IMG/VR virus record: IMGVR_UViG_3300032401_000002
Span: 62,001-126,000 of that record
From: a virus
Length of the DNA: 64,000 nt
Direction: 5' to 3' (one strand)
Below, piece by piece: positions 1 through 64,000 of the stretch. The position numbers and the translations under genes are program-made. Position 1 is the first letter of the stretch. Each line of letters opens with the position of its first letter. Under the pieces are notes generated by a model. The model was not told where the DNA came from, ran no database searches, and saw only the letters and a list, made by a program, of their open reading frames with translations.

Positions 1-1
1 C

Positions 2-325
2 GACATCGTGAACGTCCCGGACGCCAGCTTCAAGTTCCGCACTTGCCGGTACACTGTCGTCCAGGTGATCGAGGATCGCTACACGTCCAAGGTCGTCGCG
101 GACGCCAAGCCCGCCGAGCAGGTTGCGGCCGAGTACGATCTCCGCAAGGGGACGATCTTCGAGGACACCGATGCTCGCCGGATCGGTCGGAAGCTCAAGG
201 TGGTCGAGGTCGAAGGTGACCAGGCAGTCGTGGAGTCCAACGGCAAGACCACGAGGGTCAAGATCGCCCGGCTCTTCACCCGCAAGTACAAGCTCGTGCG
301 GAAGGGCCGCAAGCCGAAGGCGTAG
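2..325 (+). CDS. Small basic hypothetical protein, 5' end outside window
   Basis: The frame is open from the first bases of the window to a TAG at 323-325. A GTG at position 8 is possible, but the upstream codons are also in frame and no ribosome site can be seen, so the gene probably starts outside the window. The visible ~107 residues end in a lysine/arginine-rich tail. The middle has alternating hydrophobic strands around VVEVEGDQAVVESNG, which looks like a small SH3/KOW-like beta barrel. This is inferred from pattern only. It converges on the late block and is separated from it by a hairpin. Function unknown. Confidence 0.7.
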   Translation, partial: DIVNVPDASFKFRTCRYTVVQVIEDRYTSKVVADAKPAEQVAAEYDLRKGTIFEDTDARRIGRKLKVVEVEGDQAVVESNGKTTRVKIARLFTRKYKLVRKGRKPKA

Positions 326-361
326 GAAGCTCTGTAAGGCGTTCTAAGCCTCAGAAACGAC

Positions 362-384
362 AAGGGCACCCACTGGGTGCCCTT
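362..384. terminator. Bidirectional hairpin terminator between convergent genes
   Basis: A perfect 10-bp stem (AAGGGCACCC, loop ACT, GGGTGCCCTT) lies between the plus gene ending at 325 and the minus gene ending at 433. No long T tract follows on either strand, so termination strength is uncertain, but the placement is typical. Confidence 0.7.
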
Positions 385-432
385 AGTCGTTGGAGGCCCG
401 GAGAATCGCTCCTGAGGCCGTATGGAGGGTGT

Positions 433-1914
433 CTAGACCTCGATGTAGGACTTGTTGCGTCGGCGAAGCTGGGTGTAGATGGTTTCGTCCTGCGGATTGA
501 CCGTATTCGTGACCAGACGCTTGACCTTGGCCTGCGGATCGCTCAACTGAGCACCAGCTACTGTGTAGGTTGCCTCGTTCGTTGCAACCGTGATTTCTGC
601 GGTGCCACCAGCAACACCCTTGAGGGTTGCGACCGTGGCTGAAGTCAGAACAGCCGTTACGTCGGCGTTGATCGTCTGGCCCGTTGAGTAGTCCGTGCCT
701 GCCGTGCCAGTCAGGTTGATCAACTTGACAAGAGCGGCGAACGTGAGGGCCGCTGAGCCAGCGATCTTCAACTCGTCCAGGACAGGGTTGACTCCACCGG
801 AGAAGGTTGCTGCGCCACGAGCCAGGTTAACACCAGTCACCGCGAGGGTGAATGCGTTAGCTGCCGTCCCCGGAGTGCGAGCCGTCAGAGTTGTGGTCGT
901 GGTCACAGCGACTGCCGTGACATCGGCGTTGGCTGTAGCCACCTGATAGTCCGTACCAGGAACACCACCCGAACCGTTGATCGCGTTCTGGAAGTTGGTC
1001 ATCGAGCCAGCACCACCGTTGATCAGGATTTCGTCGTTGGCGGGCGTAAGGGCTGTCTTGAACGTGTAGGTGCGACCGTTGACAACCGCCGTAGCGTTGT
1101 TCGCGGGCGTGCCTGCCGTGTCGTTGACTGTGTTGGTAGCCTTGACCTCGGTTAGAGACGTCTTGATCGTGTAGACGCGAGCATTGATGGTCACCGTTGC
1201 TGCGTTCGAAGCATTGCCGCCTGCCTGAGTGATCGTTGCCGCATCCTGGTTGGCAGCCGAAGCTGTCGCCTGGAACCCAGCTTGCGCTGAGTGGAGTCCA
1301 CGAAGGTCTACGGCGGTTGCGCTCGCAGATACGACGTATTGACCGGCGTTGCGCTTGAGAACTCGAAGAACCCGACCATCAGTCAGATCAACCGAGTGAA
1401 CGCCCGAGCCGAGCTTAACGCTCCTGATGTTGCCGTCTGTCTGATAGACGCGGAAGCCGAATCGAGTCAGACCTACGATGCTAGTGGAAGCTGCGTCCAC
1501 TGTATGAACACCAGACTGCGAGCCGCTCGTGTTGATCGCCGCACCGCCCCTAGTGGCCGATACCTGGAACGCGCCTGCGCCGAAGCCTGCGGTGATTACC
1601 CAGTAGCGAACACCCGGAAGTAGACCAGTCGGGAGAGCACCCGTTGTCGAGAAGACAACAGCGTCACCGATTGCGAAGCCGTGGGTGGCCTTGGAGACTA
1701 CGCCAGGGGTGGCGATGGTTACCGTGAAGGTGCCCGAGTTCTGAAGCACGCGAACAAAGTTGTCCTTCTCGCGAACCAGGATAAGCTGTGTTGCGCGGTC
1801 ATCAACATCAACGAGGGCGACTACGCCTTCCTTGATTGTCTTCTTGGCCGCTGAAGAGTTGGGGATTCGGAAGCCTCGACCTGAGATTCCACGAATGCTG
1901 CGGTTGGTTGCCAT
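433..1914 (-). CDS. Tail-fibre/structural protein with repeated phage beta domains
   Basis: 493 aa, ATG start with AAAGGA upstream. It is the last gene of the minus-strand late block. Residues ~75-145 resemble a common phage adhesin domain (G-DAVVFSTTGALPTGL...). The middle and C-terminal part contains at least two versions of a ~90-residue domain marked by NGRTYTFKTALTP, a TDYxxxTxxNADVTAV segment and GTAANAFTLAV. The same domain is inserted in the fibre gene at 62225-63559. Composition is Ala/Thr/Val/Gly rich with little charge, as in fibrous virion proteins. The basic C-terminus (QLRRRNKSYIEV) may anchor it. Probable tail fibre or baseplate decoration; the exact role is not shown. Confidence 0.75.
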   Translation of the reverse strand: MATNRSIRGISGRGFRIPNSSAAKKTIKEGVVALVDVDDRATQLILVREKDNFVRVLQNSGTFTVTIATPGVVSKATHGFAIGDAVVFSTTGALPTGLLPGVRYWVITAGFGAGAFQVSATRGGAAINTSGSQSGVHTVDAASTSIVGLTRFGFRVYQTDGNIRSVKLGSGVHSVDLTDGRVLRVLKRNAGQYVVSASATAVDLRGLHSAQAGFQATASAANQDAATITQAGGNASNAATVTINARVYTIKTSLTEVKATNTVNDTAGTPANNATAVVNGRTYTFKTALTPANDEILINGGAGSMTNFQNAINGSGGVPGTDYQVATANADVTAVAVTTTTTLTARTPGTAANAFTLAVTGVNLARGAATFSGGVNPVLDELKIAGSAALTFAALVKLINLTGTAGTDYSTGQTINADVTAVLTSATVATLKGVAGGTAEITVATNEATYTVAGAQLSDPQAKVKRLVTNTVNPQDETIYTQLRRRNKSYIEV

Positions 1915-1996
1915 TTCAGTGTTGTCCTTTAGATCAGTTCATCCCGCTTGATTGCGGGGAACCACTGTACTCTTTACGGGCCGATCCAAGGACTTT

Positions 1997-2464
1997 CTAA
2001 GCTACGCGCTGAGCCAGGAGGATACTTTCAGCGTAGACGATGACCGGGTCAGGTTTGGAAGAGTTCTGTGCCCAACGAAGCTGAAGAGCGCCTGCTGTGA
2101 CACTTGTACGAACGAGGCCCTCCACCACAGTCAGGGCTGGAGCATCAGTGCCATCCAGCACGGAAGTCGATCCCGGCAAGATCATCTTGGGATCAAGAGA
2201 CGTGTACCAGTAACAATAGGAGCCAACGGGTACCGTCAAGTCGAGCTTGAGATCGGTCTTCTTCTTGGCTGACCAAATCAGTCGTAGCTCGAAGAGCCAT
2301 GTGGTGCTATACGGAAGGGTGGACGACAAGTGGTCGTCGGCTTGGAGAGTTGTTGACGACACTACTTGCTCGTTGACGGGCTTGCGGACAAAGACGAAGG
2401 GCATACCCGGCCCCTGCGGGCCGGGCACCCCTTGTGGCCCGCGCATCAGGCCGATTAGGCCCAC
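1997..2464 (-). CDS. Collagen-like tail-fibre segment, C-terminal part
   Basis: 155 aa. It starts at GTG 2464, overlapping the stop of the gene before it; an internal ATG at 2446 is an alternative. It opens with MGLIG and a short Gly-X-Y collagen-like run (GPQGVPGPQGPG). About 130 residues of beta-rich sequence follow that could be a trimeric fibre head. The gene lies in the -1 frame relative to its upstream neighbour and looks like the third piece of one fibre split over three frames (see findings). Function inferred: receptor-binding fibre tip or fibre-assembly domain. Confidence 0.7.
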   Translation of the reverse strand: MGLIGLMRGPQGVPGPQGPGMPFVFVRKPVNEQVVSSTTLQADDHLSSTLPYSTTWLFELRLIWSAKKKTDLKLDLTVPVGSYCYWYTSLDPKMILPGSTSVLDGTDAPALTVVEGLVRTSVTAGALQLRWAQNSSKPDPVIVYAESILLAQRVA

Positions 2465-2643
2465 GTACCGCCGACCTTGGTGTAGACATCGCCGGTGTCA
2501 GTGCGGAGGTAGAAGTCTCCGTTGACACCGAGCGTGTCATTGGGCACGGTTGTTCCGAAGTACCACACAGAACCGGGTGCTCCCGGTGCTCCAGGAGCGC
2601 CAGTCGCTCCAGGTGTGCCGCTTAGGTTTCCGATCAAGCCCAT
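2455..2643 (-). CDS. Collagen-like tail-fibre segment, middle part
   Basis: 62 aa, ATG 2643 overlapping the stop of the preceding gene. It begins MGLIGN, continues with Gly-X-Y repeats (GATGAPGAPGAPG) and ends with a short domain GDFYLRT...VYTKVGGTWA. The same ending closes the neighbouring 91-aa gene. The motif is common in phage fibres, where GGxW is normally followed directly by LIG and a collagen run. Here that continuation lies in the next gene, one frame back. Confidence 0.7.
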   Translation of the reverse strand: MGLIGNLSGTPGATGAPGAPGAPGSVWYFGTTVPNDTLGVNGDFYLRTDTGDVYTKVGGTWA

Positions 2644-2909
2644 GATCCGCCCTCCTTCATGTAGATGTTCGTTGTTGCTGTGTCGAGGTAGAAGTCTCCA
2701 TCAGAGCCTACCGCGTCACTTGGCACTCCAGTACCGGAATGCCAATATGGTGGGTATGCGACCCATAAGCCCTTGAATTGCAGCAAGCAGCGCCGCACTT
2801 CGGGATCGTCCAGGTCAACCGTGGCGAGAGATCCGTCACGGGGAATCTTGGTCTTTCCTATGCGAAGTGGTGTGCGGGAGAGATTGGCGACACGTAGCGG
2901 CGTTACCAT
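2634..2909 (-). CDS. Tail-fibre N-terminal segment
   Basis: 91 aa, ATG 2909; an in-frame TGA just upstream fixes the start region. No strong Shine-Dalgarno sits at the usual distance. Residues 1-50 are a small beta-type attachment domain (RVANLSRTPLRIGKTKIPRDG...). The C-terminal 36 residues are the GDFYLDT...IYMKEGGSWA module shared with the next gene. It overlaps that gene by 10 bases. Likely the virion-proximal part of the split collagen-like fibre. Confidence 0.7.
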   Translation of the reverse strand: MVTPLRVANLSRTPLRIGKTKIPRDGSLATVDLDDPEVRRCLLQFKGLWVAYPPYWHSGTGVPSDAVGSDGDFYLDTATTNIYMKEGGSWA

Positions 2910-2965
2910 GCAGTCTCAGCGTAGCCGGGCCTCCACCAGGAGTCCCCCTGAAGGGGTAACTCATA

Positions 2966-5008
2966 TTACCGCGTCTCGAAGCCCTGATCGTAGACCGGAA
3001 GGCCAAGCTCGGCGTATCGAGGGAACAGCTTGAAGCTAGACACCCAGGCGTCAAGAGTCAGAGCCTCAGCCTTCAGTTCGAGCACGCGGCCACGCTCCGC
3101 GCTATTGAAGTGAACGGCCCCGGTAGGATTGTTGACCGCATCCCCGAAGCGCCTGAACGGCCCATCAACTGTAGCTCGAATTGACCAAGCCACTCGGCGT
3201 CTGCCGATCACGATGTTGTCTACCCAGAAGTTACCCAGTGGCTTGTTGGGGCTGGGATTGGCCCTGACTGTGACAGAGTACGAAACCCCACTCAAGAGAT
3301 TCCGGTACAAGCCAAGGTCGAAGTGGAGTAGGTTCCACTGTGCAGGCTGGAGCTTGGGCACGGTGACTCGGTAGATGGTCGTGTCATCGTTGAGGTAGAT
3401 CTGAGGCTGATTCAAGATTGAGACCGAGTTAGGCACCCAGATCGCCAAGTCGAGGTACGTCTGCGTCCAATCGTCAACGAGGAACTGGTTGGTGGTGATA
3501 GCCTTGGACGTTCGGAATGACCCATCGCCCGACAAGGTCTTGGTTTGATCCACAAGAAGGTCACTGCCTGTGACGCTCTGGAAGAGGTTGACATCGCTAG
3601 AGTACACGGCTGCCAATTGCGCCCCGTCCACGGGCGTACGAGAGTTGTAGACTTTGGTTCGCAAGACCGCGTAACCCGTAGGTGCCACAGTGATCGCACT
3701 CAAGTAAGCATCGCGATCTATGAACGCAGCGACGAATCCGAATCGTCCTGTCTCGGTAGCGTACGCCAAATCAGTGATCGTGACGGGTAGGAACCACACT
3801 GTGCTGACGAGCGTACCGTCGATCTGGGTATCGAAGATCGTTGACGTGACATTGGTGCCCTTGATCTCCACGCGCCAGAGGTAGTGCTTGGTAGGATCGA
3901 GCGGCCCACCAACGCTGTTCGAGTGCAGTCCAGTCTCGGTCTTGATACCTCCCGTGATGTCCACCCGCTTGGCATCGAAGACTGTCCCGACATCATTCCA
4001 AGAGAGACTAATCTGAACATACGATCCGAGATCATCAGGGATGTTCTTGCGCTCGCGAAGGAGCAGCGATAGGCGATTAGTGAGAGGGTCGATAGCTTGT
4101 GCTCCGACTTCGCCGCCTGCCGTGAAGTACACGTTGTAAGCTCCGTCAATCGGGATGGGATCGTTCTGGGTGCCATCTCCGCGCACGAACTCGAACTCTT
4201 CAGCGATAGTCCCGATGTAGGCCGTGGCATCCAGAGTCGGCGTGATGCATACAGCCCCCAGGCGGGTATCGAAGTCGAGCCATGATTCGGCCCATGTGGT
4301 CTTGAATGCCCGGAGCGCCATGACTGTGATCGTCTGGGCGGCGGGGGCACCCAACTTGGCCAAGTAGAGTCGCACTCCCGTGATGCTCCTGTTGTCGAAG
4401 CCCGCATTGGCGAAGCTGGCAACAGGAATCAGCAACTGGGGCATGATGCTGATGTTGTCGTTAAAGAGAACCTGGGCTGAATCGTGTCCTGTGCCGAACG
4501 TGCCGTTGGGGTCGGAAGTGAACATGATGTACGAGTCGAGCACGTCGAAAGAGTTGTAGTTGGGGAAGATCACAGCTACATCATCCATAGCGCTGATATC
4601 GCTAGGTACGTCCGGAAGAGATGACTCAAGGAAGGTAGCTAGGTTCGACCCATTCGTGACGCACTGTAGACCAGACCAACCAAAGTGACTCCCCATCTTG
4701 CCCACGGTGATAGCCCCCGTGCCCGTGCCCGTCTTTACCCATGCTTCGGTGTAGAGTGTCAGGCCCGGCTTCAACTCAAGTGCGGTCTGGGGCACTGCGA
4801 TCATGGGATCGTTCGTTGACTGATCTAGATCAGGATCTTGGGGTACAGGGATGAGGTCTGTGAACTCACGGAAGTTTCTGATGTCAACGTGCTCTTGGGT
4901 GGTCAAGAATGCTTCGTTGGCGTTGCTCCAGAGGGTTGAGTCGAAGGGTGCCCACTGGTTCCAGCGGCCACGAGGGTCATCGAAGGTTTCTGAGAGTGTC
5001 CAAGTCAT
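2966..5008 (-). CDS. Large baseplate/tail-fibre protein
   Basis: 680 aa, ATG 5008 with AAAGGA six bases upstream. It follows the 1192-aa baseplate protein after a 12-base gap, so it is co-transcribed. The sequence is beta-rich and acidic. It contains segments resembling jelly-roll carbohydrate-binding folds, for example FDDPRGRWNQW near the N-terminus and two later stretches with LRxKVYNSRTPVDGA and YSVTVRANPSPN. No catalytic motif is evident. Position after J and gp7/I-like genes suggests a baseplate-periphery or adhesin role. Confidence 0.7.
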   Translation of the reverse strand: MTWTLSETFDDPRGRWNQWAPFDSTLWSNANEAFLTTQEHVDIRNFREFTDLIPVPQDPDLDQSTNDPMIAVPQTALELKPGLTLYTEAWVKTGTGTGAITVGKMGSHFGWSGLQCVTNGSNLATFLESSLPDVPSDISAMDDVAVIFPNYNSFDVLDSYIMFTSDPNGTFGTGHDSAQVLFNDNISIMPQLLIPVASFANAGFDNRSITGVRLYLAKLGAPAAQTITVMALRAFKTTWAESWLDFDTRLGAVCITPTLDATAYIGTIAEEFEFVRGDGTQNDPIPIDGAYNVYFTAGGEVGAQAIDPLTNRLSLLLRERKNIPDDLGSYVQISLSWNDVGTVFDAKRVDITGGIKTETGLHSNSVGGPLDPTKHYLWRVEIKGTNVTSTIFDTQIDGTLVSTVWFLPVTITDLAYATETGRFGFVAAFIDRDAYLSAITVAPTGYAVLRTKVYNSRTPVDGAQLAAVYSSDVNLFQSVTGSDLLVDQTKTLSGDGSFRTSKAITTNQFLVDDWTQTYLDLAIWVPNSVSILNQPQIYLNDDTTIYRVTVPKLQPAQWNLLHFDLGLYRNLLSGVSYSVTVRANPSPNKPLGNFWVDNIVIGRRRVAWSIRATVDGPFRRFGDAVNNPTGAVHFNSAERGRVLELKAEALTLDAWVSSFKLFPRYAELGLPVYDQGFETR

Positions 5009-5020
5009 GTCTGTCCTTTA

Positions 5021-8000
5021 CTAGACCGTTACCGTACCGAAGTCTGCTGCTGACCCAAGGCCCGTGACCGGGGTTGTGCTGTTGATCGTCACAGTACCGT
5101 AGCTCGGCGTTCCAGTCAGGCCAGCCGGGCGGGCCGTGTTGCTCACCTTGACTGAGCCGAAGCTCGCAGTGCTGGTTAGTGCTGCCACCATGACGGGGCC
5201 GTGGACTGAGCCGAACGAGGCCGCGCTGTTGAGACCTGTCATGTTCACTGTGCGCTTGATGTACACTGAGCCGAACGACGCTGCCGATCCAAGGCCGGGG
5301 ATGGGGACAGTGACGTTGAATCGCATGACTGCGAAGCTCGGTGTTGAGGTCAGGCCGGGAACGGGGACAGTCGTGTTGAACCTTGGGACACCAAAGGCAG
5401 CGGTCGAGGTTAGGCCAGTGACAGGAACTGCCTTGTTGTGCTGCTCGGCAGCGGTGGGCAGGCCGATACCAATGACCGTGTTGGCATCGACTGGATCGAA
5501 GTTCTCTTCGAGTGTGTCGTTGACAACACCCACGCCGATTGCCGTGTTGGAGTCGTTGGTCGGGCCAACATCGAGCGCAGTGACGACACCGATACCGATG
5601 ATGGTGGCTGTGTCTGTCGCGAAGTTGTCGATGACTGCGCTTGGTACACCATGCCCGCTGCTTGTAGCTGCATCGTCCAGCGTAGACTGCAAGTTGCCGA
5701 AGACGCCACCACCGTAGGTGCCCGTACCGTAATTGGGCATGAACGGCCCTTCGAACTCATCGGTGATCGGTGTGCCTGTACCAACGACAACGCCTTCATC
5801 GTCAGTCGGCGGCGAGGGGATAACACCCTGAGCGACAACGGTCGCAGCATCAACGTAGATGACATCCTGGAGAGACGTGGTTAGACGCTCAGCTAGGCGG
5901 CTACGAGCGATGTTGGTTACGATCCTACCATCATCGTTATACGTGTAAGAGATGTCATAGTCATCTGTCTGGAAGAACTGGTTGCCTTGTTTGTCAGGGC
6001 GAGAGTAGACCAGGATGTTGCGAGCCGGGAATCCAGTCTCGCTTAGTGGTGAGGGGATGTAGCCACCGAAGAAGACAAGCTCGTCGGTGATGTCGGGGTT
6101 GACCTGATACGAGACGTACAACTCAGCACCGTCTTCGATGGTGGTGCCGGTGGCTCGATCCCATGTGTTCTCTTGGAGCATCTCTTCATCGTACAAGATG
6201 TCTACGATGAGTTCGTCGTCTCTAGAGATGGTGTAGTTGTTGCGAAGGAAGCGAACCTCGTCAATCCCGACGAAGTACGCCTTCTTGTTGAACTCAGCCT
6301 GCTCGTACGTGTACAAGTGGCGAGCCGTGCGGTTGAACCGCATCGGGACTTGAGCCAGATTCTGATACGACTCACTGATGCGGTCGTTGATCGTTGAGAC
6401 TGTGCCGATGTTGTCGAACACAGACTCTGCCGGAAGCTCGACCGGGTCGCTCAGGATGTTGGGGTCGAATCTCTCGACCACGAGCTTTCCCAAGATCGAA
6501 TCTTGATCAACAGAGATCAACAGTGAAGACTGGAACTGATCCGTGCCCTGGATGTAGACCCTGGATGCCGTGATGGGATCGACAAGAGCCTTGTCGGCAA
6601 TGTCTACGAGGCCCGCTGAGATCAACTGATTGGCTTTGATCTTACCAAGGGCCAAGGCAGCGAGGAACTCCTTCTGCTTGTACTCGAACTCCTTGATGGG
6701 CGTGCGCAGTCCAGCGAGGATCTTAGTCTGTACGGGAGTCGCGTTGCGCAGGAACCAGTCTTCGACGGTGTTGCGGATCGTTGAGTTGTTGAACTGATCC
6801 TCGACCCACGTCGGGAACCTACGATAGACACGAGGAGCCAGCCTGGGGAAGTCAGGGATGTTGAACGGCAAGGGGTTCAGCGACGAGAACTCTAGCTTGA
6901 TGAAGCTGGCCTTGATCGGCTGAGGGAACTCAATCGTCTCGTTGCGACGAAGGGTGTAGGTCTCCTGAATCGGAGTCCACAACATGTAGTCCCAGTCGTT
7001 CAAGATCTTGGGAGCGTCACCAGACGTGCCCTGCTGTGTCCAGTAAACGTTCATTCGCACACCCGGAGTACGTGGGGCAATGTTGATCGCCTCGATCAGG
7101 GTCGGGATGCGTTCGCCTTCGACATCGGTGCCCCTGAGGTCGAAGTACAGGCTCTCCACAGCTTCGGGGGTCGGGGCAGGCTCGGACATCCACCCCGCGC
7201 GGGTGTTGTCGTGGACGTACTTCGCCTTCTCTCTGTGGGTGGTGTACCTGTAAGCGTTACCCAGCACATCTCGACCTTCATCTGCTACATCAGCCCACAC
7301 TCGCATAACAAGGTTGCGCTCTGGATCGAGCACGTATTGGCCAGTCCCGACGTTGTACGATGAGTAGGGGTAGATGACCGCTCCGGTGGCAAGCGATGTT
7401 GTCGTACCTGAATACCCGACATTCAGGGTGATTGAGACGGAGTCAACTCCGTCAACGTAGAACACCTGGTCAGGCACGTCCTGGCGAACGATGTAGTCGC
7501 CAACCGCTACCACTGAAGTGGTATCTACGGATGTGCCAATGGAGAACCCACCGTTGGTGAATGTCAAGGTACCAGGGATCGTCCTGGAGCTAAGCTGGTT
7601 GGGCGAGTGAGTGAATACGATGTCGCAGGCCGAGACATCTCGCGAGGAAACACGAAGTTCGTAAACCTTTGACAAGTCTCCTTCGACCGCGAGCTTGTCA
7701 TCCAGGTAGAAGTCAAGCCACGAAAGCCCAGGGGAGATTACCCCGACTTCCACACCTGACCTCAACTTCAAGGGAGACAGGGCATCGGTGAGATCCCACA
7801 ACTCCCAGGCGAACTGCACACTTGTGTCGTTGCCGCTTCCGCTCTGGTCGAACTCCAGAAGATACGGAGATGTCTGAACCAGGATTCCGAACCCAAGCAT
7901 GTTGGGTGTGACGCCTGCTCGGTCGGCGTTGCCAGGGTAGACGAACCTCTGGCGAGCTTCGCGCGACGTGTATCCATCTTGACTTGAAAGCGTTACCTCG

Positions 8001-8599
8001 TCAAGGTCAACAGGAGTGTCCTGTACCAAGAGAGGGCCAACGGTGTCTCGAAGTGTGTTGACATAGCGCCCCAGCCGAAGATGCTTAACGAACAACGGCC
8101 ACTCGAACTTGGCACTCGTGCTCGTGGGCCATGCATCGTCTCGTCGTGTGAAGACAAGTCGCACATAGCGTGTGTGGATCATGTACCCCTTGGCATCAGT
8201 GAAGTTGAACTCTGCATTCTGCCAGGCTGTTCGATTGCTCGCGTCATAGGAGATGTAGTCGTCATGCAAGAGACCCTCTTGAGCCTTGACGGGCAGCCAC
8301 ACAGCTTGTCGGTCGGGTGTGCTGATAGCGTCGTACTGAACGCTGATGTTGATTGGCGCACGAAGCACGTCGAAGTTCAGGAAGTTGATCTCACGAATCC
8401 TGCCGAGGTCGATCTCCAAGATTTCGGAAGTGAGCGCTCCTCCCTTGTCGGCAGCCAGGTAGTTCGACCCAGTCTCGTCAACCGAGGCAAAGCGTGATGT
8501 GCTCGACCACCAGAATGTGTCGGGGTACTGGATCTGATCGATCCCCGGAAGGGTGAAGTAGCTGACGGGATAGACTCCGTTGATTAGGACATCACTCAT
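5021..8599 (-). CDS. Very large baseplate protein with C-terminal tandem repeats
   Basis: 1192 aa, ATG 8599 overlapping the previous stop by ATGA. The N-terminal ~900 residues are beta-rich: discoidin-like passages near residues 55-175 (EILEIDLGRIREINFLNFD) and a repeat of this pattern later. Residues ~930-1044 hold several V/I-I-G-x-G units. Residues ~1045-1192 carry seven ~20-residue units of the type GLxSxASFGxV. Both repeat types recur in other tail genes of this window. Lies between the I-like and 680-aa genes, so it is probably a baseplate-to-fibre protein. Function inferred from position. Confidence 0.75.
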   Translation of the reverse strand: MSDVLINGVYPVSYFTLPGIDQIQYPDTFWWSSTSRFASVDETGSNYLAADKGGALTSEILEIDLGRIREINFLNFDVLRAPINISVQYDAISTPDRQAVWLPVKAQEGLLHDDYISYDASNRTAWQNAEFNFTDAKGYMIHTRYVRLVFTRRDDAWPTSTSAKFEWPLFVKHLRLGRYVNTLRDTVGPLLVQDTPVDLDEVTLSSQDGYTSREARQRFVYPGNADRAGVTPNMLGFGILVQTSPYLLEFDQSGSGNDTSVQFAWELWDLTDALSPLKLRSGVEVGVISPGLSWLDFYLDDKLAVEGDLSKVYELRVSSRDVSACDIVFTHSPNQLSSRTIPGTLTFTNGGFSIGTSVDTTSVVAVGDYIVRQDVPDQVFYVDGVDSVSITLNVGYSGTTTSLATGAVIYPYSSYNVGTGQYVLDPERNLVMRVWADVADEGRDVLGNAYRYTTHREKAKYVHDNTRAGWMSEPAPTPEAVESLYFDLRGTDVEGERIPTLIEAINIAPRTPGVRMNVYWTQQGTSGDAPKILNDWDYMLWTPIQETYTLRRNETIEFPQPIKASFIKLEFSSLNPLPFNIPDFPRLAPRVYRRFPTWVEDQFNNSTIRNTVEDWFLRNATPVQTKILAGLRTPIKEFEYKQKEFLAALALGKIKANQLISAGLVDIADKALVDPITASRVYIQGTDQFQSSLLISVDQDSILGKLVVERFDPNILSDPVELPAESVFDNIGTVSTINDRISESYQNLAQVPMRFNRTARHLYTYEQAEFNKKAYFVGIDEVRFLRNNYTISRDDELIVDILYDEEMLQENTWDRATGTTIEDGAELYVSYQVNPDITDELVFFGGYIPSPLSETGFPARNILVYSRPDKQGNQFFQTDDYDISYTYNDDGRIVTNIARSRLAERLTTSLQDVIYVDAATVVAQGVIPSPPTDDEGVVVGTGTPITDEFEGPFMPNYGTGTYGGGVFGNLQSTLDDAATSSGHGVPSAVIDNFATDTATIIGIGVVTALDVGPTNDSNTAIGVGVVNDTLEENFDPVDANTVIGIGLPTAAEQHNKAVPVTGLTSTAAFGVPRFNTTVPVPGLTSTPSFAVMRFNVTVPIPGLGSAASFGSVYIKRTVNMTGLNSAASFGSVHGPVMVAALTSTASFGSVKVSNTARPAGLTGTPSYGTVTINSTTPVTGLGSAADFGTVTV
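5024..5467 (-). repeat. Seven-copy protein-level tandem repeat (GLxSxASFG)
   Basis: Encodes seven degenerate ~20-residue units at the C-terminus of the 1192-aa protein, for example GLTSTAAFG, GLGSAASFG, GLNSAASFG and GLGSAADFG, each followed by an alternating hydrophobic strand. The same unit occurs 15 times in the gene at 27961-29118. Confidence 0.8.
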
Positions 8600-9918
8600 A
8601 CCGCACGACCCTCCATAACGAGAGGCGTGTTGGTGATAGCGACCGCGCTCTCAGCCAAGAACTCGGCGTCAGCCGAGATCGCAACAAGGAAGGGGAACAA
8701 AGCCGACAGCGTGTTCGGGAATAAGCCATAATGCTGGCTTGCGTAGATGTCGTATTGGGATGTCCCTCCCACTGACTCATAGAACTCATTGGTTCCATAG
8801 AGGGGATCTGACAGGGCAGCATCGGTGTAGGCGTGAATACCCTCGACCGTGTGGAACACGACTGGAAGCTCTCGCTGCGAGCCGTAGTAGTACCCTGCCT
8901 CGTTCTCGACACCGGACTCGATGAAGTTGTTGTCAATTGTGGAACGAGTGGGCCACGGCACACCGGCACTTCCCTCGACCAAGCGAGAAACGTGAATCCG
9001 CTCGGATGAGGAGAATGCGTCTCCGTTGATGGGGATGTCGATGTACTGAATGTCATTGGGGATGACTGTGCCAAACGTGTCCGCTGCTCGTAGCCTGTCG
9101 ATCAAGTCGATGACATTCCGCTCGATCTCAGGAAGCATTCGAGTCTTGGATGTGGCTTCGTACCCAAGCGTGACGGTCAACTTGCTTCCGCCAACGGGGG
9201 CAGGAACGGGGCGAACACCGCTAGCCAGAGTCGGAGGTACGAATGTGAAGCTACGAGCGTGTGTCTGCTGGTAGTCTTGGTCGAATACGTCGGCAGTAGC
9301 ATTCAAGAAGCGCGGGATCACGACGAACTCATTGGTGCTTAGGCTGGTGCCCTCGGCGTCAAGCCCCAACTGGTCATCGCTGAACTGGTCGTAGATGAAC
9401 TTGTAGTGGGCGATGACATCACTCTGAATCCCTGATCCCGCCTGAGCCATCGTGGCGATGCCCAAGTTCGAGTTTCCGTATCGAGTGGCCGTGAAGAAGT
9501 CGGCGATCCTGTGCTTGTAGCCTTGATCGGCAAGTTGGATCTGATCCCACTGTGTCGGAGTCAGAGCCTCGACACTGGTGTCGAATGTGTAGGTTTCGGG
9601 AAGCAGTCGATTGAACCGGAACTGTGCTGCGTAGAAGTCATCCAGCACCTGGAAGTTCATGAACTCCGCTTCGTAGCGCAGGCGAGTCGCAAAGGTCTGC
9701 TTCTTGAGCAGGCCCGCTCCAGAGTCCCCGCCAAGGGCCTGGAGGAAGCGATAGAGATGGGTGTCCCGGCCCTGCTGGTAGACTTCCTCCGGGAACCGAT
9801 CCATCACGTCATCGACGGTGGACGGCCCATCAAGCGGCTCCACGACAGTGATGTTCGTCGTGAATACGGTGATGGTCGGATCAGTCTCCGCGCCGGATAG
9901 CTGCGCTAGACTTGGCAT
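8596..9918 (-). CDS. Baseplate protein downstream of J (tail protein I-like)
   Basis: 440 aa, ATG 9918 directly after the stop of the J-like gene. It overlaps the 1192-aa gene by ATGA. Residues ~35-120 (DVMDRFPEEVYQQG...LYRFLQALGG) resemble the N-terminal helical region of P2 I-type baseplate proteins that follow gpJ. The rest is mixed alpha/beta. The order gp25, J, then this gene supports a wedge-connector role. Assignment rests mainly on synteny. Confidence 0.7.
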   Translation of the reverse strand: MPSLAQLSGAETDPTITVFTTNITVVEPLDGPSTVDDVMDRFPEEVYQQGRDTHLYRFLQALGGDSGAGLLKKQTFATRLRYEAEFMNFQVLDDFYAAQFRFNRLLPETYTFDTSVEALTPTQWDQIQLADQGYKHRIADFFTATRYGNSNLGIATMAQAGSGIQSDVIAHYKFIYDQFSDDQLGLDAEGTSLSTNEFVVIPRFLNATADVFDQDYQQTHARSFTFVPPTLASGVRPVPAPVGGSKLTVTLGYEATSKTRMLPEIERNVIDLIDRLRAADTFGTVIPNDIQYIDIPINGDAFSSSERIHVSRLVEGSAGVPWPTRSTIDNNFIESGVENEAGYYYGSQRELPVVFHTVEGIHAYTDAALSDPLYGTNEFYESVGGTSQYDIYASQHYGLFPNTLSALFPFLVAISADAEFLAESAVAITNTPLVMEGRAV

Positions 9919-9919
9919 A

Positions 9920-11995
9920 TTAGGTCGTCCAGGTGTTCTGAGCGCGGACGGTGATTCTCACTGCGCCGCTGCTCGGAGAAGCTGCAAGCTCGTTGTCCTG
10001 GATGAAGAAGTCGTTGGTGATGTAGATGGGGCCACCACTCAGAGTGTCACCACTTGCTGAGACCTCTTCGAGTCGGTTGCCTGTTTCGTTGGTGAAGCGC
10101 ACATTGTCCACTCCAGGTACATTGTGGATGGCCTGAAGAATGTCTGAAGTCTGGATAGCTGCGCCGTAGTATTGGTTGTTGAAGAATGAGTCTAGAGCGG
10201 CTACGATGCTCGCATCCACTACTGCTCGTGTCGATCCCAGAGTGTACATGACTGTGACGATAGGAGTGAAGTACCTCACCTTGGCTCGATGCACGAGCAC
10301 GTCCTGGGTGGTTTGCTTGGACTTCTCCATGATCGCCTGAAGGTCAGAGACGTTCTGATCGTAGAGGTAACCATCGACCGTGAACTCTACGCCGCCGACG
10401 TTCTCGATGAGCGCTCCCGTGTTGCTACCTTCATCGTCTGTGGGTGCGAAACCGCCGATGTGGTTGGTGCCACTCAGGAACCATTCGATACCATTGCGAC
10501 ACCGGATCGTTCCGTAGTTGGAGTTGACCTCTTCCACGAGGATGTAGTGAGCCTTGCGGGTGTAGGCCACTCCGTCATACAAGTTGTAGTACGTCGAGTC
10601 GGCAACGTTCCAATAGTTCGCCTTGAAGTACGTAGCCGAGCCGATCTGGATCTCCTCCGGGAGATCGAGCACGGGCTGCCAGTAAAGGGGCTGGATCATC
10701 GAACCCACGGTTGCCTCCTTGCCGTCGAGCTTGCGACGGAAGTTGATCACCTTGGTCGGGGTAGTCTTCTGGTATGTCCAACGAAGAGCGGTGGAGTTCT
10801 GGAGGTAGTTGGCCGGGCCAGGAACAACCTCGACAGAAGTTGCTGACGCCAACTTGCTTCCGTTGATGAAGACATCAACAGCATTCAGGATTCCGTAGTC
10901 GTAGTTGTTGCGACTGTTGAGGCTCATGTAGGCGTGCTCTAGAAGATAGACGTTGCCTTCTGACAAACTGGGGTTGCCTGATAGGTTCACTGTCGAGTAG
11001 GCGTTCAAGAACGTGACGTTCGGTGACGTGACGGGTGTGTCATTCGTCTGGACTGCTCCGGTGTCTGCCTTGATCGGAGGCGAGTTGAAGATGTAGTCTA
11101 CGCCAGGTCGGAAGAACGTTGCCGTCGCGGGGTCAAGTGTGCCGTCTGTCAGGTAGTAGTTCGTCTGGTACGTTGACTTGGAGTACGGAATCGTGCTCTT
11201 AGCACTTGTGCGCTTGTGGAGGTAGACTGTTCCTGTCGTGTCGTATCCGCCGCCCTGTGTCTGTTGGGCCGCATCGTCAATGACTGGGATCTGGACGTAC
11301 TCCTGGTATCGACTAATGGGGCCGAGGACGTTGGCCTTCGTGACCGAGTTGGCCGAAACAGCTAGAGCCAAGAACATGTCTGTCGTACCCGAAATGTTGC
11401 GCAAGAACGTGCGCTGGAACCGCACCTTGTAAGCAGCGTCGTCTTCACCATCCGACCCACCCGTCATTGCCTGATCGTTGCCCACGCTGGTGATGCCGAC
11501 GATAGACTTCAAGCCACCGAACCCGACTACCTTGTTGGCGTCGATGTTACCGATTGTACCTGCCACCGTACACTGCACCGTGGCCTCAACCAGGAGGGCG
11601 CTTGCTTCGAGCACGACTGTTTCGGTCGTGACGAAGATCAGGCTGGGGAACACCGTGTCATCGATGTTGGCAACGATCTGTGTGCCACGAGGGATCGTGA
11701 CAGCGTTCGTGGTGGCCGTGTTGCGTCGGAACTGCACCGTACCGTAGGACGGGGTAGACTGCTGACGGCCGAAGTTGAAGATGCTGAGGTAGGCGTCCAG
11801 GCGTCCACCCGACATCGAGTCGATGTTGTGCTGCTCCTGAAGGACAGTGAAGTCAACCTGCTGGGATGCGATCAGTTCGGCCGTGGCCTCGATGATCTTG
11901 CGCTCTGGCGTTCCTACCTCTGCCGAGACGGTTGGGTCGAGCAACCGAAGCTGGTTGACGATCTGCTGAACGATCTGGTCTACGGTTAGTGACAT
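9920..11995 (-). CDS. Baseplate J-like protein (wedge ring)
   Basis: 691 aa, ATG 11995. The N-terminus matches the baseplate J family: TPERKIIEATAELIASQQVDF, then an S-G-G-R-LDAYLSIFNFGRQ segment and a strand-rich region with IPRGTQIVA and TVAGTIGNIDANKV. The C-terminal half contains QTTQDVLVHRAKVRYFTPIVTVMYTL and the DALDSFFNNQYYGAAIQTSDILQAI region typical of the J C-terminus. J proteins form the inner ring of the contractile baseplate that links hub and fibres. The gp25-like gene just upstream agrees. Confidence 0.9.
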   Translation of the reverse strand: MSLTVDQIVQQIVNQLRLLDPTVSAEVGTPERKIIEATAELIASQQVDFTVLQEQHNIDSMSGGRLDAYLSIFNFGRQQSTPSYGTVQFRRNTATTNAVTIPRGTQIVANIDDTVFPSLIFVTTETVVLEASALLVEATVQCTVAGTIGNIDANKVVGFGGLKSIVGITSVGNDQAMTGGSDGEDDAAYKVRFQRTFLRNISGTTDMFLALAVSANSVTKANVLGPISRYQEYVQIPVIDDAAQQTQGGGYDTTGTVYLHKRTSAKSTIPYSKSTYQTNYYLTDGTLDPATATFFRPGVDYIFNSPPIKADTGAVQTNDTPVTSPNVTFLNAYSTVNLSGNPSLSEGNVYLLEHAYMSLNSRNNYDYGILNAVDVFINGSKLASATSVEVVPGPANYLQNSTALRWTYQKTTPTKVINFRRKLDGKEATVGSMIQPLYWQPVLDLPEEIQIGSATYFKANYWNVADSTYYNLYDGVAYTRKAHYILVEEVNSNYGTIRCRNGIEWFLSGTNHIGGFAPTDDEGSNTGALIENVGGVEFTVDGYLYDQNVSDLQAIMEKSKQTTQDVLVHRAKVRYFTPIVTVMYTLGSTRAVVDASIVAALDSFFNNQYYGAAIQTSDILQAIHNVPGVDNVRFTNETGNRLEEVSASGDTLSGGPIYITNDFFIQDNELAASPSSGAVRITVRAQNTWTT

Positions 11996-12004
11996 GCTCT
12001 ACTC

Positions 12005-12472
12005 TTAGGTAAGCGCCTGGGCAAAGGAGATAGCATCTCCCGAAGCGGTGCGAAGCACACACCGAACGAGGACTACATCGCCAAGCTGTTGGATGACTAC
12101 GTCTTCAATGCTGGCGAGGATCTCGCTGGAGTTGAAGGTGTTCTTGCCCCCGTACAGGAGCGTTTCTCGATTGAGTCGATCAAGCTGTTGCTGCTGGTAC
12201 CCTGTCAAGATCCTACGAACCTCGGCCTCGATGTTCAACAAGATCTCTCCCGACACCAGGTTTCCGATCTGTGAGTTGACCGAAGTACCATCCGGGAGTG
12301 TACCCCCGTCGAGGACGGAGCCGTAATCGGGATGGAAGGGATCGGTACCGCGAGGTTCGAGCAGCCAGTTCTTGAGATCCTGGACTAGCTTCTGCTGCCC
12401 CGTTACGGTGGCGAACCCCCCAGGCCCGGCGAAGTTGAGATCACCGTTCTTGACATGGAACGACCAAGACAC
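12005..12472 (-). CDS. gp25-like baseplate wedge protein
   Basis: 155 aa, GTG 12472 with AAAGG eight bases upstream. The sequence shows the T4 gp25/GPW family signature: QQKLVQDLKNWLLEPRGTDPFHPDYGS, then VNSQIGNLVSGEILLNIEAEVRRIL. The conserved EPR triad is present. It lies directly upstream of the J gene, the usual order in contractile systems. The protein sits in the baseplate wedge and starts sheath polymerisation. Length is close to that of T4 gp25 (about 130 aa). Confidence 0.9.
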   Translation of the reverse strand: MSWSFHVKNGDLNFAGPGGFATVTGQQKLVQDLKNWLLEPRGTDPFHPDYGSVLDGGTLPDGTSVNSQIGNLVSGEILLNIEAEVRRILTGYQQQQLDRLNRETLLYGGKNTFNSSEILASIEDVVIQQLGDVVLVRCVLRTASGDAISFAQALT

Positions 12473-12511
12473 TATCTGTACCTTTCGTGGGTCATCTCTT
12501 ATAGGCCCGAT

Positions 12512-15500
12512 CTAGAGAAGCTGGTAGTAGTAGTTGGTGGTAGATGCATTCACGTCTTCTGTGAACCAGATGCGCGATCCGTCCTTCGAGATCATCGCGC
12601 TCGTGACGGTTCCGTCAACATAGTGCTCCCTGTAGCCTGTCCCGTCTATGTTCATAGTGATCGCCTTGCCACGCCCGGCCTCGGGCGGACGCAGCACGAA
12701 ACAGATGACATCAGTTTCGCTGACCGTGAGATAGTCTTGGTAGACGATTGCGAATGCGAGAGTCTGATCCGATCCCGTAGGATTGAAGAGCGTGACCATT
12801 CCAGTGCCATCCTTGTTGCAGCGTCTAACATTCAAAGTGGCGCTGTCGATGAAGACAACCTGCGTGGAGTCCGCTGACCATCCGGCCGCAACGGGATAGC
12901 CGTACGTGATCGGGGCATTACTCAGGATGACCGTCCTTGTGCCATTCTTGAGGCAGACTTCGAGATCCTGAAGGTTGCCTGACTTCTGCTGCCAGAGTAT
13001 AAGAGCGCTGGAGTCTGGGGCATAGCTGATGGGGCTATTACCCAAATCGGCTGTGACATTGATCACGGCAGACCCGATATTGTCATACAGCCAACTACTG
13101 ATAAATCCAACTCGATTGAACAGCCCCCACGTTCCGTCAGGGGCCAAAGCGCCCGCTCTCTCGTAAGGCACTGAGTTCTCCCAGTGGTTTCCGGGCGGTG
13201 CCGTCTGGAGGATCAGGGTCGAGCCGTCATTCCCGACATTCCACATCTTTCGGGCCGTACCCCCGGTATGCTCAAAGGGCTTGTTAACCCACTGCGTCGA
13301 GCCGTGCGCCGAGGCGTTCCAGCCGTAGTAGTCACTCGTAAGGAATGTATCACCAATCGTGTCATCGTAGACCGACCCATCTGGATTGAACAGCTTCACC
13401 AAAGAGTCTGGCGGGCCAGTCGTGTAATCCTCCACTATGACCTTATTCTGGCCGCTGACAAGACCAGTCAAGCCATTCACGTAGTCTCCATAGGTGACGA
13501 AGGTGCCGTCTGCGAGAACACCATCCGATAAGGTGTCATTGAGTACGAATGACCCATCATCGGCGATCTCGTTGAGGAAGTACGAACCGCTGACGTTCCC
13601 GACGAAGACGGGGTCGATACCACTACCAGCACTGCTAATGACTACGTCAGTCGCGTAACCTCCACCCGTCACAGCCACGTCGGCGACTTCGGCGAATGTC
13701 CTCGTGTCGATGACCACCAGGAGGTTGTCGTTACCATCAGCCAGCACAAGCCTGTCCGAGCTAAAGTATGGCTCGCCCGCTGGGTAGGTTGTCGTGATAG
13801 GAATGACAGTGTTGTCTGACAAGTCAAGCAAGTTGATCTGAGCGGAGTTGATGTTGTCGCTCGTCATGTAGGCACCCGTGGGGTCGAACACGAACTGGGT
13901 CGGGTAATCAGTCCACGGGATGTGCTGCTCAATCATCGTGTCTGTAGCGATGTCGATCACACAAATCTCACAAGCCGCTGATGCGTTCAGCAGCGCACGA
14001 GCGACGTAGATCTTCGACCCATCTGGAGACACAGCAATACAGTCATCGGGGAATATGCCATCTGCTCCGTTATCGCGAGTGTCAATGGTCGTAGTCACGG
14101 TATCAGTGCCAGTGTCGATGACGATGATGCGGCCATTGTTCGGGGCAACGAGGTAGAACTTGGTTCCATCGGGGCTGAAGACGCCTGGCCCGTTGCAGTA
14201 GAAGGCCAGCGTGATAGGTGATCCTACCGTCTGCGCTCCCACATCGATTGCCCTCAGTCTGTAGGTCGAGCCGGTACCCGTGGTGACATACATCTTGGTG
14301 GAGTCTGGACTGATGCATTTCGAGAACACCCCCTGCAAGTTCGCGATGGTGTACGTGTGCTCGATGGTGTCATCTATCAGGCTAACCTGCGAGATTTGGG
14401 CGTTATAGCTGCCTGAGAAAGCCTTGTAGCTGTTGGGCGAGAACGCCCAGCCATAGATGGACGAGTTGAGAGTCGTAATCGGCGATCCGAACGCTTGAGT
14501 CAGCGGATTGAATCTAACCAGGACACTTGTGCCATCCCCCGTATCTGCATAAAGATACGTCTTCGCCTTGTTGGGCGTAACCTGCATGTAGTTCCAGTAA
14601 GGCACCAGCCCCGAAACAATCGTGGACGTTACAGTGTTCGTAGCGAGGTCAACGACTGCGATAGCATCAGAGTTCTCGTCGGGCACGTATGCTGTGCCGC
14701 CCGCCGCCACTGCGCCCGCCGTCTCGTTCGAAGCAACGTAACCACTAGAGCCGAATGCGTTTGTGGCCTGCACTTCAGCGTAGATCTTCCAGCCGACATC
14801 CCAAAGCTCAGTAACATACGTCTGATTCGTCTGGCCGACGATCAGCGTTGCACCACCGGCTGGCTCGCTTCTGTAGAGGGCTAGGTCGCGTACGCGAACG
14901 TCCTGGATAGCTGAGAAGCTAGCGCCGCCTGCGTTCACAAGCTGTAGCACTACGAATGAGCAAGTCGGCTCGATGAGCATGTACGAGGGGACTATTGTGA
15001 AGTACCCTGTGTGAGTAACATCAAATGTGCTGAGCGGGGACACAGCAAGCTGGACGGCGTTGACATCGTACTGGAAGCACATCACCAGAGCGTTACCGAA
15101 AGCCGTGTGATTCTGATACAAGTCACCTGTCACATAGAGGTAGTCACCGACCCCAGTCAACGGAATGTCATTGGATGTCCACTTGCCGGGGTTCTCTCCG
15201 ATTGGCACGGTGAACCCAATATGTCGAATCCCGTAAGTCTGGAATGTGGTGTTCCCCATGAAGCCCTGTTCCTGGTTCCAGTTCTCAAGCTGGGCTGGCT
15301 TGAGTGCCACCCTTGAAGGCGCAAACGTTGATCGATACCACTTGTGGGTGTATGAAGTTGGGCCGTTGATCCAGCCCGAATGTCCAACGGTTATGGTCGT
15401 GCCAACGCCGCCCCCGCCAGTTAGAACCGGAGGCGTCACATTGACAGGAGCAGCCCCAGCGCCAACAAGTGTCAAGAGGTTGGAGAGATGTGAGTACCCA

Positions 15501-15913
15501 CCACCGATGGCGTTGTAGGCTCGGATGACACACCTGACCACGTCCCCCAGTTGGGCACCGATATTGGGTAGGTAGATGAAGGAGTTGGTCTCGCCAGTCG
15601 AGGCTCCGTTCACGTACCAGTGGTATGTGTAGAACGTCGGAGAGTTAGTCCATATTCCGGGATCAGCGTACAACGTGCTGTACGTGTGTGGGATCGTGTC
15701 ACCGTCTGCGTAGATGACTGCACCGGAATCGTACAAGGGCACACCACCGGGGTTGGGGCCAAACTCGTTCGGGTCGCTGGGTCGGCTACGTCCGAAGATT
15801 GTTTCTGTAGGAAGCTCCTGGAAGTCAGCGTCCTCTTCGGAAAGGCTAGCGTCGGAGTACGGATCGACTGTGCCGAATGCTGGAGAGGGATGTAGACCTT
15901 GTACGTTGGTCAT
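12512..15913 (-). CDS. Beta-propeller tail adhesin with Ig-like domain
   Basis: 1133 aa, ATG 15913. Residues 5-16 carry one GLxxxPAFG unit. Residues ~60-190 form Ig-like repeats (TYHWYVNG, YTHKWYRS). About residues 400-760 are YVTN-type propeller blades (AYVPDENSDAIAVVDLATNTV; KIYVARALLN...). About residues 940-1133 are TolB/PD40-like blades (ISYAPDSSALILW, AGWSADSTQVVFID, MISKDGSRIWFTE). Such propellers bind surface polymers or proteins, so it is a likely host-recognition protein. It lies within the baseplate gene cluster between the spike-like gene and gp25. Confidence 0.85.
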   Translation of the reverse strand: MTNVQGLHPSPAFGTVDPYSDASLSEEDADFQELPTETIFGRSRPSDPNEFGPNPGGVPLYDSGAVIYADGDTIPHTYSTLYADPGIWTNSPTFYTYHWYVNGASTGETNSFIYLPNIGAQLGDVVRCVIRAYNAIGGGYSHLSNLLTLVGAGAAPVNVTPPVLTGGGGVGTTITVGHSGWINGPTSYTHKWYRSTFAPSRVALKPAQLENWNQEQGFMGNTTFQTYGIRHIGFTVPIGENPGKWTSNDIPLTGVGDYLYVTGDLYQNHTAFGNALVMCFQYDVNAVQLAVSPLSTFDVTHTGYFTIVPSYMLIEPTCSFVVLQLVNAGGASFSAIQDVRVRDLALYRSEPAGGATLIVGQTNQTYVTELWDVGWKIYAEVQATNAFGSSGYVASNETAGAVAAGGTAYVPDENSDAIAVVDLATNTVTSTIVSGLVPYWNYMQVTPNKAKTYLYADTGDGTSVLVRFNPLTQAFGSPITTLNSSIYGWAFSPNSYKAFSGSYNAQISQVSLIDDTIEHTYTIANLQGVFSKCISPDSTKMYVTTGTGSTYRLRAIDVGAQTVGSPITLAFYCNGPGVFSPDGTKFYLVAPNNGRIIVIDTGTDTVTTTIDTRDNGADGIFPDDCIAVSPDGSKIYVARALLNASAACEICVIDIATDTMIEQHIPWTDYPTQFVFDPTGAYMTSDNINSAQINLLDLSDNTVIPITTTYPAGEPYFSSDRLVLADGNDNLLVVIDTRTFAEVADVAVTGGGYATDVVISSAGSGIDPVFVGNVSGSYFLNEIADDGSFVLNDTLSDGVLADGTFVTYGDYVNGLTGLVSGQNKVIVEDYTTGPPDSLVKLFNPDGSVYDDTIGDTFLTSDYYGWNASAHGSTQWVNKPFEHTGGTARKMWNVGNDGSTLILQTAPPGNHWENSVPYERAGALAPDGTWGLFNRVGFISSWLYDNIGSAVINVTADLGNSPISYAPDSSALILWQQKSGNLQDLEVCLKNGTRTVILSNAPITYGYPVAAGWSADSTQVVFIDSATLNVRRCNKDGTGMVTLFNPTGSDQTLAFAIVYQDYLTVSETDVICFVLRPPEAGRGKAITMNIDGTGYREHYVDGTVTSAMISKDGSRIWFTEDVNASTTNYYYQLL

Positions 15914-16623
15914 AGGTGACCGTACCCAACTACAGTGTCGAGATCGTCAAATGTCCAGCCTGGTAGACCATGGCCAACAACAACTGCTGCATCGTCACTG
16001 CCCTGACCGATGATGCCTCGACCGACAACAACTGCTGCGTCATCGTTGGCGTAGATCCAAGCCTGGTATGTAACCACGAGAGAGCCTGCTCCCATGGTGG
16101 AGTAGAAGTTGATCACGCGACCTGTCGGATCGGCGTTGTAGTCCGTGAACCACAACTCGGGTGAAACGGTCATCCCGTTCAAGACTGGGTGAACGCACAA
16201 AGGCCCGACTGGCTCGGAAGCCAACGTGAACGTTGTGAATCCAGTGCCATTGTAGAATGTGTCCTTGACAGTTGGTGCGATCCCTCGACCGTTCATCTCG
16301 GTGCGCTCCATCTGAATGTGGAATGTGCCGTCTGACTGCACGCGCGTGTCTCCAGGGGCCATGTTGTCCATGACGAACTCGTGCTGGACTAGGTCGTCTA
16401 GCTTGGCTTCGAGATGCCAGACCCATCCCTGTCTCTTGGCCGTCCATCGCTCTCCCTTATTGGGAACACGAAGAAGACCACCTGGGGATTCACGGAAGCT
16501 GGCGATGAACGGAGCCTTGGTCTTGTCGAAGCAGTGGGTCATGCGGGTTGAGATATCGATGTCATCGATCTCCAAGACGATGTAGTCCTGACCAGGTGTG
16601 GCTGTTCGCTGCTGAGTAGCCAT
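15910..16623 (-). CDS. Baseplate spike-like protein with VGxG repeats
   Basis: 237 aa, ATG 16623. The N-terminal half contains LLRVPNKGERWTAKRQGWVWHLEA, compatible with an OB fold as in gpV/gp5 spike proteins. The middle is a beta domain. The last ~47 residues hold three units (DDAAVVVGRG, DDAAVVVGHG, DTVVGYGHL) also seen in the 1192-aa protein. It starts at the last base of the hub stop codon (TAATG) and overlaps the propeller gene by four bases. Spike assignment is by position and a weak pattern. Confidence 0.65.
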   Translation of the reverse strand: MATQQRTATPGQDYIVLEIDDIDISTRMTHCFDKTKAPFIASFRESPGGLLRVPNKGERWTAKRQGWVWHLEAKLDDLVQHEFVMDNMAPGDTRVQSDGTFHIQMERTEMNGRGIAPTVKDTFYNGTGFTTFTLASEPVGPLCVHPVLNGMTVSPELWFTDYNADPTGRVINFYSTMGAGSLVVTYQAWIYANDDAAVVVGRGIIGQGSDDAAVVVGHGLPGWTFDDLDTVVGYGHL

Positions 16624-19151
16624 TACGCTGCACCCACCGTGTTGATGTTGCCAGCCAAGGCAAAGCCAGGCATCTCAGTGCGGTCGTTGTTCGTCCTGGT
16701 TAGGGCTGGTGATGTCATGACGGCGCTAGTCTGGAATCCGCTAGAGTAGTCGAACGTGTGTGTGACGGAGTCGCAATACATCTGAAGGTCATGGTCGGGG
16801 AACTCGATCAGACCCCCGGCCATCACTTCGGGCTGGAAGGTGAACTCGACCGATGTAGCGAAGGTACTAGCCCACAACTGCATGAAGCGCTGCCACGCCA
16901 ACAAGAACTCGTACGCCGTGTTGCGGATGAGAGGTTGTTCTTCCTTGTGCGGACGCGCTCCGTAGTGCTGGAGGAACTGCCAAGCATCCTGGAGCCGTCC
17001 CAGCTTGGCGTCCTTGGTCTGTCCCTTGTGATCCTCGTATGGCTCGATGAATGAGTTGAGCATGAATGCCTGGGTCAACGTAGCTACGCCTCGCGTGCTG
17101 GCCTCGTCTAGCCAATCGACCTTGCCATCGAGCGCGAATGTGTCCCCTACCACGTAGACGTGTGTCGCCAGAGCGTCGTCGTTCAACTGGATACCCATGT
17201 TGATGATCTCGATGTCTTCGATCTTCCAGTAGGGCTTCCGCGTCACCCCAAAGTAGTCAGGGTAGAAGGCCAAGAAGCGCCCATCGGGCATCGACCTGAA
17301 TGTCCGCATGCTTGCCTGAGCGAACTGCTTCACACCTTCTAGACACGACACGTCGTTCATTAGAGCACGGTTGCCCGTCAGGAACTTGGATTCGATGCGG
17401 TTCGACGGGAATGCGAAGTTGGCTGCGAAGGCTGCGTTGGCTGAGAAGGCCGCAAGCTGTTCGAACGATACGCCACCGCTACTCGTACCCGCTGGTGCAG
17501 ACGTATCTCCTTCTTGGGTCTGACCCTTGCTCGGCTTGGTTGACTGCTGGATCAACACGGCGTCTACGAGCTTGGTTGGCGCGGGCGGGCCATTGGCGAT
17601 CACACCTTTACGCATGATGGTCACCTTGCCACTTAGCGTGAGTCGAACCATGTCAAGTGACGAGTCTCCCGCCAGTCCATTGAAGAACTTCTTGAGAGCC
17701 GCCGCGTCTGTTGACGAGACGGCGATGTTGTCCTTGTCTTGGTTCAGACTGATCAGTTCGAGCTTGGTGGAGGACTTCTTCGCGCGCTGAAGGAGCGCTG
17801 CCAGCCAAGGCTGATGACTCTTGTACTTGACCTTGGCAACCTGCTTCTCCTTGTCTGTCATCAGTTTCTGAATCGCTGGCGTATCGAAGCTGACATTGGA
17901 GGGATCGACAGTCGTGCTGGGGACATTCTTGGGCGCGACCACGACACTCTGCGAGGCGTATTGCTTGGCCTTGTTGAAGGCTACGGTCATGTCCTTCTTG
18001 GGGATGGGCCTTCCGAGAGCCTTCTCGATCCACTGCTTGATCTTGGTGAGGTCGTTGCTCTTTGCGCCCTGGATGAAGTTGGCCTGGACAGCCTTCAAGC
18101 GCTTGCAGAAGAGTTGCGAAGCCAAACCAGCGTCCATCAGATCCTTGACGGGATGCCCGTCGATCTCGATGAGCGGCTTGAAGGTTACGTTGTTGGCGAA
18201 AGAGTTGGTGGGGCGCATAGCGTACAATCCATATCCGTACAGTTCACCCTCACTCTTCTCATGGCTGTAAGCAGCCTTGTACCCACTCAGCACATAAGCC
18301 GCAAGGGCTGGCACAAGAATCGGGATGCCAATCGAGTCTGCCTGCTGCTGAATAGCCTTGAAGATCTTCTGAGCCTGCGGTGATTCCGGCGCATTGCCAT
18401 CAGAAGTCGGGGAGGCATTGTCGTCAGCGGCAGAGTATCCAGGTACGCCCATGGCCTGTCCAAGGAACTGCTGTAGGTTCGAGATGTCTGTGTTCACGTC
18501 ACCGTGTACGTCTTCATAAAGCTGGGCAGCCTTCTTGGGTAGATCTGAAGGTAGCTCGGATATCAACACGTCATTAGCTCCCCACCCAGCGATGTCGATC
18601 ATGAATCGACCCAATAGCTTAGCGAATCCTCCGTCATGCATTGCACCCGTATCCACACCAGTGCCGCCCACCTTGACCCCACCGAAGTTGTACGTAGCGC
18701 TCTGCGCTTCTCCAGTTGCTGCATCGTAGACCCAGTTGCCATCCTGAGACAACACCCACTGGTTGAAGAACTCCAAACCTGGATCGAACCAAGTGAACGC
18801 GAGTCGCTTCAGGGTGCAAGACGCAGTGAAGCTCGCGTTGCCGGGGTAGCCTTGGTAGTACGGGACAGAGTTGAGGTAGCCAGTGAAGACCTGGATCGGG
18901 CGACCAGCCACTCGCTGCATCCAGATCGTTACGAGATCCATCGGAAGGAAGATCGACTTTCTGCCTGACTCGTCATCCCTGAGCCACTTCTGGTATCTGT
19001 TGCGAAGCTCGAAGTTCGCGGTTGACAAGTCTCCCATGTTCTGAGTCACGCTGCCGCTCACCACGTCGGAAGACACGTCGTAGATCCGCCCGTCGAGATT
19101 GCTCGACCGGATGAAGATGTAGACTTTGGGTGCGTAGATTAGTCGCTTCAT
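16623..19151 (-). CDS. Baseplate hub protein (gpD/gp27-like)
   Basis: 842 aa, ATG 19151. The first ~170 residues (VYIFIRSSN..., DVSSDVVSGSVTQNMGDLSTANFELRN, IQVFTGYLNSVPYY) fit the N-terminal barrel of late-control D/gp27 hubs. The C-terminal third (AQASMRTFRSMPDGRFLAFYPDYFG) contains the second hub domain. A long lysine-rich insert (~370-560) is unlike the short P2 protein. Hubs connect the tail tube to the spike. Neighbouring lysin and spike-like genes support the call. Confidence 0.85.
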   Translation of the reverse strand: MKRLIYAPKVYIFIRSSNLDGRIYDVSSDVVSGSVTQNMGDLSTANFELRNRYQKWLRDDESGRKSIFLPMDLVTIWMQRVAGRPIQVFTGYLNSVPYYQGYPGNASFTASCTLKRLAFTWFDPGLEFFNQWVLSQDGNWVYDAATGEAQSATYNFGGVKVGGTGVDTGAMHDGGFAKLLGRFMIDIAGWGANDVLISELPSDLPKKAAQLYEDVHGDVNTDISNLQQFLGQAMGVPGYSAADDNASPTSDGNAPESPQAQKIFKAIQQQADSIGIPILVPALAAYVLSGYKAAYSHEKSEGELYGYGLYAMRPTNSFANNVTFKPLIEIDGHPVKDLMDAGLASQLFCKRLKAVQANFIQGAKSNDLTKIKQWIEKALGRPIPKKDMTVAFNKAKQYASQSVVVAPKNVPSTTVDPSNVSFDTPAIQKLMTDKEKQVAKVKYKSHQPWLAALLQRAKKSSTKLELISLNQDKDNIAVSSTDAAALKKFFNGLAGDSSLDMVRLTLSGKVTIMRKGVIANGPPAPTKLVDAVLIQQSTKPSKGQTQEGDTSAPAGTSSGGVSFEQLAAFSANAAFAANFAFPSNRIESKFLTGNRALMNDVSCLEGVKQFAQASMRTFRSMPDGRFLAFYPDYFGVTRKPYWKIEDIEIINMGIQLNDDALATHVYVVGDTFALDGKVDWLDEASTRGVATLTQAFMLNSFIEPYEDHKGQTKDAKLGRLQDAWQFLQHYGARPHKEEQPLIRNTAYEFLLAWQRFMQLWASTFATSVEFTFQPEVMAGGLIEFPDHDLQMYCDSVTHTFDYSSGFQTSAVMTSPALTRTNNDRTEMPGFALAGNINTVGAA

Positions 19152-19930
19152 CAGTGAAGTCCGAACTTCTTCTTCTCGGCTAAGTTAGCCGCAGCCTTCT
19201 TGGCCTTGGCAGTCTCCGCAGCCGTCTCTCCGATGTGAGGCGTGGGGTTCGTGAACGCTCCGAAGACCTGACGATAGGTGATCTTGCGATCAATGGCCTG
19301 GACAATGTCTTCTCGACCGCGTGTGTAGTCGAACAAGACCTTACAAGTTAGGGTGAAGGCGGGAGCGTTCTTGAAGCGCTCATGACCAGCCTCCATGTGA
19401 GTGATGGCGATCTTGTACTTGACCGGCCGGAAGTGATCGAAAGCATTGGGGTTCGGGGGTTTGAACATAGCGAAGTCCACTGCTTGGAAGTCGCTGCCAG
19501 TGTACTCGGTGGCGCTCAGGATCGAGTGCTGATGATGCACGACGTAGCGCACGAGCTTATCGTACTCGTACTGGTTCGCCATCTGTCCTTCGACAACCAG
19601 ATCGCTCTGGCTCAAGTGGCGAGGGTAGTACGATCTTGACGTGTGAGTCTGTGCGTACTCTCCCGCCACTGCCCACCCAGTCGTGAACCGATCCACGAAG
19701 AGGTAGATCTTGTGGAGGCTCTGATTGTCTGATGCCAGATTTGTCAACGACGCATTGGCGTTGTTCTCCGTGGCGGGGTAGTGGGGTAGCTTGTTGAAGA
19801 ATCCCTGACCTCGGGCCAGGAACGCAGGCGGTGGCTGACCTGATGCTTCCATCGAGAAAGACGAGTCACCAAACTTGTTGACCTTGCCCTTGGCTACCTT
19901 CTTCTTCTTGTTGACGCCCTCAATAGCCAT
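19151..19930 (-). CDS. Baseplate/tail-tube-end protein, unknown family
   Basis: 259 aa, ATG 19930, sharing one base with both neighbours (TAATG junctions). The N-terminus is lysine-rich (NKKKKVAKGKVNKFG). The core has HHQHSILSATEYTGSDFQ and RPVKYKIAITHMEAGHERFKN, a beta pattern like tube-initiator or hub-adaptor proteins. The C-terminus is an Ala/Lys helix. It lies between the hub and the tail lysin, so it is probably an adaptor between tube and hub. No family recognised with certainty. Confidence 0.65.
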   Translation of the reverse strand: MAIEGVNKKKKVAKGKVNKFGDSSFSMEASGQPPPAFLARGQGFFNKLPHYPATENNANASLTNLASDNQSLHKIYLFVDRFTTGWAVAGEYAQTHTSRSYYPRHLSQSDLVVEGQMANQYEYDKLVRYVVHHQHSILSATEYTGSDFQAVDFAMFKPPNPNAFDHFRPVKYKIAITHMEAGHERFKNAPAFTLTCKVLFDYTRGREDIVQAIDRKITYRQVFGAFTNPTPHIGETAAETAKAKKAAANLAEKKKFGLH

Positions 19931-21804
19931 TAGATGGGTAGCACCTGGAATCCTGTTGCCGAAGCCTTGCGCCCAGACGACACGTTGCCCCAGGTAGTCT
20001 TGTGCGGCGTTCCGCTGCCATGGGAGAACATGAGCGTGTTGTCTCCACGGAACTGCTCCAGAAGCATGTCTACGTGGACGGTGTTGCTAGCGGGGCCATA
20101 GATGATCAGGTCACCGGCCTTGAGCTTCTCAAGAGGCTGAATCTTGCTCCTGAAGTTGTTGTACATGCTTCCCGTGTACGAACCATTGAAGGTGCCGCCT
20201 GATCCAGTAGCGTACGCCCTGTTCTTGTTAGTGCCCCAGCAATAAAGGAGAGCAACCGAGTTGGAACAGTCGGAGACAGTGAGCGCCGAGAAGTCTCCAG
20301 GCGCGATGTTCTCGACATCCTTACGGCCTGCCTGGTCGTAGGTCGGCTTGCCGTTCTTGTCGCCGTAGGCGATGAACTTGTAGGCCCAGTTGATCACCGA
20401 CAACCGGACTCCACTGGCTGCCCCTGCGGGAGCGCCCGCGTCAGCAACGACAGTAGCATTGGCTCCCATGACCAGATTGGCGTACTTGAGTGTATCTGCG
20501 TTGCGCGTACTGCCTGCCACCCAAGTTTGGAGACCTTCAAGTGGAGGATTCGTATAGGGGTTTCCCGACTTGAGTGCCCCGATCACATCTGGGTAGTTGC
20601 CATTGTTGATCGTCTTAGCGGTGTACTGAGCGCCAAGCTCTCGGGTGGGGTAAGCTGCGATGTGTGCTCCATTGGAAGAGATGAAGCCGGGGTACTTGGC
20701 GTAATCTTGTGTAGAGTTCATCCAGTTGTTGCCCGCTATCTGCCTTGCTTGATCCGCGCCTTCAATGCGGCCCCACCCAGCCAGGAAGGCAAGGTTCTCC
20801 TTTGTGATGGGCCACCCACCAGCTTTCAGAGTCGCTTCAACCCAAGGTGCGGCCTGAACCCCAGACTTGACGGTGTAGGTCGAAGTACCTCCGGTGCTTG
20901 TGGCGAAACCAGGAGCACCACCGAGGTAGGTTGTGCCGAAGAGCTTCATGTAAGCCGCGTCCACGTCCTTGGGGAGCGCGTCATTGTTGAGCAAGCTGTT
21001 GAAGCCGAAGTTGGCGAAGTCGCCCGTGCTCCACGCTGCCACTAGCCCCTGGAAGTTGTTACCCATCGTTCGAGCCAGGTCTGCCGCCTGACCTGAGATC
21101 TCTGGGTTGAGGAACGGGTTCTTCGAGTTACCATCCTGTCCGAACACCCCTTGAGTGTTCTTGAAGGTCTCGCTGTTGCCAAAGGCAGACATACCGATCT
21201 TGGCTAGTAGGTTCTGATTGGTGAGGTTGTCTGTGAAGGAGTGCATCGTGATGCCTCGGAAGAAGTTGAGGGCGTTGTCGTCTACGATCTCAGCGGTGAT
21301 CGACCACTCGGGTGCATAGACAGACTTGTCGTACGAGAACCCACTAAGGTTCGTCACCTGGATGTAGAAGTCCCAGCCTCGCTCGGGGTACTGAAAGAGA
21401 ATGGCTCGCTCGTCACGCAGACGTTGGCCTTTGATATCGGCTCCCGATCCCTCCATGTAGGAGTGGAACCAAGAGATGATGTCGTACATCTCGTCATTGG
21501 GGTTGTACGATTCATAACCTCCACTGGAGAGATACCCCTTCACCTTGGGCTTGGGGTTTCCACCGTCTACGCGCATGCCCGCCGTCTGACCCGTGATCGT
21601 GATCGGGCCAACGTAGGTTGACAAGATCTGCGTGACCTCTCCACCAATGGTTGGGATAGTGGCCGTGTTGAGTTCGTACGTCCACTTGATCGAGTTGGCA
21701 CCCGAATGGATGTACAAGTTCTTCTTGATGCGAGGGTGACTGAAGATCAGCGTGGCCCCCTTATCCAAGAGGAGCTTATCTTGACCCGTTAGAGGAGGAC
21801 TCAC
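19930..21804 (-). CDS. Tail-associated lysin with NlpC/P60 peptidase domain
   Basis: 624 aa. Residues 1-200 look like a tail-tube/baseplate adaptor (TNLSGFSYDKSVYAPEWSITAEIVDD). About residues 305-415 match an actinophage lysozyme-like domain: APWVEATLKAGGWP, a Trp-Gly-Arg-Ile-Glu around E348, SSNGAHIAAYPT and a TINNGNYPDVIGAL ending. Residues ~465-624 are an NlpC/P60 cysteine peptidase with DCSNSVALLY (Cys513), VHVDML (His577) and FSHGSG (His595). The two activities would cut glycan and peptide bonds during injection. It lies between the tape-measure candidate and the hub, as expected. Confidence 0.85.
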   Translation of the reverse strand: MSPPLTGQDKLLLDKGATLIFSHPRIKKNLYIHSGANSIKWTYELNTATIPTIGGEVTQILSTYVGPITITGQTAGMRVDGGNPKPKVKGYLSSGGYESYNPNDEMYDIISWFHSYMEGSGADIKGQRLRDERAILFQYPERGWDFYIQVTNLSGFSYDKSVYAPEWSITAEIVDDNALNFFRGITMHSFTDNLTNQNLLAKIGMSAFGNSETFKNTQGVFGQDGNSKNPFLNPEISGQAADLARTMGNNFQGLVAAWSTGDFANFGFNSLLNNDALPKDVDAAYMKLFGTTYLGGAPGFATSTGGTSTYTVKSGVQAAPWVEATLKAGGWPITKENLAFLAGWGRIEGADQARQIAGNNWMNSTQDYAKYPGFISSNGAHIAAYPTRELGAQYTAKTINNGNYPDVIGALKSGNPYTNPPLEGLQTWVAGSTRNADTLKYANLVMGANATVVADAGAPAGAASGVRLSVINWAYKFIAYGDKNGKPTYDQAGRKDVENIAPGDFSALTVSDCSNSVALLYCWGTNKNRAYATGSGGTFNGSYTGSMYNNFRSKIQPLEKLKAGDLIIYGPASNTVHVDMLLEQFRGDNTLMFSHGSGTPHKTTWGNVSSGRKASATGFQVLPI

Positions 21805-23825
21805 GGTAGGATACCATGATCCCTGGCAAATCCGAATGCATCTTCAACGCCTGAGATGGCTTCCTGCGCATAGTGCTGAGCGCCATGGAACTGATTGGAG
21901 GCACTGTGATCCTTATCACTATCCACGTTGATCTTGAACCACTTCTTGGCTTCGGCCGACAACCCAATAGTCTGCTTGGTGTTCTTGTGGCTTTGCTTCT
22001 CATTGGTCTTGCCCATTGCCGACATGAGGTACTTCTTCTCCGCTTGGGCGATTGCGTGCTGGCGCTCTTCACCCTTGGTGCCCTTCTTGTCGAGCTTCTT
22101 GACGATATCGCTGCGTGCGTCCGCGAGGCCCTCTCTCATCTTGTCCCCGCCACCGAACTTCTTGATGACCCCCTGGAAGTCATTCTCGCTTGCAGTGTCG
22201 CCTAGCATGGACAGATCAGCCAATGCCTCGGTCTTACCAAGCACGTTGCCTCTGACGCTATTACTCATCAACTGCTTCAGGTTCATCCCACCAAAGAGTT
22301 CGGGGTTAGAGTCGATCATCATCTGTAGCGATGAGAGTGCGTCCTCTGCCTTCTTGCTTACGGGCCGACCCGCCGTCATGTCTACGTACGCTTGATTGAG
22401 TTCACCCATGTCCTTGAATCCATACGACTTCACTAGCTGATTGCCAATTGACATAGGTGCCTTGAGTCGAGCGCCCAAAGCGTTGGGGCCAATCGTAGCC
22501 TTGGCGTAAGACTGTCCGGTCTGTGCCATCGCCATGAAGGTCTGCGTGCGATCTTGCAGCATCGCCGCGCCCTTCTCGGGACTCATCCCAGTGACTGCGC
22601 TGAAAGCGCTAAGCTGCGCTGCGTACCCAGTTGTCGAGCCTGGCCCGTTCTCGGCCAACTGCGAAGCCAAGCTGACTACCTTCTCAGTGAAGTCGCTCAA
22701 GTTCATGTTGGCCGACTTGGCTGCTTCTCCGAAGCCTGAGATGGTGTCTGTGAACTGAGACATCTCTGTACCGCCAAACCGGATCATCGGGTCGAGCATC
22801 TTCATTGTCGTCTCGGGTGTCATGCGATTGTGAATCTCGAACTGCTTCAGCGTCTCAGCCAAAGTGTCAGCCTGGTCTCCTCCGTAGCCGTACTGTGCCA
22901 ACGTTGCGCGAGCCTGTCTAGCCTGATCTCCTGAGTAGTTGGGATTGAAGCCGAACTTGCTTGACCACATCGATTTGAGATTGCTCTTGAGCGACTCACG
23001 GTAAGCTGGTGACATGAATCCAAACAAGCTACTCTCGCGAGAGTAGCCAAGATCCTGGCCCGCGTTCATTGCCGCGTTCATTGCCCCAAAGTGGCCAGTC
23101 ATAGATCTATGCATGTTCATCACGTTGGCCTTCAGTGCCTGCCCGGTGAACATTGCCTCGCTGGCACGACGAGCAAGTAGCTGCGGCGTACCCATGGCGT
23201 ATTGACCAGTCTCGGGATTCACTTTAAGCTCTGCTGGATCTCCTCGACTTTCTCTACTGCCTAAGTAGGTTCCTGGAGCGAAGTTCTTGAGATTTAGCTG
23301 ACCCTCGGCCGCGTACCCCAACGTCTGGCGTAGGCCGACAGGAATCTCTCCGATGCGCTTCTGAGCCTTGACGAACTGCTGTTCTAGCGAGTCGGGTTCG
23401 TCCCCTCCCGCACCGGCTGGAGCACGAGATGAATGATCAGGTACGTCATACCCGCCAACGTTCTGACCAGGGGGAGGAAGTGGCCCACCGCCAGATCCGC
23501 TACCACCTGTACTTGCTGACCCCCGCACTTCGCCAACAGTCTGGCCGGTCGGGTGTGGAGTGGTGCCTCCCGTGCGGGCCGAAGGTGACTGCATCTCCTC
23601 GGCAACATCACCGGCAACCGAAGCTGCGCTGCTTCTACCACTGCGCACCTGTCCGGTCAGTCCGCCCGCTCCAGCAAGCTGCTCTGCGTAGTCGCCAAGA
23701 GCCACCTTCAGTGTCTCCACTGACGTAGCGAATGAGTTACCGAATGCGATCAACTTCTCAGCATTCTTGTCTTGCAAGAGCTTGAGATCGACCTGGATAC
23801 GGTTGCTTGGCTGGTTACGTGGCAT
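21801..23825 (-). CDS. Tape-measure protein candidate
   Basis: 674 aa, ATG 23825, overlapping the lysin start by ATGA. It is largely helical with repeated LSxF, MxKMLDPMIRFGG and DTISGFGEAAK segments that resemble tape-measure cores. A Gly/Pro/Ser linker is at ~90-140. No hydrophobic transmembrane block is seen. It lies downstream of the frameshifted chaperone pair and upstream of the lysin and hub, where tape measures normally are. At about 1.5 angstrom per residue it would predict a tail near 100 nm. Confidence 0.75.
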   Translation of the reverse strand: MPRNQPSNRIQVDLKLLQDKNAEKLIAFGNSFATSVETLKVALGDYAEQLAGAGGLTGQVRSGRSSAASVAGDVAEEMQSPSARTGGTTPHPTGQTVGEVRGSASTGGSGSGGGPLPPPGQNVGGYDVPDHSSRAPAGAGGDEPDSLEQQFVKAQKRIGEIPVGLRQTLGYAAEGQLNLKNFAPGTYLGSRESRGDPAELKVNPETGQYAMGTPQLLARRASEAMFTGQALKANVMNMHRSMTGHFGAMNAAMNAGQDLGYSRESSLFGFMSPAYRESLKSNLKSMWSSKFGFNPNYSGDQARQARATLAQYGYGGDQADTLAETLKQFEIHNRMTPETTMKMLDPMIRFGGTEMSQFTDTISGFGEAAKSANMNLSDFTEKVVSLASQLAENGPGSTTGYAAQLSAFSAVTGMSPEKGAAMLQDRTQTFMAMAQTGQSYAKATIGPNALGARLKAPMSIGNQLVKSYGFKDMGELNQAYVDMTAGRPVSKKAEDALSSLQMMIDSNPELFGGMNLKQLMSNSVRGNVLGKTEALADLSMLGDTASENDFQGVIKKFGGGDKMREGLADARSDIVKKLDKKGTKGEERQHAIAQAEKKYLMSAMGKTNEKQSHKNTKQTIGLSAEAKKWFKINVDSDKDHSASNQFHGAQHYAQEAISGVEDAFGFARDHGILP

Positions 23826-23846
23826 AATGTGAGAGATGACTAGGGG

Positions 23847-23875
23847 TTGACAAGCGCTCGAAACCCTCGTAGTCT
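23847..23875 (+). promoter_or_regulatory. Sigma70-type promoter for the plus-strand membrane gene
   Basis: TTGACA at 23847-23852 is a perfect -35. A 17-bp spacer leads to TAGTCT at 23870-23875, which matches three of six -10 positions. Transcription would begin near 23882, just before a hairpin and the ribosome site of the membrane gene. Confidence 0.5.
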
Positions 23876-23883
23876 TAGATTAG

Positions 23884-23899
23884 AGGGCCGGACGGCCCT
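23884..23899 (+). promoter_or_regulatory. 5'-leader hairpin
   Basis: AGGGCC / GGCCCT with a four-base loop. It lies just downstream of the predicted transcription start and five bases before the Shine-Dalgarno of the gene at 23916. A similar hairpin precedes the NAD gene at 34013. It could stabilise the mRNA. Confidence 0.45.
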
Positions 23900-23915
23900 A
23901 CTTGAGAGGAGAACG

Positions 23916-24314
23916 TTGAGTACAACCTGGCCCGGCGAAGAAGAGGTCATGGATCGATGGGAGTACGACCACGGTGAAGCTCCTACATTGGAGTTCACTC
24001 GTGAGTATCCCAACATCGCCAACAAGGTTGTGTTCCGGCTCCCGGAGTCTCCCGTCACTGAAGCACCCATGGGTAAACAGGACTTCTGGATGGATTCCTG
24101 GGAGAGTGCCGCATTGTTCTTAACGCTGCTTGCGTTCTTTCCTCTCCTCGTCGTCGTGATCCCAGTCGTTTGGTTCTCGTTGCTCTCCAAGTTAGATACG
24201 CAGCCAGAGGCCAAGGGGCTATTCAACTTCGTTAGCTTCTTCATGGCAATTCTGGTTCTGGGTGGGGCGCTACTGGCCTTATTGGCTGGCCCGATGACCG
24301 CTGGGAGCACTTGA
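23916..24314 (+). CDS. Two-helix membrane protein on the opposite strand (moron or holin-like)
   Basis: 132 aa from TTG 23916, preceded by GAGAGGAG at good spacing; ATG 23949 is an alternative. The N-terminal ~60 residues are soluble and acidic. Two hydrophobic segments follow (SAALFLTLLAFFPLLVVVIPVVW and FNFVSFFMAILVLGGALLALL), with a short tail after. It sits antisense between the tail chaperone and tape-measure genes. Topology is compatible with a holin or superinfection-exclusion protein, but neither is shown. It has its own promoter-like sequence. Confidence 0.7.
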   Translation: MSTTWPGEEEVMDRWEYDHGEAPTLEFTREYPNIANKVVFRLPESPVTEAPMGKQDFWMDSWESAALFLTLLAFFPLLVVVIPVVWFSLLSKLDTQPEAKGLFNFVSFFMAILVLGGALLALLAGPMTAGST

Positions 24315-24392
24315 GCCTGAGAGTGGGCACTAGAAGGGGTCTGTGCGGGCCTGTATGGCCTCCTAAGAGCTTCCGAGGGCATACGGGGGTAC

Positions 24393-24746
24393 TTACTCCA
24401 CTGCGATGCCAAATCGCCTTAGATCGGCAATGGTAGCCTCGACCTCTTCGTGGCTGAGTCGCTCGTAGTTCTCAAGCTCGTCTTCGTTCAGCGCGCGGGC
24501 GAACAACTCATCCTCGTCAACCTGAGCGCCATCTAGCGCGTCAAGGATCTCCTTGGCTTCGCCGGGGTGCATCGCAATGATCATCGAGCGGAACCTGTGC
24601 CACTCTAGCTCCTGCGCTACTTCCTGCTCGTACACGATAACCGTCAAGAGCGCAAGCTGCTGCACGTCATTCAAGTCGCCCTGTAGGATACCCTGACTAT
24701 GAGCGAGGCGGCAGAGGGTTAGAGCGTGTGCCGACCCGCTGTCGAT
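24393..24746 (-). CDS. Tail assembly chaperone, frameshift extension (GT-like T part)
   Basis: This frame has no ATG. It stays open upstream of the TTG at 24674 back to 24746, inside the end of the gene at 24719-25249, and is in the -1 frame relative to it. A -1 slip near CTAAAA would give a fusion of about 285 aa (168 + 117). The extension is acidic and helical (EILDALDGAQVDEDELFARALNEDELENYERL), as lambda G-T type extensions often are. A TTG start at 24674 with a weak CAGGG site is the alternative. The gene lies directly before the tape measure, as in tailed phages generally. Confidence 0.7.
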   Translation of the reverse strand: MDSGSAHALTLCRLAHSQGILQGDLNDVQQLALLTVIVYEQEVAQELEWHRFRSMIIAMHPGEAKEILDALDGAQVDEDELFARALNEDELENYERLSHEEVEATIADLRRFGIAVE

Positions 24747-25249
24747 TTTAGCTCAAGTTCACTGAATGCCTGTGCTTGTCGTAGAAGCAGGTTGCTGAAC
24801 TCAAGGTAGATCGACTCGATCACGGGGTCGTACCACTTGACTACGCGCTCGAAGTTAGCTCGGATACGCTGAATCGGATCTCGCTCTTCATCGGCGGACA
24901 AAGCAGCCGACAAGGGGCGTCCGTCTAGCGTGAGGATACAGGCTGCCACGTACACAGCCTCGATGGCGTCTCCCATGCCAAAGGACTCGTCGTAGTCCTT
25001 AACTAGAAGGCTGCACGCCAAGCGCTCTCCTCGACGGAGAGTCTTGATCGTGAAGGTGTGACCGAAGACCTCGATGTCTGAAGTCAGATAGCCCAGATAG
25101 AGAAGGCCCTCGACATCATCGTAGATCTTGGGATCGAACTCATCCGCCTTGTCGGCGTTGAGCATGGGCTGGTCTGTTTCCTCGTCACGTTCAACGGTGA
25201 ACCCAGCCGGGCCAAAGTCCACATCGGACTCGAAGTCGGGATTAGACAT
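24719..25249 (-). CDS. Tail assembly chaperone (G-like)
   Basis: 176 aa, ATG 25249 with a strong AAGGAGG. Length, acidic N-terminus and helical C-terminus fit the first tail assembly chaperone of tailed phages. It lies between the tube gene and the tape-measure candidate. Its end overlaps a frame that would extend it by -1 frameshifting. Chaperones of this kind coat the tape measure during tube assembly. No sequence motif by itself proves the assignment; synteny carries it. Confidence 0.75.
   Translation of the reverse strand: MSNPDFESDVDFGPAGFTVERDEETDQPMLNADKADEFDPKIYDDVEGLLYLGYLTSDIEVFGHTFTIKTLRRGERLACSLLVKDYDESFGMGDAIEAVYVAACILTLDGRPLSAALSADEERDPIQRIRANFERVVKWYDPVIESIYLEFSNLLLRQAQAFSELELKSTAGRHTL
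24743..24754 (-). other. Candidate -1 ribosomal frameshift site
   Basis: Zero-frame codons GAG-CTA-AAA-TCG lie on the minus strand. The -1 frame has a TGA just upstream (CTT|GAG) and is open from here on, so slippage must happen between this point and the TAA at 24719. AAAA allows the A-site tRNA to re-pair. P-site pairing would be imperfect, so the exact heptamer is uncertain. Confidence 0.5.
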
Positions 25250-25283
25250 GATACCTCCTTATCGGCCAGGAGGCGAGAGAACC

Positions 25284-25868
25284 TTAGTGAGTCTCTTGCT
25301 CCCGTGTCATGTACGTGTACATGACCGTCATCGTCTTGATGACCTCCATGGTGCCGATCTCGATCTGCTCGTCGTCCCGGATATCCGTGATGACGACGTT
25401 GTGGTAAAGCTCTGCGTAGTGCTTCACCTTCGGGCCACCGCGAACGCCTGTGTTCGGCGGGTAGATGATCTTCGATGCGTTGACGGGCTTGTTGAGAGCC
25501 GACAGTCGCAGGAAGACTTCAGAAAGGTCGTTGTAGCGAGCGTTGGAGCGCTGTCCAGCCGTGCCGAAGCCACCCGTGTCCGTGATCTTCATGATCTGAT
25601 CCCAGACCTTCTGGCCGTACATCTCGAACAACTGCACCTGTAGGGTGCCAGCGCCGATTGCGGCCGGGGTGATGATCTGGAGCGGGTACTGCTGGTCAAG
25701 AGGCTGGATGGCCACCGGGGTAGCAACGGGCTGCGGAGCCTGATGCGAAACCTGCTGGGCGAATCCAATGACGTGACCGTTCCACCAGAAGCTGGTGAAA
25801 CCGGAACCACCGACGCGGAACGGCTTGGTGCGGTTGAAGATGTTCTGCTGTGCGCTTGAAGATGCCAT
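25284..25868 (-). CDS. Tail tube protein
   Basis: 194 aa, ATG 25868 with TAAGGA upstream, directly after the sheath gene. It has the compact beta layout of contractile tube proteins. The strand pattern SFWWNGHVIGFAQQVSHQ opens it and a final strand pair VITDIRDDEQIEIGTMEVIKTM closes it. The pairing sheath then tube, followed by chaperones, is the standard myovirus order. It forms the inner channel for DNA delivery. Confidence 0.85.
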   Translation of the reverse strand: MASSSAQQNIFNRTKPFRVGGSGFTSFWWNGHVIGFAQQVSHQAPQPVATPVAIQPLDQQYPLQIITPAAIGAGTLQVQLFEMYGQKVWDQIMKITDTGGFGTAGQRSNARYNDLSEVFLRLSALNKPVNASKIIYPPNTGVRGGPKVKHYAELYHNVVITDIRDDEQIEIGTMEVIKTMTVMYTYMTREQETH

Positions 25869-25878
25869 TGTCTAGTCC

Positions 25879-27882
25879 TTAGATGCCCTGGACGTTCGTT
25901 GCGTCCGTTGTGTCGAAGGTTACGCCCTGAGCGGAGTCGATGCTGAAGCTGATCGAGACCTGGTTGAGCGGGTATGCGGGTAGGTAGCTGAAGCGAACCT
26001 CAAGAGCGCTCGCGTCAGACGGGTTCCTACGAACCTGGATCGACTGGTAAGAAACCAGCGCACCCTCAGAGCGGAGACGCTCCAGGACAGCCGTGACGAT
26101 AAGCTGAACTCGGAAGTTCGACTGGTCGTCCAGGACGATCTGGCCAATGACCTCTGTGTCGATGCTCTCGCGGATGTTCTCCATCATGTACTGCTTGGCG
26201 CGAACAACATTGAACTCTCGGCGAACCAGAGTATCCGTTGCGGTGGTGATCGCATGACGTACCTGGATCGTTCCACGCTTGGCCTCAATGACCGTCAGGC
26301 CCGCCTGTGCGTCGGCGTCCTTGTCGGTCTCGGTGCGTGAGTCGTTGACTGATGTGATGACATTGATACGCTTGCGCGTCATCGGAGTCTGCACGGGGTA
26401 GCGACTAAGTGCGCCTGCGAAGGCTGCTGCTACGTACTGACCGCCGAAGAGGGCGTCCACCCCGGTGACGGGGTTAGCGAAGTTGAAGGATGACGGCGAT
26501 ACGAAGAGCACACTGTCAGCCGGGGTGCGAGCACCAATGGCCTGAGCGTGAGCCTGTAGAGTGGCCTTGGAAGCCAAGGCACCACCAGTGCCGTCCTCGC
26601 CTACGATAGCCACGAGCAACTGCTGTTGCTGCTGGGCCATGTAGTTGACATGATCCTGCACCTTCTGTAGAATCTGAAGGTTGAGGGAGTCCGTGACCGT
26701 TGTAGCCAGGTTGCCAGCGGCGATGATCGGGACGATAACGTTTACGTCTTCGATGTCGCGAAGGTTCTTAAGGGTGTCCTCCCAGTCGTTGACACTGCCT
26801 GTCGGAGTCGTGCGCGGGCTACCTTCTGTGAAGAGAGCCTGGACGATCACGCTAGCAGCGCCGTTCTCGAATGCAACCGAAGCTGCGAAAGACACTGGAT
26901 TGAGAATGTTTCCAACTGAGTCGTAAGCCGGGCCGAACTTGTCCTCGACATCACTCTGGCCGAAGCAGCGGGTCGGGAGCCAGTAGTCGCTCGGTGTCGC
27001 ACGGTAAGAGACTCGGACGGCGAGCTTGTCAGCCGAAGCGCCAATCGTAGTCGTTCCCGCCGAACGGCTTAGCTGAAGGGTTGCCCCTGTGCCGGTCAAG
27101 ATGTAGTCCAGATCGGTGGTGGTGCCCTTCTGATAGAGAGCAGAAGTGTTGGCGAATGTGCCGGGTGCTGTCTTGACAACAATGTTGTCGGCAGTTGTCG
27201 GCAGGTTGACCGGAGTCAGGTTGTTCAACTGCACCGCGATGTCGCTGAACTGAACAGCGCCAACTGTGTAGTCGAGGTAGACAGTCTGGAACTTCCTGAG
27301 AACAGTCGCCGTGTTGACCCAAACGATGGTCGGGGTTGCGCCTCCTGCGCCAACGACTGCGTAGTCCGCAACCGGGGCCAGGCCCTCGGTGCCGACCTTG
27401 ACGGTAGCCGATACGGTTCCCGAAGTGCGCTGAGCCGGGGTAGCAAGGCTCGTGCCATTAAGGACGATGGACTCGGTCTTACCGTCACCCTGCGACGGTG
27501 AACCTGAGTTCTCGAAGTACACGACAACCGACTCGCCATTGCCAATGGTGGTCTGCATCGCGCGAACGATGCTGACGATCCCCTGAGTAGTCAAGAGGGT
27601 CGAGTCAACGTTATAGTCTAGATTGGTCAGAGTGGTTGAAGCCCGGAAAGGCTCAAGGGTTACGTTGCTCGCGTCACGAACGACGATGGTGCTGGTGTCC
27701 ACGTTGAGAGCACCAAGCTGGATGGGAGTGTTGTCGTCCAGAACGAACACCTGAACGAAATCCTCATAGCCCTGTCCAGGGCCGACAATGCAGATCGACG
27801 TAGGATCTAGCAGGATGGGCGAGAACGACGGTGATACGATCTCACTGACGGTTACGCCGGGCTTTACGTATGCGAGTGCCAA
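25879..27882 (-). CDS. Contractile tail sheath protein
   Basis: 667 aa. The first codon is TTG 27882; AGGAG lies about 12 bases upstream, which is longer than usual. The N-terminus (YVKPGVTVSEIVSPS) and the C-terminal half (VLFVSPSSFNFANPV; KRINVITSVNDSRTE; HAITTATDTLVRREFNVVRAKQYMMENIRES) match phage sheath proteins. The FEN GAASV and NWEDTLKNLRDIEDVNVIVPI segments fit the central domain. Size agrees with T4 gp18 (659 aa). It surrounds the tube and contracts on infection. Confidence 0.95.
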   Translation of the reverse strand: MALAYVKPGVTVSEIVSPSFSPILLDPTSICIVGPGQGYEDFVQVFVLDDNTPIQLGALNVDTSTIVVRDASNVTLEPFRASTTLTNLDYNVDSTLLTTQGIVSIVRAMQTTIGNGESVVVYFENSGSPSQGDGKTESIVLNGTSLATPAQRTSGTVSATVKVGTEGLAPVADYAVVGAGGATPTIVWVNTATVLRKFQTVYLDYTVGAVQFSDIAVQLNNLTPVNLPTTADNIVVKTAPGTFANTSALYQKGTTTDLDYILTGTGATLQLSRSAGTTTIGASADKLAVRVSYRATPSDYWLPTRCFGQSDVEDKFGPAYDSVGNILNPVSFAASVAFENGAASVIVQALFTEGSPRTTPTGSVNDWEDTLKNLRDIEDVNVIVPIIAAGNLATTVTDSLNLQILQKVQDHVNYMAQQQQQLLVAIVGEDGTGGALASKATLQAHAQAIGARTPADSVLFVSPSSFNFANPVTGVDALFGGQYVAAAFAGALSRYPVQTPMTRKRINVITSVNDSRTETDKDADAQAGLTVIEAKRGTIQVRHAITTATDTLVRREFNVVRAKQYMMENIRESIDTEVIGQIVLDDQSNFRVQLIVTAVLERLRSEGALVSYQSIQVRRNPSDASALEVRFSYLPAYPLNQVSISFSIDSAQGVTFDTTDATNVQGI

Positions 27883-27960
27883 GGGTTTCAGAGTCTCCTA
27901 AAGGGTTTCAATCTCAAACCTTAGGGTGGAGTAGACGGCTAGAAAGTAGCGGCCGTGTCA

Positions 27961-29118
27961 TTAGGCTGTAGTCACCGTGCCAAAGCTGGCCTCGCTGCCC
28001 TTGCCTGTGATGTTGACAGTGAGCTTGAAGGTCGGGGTGCCAAAGGTCGGGGTGCTCGTGAATCCTGTTACGTTGGCCGTTCTGTTCACACTCTTGGAAC
28101 CAAAGGCTGCTGCTGACCCAAGACCAGTCACAGACACGTTGATGTGGCCTGTGAATGTCGGGGTGCCGAACGATGCCGCCGAACCGAGGCCGGTCACGTT
28201 GGTCGTCCTTGAGATCTTCAGTGTACCAATCGAGGCCACGGAGTTTAGTCCGACCAGAGTCGTCGTGGTGTTTACCGACAAGACACCGAAAGCCTGCGTT
28301 CCTGTTAGGCCCACAAGCGTGGTTGCCGTGTTCACCTTCAAGGTGCCGAAGGCTGCCGCTGAGCCAAGCGCAGACCCAATCGGGATGAATGTCCATCCAG
28401 GGATGATCGTGGTTGTGCCGAAGCTGGCAGCCGACCCCAGACCTGTGATGTTGACCGTCATGTCTTCTCGGGCTAGCGCGCCAATCTGGGCCGCTGAGCC
28501 AAGACCCGTCACGTTCACCGTGCGACTGATAGTGGTCGTACCGAATGCTGCGGCCGAGCCGAGAGCAGGCGGGAACGCCTGAGTGTTGATCTTGAAGACG
28601 CCGAAGGAAGCCGCCGAGTTGAGTCCAGGGATGGGAACGGTTGTCTTGAACGTGCGTGTTCCGAAGGCTGGCGTGCTGGAAAGCCCGGTGATGTTGACCG
28701 TTCTCTTGTTGCCGACCACGCCGAATGCGGGTACGCTGCTGAGGCCAACCGTGTTGACTGTCCTGCTGATGTAGACGGTGCCAATGCTTGCTGCTGAGCC
28801 AAGTCCAACGAGCGTCTTCTTGTGGTTGACATGCAACGTACCGAACGCTGCCGCCGATGCGAGAGCCGTTGGCGCAACGAACTGGATGTTGTAGGTCTCG
28901 TCCGCCGAGATAACGCCCGTGCCTCGAACCCACTGGTAGTCATCATCGTTATCGGTCTGGTACTCTGCGCCCGTTACAACACCAACAGCCCTGAGGCGGT
29001 TAGGATAGCTGTACGGGTGATTCGGGTCGGGATCGAGGTTGTTGTCCTCGTACTCGAACGGATTCGACCAAGCAAGCTCGGGATGATCGCTGAACGGAAG
29101 AATGAGAGTGCTAGACAT
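27961..29118 (-). CDS. Repeat protein beside the sheath gene (15 GLxSxAxFG units)
   Basis: 385 aa, ATG 29118, overlapping the next upstream gene by 8 bases. Residues 1-82 are unique and acidic. Residues 83-385 are about 15 repeats of 18-22 residues, each with a core like GLGSAASFG, GLSSTPAFG or ALGSAAAFG followed by a T-V-x-V strand. Regular strand-turn units suggest an elongated beta structure. Related repeats are in the 1192-aa baseplate protein, with single copies in two other virion genes. Possibly a tail or neck fibre or decoration; function unknown. Confidence 0.75.
   Translation of the reverse strand: MSSTLILPFSDHPELAWSNPFEYEDNNLDPDPNHPYSYPNRLRAVGVVTGAEYQTDNDDDYQWVRGTGVISADETYNIQFVAPTALASAAAFGTLHVNHKKTLVGLGSAASIGTVYISRTVNTVGLSSVPAFGVVGNKRTVNITGLSSTPAFGTRTFKTTVPIPGLNSAASFGVFKINTQAFPPALGSAAAFGTTTISRTVNVTGLGSAAQIGALAREDMTVNITGLGSAASFGTTTIIPGWTFIPIGSALGSAAAFGTLKVNTATTLVGLTGTQAFGVLSVNTTTTLVGLNSVASIGTLKISRTTNVTGLGSAASFGTPTFTGHINVSVTGLGSAAAFGSKSVNRTANVTGFTSTPTFGTPTFKLTVNITGKGSEASFGTVTTA
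27964..28872 (-). repeat. Fifteen-copy protein-level tandem repeat
   Basis: About 60-66 bp per unit, degenerate at DNA level but conserved at protein level. The GTGCCGAA/GCTGCTGAGCC-type words recur on the plus strand throughout. The opposite-frame reading (27914-28933) is an artefact of this periodicity. Confidence 0.8.
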
Positions 29119-29782
29119 CGAAGTCCACCGGCTGTTCGAACTGCGGATACGACTGTGACTCTACTCGCGTGATGAATGACCACTGATCCTGCGGGTAGGT
29201 GTTGTAGAAGCCACCATGGATCTCGATGTTCAAGTCTGACGAGTACACCAACACGTCCTCGGGAGACCATGGGGCGATCTGGGCCGTGACGCCACCGTCG
29301 TTGATTTCGTCCACGTTGAGCATCAACTGGCTGAATGCCAGCATGAGGGGGTCATCGGGTGACCCATAGATGCTGGTGAAGAAGTTACCTAGCTGGGCGT
29401 CAAGACGACCGAAGCTCAGAACCTCGACCAGTGAGTCCACCAGGAGGTCAAGGTCGAGAGGGGTCAGGGCGTGGCATGAGAAGTTCAACGTGCCCTCGAA
29501 GCGACGATGATTCCACTTTCTGAGGATTTCGTTGTCGTCTAGGAACCACTCTTCGTGACCCACGCCAGCGTTGATGATCCTCTGGCCGTTGTACTCTACC
29601 ACGATAGACGGGTAGTCCAACTTGACGAGGGGATAGTGCGGCGTGATCTTGAGATCGACAAGCTGACGCTCGCGCGTGTAAGCCGTGTCGTAGACTGCAT
29701 GCAGGGCGTTGACGATCCCTCGCAGGACAAGTCGGCGATAGGAGGTAACAGAAAGATCAGTTGTGCGGAGCGCTTCACTCAT
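29111..29782 (-). CDS. Tail terminator/completion protein candidate
   Basis: 223 aa, ATG 29782 overlapping the previous gene by ATGA. It is an alpha/beta protein with YRRLVLRGIVNALHAVYD and PLDLDLLVDSLVEVLSFG helices, and no enzymatic motif. It lies between small head-completion genes and the sheath/tube genes, the usual place for tail completion or sheath terminator proteins. Assigned by synteny. Confidence 0.65.
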   Translation of the reverse strand: MSEALRTTDLSVTSYRRLVLRGIVNALHAVYDTAYTRERQLVDLKITPHYPLVKLDYPSIVVEYNGQRIINAGVGHEEWFLDDNEILRKWNHRRFEGTLNFSCHALTPLDLDLLVDSLVEVLSFGRLDAQLGNFFTSIYGSPDDPLMLAFSQLMLNVDEINDGGVTAQIAPWSPEDVLVYSSDLNIEIHGGFYNTYPQDQWSFITRVESQSYPQFEQPVDFDV

Positions 29783-30114
29783 ACTCTCAACCCATCGAGA
29801 AGGCTTTGTACGAACACTTGAGTCTCGGAGCTATCTGACATAGCTTCCTCCATCGAATCAAGACCAATCTGTGTGACTTGCGTGTAGATGCTTTGATCGA
29901 GCAGGATAGCCTTCACCATGGCATCTTTGGTCTCCAGGCGATACCCGTATTCGCCATCATCCAGAGTGGCCTTGAAGGGTGCCCATGATCGTCTTAGGCC
30001 CTTGACGTTTGCGTCAGACTGACCCTGGATCAGGAGCGGCAAGATCTCTGTTCGCGCTCGTCGGTTGGCGATCTTGACGGCTAGTCTGACCACGCTCTGC
30101 TGTGCGGTAGGCAT
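29779..30114 (-). CDS. Small neck/head-tail joining protein
   Basis: 111 aa, ATG 30114, sharing its first base with the stop of the next upstream gene (TAATG). It is basic at the N-terminus (VKIANRRARTEIL) and helical at the C-terminus (ILLDQSIYTQVTQIGLDSMEEAM). Size and place fit an HK97 gp10-like or neck protein. No diagnostic motif. Confidence 0.6.
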   Translation of the reverse strand: MPTAQQSVVRLAVKIANRRARTEILPLLIQGQSDANVKGLRRSWAPFKATLDDGEYGYRLETKDAMVKAILLDQSIYTQVTQIGLDSMEEAMSDSSETQVFVQSLLDGLRV

Positions 30115-30896
30115 TAGACGGTCGTAACCAATCCGAAGTCGTGCGCGTTCGTCAGCCCAACGGGCCTCTTGCTACTATTGACAACCAAGTCGCTGAAGTA
30201 GATTGAATCTACGGGAACCCCGTACAAGGCACTGTTGGTCGGAGCCTTGCTCATCTGGAAACTCTGCCCCACCTGGAATGGCTGATGACCACTGCGCTGC
30301 GCTCCTCGTCTACCTAGGCCGCGCATGGTGATCTGCTGAACGCGCTTCAACTGGAATCGATCATGCATGTCGGTGATCGTGTAGCCATCCTGATCTAGCA
30401 CAACGTTGATGCAGAGATCGTTGTCGCCCAGTCTGGGGTACCAAGGGGCCACACCTTCTGCATCGAAGGTCTGGATCATCACACCCTGCTCGTTGACTCG
30501 GAAGACATCAATTGCTACGTCAGGCTCAAGGAGCCAAGTCAGAAGTGGATTGGCGAAGCCTCCGTAACGAGGGGCCTTGATTGATCCATTCGGCTGCGCG
30601 CCCGTCACGAGTTGTCCGTCAGTGGTGACCCAGACATCGAACGGATTGTCCTCGACTGACACGAATCCGAAGCTGTAGCAAACTGGGCAATCGTTTCGCG
30701 TCTGCTCGTACACTGAATCGAAGCAGGCCGGGCACTTCTTGGCTTCGCCGTTCTCGACATCGTCTAGGTTGTACATGTGACGAAAGACAACAGGCTGGCC
30801 CATCTTGCGACACAGATCCATGTTCTCGCGACGAAGTCTCTTGATCTCCTGCGGAGTGTTCGGCGGGCCGACCTCGCGAAAGGTTACGTACCGCAC
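30114..30896 (-). CDS. Zinc-ribbon head-tail connector protein
   Basis: 260 aa, GTG 30896 immediately after the previous stop. A four-cysteine zinc ribbon (C55-P-A-C58 ... C70-P-V-C73) sits in the N-terminal third. The C-terminus ends with one GLTNAHDFG unit, the repeat type seen in the neighbouring 385-aa protein. The middle is beta-rich (DGYTITDMHDRFQLKRVQQITMRG). The gene lies among head completion genes. Likely a structural adaptor stabilised by zinc. Confidence 0.7.
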   Translation of the reverse strand: MRYVTFREVGPPNTPQEIKRLRRENMDLCRKMGQPVVFRHMYNLDDVENGEAKKCPACFDSVYEQTRNDCPVCYSFGFVSVEDNPFDVWVTTDGQLVTGAQPNGSIKAPRYGGFANPLLTWLLEPDVAIDVFRVNEQGVMIQTFDAEGVAPWYPRLGDNDLCINVVLDQDGYTITDMHDRFQLKRVQQITMRGLGRRGAQRSGHQPFQVGQSFQMSKAPTNSALYGVPVDSIYFSDLVVNSSKRPVGLTNAHDFGLVTTV

Positions 30897-31766
30897 TTAG
30901 AAGCCCCTGCCGACGTTCCTTGACCGCATCGGGCCAGGAAGCATGCGACCGGCCTTCGTACCGAGGAGGAGAGAGCCGTGCGTGATGTCGTAACCACGGA
31001 GCTTGACTTGCTTCGTCCACTTGTCGAACAATGGAGCTTCAACATCGTAGACAGCTTTCCAAGCCTGCTGGTATCGCTTTCTGTCCATGAAGGCTACGGG
31101 AGACGAGACAACATCGGGCTGCTCGGTGTACGAGCGCATCAGATGTCGGATGGATGCAACGAGTAGGCCCTGGGCTGCCAGTGGGCCGTATGACCCCTGC
31201 GACCATGGGTAGCTAGCCTCAGTGTAGTCGGAGAACGGCATCGTCTCGTTCACGTTCATGATGACCTCTGGAATGAAGGCTCGAATCTTGGTCTTATCGA
31301 AGACAGCCAGTGTCTGATCCCGGAGCCAAGGGCCACCCAGTTCAGAGTCGAAGCAGTCTTCTAGCTTGAGCCATGCCATGTCAACGTATGGATCAGACAC
31401 CGCAGACCCAGAGCGAACAAACGGATCAATGACAGTGAAGTCAACAATGACAGACTTGAGGGCGTTCGGGTACGGTGCAGAAGATACGCCAGTGTAGTCG
31501 AACGTCATGACGCCCTTGTACTCACCGGGTATGTCAGTTAGGTTGATAACCTGGAACTGAGCATGACCGTCACCAACGATGTCTGCTGGATTGCTCTGGA
31601 CAGATGGTGTGTTGGGATCATCACCCGGCTTCAGGATTGTGACGATGGCCGATGTGATATCGCCCATGGGGATCAGAGTGTCGCCCGCGTTGTTGTACAG
31701 CCAGCCGTCTAGAATGGCGCTGTCATTCAGCATCACATTGGGCTGTCGCTCGTATCCGAAACTCAT
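30897..31766 (-). CDS. Head completion/adaptor protein with Ig-like N-terminus
   Basis: 289 aa, ATG 31766 with GGAGAGAG upstream. Residues 5-110 form an Ig-like beta domain (LYNNAGDTLIPMGDITSAIVTI; GEYKGVMTFDYTG). The remainder is mostly helical, with DPYVDMAWLKLEDCFDSELGG resembling gp6/adaptor-type proteins. First gene after the plus-strand Rpf island in the minus-strand order. Probable head-tail adaptor. Confidence 0.65.
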   Translation of the reverse strand: MSFGYERQPNVMLNDSAILDGWLYNNAGDTLIPMGDITSAIVTILKPGDDPNTPSVQSNPADIVGDGHAQFQVINLTDIPGEYKGVMTFDYTGVSSAPYPNALKSVIVDFTVIDPFVRSGSAVSDPYVDMAWLKLEDCFDSELGGPWLRDQTLAVFDKTKIRAFIPEVIMNVNETMPFSDYTEASYPWSQGSYGPLAAQGLLVASIRHLMRSYTEQPDVVSSPVAFMDRKRYQQAWKAVYDVEAPLFDKWTKQVKLRGYDITHGSLLLGTKAGRMLPGPMRSRNVGRGF

Positions 31767-31991
31767 GTTCTCTCTCCTACCGCCATGGGTGTGGGTCTGC
31801 CTAGCCTTGTCTCAGGAACTCGCATTGGAACCTTAGCCTCGGCGTGCCCGACCTGTCCGAGTAAGTGCTCCCCCCTGCCCCTAGAGAGTCCCGAAGGCTG
31901 GCGCAGGTTATGGGTGAGCCGATCACTTGCGACAAGACCCGTTCGTTGTCATCACCCCTTAGGTGGCTGATTGACCTCTGTCTGTAGTGAC

Positions 31992-32021
31992 CTAACAACC
32001 CGGTGACTTCTGTGCTAGAAT
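31992..32021 (+). promoter_or_regulatory. Extended -10 promoter giving a leaderless mRNA
   Basis: CTAACA at 31992-31997, an 18-bp spacer ending in TGC, and TAGAAT at 32016-32021. Transcription would start at about 32028, one base before ATG 32029. No Shine-Dalgarno is visible, which fits leaderless translation. Confidence 0.55.
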
Positions 32022-32028
32022 AGGTGAC

Positions 32029-32454
32029 ATGTGGGATTCAGGCATCGCTCGCTACCAGCTAGCCATACCCGAAGCCAGTAACGCCGACGAGAGTGGTCAG
32101 CAACAGGATCTCACCTGGATGCTGCCTGGCATCTTGAAAGCGCTGGCTAAGGCTGGCTACGGTGACTCGACCGTGCGCAAGCACATCGATGGCGTCTGGA
32201 CGAACCCTGACACGGGTGAGTCTTTCGCTGAGCCAATGACCTGGATTGACCTGGACGTGGAGGACACGCCTGAGAATGATCAGACACTCCACTCGTTCGC
32301 TGCCGAGGTCGCACGCGCGACTGGACAGCACAAGCTGTACTTCAACAAGATTCCCCTTCCTCGTGTCCTAGTCTCCCCTTCGGAGACCGCTCATCCACTC
32401 TTTGAGCTACCGGACATGGCCGCAGGCGGGAATCTCTCACCAGACTTCCCCTAG
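32029..32454 (+). CDS. Hypothetical protein of plus-strand island
   Basis: 141 aa, ATG 32029, without a Shine-Dalgarno, placed at the predicted +1 of an extended -10 promoter. It is acidic, with a central segment MTWIDLDVEDTPENDQTLHSFAAEVARATG that looks helical, and a Pro-rich C-terminus. No known family recognised. It is flanked by its own promoter and a hairpin terminator, so it is an independent unit. It could be a host takeover protein, but nothing in the sequence proves that. Confidence 0.75.
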   Translation: MWDSGIARYQLAIPEASNADESGQQQDLTWMLPGILKALAKAGYGDSTVRKHIDGVWTNPDTGESFAEPMTWIDLDVEDTPENDQTLHSFAAEVARATGQHKLYFNKIPLPRVLVSPSETAHPLFELPDMAAGGNLSPDFP

Positions 32455-32466
32455 GAGGGGTCGTGT

Positions 32467-32483
32467 ACGGCTCTCAGAGCCGT
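32467..32483 (+). terminator. Hairpin terminator after the 141-aa gene
   Basis: ACGGCTC, loop TCA, GAGCCGT: a 7-bp stem 12 bases after the TAG stop, followed by TTCT. Short T run; otherwise a good terminator position. Confidence 0.6.
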
Positions 32484-32499
32484 TCTAAGCGCCATTGAG

Positions 32500-32509
32500 G
32501 GGTATACCC
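32500..32509. promoter_or_regulatory. Ten-base perfect palindrome upstream of rpf-like gene
   Basis: GGGTATACCC lies in the 162-bp stretch between the terminator and the Rpf-like gene. It could be an operator, or TATACC could act as a -10. No matching -35 is seen. The rest of this gap holds only a small GGGC-AGAA-GCCC hairpin. Confidence 0.25.
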
Positions 32510-32616
32510 TACCACCAACATGGCTTTACAGAAAGGACAGGGCAGAAGCCCCCGTACGAGAAGCATGGCAGGCCCGTAGTTTCGGTCTCAAACGATGTTC
32601 TCAGTACGGCAGTGTT

Positions 32617-33036
32617 ATGAGACATATCAAGACACAAATCGCGATTGTCGTCCTGGCAATCGCTGTGACACTCACCGGGACAGCACACGCAACACAAGCC
32701 ACACCATCTGTTACGAAGCAGACGTGGCAATGGCAATACAAGGTATGGATGCCCCAGCACTGGCAGAATCTTGCTCAGTGTGAAGAGCATCTCGACTGGC
32801 ACCACTCAGGGGGAGATTACGAAGGAGCTTTCGCCTTTGCACGAACTACATGGGATGCCTTTAAGTACAATGGGTACCCTAGCTCTGCTGCCAACGCAAC
32901 ACCATGGCAACAGTACCGTGTAGCCCGCAGGATTGCCGCCCACTATCACTCAATCGCTGGATCGTGGGGCTGCTGGAGAGGCCCGCAACATGCCTGGGTC
33001 AGGAATGGGTTACCTGAACATGGCACATGGAAGTAA
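32617..33036 (+). CDS. Secreted Rpf-like transglycosylase
   Basis: 139 aa, ATG 32617; no clear Shine-Dalgarno. A Sec signal peptide is evident: MRHIK, a hydrophobic core, and an AHA cleavage site near residue 25. Residues ~48-120 match the resuscitation-promoting-factor lysozyme fold: WQNLAQCEEHLDWHH with catalytic-type Glu56 next to Cys55, then GAFAFARTTWDAF, a QQYRVARRIAAHY helix and GSWGCW with Cys119, the expected disulfide partner. Rpf enzymes cleave peptidoglycan and wake dormant actinobacteria. It is a stand-alone secreted version, not part of a tape measure. It is followed by a strong terminator. Confidence 0.85.
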   Translation: MRHIKTQIAIVVLAIAVTLTGTAHATQATPSVTKQTWQWQYKVWMPQHWQNLAQCEEHLDWHHSGGDYEGAFAFARTTWDAFKYNGYPSSAANATPWQQYRVARRIAAHYHSIAGSWGCWRGPQHAWVRNGLPEHGTWK

Positions 33037-33039
33037 ACT

Positions 33040-33061
33040 GAGGGGGCCAATCGGCCCCCTC
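33040..33061. terminator. Strong bidirectional hairpin terminator
   Basis: GAGGGGGCC, loop AATC, GGCCCCCTC: a 9-bp GC-rich stem between the Rpf-like gene (plus) and the 65-aa gene (minus). It is followed by TTCT on the plus strand. Confidence 0.8.
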
Positions 33062-33063
33062 TT

Positions 33064-33261
33064 CTACGCCGAGCGCTTAACCATCCACTCTTTCTTGTCG
33101 TGTACGTACACGATGTTGTCGGGGTATTCGACCTCGCTCATGGTCGATAGATCCTCGGGTGGTAGATCAAACCCACCTAGTTCTCCGGGTCGCCCCCAGA
33201 GATCGACGGACAGCTTGTCTAGCTGGCGCATCTTCCACCAGAGACGGAGACGAGTGATCAT
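33064..33261 (-). CDS. Small hypothetical protein
   Basis: 65 aa, ATG 33261 overlapping the stop of the 191-aa gene by ATGA, so it is translationally coupled. The N-terminus is basic (MITRLRLWWKMRQLDK) and the C-terminus carries DNIVYVHDKKEWMVKRSA. No family recognised. It is the last gene of its minus-strand unit before the terminator. Confidence 0.65.
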   Translation of the reverse strand: MITRLRLWWKMRQLDKLSVDLWGRPGELGGFDLPPEDLSTMSEVEYPDNIVYVHDKKEWMVKRSA

Positions 33262-33833
33262 CCGCTGACGCGCTCGACTGTGACCGAACGGTCAAAGTTG
33301 ACGCCCTCGGGCATGGCCGGGTTCGGCTTGTCAACGTTCTCCTGGCCGTGTCGGAGCGTCTCATGAAGAGCCTCGTCTGATCCGGGCACGTCGGCGAAGA
33401 CCTGGCCACTCGTGCGGACGTTGCGGTCTTCAGGGGCACGCTGACCCTTGCCGTCCCAGTCGTCTGCGGTCTGGATCACGGTGTCAGCCTCGGTGTAGAC
33501 CTTGGGTGCATCCGTGCGACCCAGGTACCCAACGGGCTGGTACTGGAGGGCACGAGCTTCAGTAACCGTGATGATCTCGAAGAGACTACCCACGCCACGG
33601 ATGAAGGCGTAGTCCTCCTGGAGCGCAACCGGAATCGACTCCGTGTCACCCTGCTGACCACGCGGAGCTAGCTGGACGCGGTACGGGTCTTTGTTGTTTC
33701 CGAGACGGAAGTGGACAGGCATCTGGCGAAGATTCCTGATGATCTTCGGGCCTGCCTTGGGGCGCGTAGCGCGCGGCTTGGGTGCTGCCTTGGGTGCTGC
33801 CTTGGGTGCTGCTGCCTTACGGGGTGTTGCCAT
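33258..33833 (-). CDS. Structural-type protein with Ala-Pro-Lys N-terminal tail
   Basis: 191 aa, ATG 33833 with GGAGG upstream. Residues 1-30 are a flexible basic tail made of APKA repeats. Residues ~35-100 look like a compact beta domain (PVHFRLGNNKDPYRVQLAPRG). The C-terminal half is acidic and polar. It is the first minus-strand gene after the NAD island. A gene with a similar tail is at 49131-49472. Possibly a capsid or DNA-contacting protein; function unknown. Confidence 0.7.
   Translation of the reverse strand: MATPRKAAAPKAAPKAAPKPRATRPKAGPKIIRNLRQMPVHFRLGNNKDPYRVQLAPRGQQGDTESIPVALQEDYAFIRGVGSLFEIITVTEARALQYQPVGYLGRTDAPKVYTEADTVIQTADDWDGKGQRAPEDRNVRTSGQVFADVPGSDEALHETLRHGQENVDKPNPAMPEGVNFDRSVTVERVSG
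33777..33812 (-). repeat. Three perfect 12-bp tandem repeats
   Basis: CTTGGGTGCTGC is repeated three times on the plus strand and encodes the APKA repeats of the 191-aa protein on the minus strand. A substrate for copy-number slippage. Confidence 0.9.
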
Positions 33834-33954
33834 TCTAATTCGACCTCCTCAGGTCTATCTCGTCCGATCCCCGGTAATGGGGCGGGCCGTTGATACTCTA
33901 TTCGGTCATTACACGGGAGTAGTTAAGAGATAGAGAGTAGCCTTGTACCAAGAG

Positions 33955-33963
33955 TGCTACACT
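33955..33963 (+). promoter_or_regulatory. Extended -10 element upstream of the NAD+ genes
   Basis: TGC-TACACT, the same form as the elements at 32013-32021 (TGC-TAGAAT) and 54967-54975 (TGT-TACACT). A -35 is not obvious. A start near 33970 would give a ~43-base leader with a hairpin and a strong Shine-Dalgarno. Confidence 0.4.
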
Positions 33964-33978
33964 TGGACATATCACTAG

Positions 33979-33995
33979 AGGCCCATGGAGGGCCT
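33979..33995 (+). promoter_or_regulatory. 5'-leader hairpin before the NAD+ operon
   Basis: AGGCCC, loop ATGGA, GGGCCT: a 6-bp stem placed three bases before AAGGAGGAGG (33998-34007). Comparable to the leader hairpin at 23884-23899. Confidence 0.45.
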
Positions 33996-34012
33996 TGAAG
34001 GAGGAGGACGTA

Positions 34013-35086
34013 ATGGATTACAAGCACGCTGTGTTCGTGGGCCGGTTTCAGCCGTTCCACATGGGACACCTAGAGGTCATCAGGCAGGGCCTACGCATTG
34101 CGGAGAACGTGATCGTCATCGTTGGATCGTCCAACGCTGCACCGTCTCCCAAGAACCCATTCACCTTTGAGGAGCGCCGTGGCATGATCATGGACTGCTT
34201 CACAGGCGAGATGAAGAATCGCGTCAAGGTGGTCGGGGTTCGCGACTACTACTACAACATCGACGCCTGGCTCATGGATGTTCAGGGCAAGGTCAACCAG
34301 TTCGCCAGAGAGGGCGACTCGATTGCGCTCCTGGGCCAGTTCAAGGACGCTTCATCGTACTACTTGAAGCTATTCCCGCAGTGGGATCACGAGCCAGTCG
34401 AGACTTCCATGATGGATGCCACCAAGGTGCGCCACCATCTCTTCAGCGGAGTCACAGACAGACGCGACTGGGAAGGTAAGATCCCAGCCGAACAGCGCCA
34501 CCCACTCGTAGGGGAGATCGACAAGCTCTTGCCTCTGAGCACCAAGGACTTCCTGAAGGGGTACGTTCACACCAAGGCGTATGCCGATCAGGTGCGAGAG
34601 TTCAAGTACGTTCAGGACTACAAGGCACAGTGGGCTGATGCCCCCTTCCCGCCCATGTTCGTCACCACGGATGCGTGTGTCACCACAAGTGGCCACGTTC
34701 TCGTGGTCGAGCGCAAGACCAACCCCGGTAAGGGGTTGTTCGCACTACCTGGAGGGTTCCTCAAGCCGAATGAGTTCGTGCAAGACGGGATGCTCAGGGA
34801 ACTGCGAGAGGAGACCGGGATCAGGGTTGACAAGCTGATCCTGGCATCCTCAATCGTAGACTCGAAGGTCTTCGATCACCCTGACCGTTCACTGCGGGGT
34901 CGCACGATCTCGCATGGCTTCCACATCAAGCTCAAGGACGGCAACCTGCCCGAAGTCAAAGGCAACGACGATGCGGCACGCGCAATCTGGATGTCGCTCT
35001 GGGATGTGATCCAGAACGAAGACAAGTTCTTCGAGGATCACGCCCACATCATCAACTACTTCGTAGGCGCTCAGGGAGAGCGCTGA
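34013..35086 (+). CDS. nadM: Bifunctional NMN adenylyltransferase / Nudix hydrolase
   Basis: 357 aa, ATG 34013 with AAGGAGGAGG five bases upstream; the TTG at 33995 is rejected because it lies upstream of that site. Residues 1-175 are the nucleotidyltransferase: [10 protein letters not shown] with H16-x-x-H19, and DATKVRHHL as the second ATP-binding motif. Residues ~210-350 are Nudix, with a complete box G248-x5-E254-x7-REL-REETGI. The first activity makes NAD+ from NMN and ATP. The Nudix domain in relatives (phage KVP40 NatV) hydrolyses ADP-ribose. It is followed after 10 bases by nicotinamide phosphoribosyltransferase, so the pair rebuilds NAD+ from nicotinamide. Confidence 0.93.
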
Positions 35087-35096
35087 AAGGACAATC

Positions 35097-36485
35097 ATGA
35101 ATGACAACATCATCCTTCTGTCCGACTCCTACAAGGTGTCGCACTGGAAGCAGTACCCGCCGAAGACCACCAACGTCTACTCGTACTTCGAGTCTCGCGG
35201 GAGCGATGACTTCACCGAGACCACGTTCTTCGGCCTCCAATACATCATCCGCAAGCACCTTGCAGGCAAGCAGGTAACGGCTGCCAAGATCGACCAGGCT
35301 GAGGCCCTCTACGAGGCTCACTTCGGGTCGCCCGATCTCTTCAATCGCGCGGGGTGGGAGCGTATCCTCAACGAGTACGGGGGTCGATTGCCCGTTCGCA
35401 TCAAGGCGGTTCCAGAAGGCACCAAGGTGCCCGTTGGCAACGTGCTGATGACCATCGAGAACACTGACCCCGAATGCTTCTGGCTCACCAACTTCCTGGA
35501 GACACTTCTGTCTCAGGTGTGGTACCCGTCAACGGTTGCCACGGTGTCGGGCCAGGCTCGTAAGCAGATCCTCGCGGCCCTGGAGAAGACCGGCGATCCG
35601 TCGTTGATCGACTTCAAGCTCCACGACTTCGGCTTCCGGGGCGTGTCCAGCGTCGAGTCGGCTGGGATCGGTGGAGCGGCCCATCTACTCAACTTCCTAG
35701 GCACGGACACGGTTGCCGCCCTGACGTTCCTCCAGGACTACTACAGCGCAGGAATGGCGGGCTTCAGCGTCCCGGCTTCGGAGCACTCAACGATGACATC
35801 GTGGGGTCGAGAGAACGAGGCAGATGCCTACCGGAACATGATCGAGCAATACGGCGACTGCGGGATCTACTCCGTAGTGTCGGACTCCTACGATCTGTTC
35901 AAGGCCGTTAAGGACATCTGGGGCGACAAGCTCCGAGATGCTGTCCTGGCAGCACCGGGCACTCTGGTCGTCCGGCCAGACAGTGGCTTCCCGCCGCACA
36001 TCGTGAACTACACCCTGGAACTGCTGGGTAAGCAGTTCGGCTACACCGTCAATGACAAGGGGTACAAGGTCTTGAACCCCAAGGTGCGTGTCATCCAGGG
36101 TGACGGTCTCAATCTCAAGATGATCGACAACATCCTGAAGACGATTGAGCACGAGAAGTGGAGCGCCGATAACGTGACCTTCGGGATGGGCGGTGGCCTG
36201 CTTCAGCAAGTCAACCGCGACACCATGAGGTTCGCATTCAAGTGCTCTTCAGCCATCGTGGATGGAGAAGAGCGGGATGTCTTCAAGCAGCCCGCTACCG
36301 ATCAGGGCAAGGACTCCAAGCGTGGCCGGTTGGCGCTCGTCAAGAGAGACGATGAGTTCTTCACCGTGTCCGAAGAGGCAGCGAGTCGCTACGACTCGGG
36401 TAATCTCCTGGAGACCGTGTTCGAGAACGGCTGGGTCACTAGCGAGTGGAACCTCGACCAGATCCGCAAGCGTGCGCAGGTATAG
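35097..36485 (+). CDS. nadV: Nicotinamide phosphoribosyltransferase
   Basis: 462 aa, ATG 35097 with AAAGGA. It makes NMN from nicotinamide and PRPP in the cytoplasm. Family residues are present: LLSDSYKVSHWKQYP near the N-terminus, GTDTVA with Asp204, VPASEHSTMTSWG with His230 (the phosphorylated histidine in human NAMPT), and RPDSGFP with Arg293. Length matches bacterial/phage NadV. It is the second gene of a two-gene operon with nadM and is followed by two hairpins. Phage NadV/NadM pairs are known to restore NAD+ that host defences deplete. Confidence 0.95.
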   Translation: MNDNIILLSDSYKVSHWKQYPPKTTNVYSYFESRGSDDFTETTFFGLQYIIRKHLAGKQVTAAKIDQAEALYEAHFGSPDLFNRAGWERILNEYGGRLPVRIKAVPEGTKVPVGNVLMTIENTDPECFWLTNFLETLLSQVWYPSTVATVSGQARKQILAALEKTGDPSLIDFKLHDFGFRGVSSVESAGIGGAAHLLNFLGTDTVAALTFLQDYYSAGMAGFSVPASEHSTMTSWGRENEADAYRNMIEQYGDCGIYSVVSDSYDLFKAVKDIWGDKLRDAVLAAPGTLVVRPDSGFPPHIVNYTLELLGKQFGYTVNDKGYKVLNPKVRVIQGDGLNLKMIDNILKTIEHEKWSADNVTFGMGGGLLQQVNRDTMRFAFKCSSAIVDGEERDVFKQPATDQGKDSKRGRLALVKRDDEFFTVSEEAASRYDSGNLLETVFENGWVTSEWNLDQIRKRAQV

Positions 36486-36492
36486 ACGATAA

Positions 36493-36506
36493 CCCCGGAA
36501 ACGGGG
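36493..36506 (+). terminator. Tetraloop hairpin after nadV
   Basis: CCCCG, loop GAAA (GNRA type), CGGGG, beginning eight bases after the stop codon. It probably acts together with the next, larger hairpin, as a terminator or 3' stabiliser. Confidence 0.5.
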
Positions 36507-36527
36507 ACAATCGTATACACAACGACA

Positions 36528-36549
36528 GAGGCCCCCTTCCGGGGGCCTC
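36528..36549. terminator. Strong bidirectional hairpin terminator
   Basis: GAGGCCCCC, loop TTCC, GGGGGCCTC: a 9-bp stem between nadV (plus) and the major capsid gene (minus, ends 36580). No long T run. Confidence 0.75.
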
Positions 36550-36579
36550 GTGTCGAGCGGTGTGCTTGGTCGATCAGGT

Positions 36580-37629
36580 CTAGCTGTAGAGGCCGCGATC
36601 TGCGATGTTGGTGACAACACCAGATGCTGCCCACGAGTCAGCCTTGAGGACTCGTGCGAGGCCGCGAGCGTTCAGGATCATCATCCCGACTAGCTCGTCC
36701 ATGACCCAGCCCTTGTAGAACTGCTCCACAAGGTGGTTCTCCTCAACGTCGAGGCTGTACATGACCGGGAAGACGCCGACGTACTCTGGATCAGCGGAGA
36801 GGAAGACCTCGCCCTGCGGCACGATGACCGACTTCTGAACCTGGAACTCGCCGAACGACGTGATCTTCTCGCCTGCGAATACCTTGTCCTTGAAGCTCCA
36901 ACCCGTGACGTTGATGTCCCAGGTGTAGAGGTCGCGGATGTCCTGCGGGTGAGCAAGGACACGAGATGCCTCTAGCTGCTCGATCTCAACCATCGAGACC
37001 GCGCTGTAGAAGTCAACCGGCTCAAGCGGGTTCGATGCCCCGATGATGACGGTCTTCTCGCTCGTGTGGCCACCAGGGCCAGCCGAGATTCCGGTAGCGA
37101 TACCGCCAGTCGGGGTCTGACCCGCTGCGCCGTAATCGCCGATTGCGCCTTCGAGAAGGAGGATGAGCTTGTAGTCTTCCTGCTTCTGGATGGCCTGCCG
37201 TGACTCGTCCTGCGCGTACTCGACCGCGTTCACTCGGAGGTAGTACAAGTCCTCCTTGCGGATGCGGGGGAAGGACGCGATGCGGAAGAGGTTCGGGAAC
37301 GCCTGCTTACCTTCGAAGACCTGTAGCTTGACTTCAGAATCCGTAGCGTTCAGGATGTAAGCCTTACCGAGGTCGTCTAGGATGTCATACGGCATGAGCG
37401 GGCCGCGCTCCAGGGTGTCCTCTAGGAGGACGTTGCGTACGATACCCTCGTATCGTAGGCGGATCTGGATCGGGCCGATCATTCCCTGGCCGAGGCGGTG
37501 CATACCGCTGGCCTTGTCAGCGAGGATCGTCGCGAGACGCTGCTGCTTCTCCTGCTTGGTCAGCTTCTTGAGCGAACCGAGCTTCTCGACGTAGTCGTCA
37601 CTGTGCTTTGCTGTGCGTGCTGTAAGCAT
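36580..37629 (-). CDS. Major capsid protein (HK97 fold)
   Basis: 349 aa, ATG 37629. The strand/helix pattern fits an HK97-type shell protein. It has a central GDYGAAGQTPTGG segment and a C-terminal A-domain-like region ending SLDVEENHLVEQFYKGWVMDELVGMMILNARG. The N-terminal ~50 residues are charged and helical (EKLGSLKKLTKQEKQQRLATI), compatible with a scaffold-contacting arm. Gene order protease, decoration protein, this gene supports the call. It forms the icosahedral shell. Confidence 0.85.
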   Translation of the reverse strand: MLTARTAKHSDDYVEKLGSLKKLTKQEKQQRLATILADKASGMHRLGQGMIGPIQIRLRYEGIVRNVLLEDTLERGPLMPYDILDDLGKAYILNATDSEVKLQVFEGKQAFPNLFRIASFPRIRKEDLYYLRVNAVEYAQDESRQAIQKQEDYKLILLLEGAIGDYGAAGQTPTGGIATGISAGPGGHTSEKTVIIGASNPLEPVDFYSAVSMVEIEQLEASRVLAHPQDIRDLYTWDINVTGWSFKDKVFAGEKITSFGEFQVQKSVIVPQGEVFLSADPEYVGVFPVMYSLDVEENHLVEQFYKGWVMDELVGMMILNARGLARVLKADSWAASGVVTNIADRGLYS

Positions 37630-37671
37630 GTCTGTTATCTCTTTCTGAGAATCTTCAGTCAGGGCCGGGGC

Positions 37672-38217
37672 CTAGACGAGAAGCTCCACGATGACGGCGT
37701 TAGCTGACAGACGAGTCACTAGACGACCTACGTTGTTGATGACGTTTGCGCCCGCAGTGCCGACGACCTGACCCTTAGCGTTGGACTTGAAGTAGACTTC
37801 GTTGGCTACCGCGCCATCCTCCGCTGCTGCCAGCGCAGAAAGACCCGTGTCATCGAAGGCCGGTGCGAGGATCTCGAAGACCCCACCCGCTCCGCGCCAA
37901 ACACCAACGCGGTCGAAGTCGGTCGGAATGTCGGAAAGCTCTCCACCAACGAAGTTGGCGAACAGCCCAAACGGACGGTTGGAAGCTGCCGCAGCGGCCG
38001 AAACAGTTACAGCCTCTCCGACGAGCTTGTTTGCGACCTGTCCGGGAAGGATGGCCGACTTTGCACCCGTGATGGCAGTACCGCCCGAAAGCGCTCCTGC
38101 TGTACGGACGAAGGCGGAACTAAGCTGCACGTCGTACGGGTACGCCTGCGTCTGTCCATACAGAGCGCGGAGCGTGCGACGGTTGTACTTGTTCGCCAGG
38201 TTGGTTAGTCGTAGCAT
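37672..38217 (-). CDS. Capsid decoration/stabilisation protein candidate
   Basis: 181 aa, ATG 38217, immediately upstream of the major capsid gene. It is Ala/Gly/Val-rich and beta-type. Central stretches are GAKSAILPGQVANKLV and PFGLFANFVGGELSDIPTDFDRVGVWRG, the pattern seen in lambda gpD-like and other decoration proteins of actinophages. No enzymatic motif. Position and composition are the basis. Confidence 0.7.
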   Translation of the reverse strand: MLRLTNLANKYNRRTLRALYGQTQAYPYDVQLSSAFVRTAGALSGGTAITGAKSAILPGQVANKLVGEAVTVSAAAAASNRPFGLFANFVGGELSDIPTDFDRVGVWRGAGGVFEILAPAFDDTGLSALAAAEDGAVANEVYFKSNAKGQVVGTAGANVINNVGRLVTRLSANAVIVELLV

Positions 38218-38302
38218 GGTTTCTCTTGGTTTCCTTTGGGAGTTAGCCTGTTGAGGCTTTCTACATCTTCAGCCTAGGAACTGGCTTGGAATGTAGTGGG
38301 GC

Positions 38303-40999
38303 CTAGAAGATTGAGTCCTCGAACTCGTCTTCAACTGCGTGTGCGTCGATGTCGAACGAAGCAACCGGGCGGAAGCTCGGTACTCGTCCTGCTGTCGGTG
38401 CCTTCGTGCTCGTCGCCTTGCGGAGACCAGCGGTCTTGACCTTGGCGTACGCCTCGATCTGGGCGTCAAGCGCCTGAACCGGGGTGTCCTCTAGCTCGGA
38501 CGCGCGGTCGAACTTCGCGTCAGAATCGAGGATGCCTAGCTCGACCTCAGTCTCTGCGACCTTGAGGGCCTTGTAGACCTGAGCCTTGGCGTTCGCTACT
38601 GCGACACCAATCGGGCCACCGACCTCGTTGGAGTTGTCGCCGCCAACAGGGTTAGCACCCTTGAGGCTACGGAACTCTTCACTGGAGTCGGTCTCGGTGG
38701 GGCCACCAACCTCTTCCTTCAGCGATCCGTCAAGCTGGACTCGCGTCGGGTCGTGATCGGGGAAGCCGTGGCCGGGAGAATCCCAGACGCCACTATCGTC
38801 AGCCGTCTTCTCCGTTGCGGAGACGGTGCTGAGCAACTCACCAGCATCACTCGTCACGGCATCCTGCTGACCAAGGCTATCGCCCTCGCCACCACTCCAG
38901 GTGTCCGTGTGGGGCGCGGTGAAGTCGCCCGTGTCCTTCTCTACGTTCTCGTTGTCGATGCCGCTCAGCGGATCTCCAGTGACAGCGCCCACGCCTTCTA
39001 CGTCTACACGCTTGTCAGCCTGGACACCCTCACCATTAGCAGAGGCACCGTCAGCGATCTTTGTCTGTGCGGTCATGTTGTCCTTTCGGGTTTTACTTTC
39101 GACTGGAGCCTTCGAGTCCGTGATAACCTTCTTACCAATCGGCTTGTCTGACAACTGTCGTGTAACAGGAAGGATGGGCCGTTCCTGTGTCTTAATCCGT
39201 CCACCTTGGGCGGAAGTCTTCTCAACCTTTACAGTGGCCGTCTCTGCTACCTTTGATGTGGCAGGCATAGCGCCGCCCGGCATGGGCTTGGGGCTACTCG
39301 GGTCGTTCGGGTTGGTCTGAATATCGTTGGGAGCGCCAGGCTGCTGGCCCTGTGCAGCCTGCTCAGCGTCCTGCTGATGCATCTGCTCATCGACCTCCTT
39401 GGCCTTCTCCAGGTCGGGATTGTCAAAGCCCTCGGGCGGCTCTTCGTAGTTGCAGACTTCGCAGACGCCGTCTTCCATATCGCTACCGCAGATCGGGCAA
39501 ACCTGATCCTGACGAAGTGTGTCTACCTGATCGGGAGCAACCGTCATATCTGACTGCGGCTCGGGGTTACGGTCGGCTGTTACACCACGGCCACGCAAGA
39601 TCTGCCGAATCTCATTTGCGTTCATGCCATACGAACGTGCGATGGCTTCCAAAGACTGGCCCTGTCGGTGAGCCGCCACAACGTCGTCATTCATGTTGGC
39701 CGTCTTGGCTGTTGAGCGATCCTCAAGACCAATCTGTTGTCCGGCTGCATCCCACTCTGCATCTGCTGCCTTCATAGCTGCATTGATTTCTGTCTGCTGC
39801 TCGGGGGAGAGCATGTTCCAGACGGACACGACCGAACCAGTCGAGCCTTCGCCCAGGAAGTCATTGCGATCTCCGGGGGTCTCAACGGTCGGGGTGCCAT
39901 GCTCACCATAAGGGTCATGTCGATCTCCACCCATGGGAACAGCCTGCTTGTTCCGATCAAGATGGTCAACAAGCTCCCAGAGCTTCTGGTATGTGCCAGT
40001 GCTGATTCCACTGAGAGTCTCTGCGACCTCGTCGGGTGTGTAGTAGTCAAGACCTTCGGCGGGCGGGATTGCTCCCTGTGCTCCGACGCCAGGTGCAACA
40101 CCAGCGATGTTGTAGACCGGGACTAGATCTTCCTGCTGTGCTACCTGGACTCCGTACGGGGTCTGGACGTGGTACTGAAGGATGCCACCATTGGCGGTGT
40201 AGTCCACGATCTTGCCGCTCTGGCCAGAGCCGGGGCCTCCACCGATCTGAACCTCTTCGCCAACGCGGAACTGCTGCGCGCCTTCTACCTGGACGGCAGA
40301 CACGCGAGCGGCCTTCTTGATATCGCGCACGAGCGCGGTCTCATCGGCAGGATCGAAGACAAAGCTGATCTCGAAGAAACCAATGTCGTAGCAGTCCTCA
40401 TAGGACTTCTTGGCCACCTTCTGCCCACTCGGTGTGTGGAAGTCAAAGTATGCACCCTTGGACTGGACGTGCTTGCAATATTGCTCGGGCGAGCGGGCTT
40501 CGTTACCGCAGTGTGAGCACTTGCTCAACTCTACGTTCGCACCCATGGACACGCCATCGATGTCGCCATCTACGATAGCCTTGGCGAGCTTGGGGAACTT
40601 CTTGGCATCCACTTCGAGCAGAAGCTCGATCCAGGTTGCCGGAAGGTGATTGGCGGGAGCGGCCGAGTAGTACGGGTCGAGACTTGCTGTCTTCTCGTCC
40701 TCGATGTGCAGGGCTGCGTCCACGATGACACCACGCGCCCGCTTGGGGTCGCTGTTGTGGTGGTCTACGAAGATCGGCTTGCCGATGAAGGTGCGCCAAG
40801 ACTTCTCAAGCTCAGTGGCGGGCCATCCATCGTGGTTCTTGTTGACGCGCGATGAGATCGCTCGCACGCGCACATAGACGTATCCGTCTTCAGTGCGATA
40901 GTCGTCGTACTCAGCGAACTTGGACAACGAAGCAGAGCGCTCCTTAGAGGGAGCGCTCTTGACTTCGAGGACTTCTAGCTTCGCGTACTTCTGGAACAC
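38303..40999 (-). CDS. Prohead protease fused to long scaffold-like region
   Basis: 898 aa, GTG 40999 with AGGGA upstream. Residues ~25-230 look like an S78-type/assemblin-fold prohead protease: FVDHHNSD with His80 and DGDIDGVSMGANV with Ser151. Unusually, a zinc-type Cys cluster (C161, C164, C175) is inserted. Residues 245-295 are a KOW/SH3-like barrel, 439-472 a helix-turn-helix pattern, and 501-516 a zinc ribbon (CPIC...CEVC). The remaining C-terminus is acidic and low complexity, as in scaffolds. Much longer than a usual protease (about 200 aa). Probable head-maturation protease with internal core domain. Confidence 0.8.
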   Translation of the reverse strand: MFQKYAKLEVLEVKSAPSKERSASLSKFAEYDDYRTEDGYVYVRVRAISSRVNKNHDGWPATELEKSWRTFIGKPIFVDHHNSDPKRARGVIVDAALHIEDEKTASLDPYYSAAPANHLPATWIELLLEVDAKKFPKLAKAIVDGDIDGVSMGANVELSKCSHCGNEARSPEQYCKHVQSKGAYFDFHTPSGQKVAKKSYEDCYDIGFFEISFVFDPADETALVRDIKKAARVSAVQVEGAQQFRVGEEVQIGGGPGSGQSGKIVDYTANGGILQYHVQTPYGVQVAQQEDLVPVYNIAGVAPGVGAQGAIPPAEGLDYYTPDEVAETLSGISTGTYQKLWELVDHLDRNKQAVPMGGDRHDPYGEHGTPTVETPGDRNDFLGEGSTGSVVSVWNMLSPEQQTEINAAMKAADAEWDAAGQQIGLEDRSTAKTANMNDDVVAAHRQGQSLEAIARSYGMNANEIRQILRGRGVTADRNPEPQSDMTVAPDQVDTLRQDQVCPICGSDMEDGVCEVCNYEEPPEGFDNPDLEKAKEVDEQMHQQDAEQAAQGQQPGAPNDIQTNPNDPSSPKPMPGGAMPATSKVAETATVKVEKTSAQGGRIKTQERPILPVTRQLSDKPIGKKVITDSKAPVESKTRKDNMTAQTKIADGASANGEGVQADKRVDVEGVGAVTGDPLSGIDNENVEKDTGDFTAPHTDTWSGGEGDSLGQQDAVTSDAGELLSTVSATEKTADDSGVWDSPGHGFPDHDPTRVQLDGSLKEEVGGPTETDSSEEFRSLKGANPVGGDNSNEVGGPIGVAVANAKAQVYKALKVAETEVELGILDSDAKFDRASELEDTPVQALDAQIEAYAKVKTAGLRKATSTKAPTAGRVPSFRPVASFDIDAHAVEDEFEDSIF

Positions 41000-41007
41000 T
41001 GCTGTCC

Positions 41008-41871
41008 CTACTTCGCGATCAGGGTTACAACCGCGATCTTGCTCTCGGGGAGATTGGTGTCCTGACCGTTGACAACGGCAGAGCCGGTGCGTCGGATCTT
41101 GGCCACCGTGTGTGTCGGGTAGAACTGGCGGGCTTCAGCGATGATCTCCTTGTTGCCTACCGAGCCAGTCGTGTTCTGACGAACAACGGTGATCTCAGCC
41201 TGCTTGGAGTTGTAGTGCGCGAACGCACCTACGCCGATGCCAGACTTGGGCTTGACCGGGGGAGGAAGCGGAGGGCCTCCAGCCGGGCCACCGGGAGCGG
41301 GTAGACCGCCACCCTGCGGGGGAGCACCAATGTCGGGAACAGCACCCGGATCACCCAGCGGGTCGCCACCCATACCAGGGTCGCCTCCCATTGGATCGGG
41401 GCCGAGGTCGTCAGGGCCAGCATCGGGGCCGAGGCCACCGCCGCCCTTAACTACGTCGAGTAGCTGCTGGAGGAGTTGGATGATTCCATCGTCGCCCTTG
41501 AGCGGCTTCTCTTCTCCTCCGAGATCGTCGGCGTCTGAATCTCCGTCGCCGAAATCAGGTGCAGGAGAATCAGAAGAGTCGTCATCAGATGACGAGTCGT
41601 CTGCCGGGGGTGAATCAGACGGAGGAGCGTCATCAGACGGCTCCTCTGTGTCGCTGCTGTCGCTGTCGTCAGACGGCGGGAACTCACTCACGCGGATAGT
41701 TGCTGCGAAGACCTGATCTCCAACCTTCACGCCAGCGGCTAGTGCCTCTTCAGCGTCTGCCTTCTTCGCCTTGAGAGAAACAAGGTCGGCATTCGGGTAA
41801 CGAGTCAGGAGAGACTTCGCTGCATCTGCGCGCGAGACGTTTGCCTTGCGGTAGAAAGTTGTGGTTGTCAT
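41008..41871 (-). CDS. Acidic scaffold-like head protein
   Basis: 287 aa from ATG 41871; GGAAG lies five bases upstream. ATG 41883 would add four residues but has no ribosome site. The N-terminal ~60 residues are ordered (RADAAKSLLTRYPNADLVSLKAKKADAEEALA). Then come a long Ser/Asp-rich tract and a Gly/Pro-rich tract (~65-205), then a C-terminal beta domain (AEITVVRQNTTGSVGNKEIIAEARQFYP). It is directly upstream of the protease. Disorder and acidity suit a scaffold or core protein. Confidence 0.7.
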   Translation of the reverse strand: MTTTTFYRKANVSRADAAKSLLTRYPNADLVSLKAKKADAEEALAAGVKVGDQVFAATIRVSEFPPSDDSDSSDTEEPSDDAPPSDSPPADDSSSDDDSSDSPAPDFGDGDSDADDLGGEEKPLKGDDGIIQLLQQLLDVVKGGGGLGPDAGPDDLGPDPMGGDPGMGGDPLGDPGAVPDIGAPPQGGGLPAPGGPAGGPPLPPPVKPKSGIGVGAFAHYNSKQAEITVVRQNTTGSVGNKEIIAEARQFYPTHTVAKIRRTGSAVVNGQDTNLPESKIAVVTLIAK

Positions 41872-41929
41872 TTCCTCTTCCATGTGATTGGTCGTAACTT
41901 AGGTGTCTGCTGTTAGCCTGAACATAGGG

Positions 41930-42685
41930 CTACAGAGAGTCAACCCTTCGTACCTTGCATAGCGGGATCAGTCCAACGTATAGTGGTCTGTTCTCGTGTG
42001 CAGTGCCGCTACCCTCTGTGTTGATGATCGTTCCAGAGAAGTTGGTCTGCAATGTGTGGGTGATCTCGTCGCGTACGTAGAAGAGGTAGTTGATTCCTCC
42101 CTGCGGTAGCTGGATGATCTGTTGGTTGTACGTGTGATTGTGGTTCCCGCCGCCGTGGTTATGGGCAGGTATCTGAGCCAAGGACAAGATTACCTCGTTA
42201 AGTCCTCCCGTAGCCTGGGGGCCGGGTGCTCCTGCTGGCAGGTTGATGTTGCCGTTCCCCACGGCGGCGGCAGCGGTGCCATCGGCCTTATTCAGGTCGG
42301 CACCGATGATTGAACGATTCAGTAGATTCGGTAGGGTGACAGACACCACTACACCAGGGAAGTCATGGTTGACGGCCGATACTACTGAACCATCGCAAAC
42401 AAGGCAGCCGTCAGGGAGTGCAACGGTTGCGTCAGGGCGGAACCAGTGAAACACTGTGCCAATTGGCATAGCGTCTAGCTCCAGAAGTTTGACCTCTCGA
42501 TAGATACCACCATTCGTACCAGTGGTTGGAGGCCAGTCTCCAGCGGGCGGAATCCCAACGATCCCGTCCAGTGTGTCAAAGTTCTGAGTAAGCTCGGTGT
42601 GGTCGTACGAGTCAGTGCCTGCGGGCCATACCCGGAAGCGATGAACGCCCAGACTACCTGAGGGGTTTGACCAACGGTCAGCCAT
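41930..42685 (-). CDS. Tail-fibre tip protein with collar domain
   Basis: 251 aa, ATG 42685 overlapping the endolysin stop (TAATG). The middle has the collar-type segment MPIGTVFHWFRPDATVALPDGCLVCDGS, followed by TLPNLLNRSIIGA. A His-rich HNHGGGNHNHTY stretch that can coordinate metal follows, then the family ending ENRPLYVGLIPLCKVRR. Such domains form metal-stabilised fibre tips. The paralogous fibre at 47258-48493 has the same logic. Probably virion tail fibre or collar. Confidence 0.8.
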   Translation of the reverse strand: MADRWSNPSGSLGVHRFRVWPAGTDSYDHTELTQNFDTLDGIVGIPPAGDWPPTTGTNGGIYREVKLLELDAMPIGTVFHWFRPDATVALPDGCLVCDGSVVSAVNHDFPGVVVSVTLPNLLNRSIIGADLNKADGTAAAAVGNGNINLPAGAPGPQATGGLNEVILSLAQIPAHNHGGGNHNHTYNQQIIQLPQGGINYLFYVRDEITHTLQTNFSGTIINTEGSGTAHENRPLYVGLIPLCKVRRVDSL

Positions 42686-43473
42686 TAGCTCTTCTCGCGG
42701 ATGAAGACCACGCGGTTGCCGCTAAGATGGCGCTGACGCCTGTAGACGCCGCCACCATTGCTCTGATCGCCCGTGCCACCTTCTGGAAGAGTGTTCCCTT
42801 CGATGGTCTCGAACGTACCCTTAGCGCGATCAATCCACTTCACGAACAGACCGATATGATCGAACGTGCCATCGCTCTGCCAGTCGTAGAGGACGAAGTC
42901 TCCCTTGAGGGGGTTGTTGGTGACATAGAGGCCATTCTGGTTAGCGAATGCCGCTGACACGATATAGGGGCAGTAGCCGAACATGAACTTGCCGCCAGCC
43001 TTGTTGTCGCACCAGGAAGCGAAGTACGCGCACCAGGGGTTACCATCTGCACCGTACCACTTGCCGAAGATCGTTCGATTGCCGAAGCCTTCGCGATACC
43101 CAATGTGCTTCTCAGCTTCGATGATCCTCTTCTCGCCTAGCGTGACCTTCTTCGCATCGGCCGCTGCCTTTGCGATTCGAGCCTTACGTCGAACCTTGTA
43201 GGTGACAGGAAGATCCTTGTACGAAGGGTGATCGATCTTGACCAAGAACGAGCGGAGCTTCGCGCCCATGTGGCTGTCGATCTGACCAGTTGGGTACCCA
43301 AGCCAATACTTGGCTCGATGAGCGGCAGCACCCGTGACCGGGCCGTACTCGCTATCAGGCTGTCCCGTGTAGAACTTCTGGTTCCAGCGGTTGTGACCGA
43401 GAAGCCACTGGGCTTCTTCGACATCCTTACCGCGTGTGTGTGGTGACGCGACTGCTAGAGTTGGAAACAACAT
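42685..43473 (-). CDS. Endolysin: peptidoglycan-binding plus CHAP amidase/peptidase
   Basis: 262 aa, ATG 43473 with TAAGGA. Residues ~12-80 form a PG_binding_1-type domain (GKDVEEAQWLLGHNRW...FYTGQPDSEYGPVTGAAAHRAKYWLG). Residues ~112-262 are a CHAP domain: GNPWCAYFASWC with Cys148, TFDHIGLF with His206, and IEGNT with Asn227. No signal peptide is seen, so a holin would be needed for export. It lies among fibre genes, not in a lysis cassette. It cleaves host peptidoglycan at lysis. Confidence 0.88.
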   Translation of the reverse strand: MLFPTLAVASPHTRGKDVEEAQWLLGHNRWNQKFYTGQPDSEYGPVTGAAAHRAKYWLGYPTGQIDSHMGAKLRSFLVKIDHPSYKDLPVTYKVRRKARIAKAAADAKKVTLGEKRIIEAEKHIGYREGFGNRTIFGKWYGADGNPWCAYFASWCDNKAGGKFMFGYCPYIVSAAFANQNGLYVTNNPLKGDFVLYDWQSDGTFDHIGLFVKWIDRAKGTFETIEGNTLPEGGTGDQSNGGGVYRRQRHLSGNRVVFIREKS

Positions 43474-43481
43474 GTCAGTCC

Positions 43482-46400
43482 TTACCAGTTGAATTGGTCG
43501 TCTGTGCCGTCAACTACGTAGTGCGTGCCGTCAAGGTCTAGGCGATCAAGGTTTCTCGCTTCGCCGCCATCTTCATCGATGAATGCCCTCTGCTCGCGTG
43601 GATCGTAGTCCTTACCGGCCAATTTCGCCATTAAACCCGGATCTACGTCCACACCACCCGTAGAAGTACCCTCCAGAAGCCATGTACGGTCTTCTGGGGC
43701 GTCTCCAGCGTATGCCCCAGTGAATGTGTCAAGTGAGACCATTTCGTCCTCAGAATCGCTTACAGCGCTGTTCTTGGAGTCGAGGTCGGAAATGTCATCC
43801 TGCTGGGGTGCTCCATCCATGCCGGGACGCGGGGGAGCTTCCTGATCCTGGAATCCATCTCCACTGTCCGTGATCTGGTCAGCGGGGGCTGCCGACGTGA
43901 ATGTGGTACCATCTGTGTCTACCTGCTGCTTCGTAAGCTCGTGTCGGTAGGAGACGCCATCACCAGAGTCCACCGTGTAGGTGATCTTGTCTGGGAGAAC
44001 TCTCTCGACTACGATCCGATCTGGGATCGCGAACGCGCCCGTCTTCATCTCGTACTCCTGACCTTCTTCGATCTGAGCGCCCTGATCATCTACCCAAGAC
44101 TGTCCCTTGTCGGGATGATGAAGCTGATGGGGCTGCTGGGCTGCACCAACGCCACCCTCCTGCACTCTCTCTTCGCCTGCGGCGTAGAATGCGAACTCAG
44201 CATCAGTGGCTCCTCGATGGGCGAACATCTCGTCGTAGCTCGGCTGTCCGCGCTCATAGGCTTCATTGATCTCGTCTGATTCTGCGTACGGATTGAAAGC
44301 CTGTGCCTGATCATCCTGACCAAAGGAGATGCCGCACTGTCGGCACTGGTTCTGACCAGGGCCTGTTTCTACACCAGGGCCACCGCAAGCCGGGCAAATC
44401 GAGCCAGGCATGTCGGTGTCGTTATGAAAGTCAGATTCTGCAATCCAGTTGCCAACCTTGGTGACAACCTTGGTGGGCTGAATCGCTGGGCCAATTGGCC
44501 CGGAAGCTGTGCCGGGGGCAACCTGATTCCCCTGCTGCGCAAGCTGCTGCTGCATGCTCGCATCAGGGCACGGGGTGCCAGCAATGTGGGACTGGCCACA
44601 CATCGGGCAAGTCGGATTCTGTCCTACAGGTACGCCTGCCGCCTGGCCTGCGCCCGGCTGCGCGAACTGCATCGGCGCGACACCAGCCATGCCAGCTTCC
44701 TTGATGCTTTCTCGCGAGGCGTCACATTCATCGCAGTGGCAATCTGACTCGTGCTCGGTAACGTCGTCATCGTCGTCATCGCTCGCTAGGTAGTCCCAGA
44801 GCGAAGCCTCCTTGGGCTTCTTCTCGTTGGCCTTCGGCTCGTCATCCGATGCTTCATCCGAGTCGTCTGAGTCATCCGACCCCTCATCCGAGATAGCCTC
44901 TTCTAGTGGCGATGTACCATCTTCCTGATCAAGACCATCCTTGTATCCGGGGAAGGCTTCTTCAAGGAGTGAATCTAGAGCTACCAAGATCGGGTTGTTA
45001 GTGCCCGGCTCGTCTGAGTCAGCAAACTCCATCACGAGCGGGAGGTTCAGGTGGAAAGCCTTCATGGCCTTGTCCTGCATCTCAGGATCGCCGTGACTGT
45101 TGATATCCTTGTCGGGGCCGTCAGGCGACTTGCCACCGCCTGTACCGTCAACATCCTTCAACTGCTCGGGGCCGTCACCCTGCTCCTTCTTGCCGCCGAT
45201 GCCGCTGTCTGAAGCCTCATCTGTGGAGTTGGTACCGTCGTTCTTGGTTGCCCAACCATCTTCTTCTTCGCCGAAAGTGTCGGCCGTCTTGGAGACGAGT
45301 CCGATCTGCGAGGTATCGGTAGGATCTAGCGGGGCTGCACCGGGTGCGCCACCGCCTCCACCTTGACCACCAGGGGATACAATGTTCCTACCTACACCCT
45401 GGACAGCACCCTGACCTAGCGCGCGGGTCATCATTCCACCTACGCCCGCCATGCCGCCAGCTTCTGCACCGGCTGCCGCTGCGCCGCCGCCAATGCCCAA
45501 CGCCTCACCGACACCCATCAGGGCAGGGATAGCGAGAGGGGCTGCTGTGACTTGCTGTGTGTGACCGCACGTATGACATACAGACGTGGATGCCTGCCTA
45601 ATCATCGGGGAGTAACACTCGGGACAACTATCGAGGGGCGCTGCGTTGGCCTTGTGCCAAGCTAGCTCTTCATCGATGTGTGCGAAATACTCGGGCTTCA
45701 AGTTGATGTGTCCTCCACGTTGATGTTGGTACTGCATGATCTGATTCCAGGCATCGCGCTTCTGCCCTGGAGACCAATCCGCTGTAGCACCAGGCATCAC
45801 AGTGATAGTATGGGAGTTCGGTTCAATCTTTAGGTAGTTGCCTGTCTCGACTTTGTTGTACTCGCCCTTGATGTCGAGGATCACAGGAATGCCCTCGGTG
45901 GTCGCCAGAACGGCCGCATGTGAGGTCATACCACCCGTTGCGGTGATGATTGCGCGCACACCTTTCTGCCATAGCATGAAGTCTTCAGGCTGAAGATGTT
46001 CGGCCACCAAGATAGCGTTCGGGGTGATCTCACCGTTCGAGCGTTCCTTGACCCAGGCGACTCCGGTGATGACTTCACCTTGCTGTTGGGGAGAGATGAT
46101 CCACGTTCCTCCATGAATCTCGACGGGCTGGAATACCTGGCCCTTGCCCTGCGAGGGCGCTCCACCAATCGGGCCATGAAGAGTGATGTTGGCACCAAAG
46201 GCTTGTTCGATCTGCTGCTGCGCTGACTCTTGGTTGAACTGTGTTCCGGGGAACACCCTCTGCACGTCGGCCGTGCCATCGTTGTAGACTGACCCAAGAG
46301 CGGCACAATCTTGCGGGTACCGAAGTCCGTTGCGCTCCGCTAGCTTCTCATGCACTGCATGAACACCATGCTCAAAGTGCATCTGACCTTGCTTGTCGAT

Positions 46401-46964
46401 AATCCACTTACCGATCTCGACCTTCATGTTCGCATCGCCTGAGAACATAGCGTCCCAGTCTTCTGCGGTGACCGTGCGGCTCGCAATCTTCTGGGCCATC
46501 TTCCAGGTCGCCAAGTTCATGGACGGATACGAGTCATCTGTCTTCATGCGGTTGCGCTTCGGCTCGCGCTCGGGCATGCCGTCTAGGTGATGCTCCTGCG
46601 GTGCCGGGTCGTTGTAGACGAACTCGTCGTCTTTCTTGTTCCACTCAGGAGTCAGGTCTTTGCCGCATGTGGGGCATGCCCGCAAATCCGTGCTTTCTTG
46701 GCACAATGGGCAGTTGACAACTGTATTGCCCGTGAATCCGTGCATTGCAGCCATGTGCCCTTCAAGCTCGGGAACGCCAGCTAGCTCGGAGTGTTCTAGC
46801 TGATTCTGGTTGAACAAGTCGTTGTCACCACCAGTCGAGTGACCACGGTCAGGCCCAAGCCCGTTGTCGGGAGCTTTGATGTAGGTCTTCGACTCGGGTT
46901 CCCAGATCCAGACTGTGCCGGGATCTGTAGGATCGCTGAAGCTAGGCATGGGTAGATCGGGCAT
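43482..46964 (-). CDS. Zinc-ribbon protein with PEP-utiliser phosphohistidine domain
   Basis: 1160 aa from ATG 46964 (AAAGGG five bases upstream; GTG 46970 is the alternative). Zinc ribbon C85-C88-C97-C100. About residues 255-392 contain a PEP-utilising mobile domain: ILVAEHLQPED, then ATGGMTSHAAVLATTEGIPVIL with His349 in the phospho-acceptor position. A second zinc ribbon follows (C447, C450, C463, C466), then a Gly/Ala-rich hydrophobic stretch near 480-530, acidic linkers and further Cys-x-x-Cys pairs. I do not see the ATP-grasp or PEP-binding partner domains, so catalysis is uncertain. It lies between fibre and endolysin genes in the late block. Confidence 0.75.
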   Translation of the reverse strand: MPDLPMPSFSDPTDPGTVWIWEPESKTYIKAPDNGLGPDRGHSTGGDNDLFNQNQLEHSELAGVPELEGHMAAMHGFTGNTVVNCPLCQESTDLRACPTCGKDLTPEWNKKDDEFVYNDPAPQEHHLDGMPEREPKRNRMKTDDSYPSMNLATWKMAQKIASRTVTAEDWDAMFSGDANMKVEIGKWIIDKQGQMHFEHGVHAVHEKLAERNGLRYPQDCAALGSVYNDGTADVQRVFPGTQFNQESAQQQIEQAFGANITLHGPIGGAPSQGKGQVFQPVEIHGGTWIISPQQQGEVITGVAWVKERSNGEITPNAILVAEHLQPEDFMLWQKGVRAIITATGGMTSHAAVLATTEGIPVILDIKGEYNKVETGNYLKIEPNSHTITVMPGATADWSPGQKRDAWNQIMQYQHQRGGHINLKPEYFAHIDEELAWHKANAAPLDSCPECYSPMIRQASTSVCHTCGHTQQVTAAPLAIPALMGVGEALGIGGGAAAAGAEAGGMAGVGGMMTRALGQGAVQGVGRNIVSPGGQGGGGGAPGAAPLDPTDTSQIGLVSKTADTFGEEEDGWATKNDGTNSTDEASDSGIGGKKEQGDGPEQLKDVDGTGGGKSPDGPDKDINSHGDPEMQDKAMKAFHLNLPLVMEFADSDEPGTNNPILVALDSLLEEAFPGYKDGLDQEDGTSPLEEAISDEGSDDSDDSDEASDDEPKANEKKPKEASLWDYLASDDDDDDVTEHESDCHCDECDASRESIKEAGMAGVAPMQFAQPGAGQAAGVPVGQNPTCPMCGQSHIAGTPCPDASMQQQLAQQGNQVAPGTASGPIGPAIQPTKVVTKVGNWIAESDFHNDTDMPGSICPACGGPGVETGPGQNQCRQCGISFGQDDQAQAFNPYAESDEINEAYERGQPSYDEMFAHRGATDAEFAFYAAGEERVQEGGVGAAQQPHQLHHPDKGQSWVDDQGAQIEEGQEYEMKTGAFAIPDRIVVERVLPDKITYTVDSGDGVSYRHELTKQQVDTDGTTFTSAAPADQITDSGDGFQDQEAPPRPGMDGAPQQDDISDLDSKNSAVSDSEDEMVSLDTFTGAYAGDAPEDRTWLLEGTSTGGVDVDPGLMAKLAGKDYDPREQRAFIDEDGGEARNLDRLDLDGTHYVVDGTDDQFNW

Positions 46965-46993
46965 GGTCACCCTTTAGGGCCTAGCTATGAGAG

Positions 46994-47233
46994 CTAAGGA
47001 AGTGGCTCGTCCGGGATGAGCGCAGTGAGTCTATCGATCTCAGTCTCAAGCTCGCTGATCGCCATGGCGAAGTTGTCTCGCCTCGTAGCGCTTGCCAGTT
47101 TCACATCTTCCATCTCCAGGAGCGCCGCCATGCGGTACTCTAGATCTTGCAGATAGTGATCCGCCTCGATGTTGAGGAGCCTGTCTCTGGCGATGCCTAG
47201 CTGCTGCTGCGGTGTCAGAACGTTGTATCTCAT
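46994..47233 (-). CDS. Small coiled-coil protein
   Basis: 79 aa, ATG 47233 with AAGG upstream in a leader CCGATAAGG shared with other genes. It is almost entirely helical with heptad-like spacing (LGIARDRLLNIEADHYLQDLEYRMAALLEME; ISELETEIDRLTALI). No domain assigned. It lies between a collar-type fibre and the PEP-domain protein. Confidence 0.7.
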   Translation of the reverse strand: MRYNVLTPQQQLGIARDRLLNIEADHYLQDLEYRMAALLEMEDVKLASATRRDNFAMAISELETEIDRLTALIPDEPLP

Positions 47234-47257
47234 GACTACCTTATCGGACAGACCGAC

Positions 47258-48493
47258 TTAGATCTTGATGAGGTAGTTCAAGACGATGTATGCGCCAGCT
47301 TCGGACACGCCCGACGTAGATCCAATGTTCCCGGATACACCATGGGTGTGGGTGCCGTCTGCTCCACCGATGCTTCCGCTGAACTCACCGCTGGGGTGGG
47401 TGTGGCTTGCGGCATTGATGCTGATTCCAACACCATGGGAGTGAGCACCAGCGCCACCAGTGCCGCCACCGCCGCCGTTGATCGATCCATTCGTCCATGC
47501 GGTTGCGCTACCCGCGAACGAGAACCCAGGAACCAGATTGACGCCGGTCGGAATACCACCGTAAGAGTGAGCATGGTCGCCAACGCCGTCTGTGCTGCCG
47601 CTGCCTGTGTGGCTGTGCGATCCACCAGAGATTGCGAGCGTGTGCGCGTGGCCGTGCGCTCCCGCTGTAGCTACTAGCAGCGTACCAACACCATGGTAGT
47701 GCTTGAAGGTGCGGGAACCAACGGCAAGTCCTTCATTCAGGTTCAAGGTCAAGACATCAGCGTTAGTGCCCTTGCCGACAACTGTTCGCCCGCGAAGGTC
47801 AGGCACGTTGAATGTCGTTGAACCATCGCCTACACCATAAGTGGTTCCGATGAGGGCGAACAGGGTCGCGTACGTTGCGCGTGATACGGCAGTACCGTCG
47901 CAGAGCAGCCAACCTGTCGGCGCGCTCGATCCTGCGTACGCAACCACCGAGGCGGGCGGGGTTCCATTCGACTGAACGAAAGCCGTCGTTGCGATCTTGG
48001 TGCTTGAGTCTCCGTTCGAAGGGGTCGGCGCTGTCGGAACTCCGGTGAACGCGGGAGATGCCAAGCGCGCCAGTAGAGCTTCGTCTGAAAGGTTAGCTGC
48101 GGCTAGAGCGACTCCAGCGATAGACAGGGCTGCTGCGTTGATAGCGCCCGTGCGTGTGATGTAGGCAAGGATCGATCCCGAAGCGCTCTGCGCTTCAAGG
48201 AGATTCGCGATGTCAAGGTTGCTGCTCTGCTTGACGATGATCGGCGTAACGTCCGCCGTACCCTGGAAGATCTGGTTGGCGCTGGGAGTTAGCGTCGGAG
48301 CGGAAGCCAATCGAGCAACAACGGTGGAGAATGTGCCACTAGGGTTGACCCCAAGCTCGGTCTCAATCGCCAAGATGGCGTCAGCGACGTTGTTGTGCTG
48401 GGGCGCGTGGACTCCTGCCGTAACCGTCGCGTCAATCGCGTTGTTCTTCAGGATCGTTGTGTTGTCGAGCGCTCCGGGGTAATTGGTCGTCAT
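47258..48493 (-). CDS. Long tail fibre with collar domain
   Basis: 411 aa, ATG 48493 with AAGGGA. The N-terminus (VHAPQHNNVADAILAIETELG) is a common phage fibre attachment motif. LASPAFTGVPTAPTP at mid-protein is the repeat motif of tail fibres. GSSAPTGWLLCDGTAVSRATYATLFALIG is the collar domain, and many H-x-H pairs follow (HGHAHT, HSHTG, HAHSYG). Such HxH fibres bind iron and end in a tip. It is separated from the upstream gene by a terminator. Confidence 0.85.
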   Translation of the reverse strand: MTTNYPGALDNTTILKNNAIDATVTAGVHAPQHNNVADAILAIETELGVNPSGTFSTVVARLASAPTLTPSANQIFQGTADVTPIIVKQSSNLDIANLLEAQSASGSILAYITRTGAINAAALSIAGVALAAANLSDEALLARLASPAFTGVPTAPTPSNGDSSTKIATTAFVQSNGTPPASVVAYAGSSAPTGWLLCDGTAVSRATYATLFALIGTTYGVGDGSTTFNVPDLRGRTVVGKGTNADVLTLNLNEGLAVGSRTFKHYHGVGTLLVATAGAHGHAHTLAISGGSHSHTGSGSTDGVGDHAHSYGGIPTGVNLVPGFSFAGSATAWTNGSINGGGGGTGGAGAHSHGVGISINAASHTHPSGEFSGSIGGADGTHTHGVSGNIGSTSGVSEAGAYIVLNYLIKI

Positions 48494-48528
48494 CTCATCC
48501 CTTACGTGTTCGTCTCGCTACAAAGGAA

Positions 48529-48557
48529 AGGGACGACCCTCGTTGAGAGCCGTCCCT
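48529..48557 (-). terminator. Rho-independent terminator on the minus strand
   Basis: AGGGACG and CGTCCCT pair (7 bp) around a 15-base loop that itself can fold. On the minus strand the stem is followed by TTTCCTTTG. It lies 25 bases after the 157-aa gene and before the fibre gene. Confidence 0.65.
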
Positions 48558-48581
48558 AGTCGAGCGCCTGCGAATTGCTGC

Positions 48582-49055
48582 TTAGGTCTGCTGGTACGTC
48601 GGCGTAACGCGCTCGGTATCTCCGTTGGAGAATGTACGAGTCGCTGCTGTATCTGCGCCGAAGAGACAGTTGTCCTGGTTGATCGTGGTCGAGCCAGCGA
48701 CGAACCAGAGAGTCGCACCGTTGGGGCTAGGTGCTCCCGTGAAGGTGAAGGACTTCTGTGCAGTCGTTGACTGATAGCTCGAACCAGGCTTCGTTGCAGC
48801 GGGCCATCCGCCGCCAGTCTGGTCACGAGAAATGGTCGCGCGTGCGTAACCATTCGCTGTTGCGGTACCGACTTCAAGGATCTGGGCCATGACATCAGCC
48901 TTGGTCGATCCTACTCCTGCGGCACGAGTACCGAGACCTAGGCCCCAGTTGGCTCCTGCTGTCGGCACGATGACGGGGGTGCCATAGTTGGTCTGACCGC
49001 CGAGCCAGCCGTCAATACAACTTTGTTCCCCTTTATTCCAAACGATGCTTGCCAT
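48582..49055 (-). CDS. Virion-type beta protein, unknown
   Basis: 157 aa, ATG 49055 with AGGAAAG upstream. It is neutral, rich in Gly/Thr/Ser with beta pattern (ASIVWNKGEQSCIDGWLGG; GYARATISRDQTGGGWPAATKPGSSY; SFTFTGAPSPNGATLWFVAGST). Resembles fibre-associated or decoration proteins of actinophages. No motif to define a role. It ends just before a terminator. Confidence 0.65.
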   Translation of the reverse strand: MASIVWNKGEQSCIDGWLGGQTNYGTPVIVPTAGANWGLGLGTRAAGVGSTKADVMAQILEVGTATANGYARATISRDQTGGGWPAATKPGSSYQSTTAQKSFTFTGAPSPNGATLWFVAGSTTINQDNCLFGADTAATRTFSNGDTERVTPTYQQT

Positions 49056-49130
49056 GTGCGTTAAGTTACTTTCCTGTTGGAGGATTGAAGGTCGATAACC
49101 TCACACCTTAGGTGGAGGTCGTTCGACGTT

Positions 49131-49472
49131 TTAAGGGGTCGCCTGCGGGAGCAAGTCAGCGATATCGATGAGGTCGATGTGCTCCTCGCCGTCCAAGAAC
49201 GACTGCTCGTTGTTGTAGCGCGCAGCCTCATAGATCCGGTACGGAGGGATGCCACTCGGGCCTCCAGCTTCACCAGCAATGTACCTGCGTGTGTGCTCTT
49301 CCACGAAGCTACGAACGGCCTCGTCGGTGGGGTTAGCCCGAATGATCAGCGGCATACCCACGCTCGTGATCAACGCGACGACGCTGTCGTCGGGAATAGC
49401 CTTCTTGGTTGCTGCCTTGGGTACTGGCTTCTTCCTCGGCCCCGATGCTGTGGTCTTCTTAGCTACTGCCAT
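49131..49472 (-). CDS. Small protein with Lys/Ala/Pro N-terminal tail
   Basis: 113 aa, ATG 49472 overlapping the stop of the 166-aa gene by 14 bases. Residues 1-26 are a basic tail (KKTTASGPRKKPVPKAATKK). The rest is alpha/beta (DSVVALITSVGMPLIIRANPTDEAVRSFVEEHTRRYIAG). The tail resembles that of the 191-aa protein at 33258-33833. Possibly a DNA- or capsid-contacting structural protein; unknown family. Confidence 0.7.
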   Translation of the reverse strand: MAVAKKTTASGPRKKPVPKAATKKAIPDDSVVALITSVGMPLIIRANPTDEAVRSFVEEHTRRYIAGEAGGPSGIPPYRIYEAARYNNEQSFLDGEEHIDLIDIADLLPQATP

Positions 49473-49959
49473 GAATGAACTCCTCTACGATCTTGGGCAT
49501 CTCTTGCTTCGGGTCGATAGTCAAGATGTGGTCGCCCTGCTTGGTGCCGTCCGTGAAGCTCACGAACCAGCGAGTTGGTCTTACGCCCCAATACATCTCG
49601 GGGCGGTTGAAGTACACAGCTTCGGCTAGCTCAGCCGGGCCGGTACCGATACAGAAGTTGCAGAATCCAGGCACCGGGCCGTTGTAGTCTGCACTGGAGA
49701 TTGCCGCATGCTGCACAGCCTCTGCCTTGTCTCCCTTGAAGTCGTACCCTACCTCGCGAACCCAGACGTACGCTGGACGTTCTTCGCACTTCCAGCACAC
49801 AGGCTCTCGTGATTCCGCCTTCTGCGTGAGGAAGATATTCTTCAGGTCGAGCGCTAGCTTCTCAGGCCCGGTCAAGTGACGCGGCTTTGCAACATCCTTG
49901 TCCGCGATCTTGAACATCCCGTTATCAAGTCGAGTCTCTTCTAGGATCTGGCTACTCAT
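49459..49959 (-). CDS. Zinc-binding hypothetical protein
   Basis: 166 aa, ATG 49959 with AAAGAG upstream. Two Cys-x-x-Cys pairs (C55/C58, C100/C103) suggest one zinc site. The C-terminal half (MYWGVRPTRWFVSFTDGTKQGDHILTI) is beta-rich. It lies in the cluster of head-associated zinc proteins. No family recognised. Confidence 0.7.
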   Translation of the reverse strand: MSSQILEETRLDNGMFKIADKDVAKPRHLTGPEKLALDLKNIFLTQKAESREPVCWKCEERPAYVWVREVGYDFKGDKAEAVQHAAISSADYNGPVPGFCNFCIGTGPAELAEAVYFNRPEMYWGVRPTRWFVSFTDGTKQGDHILTIDPKQEMPKIVEEFIHGSS

Positions 49960-49995
49960 ACGCTCTTTATCGGCACGTTTGACGAAACAATCCAG

Positions 49996-51816
49996 CTAGC
50001 TGGAGAGTGACGCCCATTCCGATACCTCTTCCCAGTCTTCGTTTGAATGCTTGCGCCACCAATCCTTGATTGCTTCTTCCGCGTGTTCGCGAACTTCAGG
50101 CTCGGATAGCTGGGTGTGCTTGATCTTGATCTCGGAACCACTCGTGCGTAGCTCGCCCGTGTCGGTCTTTGTGGTGTCAATGTCCATCATCGCGTTGCCC
50201 GTGTCCACGCCGAACTTGTCGAGTAGCTCCTGGAGTATGTCTGTCACCTTGAGATTATGATCCCATTCCTTGATCACAAGTTCGCTCATGTAGTAGACGA
50301 ACAAGTAATCAGGATCGCTGTCTTCGTCTGCTGCCGCCTTCAGGTTCTGGGACGGTACGCGCTGTGTCTTACCGGACTGGTAGTCCTTGACAAGCATGTG
50401 CTCGCCATCAGCCCCCAACACGATTCCAAGTCCGCCACCAGGCGTTGTGACTTGCGTCCCCTTGGCGAAGAGCGGAGCGCCAGTCTCAGTGATCGTCTCT
50501 GTGCCGGTAGGCTCGGACAATGCGTGACCGCATGTTCCTGCCATGCACTTCTGCATGCGGCGGGCTGTCTGCTGGTGAGCCAACTCGATGTTGGCCTTGC
50601 CGTGGTCGCCGTAGCCTGTTACGATGTGGTTGTAGCCGTCAGTGTCCGTCCACTGATAGACGGGCTTGCCGTTTCCGCTGTACCGATTGAAGCCCCATCC
50701 AAGCTCTTGGGCCAGTCCGTTCTCTCCGACTGCTCCGACCACAACGCGCGAGACGGGCTTGAGCGTGCGCTCGGGATCTTCGCCACATGAGGGACACTCG
50801 ATGCGACCCTTGTGCTCGGCCTCGCGCTGGTACGTCACACCGCAGTGGTGACATCGCTTGATCGTGTGCTTGTGCTTGCCCTTCTTATCAACGATCTTCA
50901 ACTCATGCACGTCCTCCTTGAAGGTGAACTTGCCCTCGTCATCTCTCTTGTGCTCGTCTTCCTCGAACGCGGTCTTGGAGATAGCAGGCCCGAAGACATC
51001 ATCGATGTCAGACCAATCATCGCCGCCAATCGCTTGGTCGGGGAGGTTAGCATTCTCGACGGCCAGAGCTTGTGACTGCGGGTCGGGAGTCTTGAAGGGG
51101 TTGAGATGACTGAAGTCATACGTACCTACCGTGATCATCTGCTTGTTGCCGATCCATGTGTCCGTTAGCCCCTCACGGAAGAAGACATACGCCTTGTCGG
51201 TGAAGAAGTTGAGGCGGACTCCGATCAGGGCGGGCTTCAGTCCATTCGCCATGCAGTAAGCGATCTTGGCCGCACGCTCGTCCTTGCCACCGATCTTGAA
51301 TCGCTCCTGGGCTTGCGAGTGGTTCGTCTTGATCTCGACCCCGAAGTTGCCGCGCTCGCTGCGAATGATGGCGTCAATCGGGAAGGTGTTCTGATTCGAA
51401 GCTGGCTCAACTGCACCAATACCTGGAAGCTCTCCGAGACCCAGGACAACCTGCTCGCCGATGTCCCCCATCTGCGAAAGCGTTAGACCAGATCGCGTAC
51501 GCCCACCAGGATTCAGCACGGGCTTGCCGCTGCCGTCCGGGTCTTGAATGTGACTCTTGGAATCGTCCAGGTAGTTGTCCGTGTAGCCGCAATGAGGACA
51601 AGTGAACTCGCCACCGTTCTGCTCGATCTCCTGCATTTCACTTTGTGCAAAGTGATAACCGCACTTGGGGTTAGTGCAGTGAGCAGACGGATCTACATGA
51701 TGCTGTTCGTTCGGGCCTGTCAGTTCAGCTACCGCGTCATCGACGTACTTGGGTCGTGCGACGGGCATAGCAACGGCCTGCCAGTTTCCGATCTTCTCCC
51801 AGTCAAAGACAGTCAT
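49996..51816 (-). CDS. Multidomain protein with PD-(D/E)XK nuclease-like core
   Basis: 606 aa, ATG 51816 overlapping the previous stop (TAATG). Zinc site C47-C52-C73-C76. Residues ~110-220 fit a PD-(D/E)XK fold: GDIGEQVVLGLGE with Glu121, FPIDAI with Asp148, GVEIKT with Glu161-x-Lys163, then RAAKIAYCMANGLKPALIGVR. A second zinc ribbon is at C322-C325-C341-C344. Residues 284-298 (FEEDEHKRDDEGKFT) are a motif typical of phage head-morphogenesis proteins. Possible nuclease acting on DNA inside or near the head, or inactive structural relative; not proven. Confidence 0.7.
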   Translation of the reverse strand: MTVFDWEKIGNWQAVAMPVARPKYVDDAVAELTGPNEQHHVDPSAHCTNPKCGYHFAQSEMQEIEQNGGEFTCPHCGYTDNYLDDSKSHIQDPDGSGKPVLNPGGRTRSGLTLSQMGDIGEQVVLGLGELPGIGAVEPASNQNTFPIDAIIRSERGNFGVEIKTNHSQAQERFKIGGKDERAAKIAYCMANGLKPALIGVRLNFFTDKAYVFFREGLTDTWIGNKQMITVGTYDFSHLNPFKTPDPQSQALAVENANLPDQAIGGDDWSDIDDVFGPAISKTAFEEDEHKRDDEGKFTFKEDVHELKIVDKKGKHKHTIKRCHHCGVTYQREAEHKGRIECPSCGEDPERTLKPVSRVVVGAVGENGLAQELGWGFNRYSGNGKPVYQWTDTDGYNHIVTGYGDHGKANIELAHQQTARRMQKCMAGTCGHALSEPTGTETITETGAPLFAKGTQVTTPGGGLGIVLGADGEHMLVKDYQSGKTQRVPSQNLKAAADEDSDPDYLFVYYMSELVIKEWDHNLKVTDILQELLDKFGVDTGNAMMDIDTTKTDTGELRTSGSEIKIKHTQLSEPEVREHAEEAIKDWWRKHSNEDWEEVSEWASLSS

Positions 51817-54386
51817 TAGGCAGCCGGGATGATGTAGGGGTTCTGTTCATGCGGATGATGTCCGGGCACCTGAGCCAGTGGCACGAGGTTCTGTGGCTGT
51901 CCCTGGAACTCCTGGTCGAAGTCGTTAGCTGCGCGTTCGATGTGGCCGCGCCCTGCCTCGAAGGCTTCGGGGCCAACCCATGCTCCAGCCTTCGCGTTGG
52001 TCGCTGCGTCCCACTTAGCATCCGGGCCGTTCCACGGGAGTGGGTCGAGGATGCGGAGGGGAGAGTGGTCGGAGTGCTCGCCGGGATTACGAATGGCATC
52101 CCACAGTCCCCAGTGGTACAAGCCCAGAGGCATGTGACTGTAGCCTGTCGCGTCCTTGCCTGCGCGCTGCATGCGCTCCATCTTGTAGTAGTCTCGGGGT
52201 GTCATATCCTTCTCTGATCGACGCAGACCGCGAATGACGTGAGTGTCGATGATGCCAAGCTCCGAACCCATGGGGTGCAGAAGCAGCCATGCGAACGATG
52301 CCACTTTGGGGTTGACACCCGGCAGGTTCATGTTCATCACGGTGTTGCGGAAGTGGAATCCTTTGCCGCCAGTCTTCAGATCTTCAAGGGCTGCATCTCG
52401 AATCTCGCCGATGCGCTTGCCAACAGTCTCGATGGCGTCGAGATGGCCACCCATGAAGGCACCATACTTGGCGTCCTGGCTGGAGAACCCACTGGCGTCC
52501 TGATTACCCTGCTGCCATGCATCGTCGTGCATGAATAGCTGATCCTCAGCGGCTCGCTTGGTTCCCCACTCTTCCGGGAAGGTTGTGTCTCCGGGTCGCT
52601 GATCATGGATGGGGCTGACGTAGCCTTCTTCCCAGTGCTGCTTGGGCTTGGTGCCCATCTGCTGGTGCATCTGATTGCGCACCCAGTCAGGCCACTCCTC
52701 GGGCGGGAGAGTAGCCGCAACGTCACGCGCCATCGCGGCAGCGTTCTGGATCTCTTCAGCAGCGTCCTCGTAGAACTGCTCACTGGCAAGAGCCATCTGT
52801 CCCGGCGTCCATCCTCGTGCGGGGTTGTAGTTCTCCTTGAGCCAGGTGTCTACCATTCGACGTGCCATGTTGTAGCGACGTAGCTCGGACTTCTCTCCAG
52901 TGTCGTGCTCGGTCGCAAGCTGGGCCTCGAACTCCTTGATCTTATTGAAGATGACTTCCTTGGCTTCCTTCATTGCCTTGGCGGGATCAAGAGTCGGATC
53001 GTCAGCGGTTAGTTCGTGAGCCAGATAGTCCAACTGCTTCTTGTAGCTCAGATGTGACCCCTCTGAGTACCCTAGAGACTGGTTGTGCTTCTCTCGCTCT
53101 TCTTCGAGCATGTGCCACAAGTCAACAGCCTTGGTCGAAGGATCAGCATGCATAAGTGCCTGGTAGTGAGCGGCGTTCCAGCGAAGGTGCTTGCGGGGAG
53201 ACAAGAGCGCCACACGGAAGGCGTTCATGATCGCACGCTCCTGAGTAGCCTTGTCCTCGCTCGGCCAATCGGTATCGATCTTGGCTGCGTTCTGCGTTGT
53301 GGCCGCTGCGTCGATGTAGTCGTCCTCGGGCATCTCGGCGAAGTTCTTGGGCGGCACAGAGTGAGGGGGCTGCCAGAAGGCATTTGGATCGTGCGGGCGG
53401 TCGGGTGATACCATCTTCGCTCCTTCGACCTGATGCGTCTTCACGTCGAAACCCTGCATGACAGGATTGCCCAGTCCGAAGGTTGGGGATGGTACGTAGT
53501 TCTGAGGCATGACCCAGGAGCCAGGCCCCTGCGTGTTAGCATCGGGGGACGCCTGGTCGAGCGCATCCTTCCCCTGGTTCATGTTGTCCGGCTGGTTGAA
53601 CTGAGGTAGCCCGCCATGAGGCACGAACACATGCTCACCATGCTTCTCCTGCACGGGGTGAAGGAACTTGCTCATGAAGCCAACCTTCTGCGGGCCGAAG
53701 CCCTTGGTTGACGAGCGATACGCTACCTGCCCAATGCACTCGGTGAAGAGCGCCTCACGGGCCAGAGGAGACACGAGGGGGAAGTGGACGCCACAAGCTA
53801 GGTTCTCGCCTCGCCACGAGAAGTCCCCGCCCGACTGAGCGTGCCCCAGAACGTCATGGACGATGCGGAAGTTCACGTTGTCTTCGACGCTCCAGATTGG
53901 GTGCTCGGAGTTAGCTCGGGAGACGATGAAATGCTTGTTCTTGTGGATGTCTTCAGCCATCTCTGCCGCGTCAGCGTATGGCTCAGGATCATCTGACACC
54001 TGAACGGTGATCTGCTGACGAATAGCATCGGCCTGGATCTTGGACTCAGCAGCCAAAGCCTTCCACGCGGGCACGGCGGCATCGTCAAACGGCGGCAGGG
54101 CTGCGTACGCCTTGGCAATCTCATCCTTCTCTGACAGCCAGTCGCTCGCCCAGGCAGCGATCTTGAGTGAAGCCATACGCCGCACCTTCGTGGCTTGCAC
54201 CGCATATCGGTACACGGCGGCAAGCGCGATGGCAGGCGTCTTGCCTGAGCGCTCGATGTCTTGGCCGGTCTCCTCATTGCTCGCCTTGGCGACGTACACG
54301 TCACCCTTGCGGTCAATCTTGCCGAGACTCCAGCCCAGGCTCGTCAGCTTCTCGTAGATTTCTGACTGTGGCGTGGCTACTTGCAT
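51816..54386 (-). CDS. Large head-associated protein with H-D-x-x-G-H motif
   Basis: 856 aa from ATG 54386 (AAGGGG five bases upstream; GTG 54392 alternative). Around residues 150-240 the segment FRIVHDVLGHAQSGGDFSWRGENLA has His177-Asp178 and Gly181-His182, with Glu194 and Glu216 (FTECIGQ) nearby. This arrangement looks like a metal site. A similar module occurs, from memory, in large phage polyproteins of unknown function. The rest is helical with long charged stretches and a Gln/Pro-rich linker. Next gene is the nuclease-like 606-aa protein. Function unknown. Confidence 0.65.
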   Translation of the reverse strand: MQVATPQSEIYEKLTSLGWSLGKIDRKGDVYVAKASNEETGQDIERSGKTPAIALAAVYRYAVQATKVRRMASLKIAAWASDWLSEKDEIAKAYAALPPFDDAAVPAWKALAAESKIQADAIRQQITVQVSDDPEPYADAAEMAEDIHKNKHFIVSRANSEHPIWSVEDNVNFRIVHDVLGHAQSGGDFSWRGENLACGVHFPLVSPLAREALFTECIGQVAYRSSTKGFGPQKVGFMSKFLHPVQEKHGEHVFVPHGGLPQFNQPDNMNQGKDALDQASPDANTQGPGSWVMPQNYVPSPTFGLGNPVMQGFDVKTHQVEGAKMVSPDRPHDPNAFWQPPHSVPPKNFAEMPEDDYIDAAATTQNAAKIDTDWPSEDKATQERAIMNAFRVALLSPRKHLRWNAAHYQALMHADPSTKAVDLWHMLEEEREKHNQSLGYSEGSHLSYKKQLDYLAHELTADDPTLDPAKAMKEAKEVIFNKIKEFEAQLATEHDTGEKSELRRYNMARRMVDTWLKENYNPARGWTPGQMALASEQFYEDAAEEIQNAAAMARDVAATLPPEEWPDWVRNQMHQQMGTKPKQHWEEGYVSPIHDQRPGDTTFPEEWGTKRAAEDQLFMHDDAWQQGNQDASGFSSQDAKYGAFMGGHLDAIETVGKRIGEIRDAALEDLKTGGKGFHFRNTVMNMNLPGVNPKVASFAWLLLHPMGSELGIIDTHVIRGLRRSEKDMTPRDYYKMERMQRAGKDATGYSHMPLGLYHWGLWDAIRNPGEHSDHSPLRILDPLPWNGPDAKWDAATNAKAGAWVGPEAFEAGRGHIERAANDFDQEFQGQPQNLVPLAQVPGHHPHEQNPYIIPAA

Positions 54387-54424
54387 GGTCACCCCTTAGG
54401 TGTCCGATGCAGACAAGAGCTAAG

Positions 54425-54727
54425 CTACCAGGAGTAACGCCCCCAGTAACTGCCGCGCTTGTTGCCGCACCCGGTGCAGACGTACTGAGTCTTGTCCACG
54501 GTGTACTCGCTGCTCAGCCACTTGTCGCCCGCCAGGTTCTTGAAGCGACGGACGTGGGTCTCCGTGCCGATGATGCGCTTCTCGTAGGTGTGGACGTGCT
54601 TCTTGTTCTTGCCCTTGGCGTGGCGCTTGCGCGGAACCTCGTCCTCAGGCATGCCCGCGCTCTGACGGAACTCCTTACGGCGTCCACGGCTTGTCTGACA
54701 ATCATCGCATCCGCAATGACGGCCCAT
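54425..54727 (-). CDS. Small basic zinc protein
   Basis: 100 aa, ATG 54727 with GGAGG seven bases upstream. Cysteines C5, C7, C10 at the N-terminus and C84-x-x-C87 at the C-terminus (YVCTGCGNKRG) suggest zinc binding. The middle is strongly basic (RKRHAKGKNKKHVHTYEKR). Likely a nucleic-acid-binding or packaging-associated protein; no family recognised. It follows the 49-aa gene after 31 bases. Confidence 0.75.
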   Translation of the reverse strand: MGRHCGCDDCQTSRGRRKEFRQSAGMPEDEVPRKRHAKGKNKKHVHTYEKRIIGTETHVRRFKNLAGDKWLSSEYTVDKTQYVCTGCGNKRGSYWGRYSW

Positions 54728-54758
54728 GATGTACCTCCTGTGTTGGGTAGTTATCTAC

Positions 54759-54908
54759 CTAAACACATGGATCATCCTTGTCTGTGTGACGCAGCATCTG
54801 CCGCTTCTCTGCAATGCCCTTCTGCTCCTTGTGGTTGCCAAGGCGATGAGGCGTGCAGATGCAGCACTTGACGTGACGACGGCTGCGCTTTCGCTGGAAG
54901 TGTGCCAT
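54759..54908 (-). CDS. 49-residue Cys-rich basic protein
   Basis: A short frame: ATG 54908 to TAG 54759, sequence starting MAHFQRKRSRRHVKCCICTP with an HRLGNHKEQKG continuation. Basic helix plus a CCIC cluster is seen in small proteins of several actinophages, from memory. No Shine-Dalgarno; the ATG lies at the expected +1 of an extended -10 promoter (TGT-CATAAT), so translation is probably leaderless. First gene of the minus-strand unit. Function unknown, possibly nucleic-acid binding. Confidence 0.7.
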   Translation of the reverse strand: MAHFQRKRSRRHVKCCICTPHRLGNHKEQKGIAEKRQMLRHTDKDDPCV

Positions 54909-54914
54909 TCACAG

Positions 54915-54943
54915 ATTATGACACAGATCCCTCCAGGTTGCAA
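54915..54943 (-). promoter_or_regulatory. Minus-strand extended -10 promoter, leaderless
   Basis: TTGCAA (54943-54938), a 17-bp spacer ending in TGT, and CATAAT (54920-54915). Start is predicted at 54908, the A of the ATG of the 49-aa gene. Confidence 0.6.
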
Positions 54944-54947
54944 GTGC

Positions 54948-54975
54948 TTGTGCCTTACAGCGGGTGTGTTACACT
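54948..54975 (+). promoter_or_regulatory. Plus-strand extended -10 promoter, leaderless
   Basis: TTGTGC (54948-54953), a 16-bp spacer ending in TGT, and TACACT (54970-54975). Start is predicted near 54982-54983, at the GTG of the 54-aa gene. Its -35 is only four bases from the -35 of the divergent minus promoter. Confidence 0.55.
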
Positions 54976-54982
54976 ATGAGTA

Positions 54983-55147
54983 GTGATTCCGCTAGATGCA
55001 TACGCGCTCCTCCATGTTCACATTCCGCTCCTCATGGAGGTCAACAGCCTTGAGCTTGACGAACAAGGAGAACCCGAAGTCGTGGTAGTTCAGATGATTG
55101 AGATGCCGGGGTACTACTGCTTCCACCAGGTGGTGTGCTACAACTGA
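54983..55147 (+). CDS. 54-residue hypothetical protein
   Basis: A short frame: GTG 54983 to TGA 55145-55147. It reads MIPLDAYALLHVHIPLLMEV and continues with an acidic ELDEQGEPEVV stretch and GYYCFHQVVCYN at the end. No Shine-Dalgarno; the GTG is at the predicted transcription start. Its TGA overlaps the ATG of the P-loop kinase (TGATG), so the two are coupled. No family recognised. Confidence 0.65.
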   Translation: MIPLDAYALLHVHIPLLMEVNSLELDEQGEPEVVVVQMIEMPGYYCFHQVVCYN

Positions 55148-55620
55148 TGCTGATGATCATTCCTCCCAAGAGACTCGTCCTGATGCAGGGCATCCCCGGC
55201 TCGGGCAAGACCACTGTGGCGCGGAAGCTCATCGACTCCTTCCTGGCTGAGTCAATGAGCATCTCCTACAATTGGACGGCTAAGAAGCTCTCGACCGACG
55301 ACTACCGAGAGCAGCCGTGTGGGCATTACGTCCACGACATCTCTCAGAACGCTGCCCATCATGCCAAGACTCAGAGGGCCTGCGTGAATGAGATGATCGA
55401 CTTCACCAACCTGATCGTCATCGACAACACCAACATCGAGAAGTGGCAAGCTGCGCCCTACCTGGCGCTGGCGTCCATGTACGACTACGAGGTACAGGTC
55501 ATCAGCGTGCAGTGCTCGGTGGCTGACGCGAAGGCTCGCAACGCTTCTCGCGATCCTGGTCGGCGTGTGCCCGATGGGGTCATCGAGGCCATGCACGAGA
55601 AACTGGAGGTACTACTGTGA
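55147..55620 (+). CDS. P-loop kinase, AAA_33/polynucleotide-kinase-like
   Basis: 157 aa from ATG 55147 (ATG 55153 possible). The Walker A GIPGSGKTT is near residue 16. STDDYRE follows as the substrate-side acid and IVIDNTNIEKW is the Walker B-like strand. CSVADAKARNASRD matches the lid-arginine region of the family. Related proteins phosphorylate nucleic-acid ends or other small acceptors. It is co-transcribed with the 54-aa and 69-aa genes. Substrate unknown. Confidence 0.8.
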   Translation: MLMIIPPKRLVLMQGIPGSGKTTVARKLIDSFLAESMSISYNWTAKKLSTDDYREQPCGHYVHDISQNAAHHAKTQRACVNEMIDFTNLIVIDNTNIEKWQAAPYLALASMYDYEVQVISVQCSVADAKARNASRDPGRRVPDGVIEAMHEKLEVLL

Positions 55621-55826
55621 GACTGAAGATCATTGCCGAAGCTGGAGACCACTTCGTTGGCGAAGGCCCGGACGGAACACTCTACGGAAGATTCGAGAAC
55701 GTAGACACGAAGAAGACCACCTGGGTTCCGATCCAGGGTTGGTCAATCACGCACGTACCAGGAGAGCTAGACAAGCTGACGTACGGAGAGACTCAGGCTG
55801 CTGCCCACTTGGTCTCAAACGTCTGA
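55617..55826 (+). CDS. Small hypothetical protein after the kinase
   Basis: 69 aa, GTG 55617 overlapping the kinase stop by GTGA, with GGAGG upstream. It is a compact beta protein (LKIIAEAGDHFVGEGPDGTLYGRFENVDTKKTTWVPI). Its last 34 bases overlap the end of the convergent PAS gene, and no terminator is seen. Possibly a kinase partner; unknown. Confidence 0.7.
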   Translation: MRLKIIAEAGDHFVGEGPDGTLYGRFENVDTKKTTWVPIQGWSITHVPGELDKLTYGETQAAAHLVSNV

Positions 55827-56458
55827 CCTGTATTTGGCTCGATGTAGCCAACGATGCCAGTCAGGTTTCCATCGGCGTCATGCATGACGTGATTGGTTGC
55901 TGAGACAGGGATTGTTCCATTGTCTGGAACCTGCATGTCGAAGTCCAACTCGTTCGTGAAGATGCCACGAAGCTCGAAGTCTTCGACAATCTTAGCTACG
56001 CGCTCAAGGTCGTGCTTGGCAATGGTGCTTAGATACCCCATTCCGTATAGCTCTTCCTTGGGCCGACCAGTCAAGTTCACGTAGGCCCTGTTGCACCACG
56101 TCATCAAGCTCTTCTCGTCGGTCATGTACATAGCTCGCTCGTCCAGATTCAACCATGCTTCGGCCGTGCGGTCACTCTTGATGGCTAACGCTTCGATGCG
56201 ATTGATAGCATCTCGTAAGCTGGTGCCATGGTTGGGGACAAGCTCTTGGTGTACGCGGTCGAGGTCAGCCCTCATGCGCTCGACGGAAGTAACTAGCGAC
56301 GGGATGTCCAAGTCCAACATCCTGCGATCCTTCCTCTTGCTTCTCAGCCAAAGCTGCCACCGAGCGTACGGTATCTTGGTGATACCCCAGATGACGCCTG
56401 CTGCGGCGGCTAGCTGGACAATCAGTTCGGCGAAGTGCTGATAATCTAGATTATGCAC
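55793..56458 (-). CDS. Membrane-anchored PAS-domain protein
   Basis: 221 aa, GTG 56458 with GGAG six bases upstream. Residues ~9-27 are a transmembrane helix (FAELIVQLAAAAGVIWGIT), followed by a basic stretch (RSKRKDRR). Residues 50-98 are coiled coil. Residues ~100-207 are a PAS fold: MYMTDEKSLMTWCNRAYVNLTGRPKEEL, then ELDFDMQVPDNGTIPVSATNHVMHDADGNLTGIVGYI. There is no kinase or output domain. It could sense a ligand or redox state at the host membrane, or be a lysis-timing regulator. A signalling-type phage gene; function unknown. Confidence 0.8.
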   Translation of the reverse strand: MHNLDYQHFAELIVQLAAAAGVIWGITKIPYARWQLWLRSKRKDRRMLDLDIPSLVTSVERMRADLDRVHQELVPNHGTSLRDAINRIEALAIKSDRTAEAWLNLDERAMYMTDEKSLMTWCNRAYVNLTGRPKEELYGMGYLSTIAKHDLERVAKIVEDFELRGIFTNELDFDMQVPDNGTIPVSATNHVMHDADGNLTGIVGYIEPNTGQTFETKWAAA

Positions 56459-56549
56459 GGGGCGCTCCGATACGAGGCGCAGCCACTCGTGAACTTCTCA
56501 TCTCAGTCATGTCACAAGTTAGGTTGTTGCCCAGGAAGGGAACTAAGCA

Positions 56550-58547
56550 TCAACGACCTGTTAAGCCCGTATAATGGCCACCTTGCGGATACGATTGATA
56601 CAATCCGGGGGTGCGAAGCTCTTGCATTCCAGTCAGATGAACTGGCTTGCCTAGGTGTTCTTGTGCCGCATGAATGACATCATGGACGCCAACCTGATTG
56701 CCCCACTGGTTGCCGTACAAGCCATAGCCACCACCGTCGATAGTAGGGACTGCCCACCCTGACATAGTGTGTAGCTCCTCATCTCCTTGCTGGTGACGCT
56801 TCTTGAACTCTTCCTCCAAGTGGGGGTGGCCCAGTCCGTGCCACCCCTTGCCCCGCCATCTCAGGTTCTCCTCGGGTTCGGACATGAACTCCTTGCCATC
56901 CGACACGAATCGGTGCGCCCCCTTCCAGCCACTCCAGGTCTGAGGGCCATAAGGCATAGGAGCACCGTCCTTCCAGATAGCACTCCAGTCACCCTTGTTC
57001 TCGAAGTCAGCCGATCCCCAGTCGTCTCTGTTCTCAAGGGTGCCACTCCAGTCATGGAAGTCGCGCTGGTCTGAAGTCTTACTGAGTGTTCCAGTGAAGC
57101 GGTGATCTGTGCCCTCGTTCCCGCGAGCAAAGCGAAGGTACTTGAACTCTACGGGGATCTTCGAGTCCAGCTTCGGAAGTTCGTCATCCCAGTCGTAGGC
57201 CAGTGTGATGTGAGGCGTCCAGCCATACTCGTCCGACACGTTGAAGCCAGCCTCGTTGCAGGCAGTCGTTAACTCGTGACGTAGCTCAGCCAACTGCGGG
57301 ATCGCAGGAGCAGCCCATAGCACTGGCTCTTCGTTGCTGAAGACGCCATAGCCGCCGATCTCGCCGCTCAGGGCAGGGAACTTCTTGGCGAACTGGGCTA
57401 CGATCTCCTCGACCTCGTCCCAGTCATCACGGTCGGCAGCCTTGTCCGTGAAGTAGCACAGCGTGATGTGCATCATGTCTACCGGCTCGCCACCCTCGAT
57501 CTTGATCTTCTCCCCGACCTTCTTGGGTAGGAAGACCGCGATCATGGCCCCTGACATATCAGCATCGGCCTTCTTGCGCAAAGGACGTAGGAGCCGCTTT
57601 AAGGCTCTGAACTTACTATCCGGGGTGTCTATGCCAACAAGCCCTACGTGCTCCTTAGGAGCCGCTACAGAGGCGTACAGACCCCCTCTAGCAGTGTTTC
57701 CCAGGTGATCTTGCGCCCATGCGGCGCTGGCGGCATGATCTACAAGCGTTGAGGGGTCTGTGCTGAACTCGACTCCGAGATTCTCGTGGTCTTCCTGAAC
57801 GGTCGGAAGGTAGATCTGAGAGTCAGGATAGAGCTTGGCAACTTCGGCCTTGACCTCCTGGATGACCTTGATCGGTGTATCGATACGTGATACTTCGATC
57901 TCGACGGCATCGCCCTCGGGGATCGCGTACCCAAGGTAGTCCTTGCCTCTTACGGTCACGCGGCCCCAGGTGTCCGAGGCTGCTTCGTCATGAGTCGGAC
58001 GCTGATCTTCGCCAGTCTGCCACAAGAGCAACCCCTCGGGATCGCCATAAATCCACTTTACGATCTTGCCCTCCCCTGCGTGTGGGTCGGGCGCGAAGGC
58101 GTCATCCCATTCGAACGCCAGCTTGGGCTGCTTGAAGGAAGCGATCTTAGCCTTCCGCGCCACGCTTCCGGGGAAGTTGTCTTCGAACCAGTCGAACACA
58201 CCTTGGGGGATCTCGGCCTTGTAGTACGCCTGGATGAGTACCACGGGAGGAGCTACCATCGTACCGTCGAGCTTCTTCTCGGCGGGGATGAACTGAGCCA
58301 GCCCTAGAATGTCTCCCGATTGCGCGGAAGGTTCTCGACCCATCTGGATCTCTAGCTGTCCACGATGGCTGCCAGGCTGATCTTCCATCGTCAGCCTACC
58401 ATCTACGCCGCCCTTGACCCTCCAGACGTGAGTCTGGTTGGTCTGAGCATCAAACCCCCACTTGAAGTTGTACGGCCAAGCAGGGTCGAACTCCTCGGGT
58501 GATCCGATGGTGTTGTCTACTTGGGGTATGGGCTTCCAGTCATCCAT
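56550..58547 (-). CDS. Large protein with 2H phosphoesterase domain
   Basis: 665 aa, ATG 58547 with AAGGAG. Residues ~330-475 form a 2H (LigT-like) domain: MHITLCYF with His360-x-Thr362 and GWTPHITLAYDW with His446-x-Thr448, plus the flanking RPLRKK, WDEVEEIVAQFAKKF and LAELRHELTTACNEAGF helices. The 2H family cleaves 2'-3' cyclic or 2'-5' bonds. Phage Acb1 anti-CBASS is one known member. The N-terminal 330 and C-terminal 190 residues are unassigned; the C-terminus is Trp/Gly-rich. Late operon position suggests a virion or late protein. Confidence 0.8.
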   Translation of the reverse strand: MDDWKPIPQVDNTIGSPEEFDPAWPYNFKWGFDAQTNQTHVWRVKGGVDGRLTMEDQPGSHRGQLEIQMGREPSAQSGDILGLAQFIPAEKKLDGTMVAPPVVLIQAYYKAEIPQGVFDWFEDNFPGSVARKAKIASFKQPKLAFEWDDAFAPDPHAGEGKIVKWIYGDPEGLLLWQTGEDQRPTHDEAASDTWGRVTVRGKDYLGYAIPEGDAVEIEVSRIDTPIKVIQEVKAEVAKLYPDSQIYLPTVQEDHENLGVEFSTDPSTLVDHAASAAWAQDHLGNTARGGLYASVAAPKEHVGLVGIDTPDSKFRALKRLLRPLRKKADADMSGAMIAVFLPKKVGEKIKIEGGEPVDMMHITLCYFTDKAADRDDWDEVEEIVAQFAKKFPALSGEIGGYGVFSNEEPVLWAAPAIPQLAELRHELTTACNEAGFNVSDEYGWTPHITLAYDWDDELPKLDSKIPVEFKYLRFARGNEGTDHRFTGTLSKTSDQRDFHDWSGTLENRDDWGSADFENKGDWSAIWKDGAPMPYGPQTWSGWKGAHRFVSDGKEFMSEPEENLRWRGKGWHGLGHPHLEEEFKKRHQQGDEELHTMSGWAVPTIDGGGYGLYGNQWGNQVGVHDVIHAAQEHLGKPVHLTGMQELRTPGLYQSYPQGGHYTGLTGR

Positions 58548-58556
58548 GTCTACTCC

Positions 58557-59393
58557 TTATCGGACAGATACCGACCCGCCATAAGCTGGCTCGACCGAAT
58601 CTCTGAAAGCTCCATTGACGCCAGCGCGTTGAAGATTGACACCTTCAGCTTGCAAGGACGCCGGAATAGCTGAGTATCCAGACCGAAGAACCTTCGACCC
58701 GCCCTGAGAGTTCTTGGCTGCCGCAAACGCATAGTCGGCATCGGACACAACGATAGTCGCGGACGCGATACCAACGTTGTTGTTGTTAGACCAAGTCTGA
58801 GCCGGAATCTGCAAAGTGTTGCCAGGCCCTACAGTCTTGCGGAGGTTTGGCCAAACCAGCGGCCTGAATAACAAAGATGAACCGCTGGGGAGTGGATCAT
58901 TCACGTCGTAAGCGTAGGGATTGGTAGCTGGGCTGGTGGTAATCTGCAAGGCCCCACTGCTATACATGAAGTAGCTCAGCACCATGTCTGTGTCGTAGAC
59001 ACCAACAGGAGATGCGGCCAACGTGGGGGTTGTAGTGACACTGCCAGCCACCGTGGTGGGTGAGCTTACCGTCCAGGATTGCGACCCCAACATTCTGATC
59101 GTGTGGTCGGATACCCACCATGTGACTGTCGCTCCACCGCAAGTGAATGTGTAGCTTGTGTCCGAAACTCCTCTGATTCCCCAATACAGTGCCACCCTAC
59201 CGCCACCCCCGTCGTAGGTGTGGATGTGCGTCCATGAACCTGTGCCGGGAGGGGTAATAGTGTTGAATCCGCTGAGTAGGTGACAAACCACCATCAAGTC
59301 ACCTGTCTGGCACAAAGCCGAGGGCGAGTACGTACGTGATGTAACACCACTGGCCTGACCGCCGCCTTGCTGGAACTCTACCCTGGCGTACAT
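58557..59393 (-). CDS. Tail-fibre/adhesin protein
   Basis: 278 aa, ATG 59393 (TAATG junction). Beta-rich: SYTFTCGGATVTWWVSDHTIRM, PAQTWSNNNNVGIASATIVVSDADYAFAAA. The layout resembles lectin-like adhesin domains. It is similar in composition to the 306-aa gene at 60331-61251. It is the last gene of the adhesin run, directly upstream of the 2H protein. Host-recognition role inferred. Confidence 0.65.
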   Translation of the reverse strand: MYARVEFQQGGGQASGVTSRTYSPSALCQTGDLMVVCHLLSGFNTITPPGTGSWTHIHTYDGGGGRVALYWGIRGVSDTSYTFTCGGATVTWWVSDHTIRMLGSQSWTVSSPTTVAGSVTTTPTLAASPVGVYDTDMVLSYFMYSSGALQITTSPATNPYAYDVNDPLPSGSSLLFRPLVWPNLRKTVGPGNTLQIPAQTWSNNNNVGIASATIVVSDADYAFAAAKNSQGGSKVLRSGYSAIPASLQAEGVNLQRAGVNGAFRDSVEPAYGGSVSVR

Positions 59394-60331
59394 TAGCTAG
59401 ACGTGTCCCACGTCGTTGTCTCGATGACATAGACGCCTGAGTTGCCCGATGTCTTTACGACCATGAAGGAGCGGCCAGCATAGTCACCCGACCCGTTAAA
59501 CGTGTCTCCGTCGTTGAGATTCGCGATGACGTGCAGGAAGTGGTAGAACCCCCGCATGTAGCCTCGGATGTACCCAGCGACCTCTGTGATGTACACTTTG
59601 GACAAGTACAGACCACCATCAGGAGCGTTCGGGAAGAGTTGTGTCCCGGCCAGAATCGTTGTGCTACCGCGACCCGGATCTCCGACCTTGCCAACATTGA
59701 TCGATCCTCCTATTCCTGTGTACGATGCCGCCATGTAGTTACCCGCGACGACGCTGAAGCCGGATGCAGTCACGTCTAGTTTGTCCACTGTGGTTGTCGC
59801 CGAGTTCTCCGCGTTGCGGCCCCAGATTCCAGCCTTGAGTGCATCTCCCGACTGGTAGGAGTAGATGTCTCCGAATCCAAATGCCAAAGCAAAGCCCGCG
59901 TTGTCAGCGGTGAAGACGAACAAGTATACCGTTCGAGTGTCTGCCACGCAGATCCATGTTCGGGCAGTCGCGCCGCCGTCAGCTTCGGCAGACTTGCGGA
60001 TTGTGATCCCGGTAGCTAGCTGACCCACCGTAGGGAACTGACCTGTTCCGGCCCCGATGCCGGACGAGGTCGCGAACCCAAACGCACGGGCCTCCTTACC
60101 CAACGACGTAACGTTCGGGCCAGCGTCATGAACAGACAAGATGAGCTTGTTGGACGTGCCTCCCTGCTGGTAGTCTCGCTTGTTGGTAGCCGTCTGGGCA
60201 ATCGTCCACCCCGCTGCTGCCTTAATCCCATACCCGTTGACCAGAATGGCGTCGAGTGCTGTTGTGAGCGAACCCTGTGTCGAGTTGATCACGGGGGCGC
60301 TTGCGTCTGAGCTTCTGTATACGGTAGGCAT
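59393..60331 (-). CDS. Tail-fibre paralogue A
   Basis: 312 aa, ATG 60331 (TAATG junction). It shares an N-terminus VYRSSDASAPVINSTQGSLTTALDAILVNGYG, a middle LFVFTADNAG...FGDIYSYQSGD and an ending TWDTSS with the genes at 61251-62228 and 62225-63559. So three members of one family lie in tandem with one other gene between. Beta-rich structural protein, presumably receptor binding or fibre stacking. Confidence 0.7.
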   Translation of the reverse strand: MPTVYRSSDASAPVINSTQGSLTTALDAILVNGYGIKAAAGWTIAQTATNKRDYQQGGTSNKLILSVHDAGPNVTSLGKEARAFGFATSSGIGAGTGQFPTVGQLATGITIRKSAEADGGATARTWICVADTRTVYLFVFTADNAGFALAFGFGDIYSYQSGDALKAGIWGRNAENSATTTVDKLDVTASGFSVVAGNYMAASYTGIGGSINVGKVGDPGRGSTTILAGTQLFPNAPDGGLYLSKVYITEVAGYIRGYMRGFYHFLHVIANLNDGDTFNGSGDYAGRSFMVVKTSGNSGVYVIETTTWDTSS

Positions 60332-61251
60332 TACTGTAGCTTCACTCCTCCTCCGAACTTGTCCTTAAGTGTGGTCTTCCAGGATCTGGCTAATGTGCTG
60401 ATTCCTGCTCCCACCCTCGACGGAATGCCAGGCTGTGGGCCACTAAGGATGACCCCTTTCTTGGCTCCAATGAAGTTCTTGGTGGGTGTGGCGTGTTGTG
60501 CCACATTGGCGAAGCTGCCAGCGGTATGGCACTTTCTTGACTGGATGTCTGGGTTGAGAACAGTAAGGCCCTGGCCCGTTGTGTAGTAGTTGGGGTCATC
60601 TACCTCTGTTATCGTGAAGTGCAAGAGCGTATGTTCTCCGACGTTGCCATGAGTGTGAGTGAAGCCCGCTGGAGACGTGCTAACTGCTTGCCTGTAGAGC
60701 ATGTTGTAGATAGTGAATGATCCGCCAGTGCCTCCAATAGAGCCTACGTTCCAACCCGCCAAAGCGGGCCACGATGGTGATGCTCCTTGCGTACCTCGAT
60801 AAGACCCCGTGGCTATCTCAAGGTCATCTAATGTTGTACCCGCGCAGGCTGCATATTCAGCATCCAAGTCTGCCCCTTCAGCAGACCCTGCCACCGTATT
60901 GAATGAAAGTTTCTTGCCCAAGGTGGGGGTGCGAATAGTGCTTACTTGCCATCCGATGTAAATGTTGCCCGTGGCTTGAGTCACTGTGATCGTTAGTCCA
61001 TCCGACACAGCATACGTTTTAGCGTATATCATGACAGGGAAGTTGCCGCCCGCTGACTGGTCGTTCTGGCGCTTGATAAGCGTCCAGCCTGCTGGGAAGC
61101 TGATATCTGGTGCGTTGCTGGCACTGACCGGCGCGACGAAGATCATTACCAGTTCGCCGGGGATTGGAGCAACCCCAGTGATGTCAATGGCGACAGACGA
61201 TACAGGGCCAACGTTGGCCTGTATCTGTTTCCGAATCTGGACGACACCCAT
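60331..61251 (-). CDS. Tail-fibre/adhesin protein
   Basis: 306 aa, ATG 61251 (TAATG junction). N-terminal beta domain (VSSVAIDITGVAPIPGELVMIFVAPVSASNAPDISFPAGW), a central GSFTIYNMLYRQAV and a basic C-terminus (ARSWKTTLKDKFGGG). It interrupts the paralogue run. Similar in style to the 278-aa gene at 58557-59393. Role inferred from cluster. Confidence 0.65.
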   Translation of the reverse strand: MGVVQIRKQIQANVGPVSSVAIDITGVAPIPGELVMIFVAPVSASNAPDISFPAGWTLIKRQNDQSAGGNFPVMIYAKTYAVSDGLTITVTQATGNIYIGWQVSTIRTPTLGKKLSFNTVAGSAEGADLDAEYAACAGTTLDDLEIATGSYRGTQGASPSWPALAGWNVGSIGGTGGSFTIYNMLYRQAVSTSPAGFTHTHGNVGEHTLLHFTITEVDDPNYYTTGQGLTVLNPDIQSRKCHTAGSFANVAQHATPTKNFIGAKKGVILSGPQPGIPSRVGAGISTLARSWKTTLKDKFGGGVKLQ

Positions 61252-62228
61252 TAGCTACTCGTGTCCCAATCACTCGTCTCTACGCAATATAAGCCAAAGT
61301 TGCCCGTTAGCTTCAAGAACATGAATGTCTTCCCGGCGTATTCTCCCGATCCACCTACGTACGTATCTTGGTCAATAACACTGGCAACGGGGTGTGGGAA
61401 GTGATATAGACCACGCAGGTACCCACGACGATTGGGCTGTGGAGTCGTGACCGGGTCGATGATATGCAGTCTAGACAACCAGCCCGCGTTGGTGACCGGG
61501 TCTGGGAAGACGTACTGGCCAAACGTGCCGCTAGTCGTGGACGCTGTCTGAACGGCAGATACGTCACCCACTTTGCCGACGTTGACCGCCCCGCCCAAGC
61601 CAGTGTAGCCACGAGCTATGTAGTGTCCAGTTCGCGCGGCTTGGGTGCTTGAGGCCATCGACATCACATCGAGGTTCTCGGTGGCGGCTACACCTGTGTT
61701 CTCCGAGGCTCGCGCTATCAGCATGTTCCTGTACCCATCGCCCGTCAGGTACGAGTAGATTTCGCCGAACATGGTGGCGTAATAGGTACCAGCCGTGTCG
61801 CCAGTCTGGATGAAGAGGTAGAATGTACGGTTGTCAGCGACAGCGACCCAAGGTCTAGTAGTGGCACTCAATGCGGCGCTCTTGCGAAGGAACAATCCGT
61901 TGGCGAACTGAGCCGCCGTGGGGAACAAGCCCGTCCCGGTGCTCACGTCTGTCATCGTCTCGAATCCACGTATGCGAGCTTCTAGGAAACTGCCCGCTCC
62001 TGGCCCCGCATCGTTCACGTCCAAGTAGAACTGGTTACCCCCTCCTTGGCGGAAGGCCGCTCGCGTTGATGAGTTACCAGCAAATCCAGTTTGGCGAGTC
62101 CACCCTGCGGCCGTCATCGACCCATAGCCAGACACCAAGATCTTGTCTAGTAGGTTGATCAGACTCCCTGTCTGACCGTCAATGACGGGTGCGCTGGTGT
62201 CTGTTGACCGATAAACTCGTACGGTCAC
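61251..62228 (-). CDS. Tail-fibre paralogue B
   Basis: 325 aa, GTG 62228 (GTGA overlap). Same family as the 312-aa and 444-aa genes: VRVYRSTDTSAPVIDGQTGSLINLLDKIL, NQFYLDVNDAGPGAG, FGEIYSYLTGD, RRGYLRGLYHF and ending DWDTSS. It lacks the ~125-residue insert of the 444-aa gene, so it represents the ancestral layout. Receptor-binding or fibre protein inferred. Confidence 0.7.
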   Translation of the reverse strand: MTVRVYRSTDTSAPVIDGQTGSLINLLDKILVSGYGSMTAAGWTRQTGFAGNSSTRAAFRQGGGNQFYLDVNDAGPGAGSFLEARIRGFETMTDVSTGTGLFPTAAQFANGLFLRKSAALSATTRPWVAVADNRTFYLFIQTGDTAGTYYATMFGEIYSYLTGDGYRNMLIARASENTGVAATENLDVMSMASSTQAARTGHYIARGYTGLGGAVNVGKVGDVSAVQTASTTSGTFGQYVFPDPVTNAGWLSRLHIIDPVTTPQPNRRGYLRGLYHFPHPVASVIDQDTYVGGSGEYAGKTFMFLKLTGNFGLYCVETSDWDTSS

Positions 62229-63559
62229 GCCGACGTATCCCAGGTGTTGCTAATCTCTACGCAAGCCACGCCGCCCGTTCCGAAGATCTTGATGATCATG
62301 AAGGTGCGCCCAGCGAACTCGGTGCCCGCTGCACCCACGAACGTGTCACCATCAACGACACCCGCAACGGGGTGCAAGAACTGATACAAGCCCCGCAGAT
62401 ACCCACGACGCTGGTTGACGGGAGTTGCCGTGAATCCATGCGTGTAGACGCGACTCAGGTAGAGCGCGCCATCGACTGGGTTGGGGAACGGACACGTCCC
62501 TGAGAACGCGGTTGATCCACTGCTCATAGCAGGATCGCCCATCTTCTGGAAGGCTTCAGATCCACCCAGGCCGTGGTAAGCTCTTGCCCAGTAATGCCCA
62601 CCCAAGGATGAACCTATGAGTATAACTAGCCCACCCAAGCACTCAACAGAGGCGACCACTGTGGCTACGTTCTCTGTGTCTCGTGCGATAAGGGCTGTCT
62701 TGAATCCATCGCCCGACAAGTAAGAGTAGATCTCGCCGAACATGAACGATGTGTATTGGCCCCCGGCCTCCGACTGGATGAAGACGTATACGGTACGCTC
62801 GTCTGCAACAACGTACCAAATGCGGGCTGCCTGGTTGGTGCCCGCCACGGCCTTGCGAGCGTACATATTGGTTGCCCTTTGAGTCGTGGTCGGGAACTGG
62901 CCGGTGCCTACCGTGGCGGAAGTCGCTACCTCGAAGCCGCTCACTCTGGCCTCAGTCGAAAGACCGGCACCAGGAGCGTTGTCCAACACGTTGAGATAGA
63001 ACTGGTTTCCCGCTCCTTGGCGATACATGGCCACATTGGTGCCAGAGAAGGGCTTCGTCCAGCCTGCTCCGACTGTAGTGTCCGTCCCTGATCCGCCAGT
63101 CAGCGTGGCACCGCTTAGTGTGATCTGAGCCGCGCTCTTAGAGATCGCGATGGAGTTTCCTGCTGTGCCACCCTTGTACGCCGTCAATGTCAGAACACTC
63201 GACGTTAAGGCAGACACGAAGACGTTGGTCTGCTGAGTCGTGCCCGTTCCGTAGTTGGTGTTACGGACACCAGAATCGGCAATGGCCGCAGCCAGGTTCG
63301 ACAAGTTGGTGGCTGCCGACACACCGATAAGAACCTGGTTGGCGCTCGGCGTCAGCGCCGTCTTCCAGGTGTACGTGATGCCGTCAATCGTGATGGTATC
63401 TCCGTCCGACACTGTGGTGCCGACAGTAACAGTGGCCGAAGCGCGAGTTGATCCATACCCGTTTACCAAACAGGCATCAAGAAGCTGGGTGAGAGCGCCA
63501 GCATGAGAAGTGACGATTGGTGCGTTAGTGTCGGTTGACTTGTAGACCCTTACGGTCAT
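62225..63559 (-). CDS. Tail-fibre paralogue C with inserted domain
   Basis: 444 aa, ATG 63559 (TAATG junction). The scaffold matches paralogues A and B (VRVYKSTDTNAPIVTSH, MYRQGAGNQFYLN, RRGYLRGLYQF, TWDTSA). Residues ~38-164 are an insert with DGDTITIDGITYTWKTALTP, ANQVLIG, an NYGTGTTQQTN segment and GTAGNSIAIS. The same domain family occurs in the 493-aa protein at 433-1914. The insert falls between VNGYGS and AGW, which are adjacent in paralogue B. Probable tail fibre with extra exposed domain. Confidence 0.75.
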   Translation of the reverse strand: MTVRVYKSTDTNAPIVTSHAGALTQLLDACLVNGYGSTRASATVTVGTTVSDGDTITIDGITYTWKTALTPSANQVLIGVSAATNLSNLAAAIADSGVRNTNYGTGTTQQTNVFVSALTSSVLTLTAYKGGTAGNSIAISKSAAQITLSGATLTGGSGTDTTVGAGWTKPFSGTNVAMYRQGAGNQFYLNVLDNAPGAGLSTEARVSGFEVATSATVGTGQFPTTTQRATNMYARKAVAGTNQAARIWYVVADERTVYVFIQSEAGGQYTSFMFGEIYSYLSGDGFKTALIARDTENVATVVASVECLGGLVILIGSSLGGHYWARAYHGLGGSEAFQKMGDPAMSSGSTAFSGTCPFPNPVDGALYLSRVYTHGFTATPVNQRRGYLRGLYQFLHPVAGVVDGDTFVGAAGTEFAGRTFMIIKIFGTGGVACVEISNTWDTSA

Positions 63560-64000
63560 TACTGCCCCTTACCTTCGAGAGTGACTGTCCATACGCTTGG
63601 GCCTATACCCACGCTCGTCCAGTTGAGACGAACTAGCTCTCCAGAGGTTACGGTGCCGAGGCTCGTCGTTATGACGTGCTCGGCTACCCCTGCGGCTAGC
63701 GTCATGGTTGATACAGTGGTGGGCGTGAATGCGCCACCACCTGGTGACTTCTGTAGCTGAATTGTCGTAGCTGGGCTACCCGTGACGGCCACATTCTCGA
63801 CTCGGAGCACGAGTCTCTGGAGGTTGTACGTCTTAGATACACCGTTCTCGTACGGGATACGCCAAACTCCACCGGCAGGCCCTAGACCCGCAGGCACTGC
63901 ATCGCCCTGCCACAGCACGGACAAGTTGGTCTTCGGGACGATGTTGGCAACCAGCACCCAGACTCCACCCGACTTGTTGTATACGTCGCCGTTGGATGTG
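63559..64000 (-). CDS. Tail-fibre protein, 5' end outside window
   Basis: The frame stays open upstream of the GTG at 63957 to the window edge and reads SNGDVYNKSGGVWVLVANIV. This is the GDVYxKxGGxW module of collagen-type fibres (as at 2455-2643). So the gene very probably continues beyond position 64000, and the GTG is internal. The visible C-terminal ~130 residues are a beta domain ending VWTVTLEGKGQ. Host-recognition fibre inferred. Confidence 0.65.
   Translation of the reverse strand, partial: TSNGDVYNKSGGVWVLVANIVPKTNLSVLWQGDAVPAGLGPAGGVWRIPYENGVSKTYNLQRLVLRVENVAVTGSPATTIQLQKSPGGGAFTPTTVSTMTLAAGVAEHVITTSLGTVTSGELVRLNWTSVGIGPSVWTVTLEGKGQ

What the first reader, a model, noticed from the sequence alone, without database searches (positions are those of the whole stretch)
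43482..46964. Phosphohistidine swivel domain in a late phage protein
The segment ATGGMTSHAAVLATTEGIPVIL keeps the swivelling phosphohistidine motif of PEP-utilising enzymes (PPDK, PEP synthase, rifampin phosphotransferase), with His349 in place. The usual ATP-grasp and substrate domains are not seen; instead the flanks are zinc ribbons and disordered acidic linkers. I know of no described phage virion protein with this layout. It may accept a phosphoryl group from a host enzyme, or use the fold structurally.
Basis: partly seen in the sequence, partly recalled or inferred. Interest (0 to 1): 0.65.

Follow-up and report, generated by a model that had tools for sequence, protein, structure and literature searches.

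The report
Swivel domain inserted in phage head-gene protein
A phage, probably of actinobacteria, carries a real 'swivelling' phosphate-carrier domain, normally part of bacterial sugar-metabolism enzymes, inserted in a large patchwork protein encoded beside its capsid genes; relatives of that protein carry other inserted domains, so it looks like a slot for passenger domains whose purpose is untested.

Summary
The ORF (43482-46964, minus strand, 1160 aa) contains a PEP-utiliser swivel domain (Pfam PF00391, E 7e-15), with the predicted His349 in place and no ATP-grasp or PEP-binding partner in the protein or the 150-kb virus record.

The protein is not an isolated oddity. Its last ~50 residues end in a motif ([KR]xAG...EQ...E...ARN-D-L-L-GTHY) shared with 36 other proteins, including Bixzunavirus gp89 ('LysM-like endolysin'), Myrna gp96, Gordonia Pupper gp93 and Rhodococcus E3 gp76. 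Where gene order is resolved, these lie just before the capsid maturation protease, minor coat and major capsid genes. The rest of each protein varies: LysM, SWIM, GNAT, 2'-5' RNA-ligase-like and zinc ribbons.

The swivel domain sits in a ~250-residue insertion at a place where two relatives have none. It is found in this phage and one diverged relative (whole slot protein 45% identical), which keeps GGxTSHAA.

Best reading: a modular, probably head-packaged passenger protein whose conserved tail is the assembly address. The swivel domain would act in trans on a host PEP enzyme, as phosphate acceptor or binder. Packaging and phosphorylation are inferred, not shown. AlphaFold of the insert failed. 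New variant of a known kind.

The parts
43482..46964 (-). Whole slot protein, 1160 aa from ATG (1162 aa if GTG at 46970 is used)
   Evidence: ORF list; AAAGGG Shine-Dalgarno-like sequence before ATG 46964
46665..46712 (-). Zinc ribbon 1 (CPLC...CPTC, aa 87-102)
   Evidence: sequence; weak DZR hit E 0.08; DZR E 1e-6 in the relative L154
45681..46478 (-). Approximate insertion (aa ~165-430) absent from the nearest slot relatives L017 and L018, between DDSYPSM and the second zinc ribbon
   Evidence: DDS[FY]PS motif and second ribbon ~40 aa (L018) or ~20 aa (L017) apart in relatives versus 304 here (L017 sequence); jackhmmer and blastp of flanks. Borders are approximate
46185..46433 (-). Small unnamed domain before the swivel domain (aa 180-262, EIGKWIIDKQGQMHF...ALGSV)
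   Evidence: conserved with L154, 41% identity; no Pfam or PHROG match
45783..46118 (-). PEP-utiliser swivelling phosphohistidine domain (aa ~285-396)
   Evidence: PF00391 E 7e-15; L154 E 4e-16; PDB profile hits; 58% identity to L154 over this span
45918..45920 (-). Codon of the phospho-accepting histidine (His349 from ATG)
   Evidence: CAT codon; invariant in alignments A4 and A6
45567..45626 (-). Zinc ribbon 2 (CPEC...CHTC, aa 449-468)
   Evidence: 44% identity to the ribbon in L018
45366..45542 (-). Gly/Ala-rich hydrophobic stretch, resembling those in Bixzunavirus gp89 and Skog gp157 by eye
   Evidence: sequence comparison by eye
44691..45203 (-). Acidic, low-complexity linker region
   Evidence: sequence
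44334..44396 (-). Zinc ribbon 3 (CPAC...CRQC, aa 859-879)
   Evidence: sequence; shared with L019
43884..44096 (-). Small SH3-like beta-barrel (aa 959-1029)
   Evidence: AlphaFold pLDDT about 90 over this span; weak Foldseek matches to small barrels of the NdhS and Tudor type; conserved with L018, L019, L020
43485..43634 (-). Conserved C-terminal tail (AGKDYDPREQ...ARNLDRLDLDGTHY...), proposed assembly address
   Evidence: tblastn to Bixzunavirus, Myrna, Gordonia and Rhodococcus phages; 6 invariant and 6 near-invariant residues in 37 proteins, all but two of them in the tail; one tail per genome
42685..43473 (-). Endolysin gene next downstream
   Evidence: PHROGs lysis families, E 8e-26
41930..42685 (-). 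Tail-collar fibre gene
   Evidence: PHROGs E 2e-11
41008..41883 (-). 291-aa protein in the position seen before the protease in this clade
   Evidence: gene order in relatives
38303..40999 (-). Capsid maturation protease / scaffold-like protein
   Evidence: 46% identity to Alice gp90 N-terminus; PHROG head maturation protease 5e-21
37672..38217 (-). Minor coat protein (Myrna gp98 / Alice gp91 type)
   Evidence: about 30% identity to Alice gp91; Myrna gp98 assigned as minor capsid protein in PMC7150772
36580..37629 (-). Major capsid protein
   Evidence: 54% identity to Alice major head protein

Best explanation
The gene encodes a modular protein of the phage head-assembly cluster. Its conserved C-terminal tail most likely binds it to the prohead, and the capsid maturation protease most likely cuts near the tail, so that the body is packaged and enters the host with the DNA. 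The body is a carrier of interchangeable passenger domains. In this phage and one diverged relative a phosphohistidine swivel domain, with a small unnamed domain before it, was inserted between two existing segments. With no kinase or PEP-binding partner in the virus, the swivel domain most likely acts in trans: it docks on a host PEP enzyme (enzyme I, PEP synthase or PPDK) and accepts its phosphoryl group or blocks its own swivel domain, damping host PEP or PTS flux early in infection. Shown: the domain, its histidine, the insertion, the family and the gene context. Inferred: packaging (about 0.65), processing (about 0.5), action on a host PEP enzyme (about 0.35), actual phosphorylation (about 0.3).
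For: Swivel domain with catalytic motif. Kept with GGSTSHAA in a relative at 58% identity over the domain. No partner domains in the virus. Common tail and gene position in 37 slot proteins. Passenger variety: LysM, GNAT, 2'-5' RNA ligase/LigT, DUF7178, SWIM, zinc ribbons. Insertion relative to L017/L018. The motif [KR][TSVILM]A[GASDE] is enriched over shuffles 5.0-fold in 24 protease proteins and 3.0-fold in 36 slot proteins (2.4-fold without the tail), against 1.7-fold in 520 other ORFs; [KR]xAG precedes the tail in 26 of 37. A bacterial genome holding a relative phage's capsid gene encodes three PPDK/PEPS-length PF00391 proteins and one enzyme I, so donors exist. MCP tree: the two swivel-bearing phages fall in one supported clade of six.
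Against: No virion mass spectrometry for this family could be read; the E3 proteome paper is not held. The tail could serve assembly without packaging. The cleavage motif was chosen by eye on a few of these proteins before being counted on the wider set, and it is also 1.7-fold enriched in other ORFs. This phage's copy has Thr where PPDK and the relative have Arg six residues after the His (HAAVLAT versus HAALIAR), which may weaken catalysis. The fold prediction of the insert failed. Only two distinct proteins carry the domain, so conservation of the histidine rests on one comparison.
Confidence: 0.45

Rival explanations
1. The swivel fold is used only structurally, as a spacer or binding module in a virion or assembly protein, with no phosphoryl transfer; the TSH motif is kept because the loop is part of the fold.
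For: No phosphoryl donor or acceptor domain in the virus; the PEP-utiliser domain at the C-terminus of a bacterial pyruvate kinase (2e28), which lies outside that enzyme's own active site (established knowledge), is among the nearest solved matches; Thr replaces the usual Arg in this copy.
Against: The motif from ITATGG to SHAA is almost unchanged between two proteins that are only 45% identical overall, and His is kept.
Confidence: 0.35
2. The slot protein is an assembly factor (scaffold-like or protease-associated) that is not retained in the virion; passenger domains act in the infected cell late in infection.
For: The gene lies upstream of the protease in all resolved relatives; disordered acidic linkers are common in scaffold proteins (established knowledge); candidate cleavage motifs are dense.
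Against: LysM and other passenger domains suit entry or early infection better than assembly.
Confidence: 0.25
3. The domain is an annotation artefact: chimeric assembly or a chance motif.
For: The near relatives L017, L018 and others lack it.
Against: Open frame throughout; found in an identical separate IMG/VR fragment and in a diverged relative present in two further contigs; G+C of the insert 55% against 57% of the window; E 7e-15.
Confidence: 0.01

Closest known systems
Phosphohistidine (swivel) domain of PEP synthase, PPDK, enzyme I and rifampin phosphotransferase (Pfam PF00391)
   Same: Domain sequence, GG-x-TSHAA loop and catalytic-position histidine
   Different: No ATP-grasp, PEP-binding or substrate-binding domain in the protein or the virus record; joined instead to zinc ribbons, linkers and a phage tail motif
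Bixzunavirus gp89 / Myrna gp96 / Gordonia Pupper gp93 / Rhodococcus E3 gp76 ('LysM-like endolysin')
   Same: C-terminal tail, gene position before capsid protease, minor coat and MCP, large size, Gly/Ala-rich stretch, low complexity
   Different: No swivel domain; SWIM-like or LysM domain instead; N-terminal region of these proteins (GPG..V.SET.RGR...STIQP) is absent here
Polyvalent proteins (Iyer et al. 2017, PMC5512222)
   Same: Large phage multidomain protein with varying enzymatic and nucleic-acid-type domains near virion genes; GNAT also listed there
   Different: No hallmark polyvalent domain found here (zincin peptidase, ART, ParB-like); the paper's text has no mention of phosphohistidine, phosphoenolpyruvate or the mobile domain
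'Pyruvate phosphate dikinase' genes of Vibrio, Stenotrophomonas and Rhodobacter phages (phrog_18609)
   Same: Phage-borne PEP-utiliser domain
   Different: Separate 650-730-aa gene annotated as PPDK, next to or near a tyrosine-phosphatase gene, not part of a head-cluster protein
T4 internal proteins with capsid-targeting sequence (from memory)
   Same: Proposed logic: terminal address, cleavage by prohead protease, packaging, injection
   Different: T4's address is N-terminal; here the shared element is C-terminal; no sequence relation claimed

Membership tests
PEP-utiliser swivel (phosphohistidine) domain | Significant profile match over most of the domain | tested here: met
   PF00391 positions 2-65 of 72, E 7e-15; profile search of PDB
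PEP-utiliser swivel (phosphohistidine) domain | Catalytic histidine in GG-x-T/S-SH loop | tested here: met
   GGMTSH, and GGSTSH in the relative
PEP-utiliser swivel (phosphohistidine) domain | Three-layer beta/beta/alpha fold | tested here: inconclusive
   AlphaFold mean pLDDT 39.5
PEP-utiliser swivel (phosphohistidine) domain | Phosphorylation of the histidine | not testable with these tools
   needs biochemistry
PPDK / PEP synthase / rifampin phosphotransferase / enzyme I enzymes | ATP-grasp or PEP-binding partner domain | tested here: not met
   PF01326 and PF02896 absent from G000, G037, G038
Bixzunavirus gp89 / Myrna gp96 slot-protein family | C-terminal tail motif | tested here: met
   tblastn and 37-protein alignment; T, H, Y, two Leu and one Glu invariant
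Bixzunavirus gp89 / Myrna gp96 slot-protein family | Gene just upstream of capsid protease, minor coat, MCP | tested here: met
   same order, with endolysin, collar and 291-aa genes between
Bixzunavirus gp89 / Myrna gp96 slot-protein family | Alignable N-terminal half | tested here: not met
   blastp of the window protein to gp89 aligns significantly in the tail only; common descent rests on tail plus position
Polyvalent proteins | Several distinct enzymatic domains in one protein | tested here: inconclusive
   one enzymatic-type domain here; two (swivel and GNAT) in L154
Polyvalent proteins | Delivery into the host with the phage genome | not testable with these tools
   needs virion proteomics and delivery assay
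Virion protein | Presence in purified particles | not testable with these tools
   E3 proteome paper not held; no other proteome found

The most novel reading that the evidence does not exclude
Large phages of actinobacteria keep a cargo-delivery platform next to the capsid protease: any domain fused ahead of a ~45-residue C-terminal address is packaged, trimmed and injected. In this lineage the cargo is a solitary phosphohistidine swivel domain that drains or blocks phosphoryl flow through a host PEP enzyme.
Probability: 0.2. Interest if true: 0.8.

Novelty: new variant of a known kind. Interest (0 to 1): 0.5.

Why it matters
If the tail is a packaging address, it would explain why one gene position in this large group of phages holds such different proteins, many annotated as 'LysM-like endolysin', and would give a tag for putting proteins into phage heads and a way to list injected proteins by searching for the tail. 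A solitary swivel domain would be a new way for a phage to touch central carbon metabolism: by its phosphate carrier rather than a whole enzyme.

Tried and rejected
Full-length tblastn and megablast against phage records gave nothing, because the shared tail is short; splitting the protein found it. A Pseudomonas PaMx28 match to the tail lies on the strand opposite to the annotated gene there and was dropped as chance. A DNA-pattern scan for GGMTSHAAV in viral contigs gave 14 loci: PPDK-type proteins (one of them a fragment) and one copy of this contig. Scans with the insert found only this phage and G037/G038. AlphaFold of the insert, with 11 sequences, failed; no fold search was made with it. 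AlphaFold of the C-terminus gave a good small barrel but a low-confidence tail, so the tail's structure is unknown. The idea that the protein is an endolysin was rejected: a separate endolysin gene lies next to it and LysM occurs in only 4 of 37 slot proteins. Literature searches for a phage virion protein with this domain found none, but the library lacks most subscription journals.

Full report
WHAT WAS CHECKED. The finding concerns an ORF on the minus strand at 43482-46970. The window is positions 62001-126000 of a 150,167-base virus record, G000. Pfam PF00391 matches aa 316-380 with E 7e-15. No other Pfam family passes its cut-off. PDB sequences of PEP synthase, enzyme I, PPDK and a pyruvate kinase with the extra C-terminal domain match weakly by single sequence and clearly by a two-sequence profile. 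So the domain is real.

NO PARTNER. In rifampin phosphotransferase, PEPS and PPDK the swivel domain shuttles between an ATP-grasp domain and a substrate domain (PMC4844700). Neither PF01326 nor PF02896 is found in this virus record or in the two relatives' contigs, nor HPr in this record. The records may be incomplete. Any phosphate must therefore come from a host enzyme. A 'Candidatus Solirubrobacter pratensis' genome, which holds a relative's capsid gene at 73% identity, encodes three PF00391 proteins of 887-896 aa and one enzyme I. That is the host genome of a relative, not proven for this phage.

WHAT THE PROTEIN IS. Full-length searches found nothing. The C-terminal half alone matched the C-termini of proteins in 193 Mycobacterium phage records and two Rhodococcus phage records; the tail alone added Gordonia phages and Finch. 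In Alice, Tonenili, Myrna, Pupper, Skog, E3 and Finch the gene lies between the portal and the capsid protease, minor coat and major capsid genes. In the window the capsid protein (54% identity), the minor-coat homologue and the protease lie downstream in the same order, with endolysin, tail-collar and a 291-aa gene between; the portal lies elsewhere in the genome. Myrna gp98, the homologue of window 37672-38217, has been assigned as minor capsid protein (PMC7150772).

THE FAMILY. A scan with the tail alignment gave 36 loci and one with the major capsid protein 80 more. Thirty-seven slot proteins align; E1133, L1144, L1146, T1149, H1150 and Y1151 (numbered as in alignment A3) are invariant, and the mean column identity is only 11%. 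The tail occurs once in this genome. The bodies differ: zinc ribbons in several, LysM in 4, and single cases of GNAT, 2'-5' RNA ligase/LigT with DUF7178, and SWIM. The swivel domain is in two. A search of 80 records of tail or capsid relatives found PF00391 over its cut-off only in G037 and G038, which carry the same protein.

AN INSERTION. In the relatives L018 and L017 a DDSFPS motif is followed within about 40 and 20 residues by the second zinc ribbon. In the window and L154 the same two landmarks are about 300 and 365 residues apart and enclose the swivel domain (sequences; jackhmmer support for the ribbon). The capsid tree puts the two swivel-bearing phages in one supported clade of six (100/98), sister to a clade whose four members with a readable slot protein lack the domain. 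One gain on that branch is the simplest reading; the other four members of the clade are fragments without a readable slot gene. L154 has in addition a GNAT domain after the ribbon: a second insertion at a nearby place.

THE HISTIDINE. The window and L154 share 58% of residues over the swivel domain and 68% over the last 82 residues; whole-protein identity is 45%. ITATGG-x-TSHAA is kept. One residue speaks for caution: the Arg of HAAxxAR in PPDK and L154 is Thr in the window.

PROCESSING. Reading the sequences suggested a recurrent (K/R)(T/I/V/L)A(G/A/S/D) motif. It was then counted: 168 observed against 34 shuffled in 24 protease proteins, 119 against 40 in the 36 other slot proteins (82 against 34 without the tail), and 360 against 207 in 520 other ORFs. 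[KR]xAG directly precedes the tail in 26 of 37. This fits a maturation-protease site, but the motif was picked by eye and no cleavage data were seen.

STRUCTURE. The insert was predicted with 11 sequences and failed (mean pLDDT 39.5). The C-terminal 223 residues gave one confident small beta-barrel, aa 959-1029, with weak matches to SH3-like barrels; the tail itself was low-confidence.

LITERATURE. The polyvalent-protein survey (PMC5512222) describes similar mosaic phage proteins with GNAT and other domains near virion genes, but its text has no phosphohistidine, phosphoenolpyruvate or mobile domain. No phage virion protein with this domain was found in the held papers.

CONCLUSION. The protein is a new variant of a known kind: a member, by tail and gene position, of a mosaic head-cluster protein family of large actinobacteriophages and uncultured relatives, here with a solitary swivel domain as passenger. 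Packaging, processing and phosphorylation are inferences that can be tested in laboratory phages.

Noticed in passing
L003:12641-13990 (-), same genome: A 449-aa protein carries the SWIM-like zinc-finger region (35% identity) that in Alice gp89 lies inside the slot protein: a passenger that is fused in one phage and a separate gene in another.
   Followed up: partly
L154:3227-8050 (+): The swivel-bearing relative's slot protein also contains a GNAT acetyltransferase domain at aa ~731-786.
   Followed up: partly
L025:4460-10162 (+): Slot protein of 1901 aa with 2'-5' RNA ligase/LigT phosphoesterase and DUF7178 domains plus the common tail.
   Followed up: partly
L009:16332-20147, L010, L014: Names such as 'LysM-like endolysin' for these proteins look doubtful: only 4 of 37 slot proteins have LysM and no lytic domain was found.
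   Followed up: partly
L149 (NZ_AUEK01000007.1, 602,736-base contig): A relative's capsid cluster lies inside a large contig of 'Candidatus Solirubrobacter pratensis', a possible host or integrated phage for this group.
   Followed up: no
L004:3482-5830 (-): The portal gene of this phage lies about 75 kb from the capsid gene, unlike in Alice where it is close by.
   Followed up: no
L067:4303-6507, L068:1366-3441, L069:4912-6855: Rhodobacter, Vibrio and Stenotrophomonas phages carry a PPDK-like gene next to or near a tyrosine-phosphatase gene; their function is unexplained.
   Followed up: no
window 38303-40999 and relatives: [KR][TSVILM]A[GASDE] is five-fold enriched in 24 capsid-protease proteins, a candidate self-cleavage site.
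   Followed up: partly
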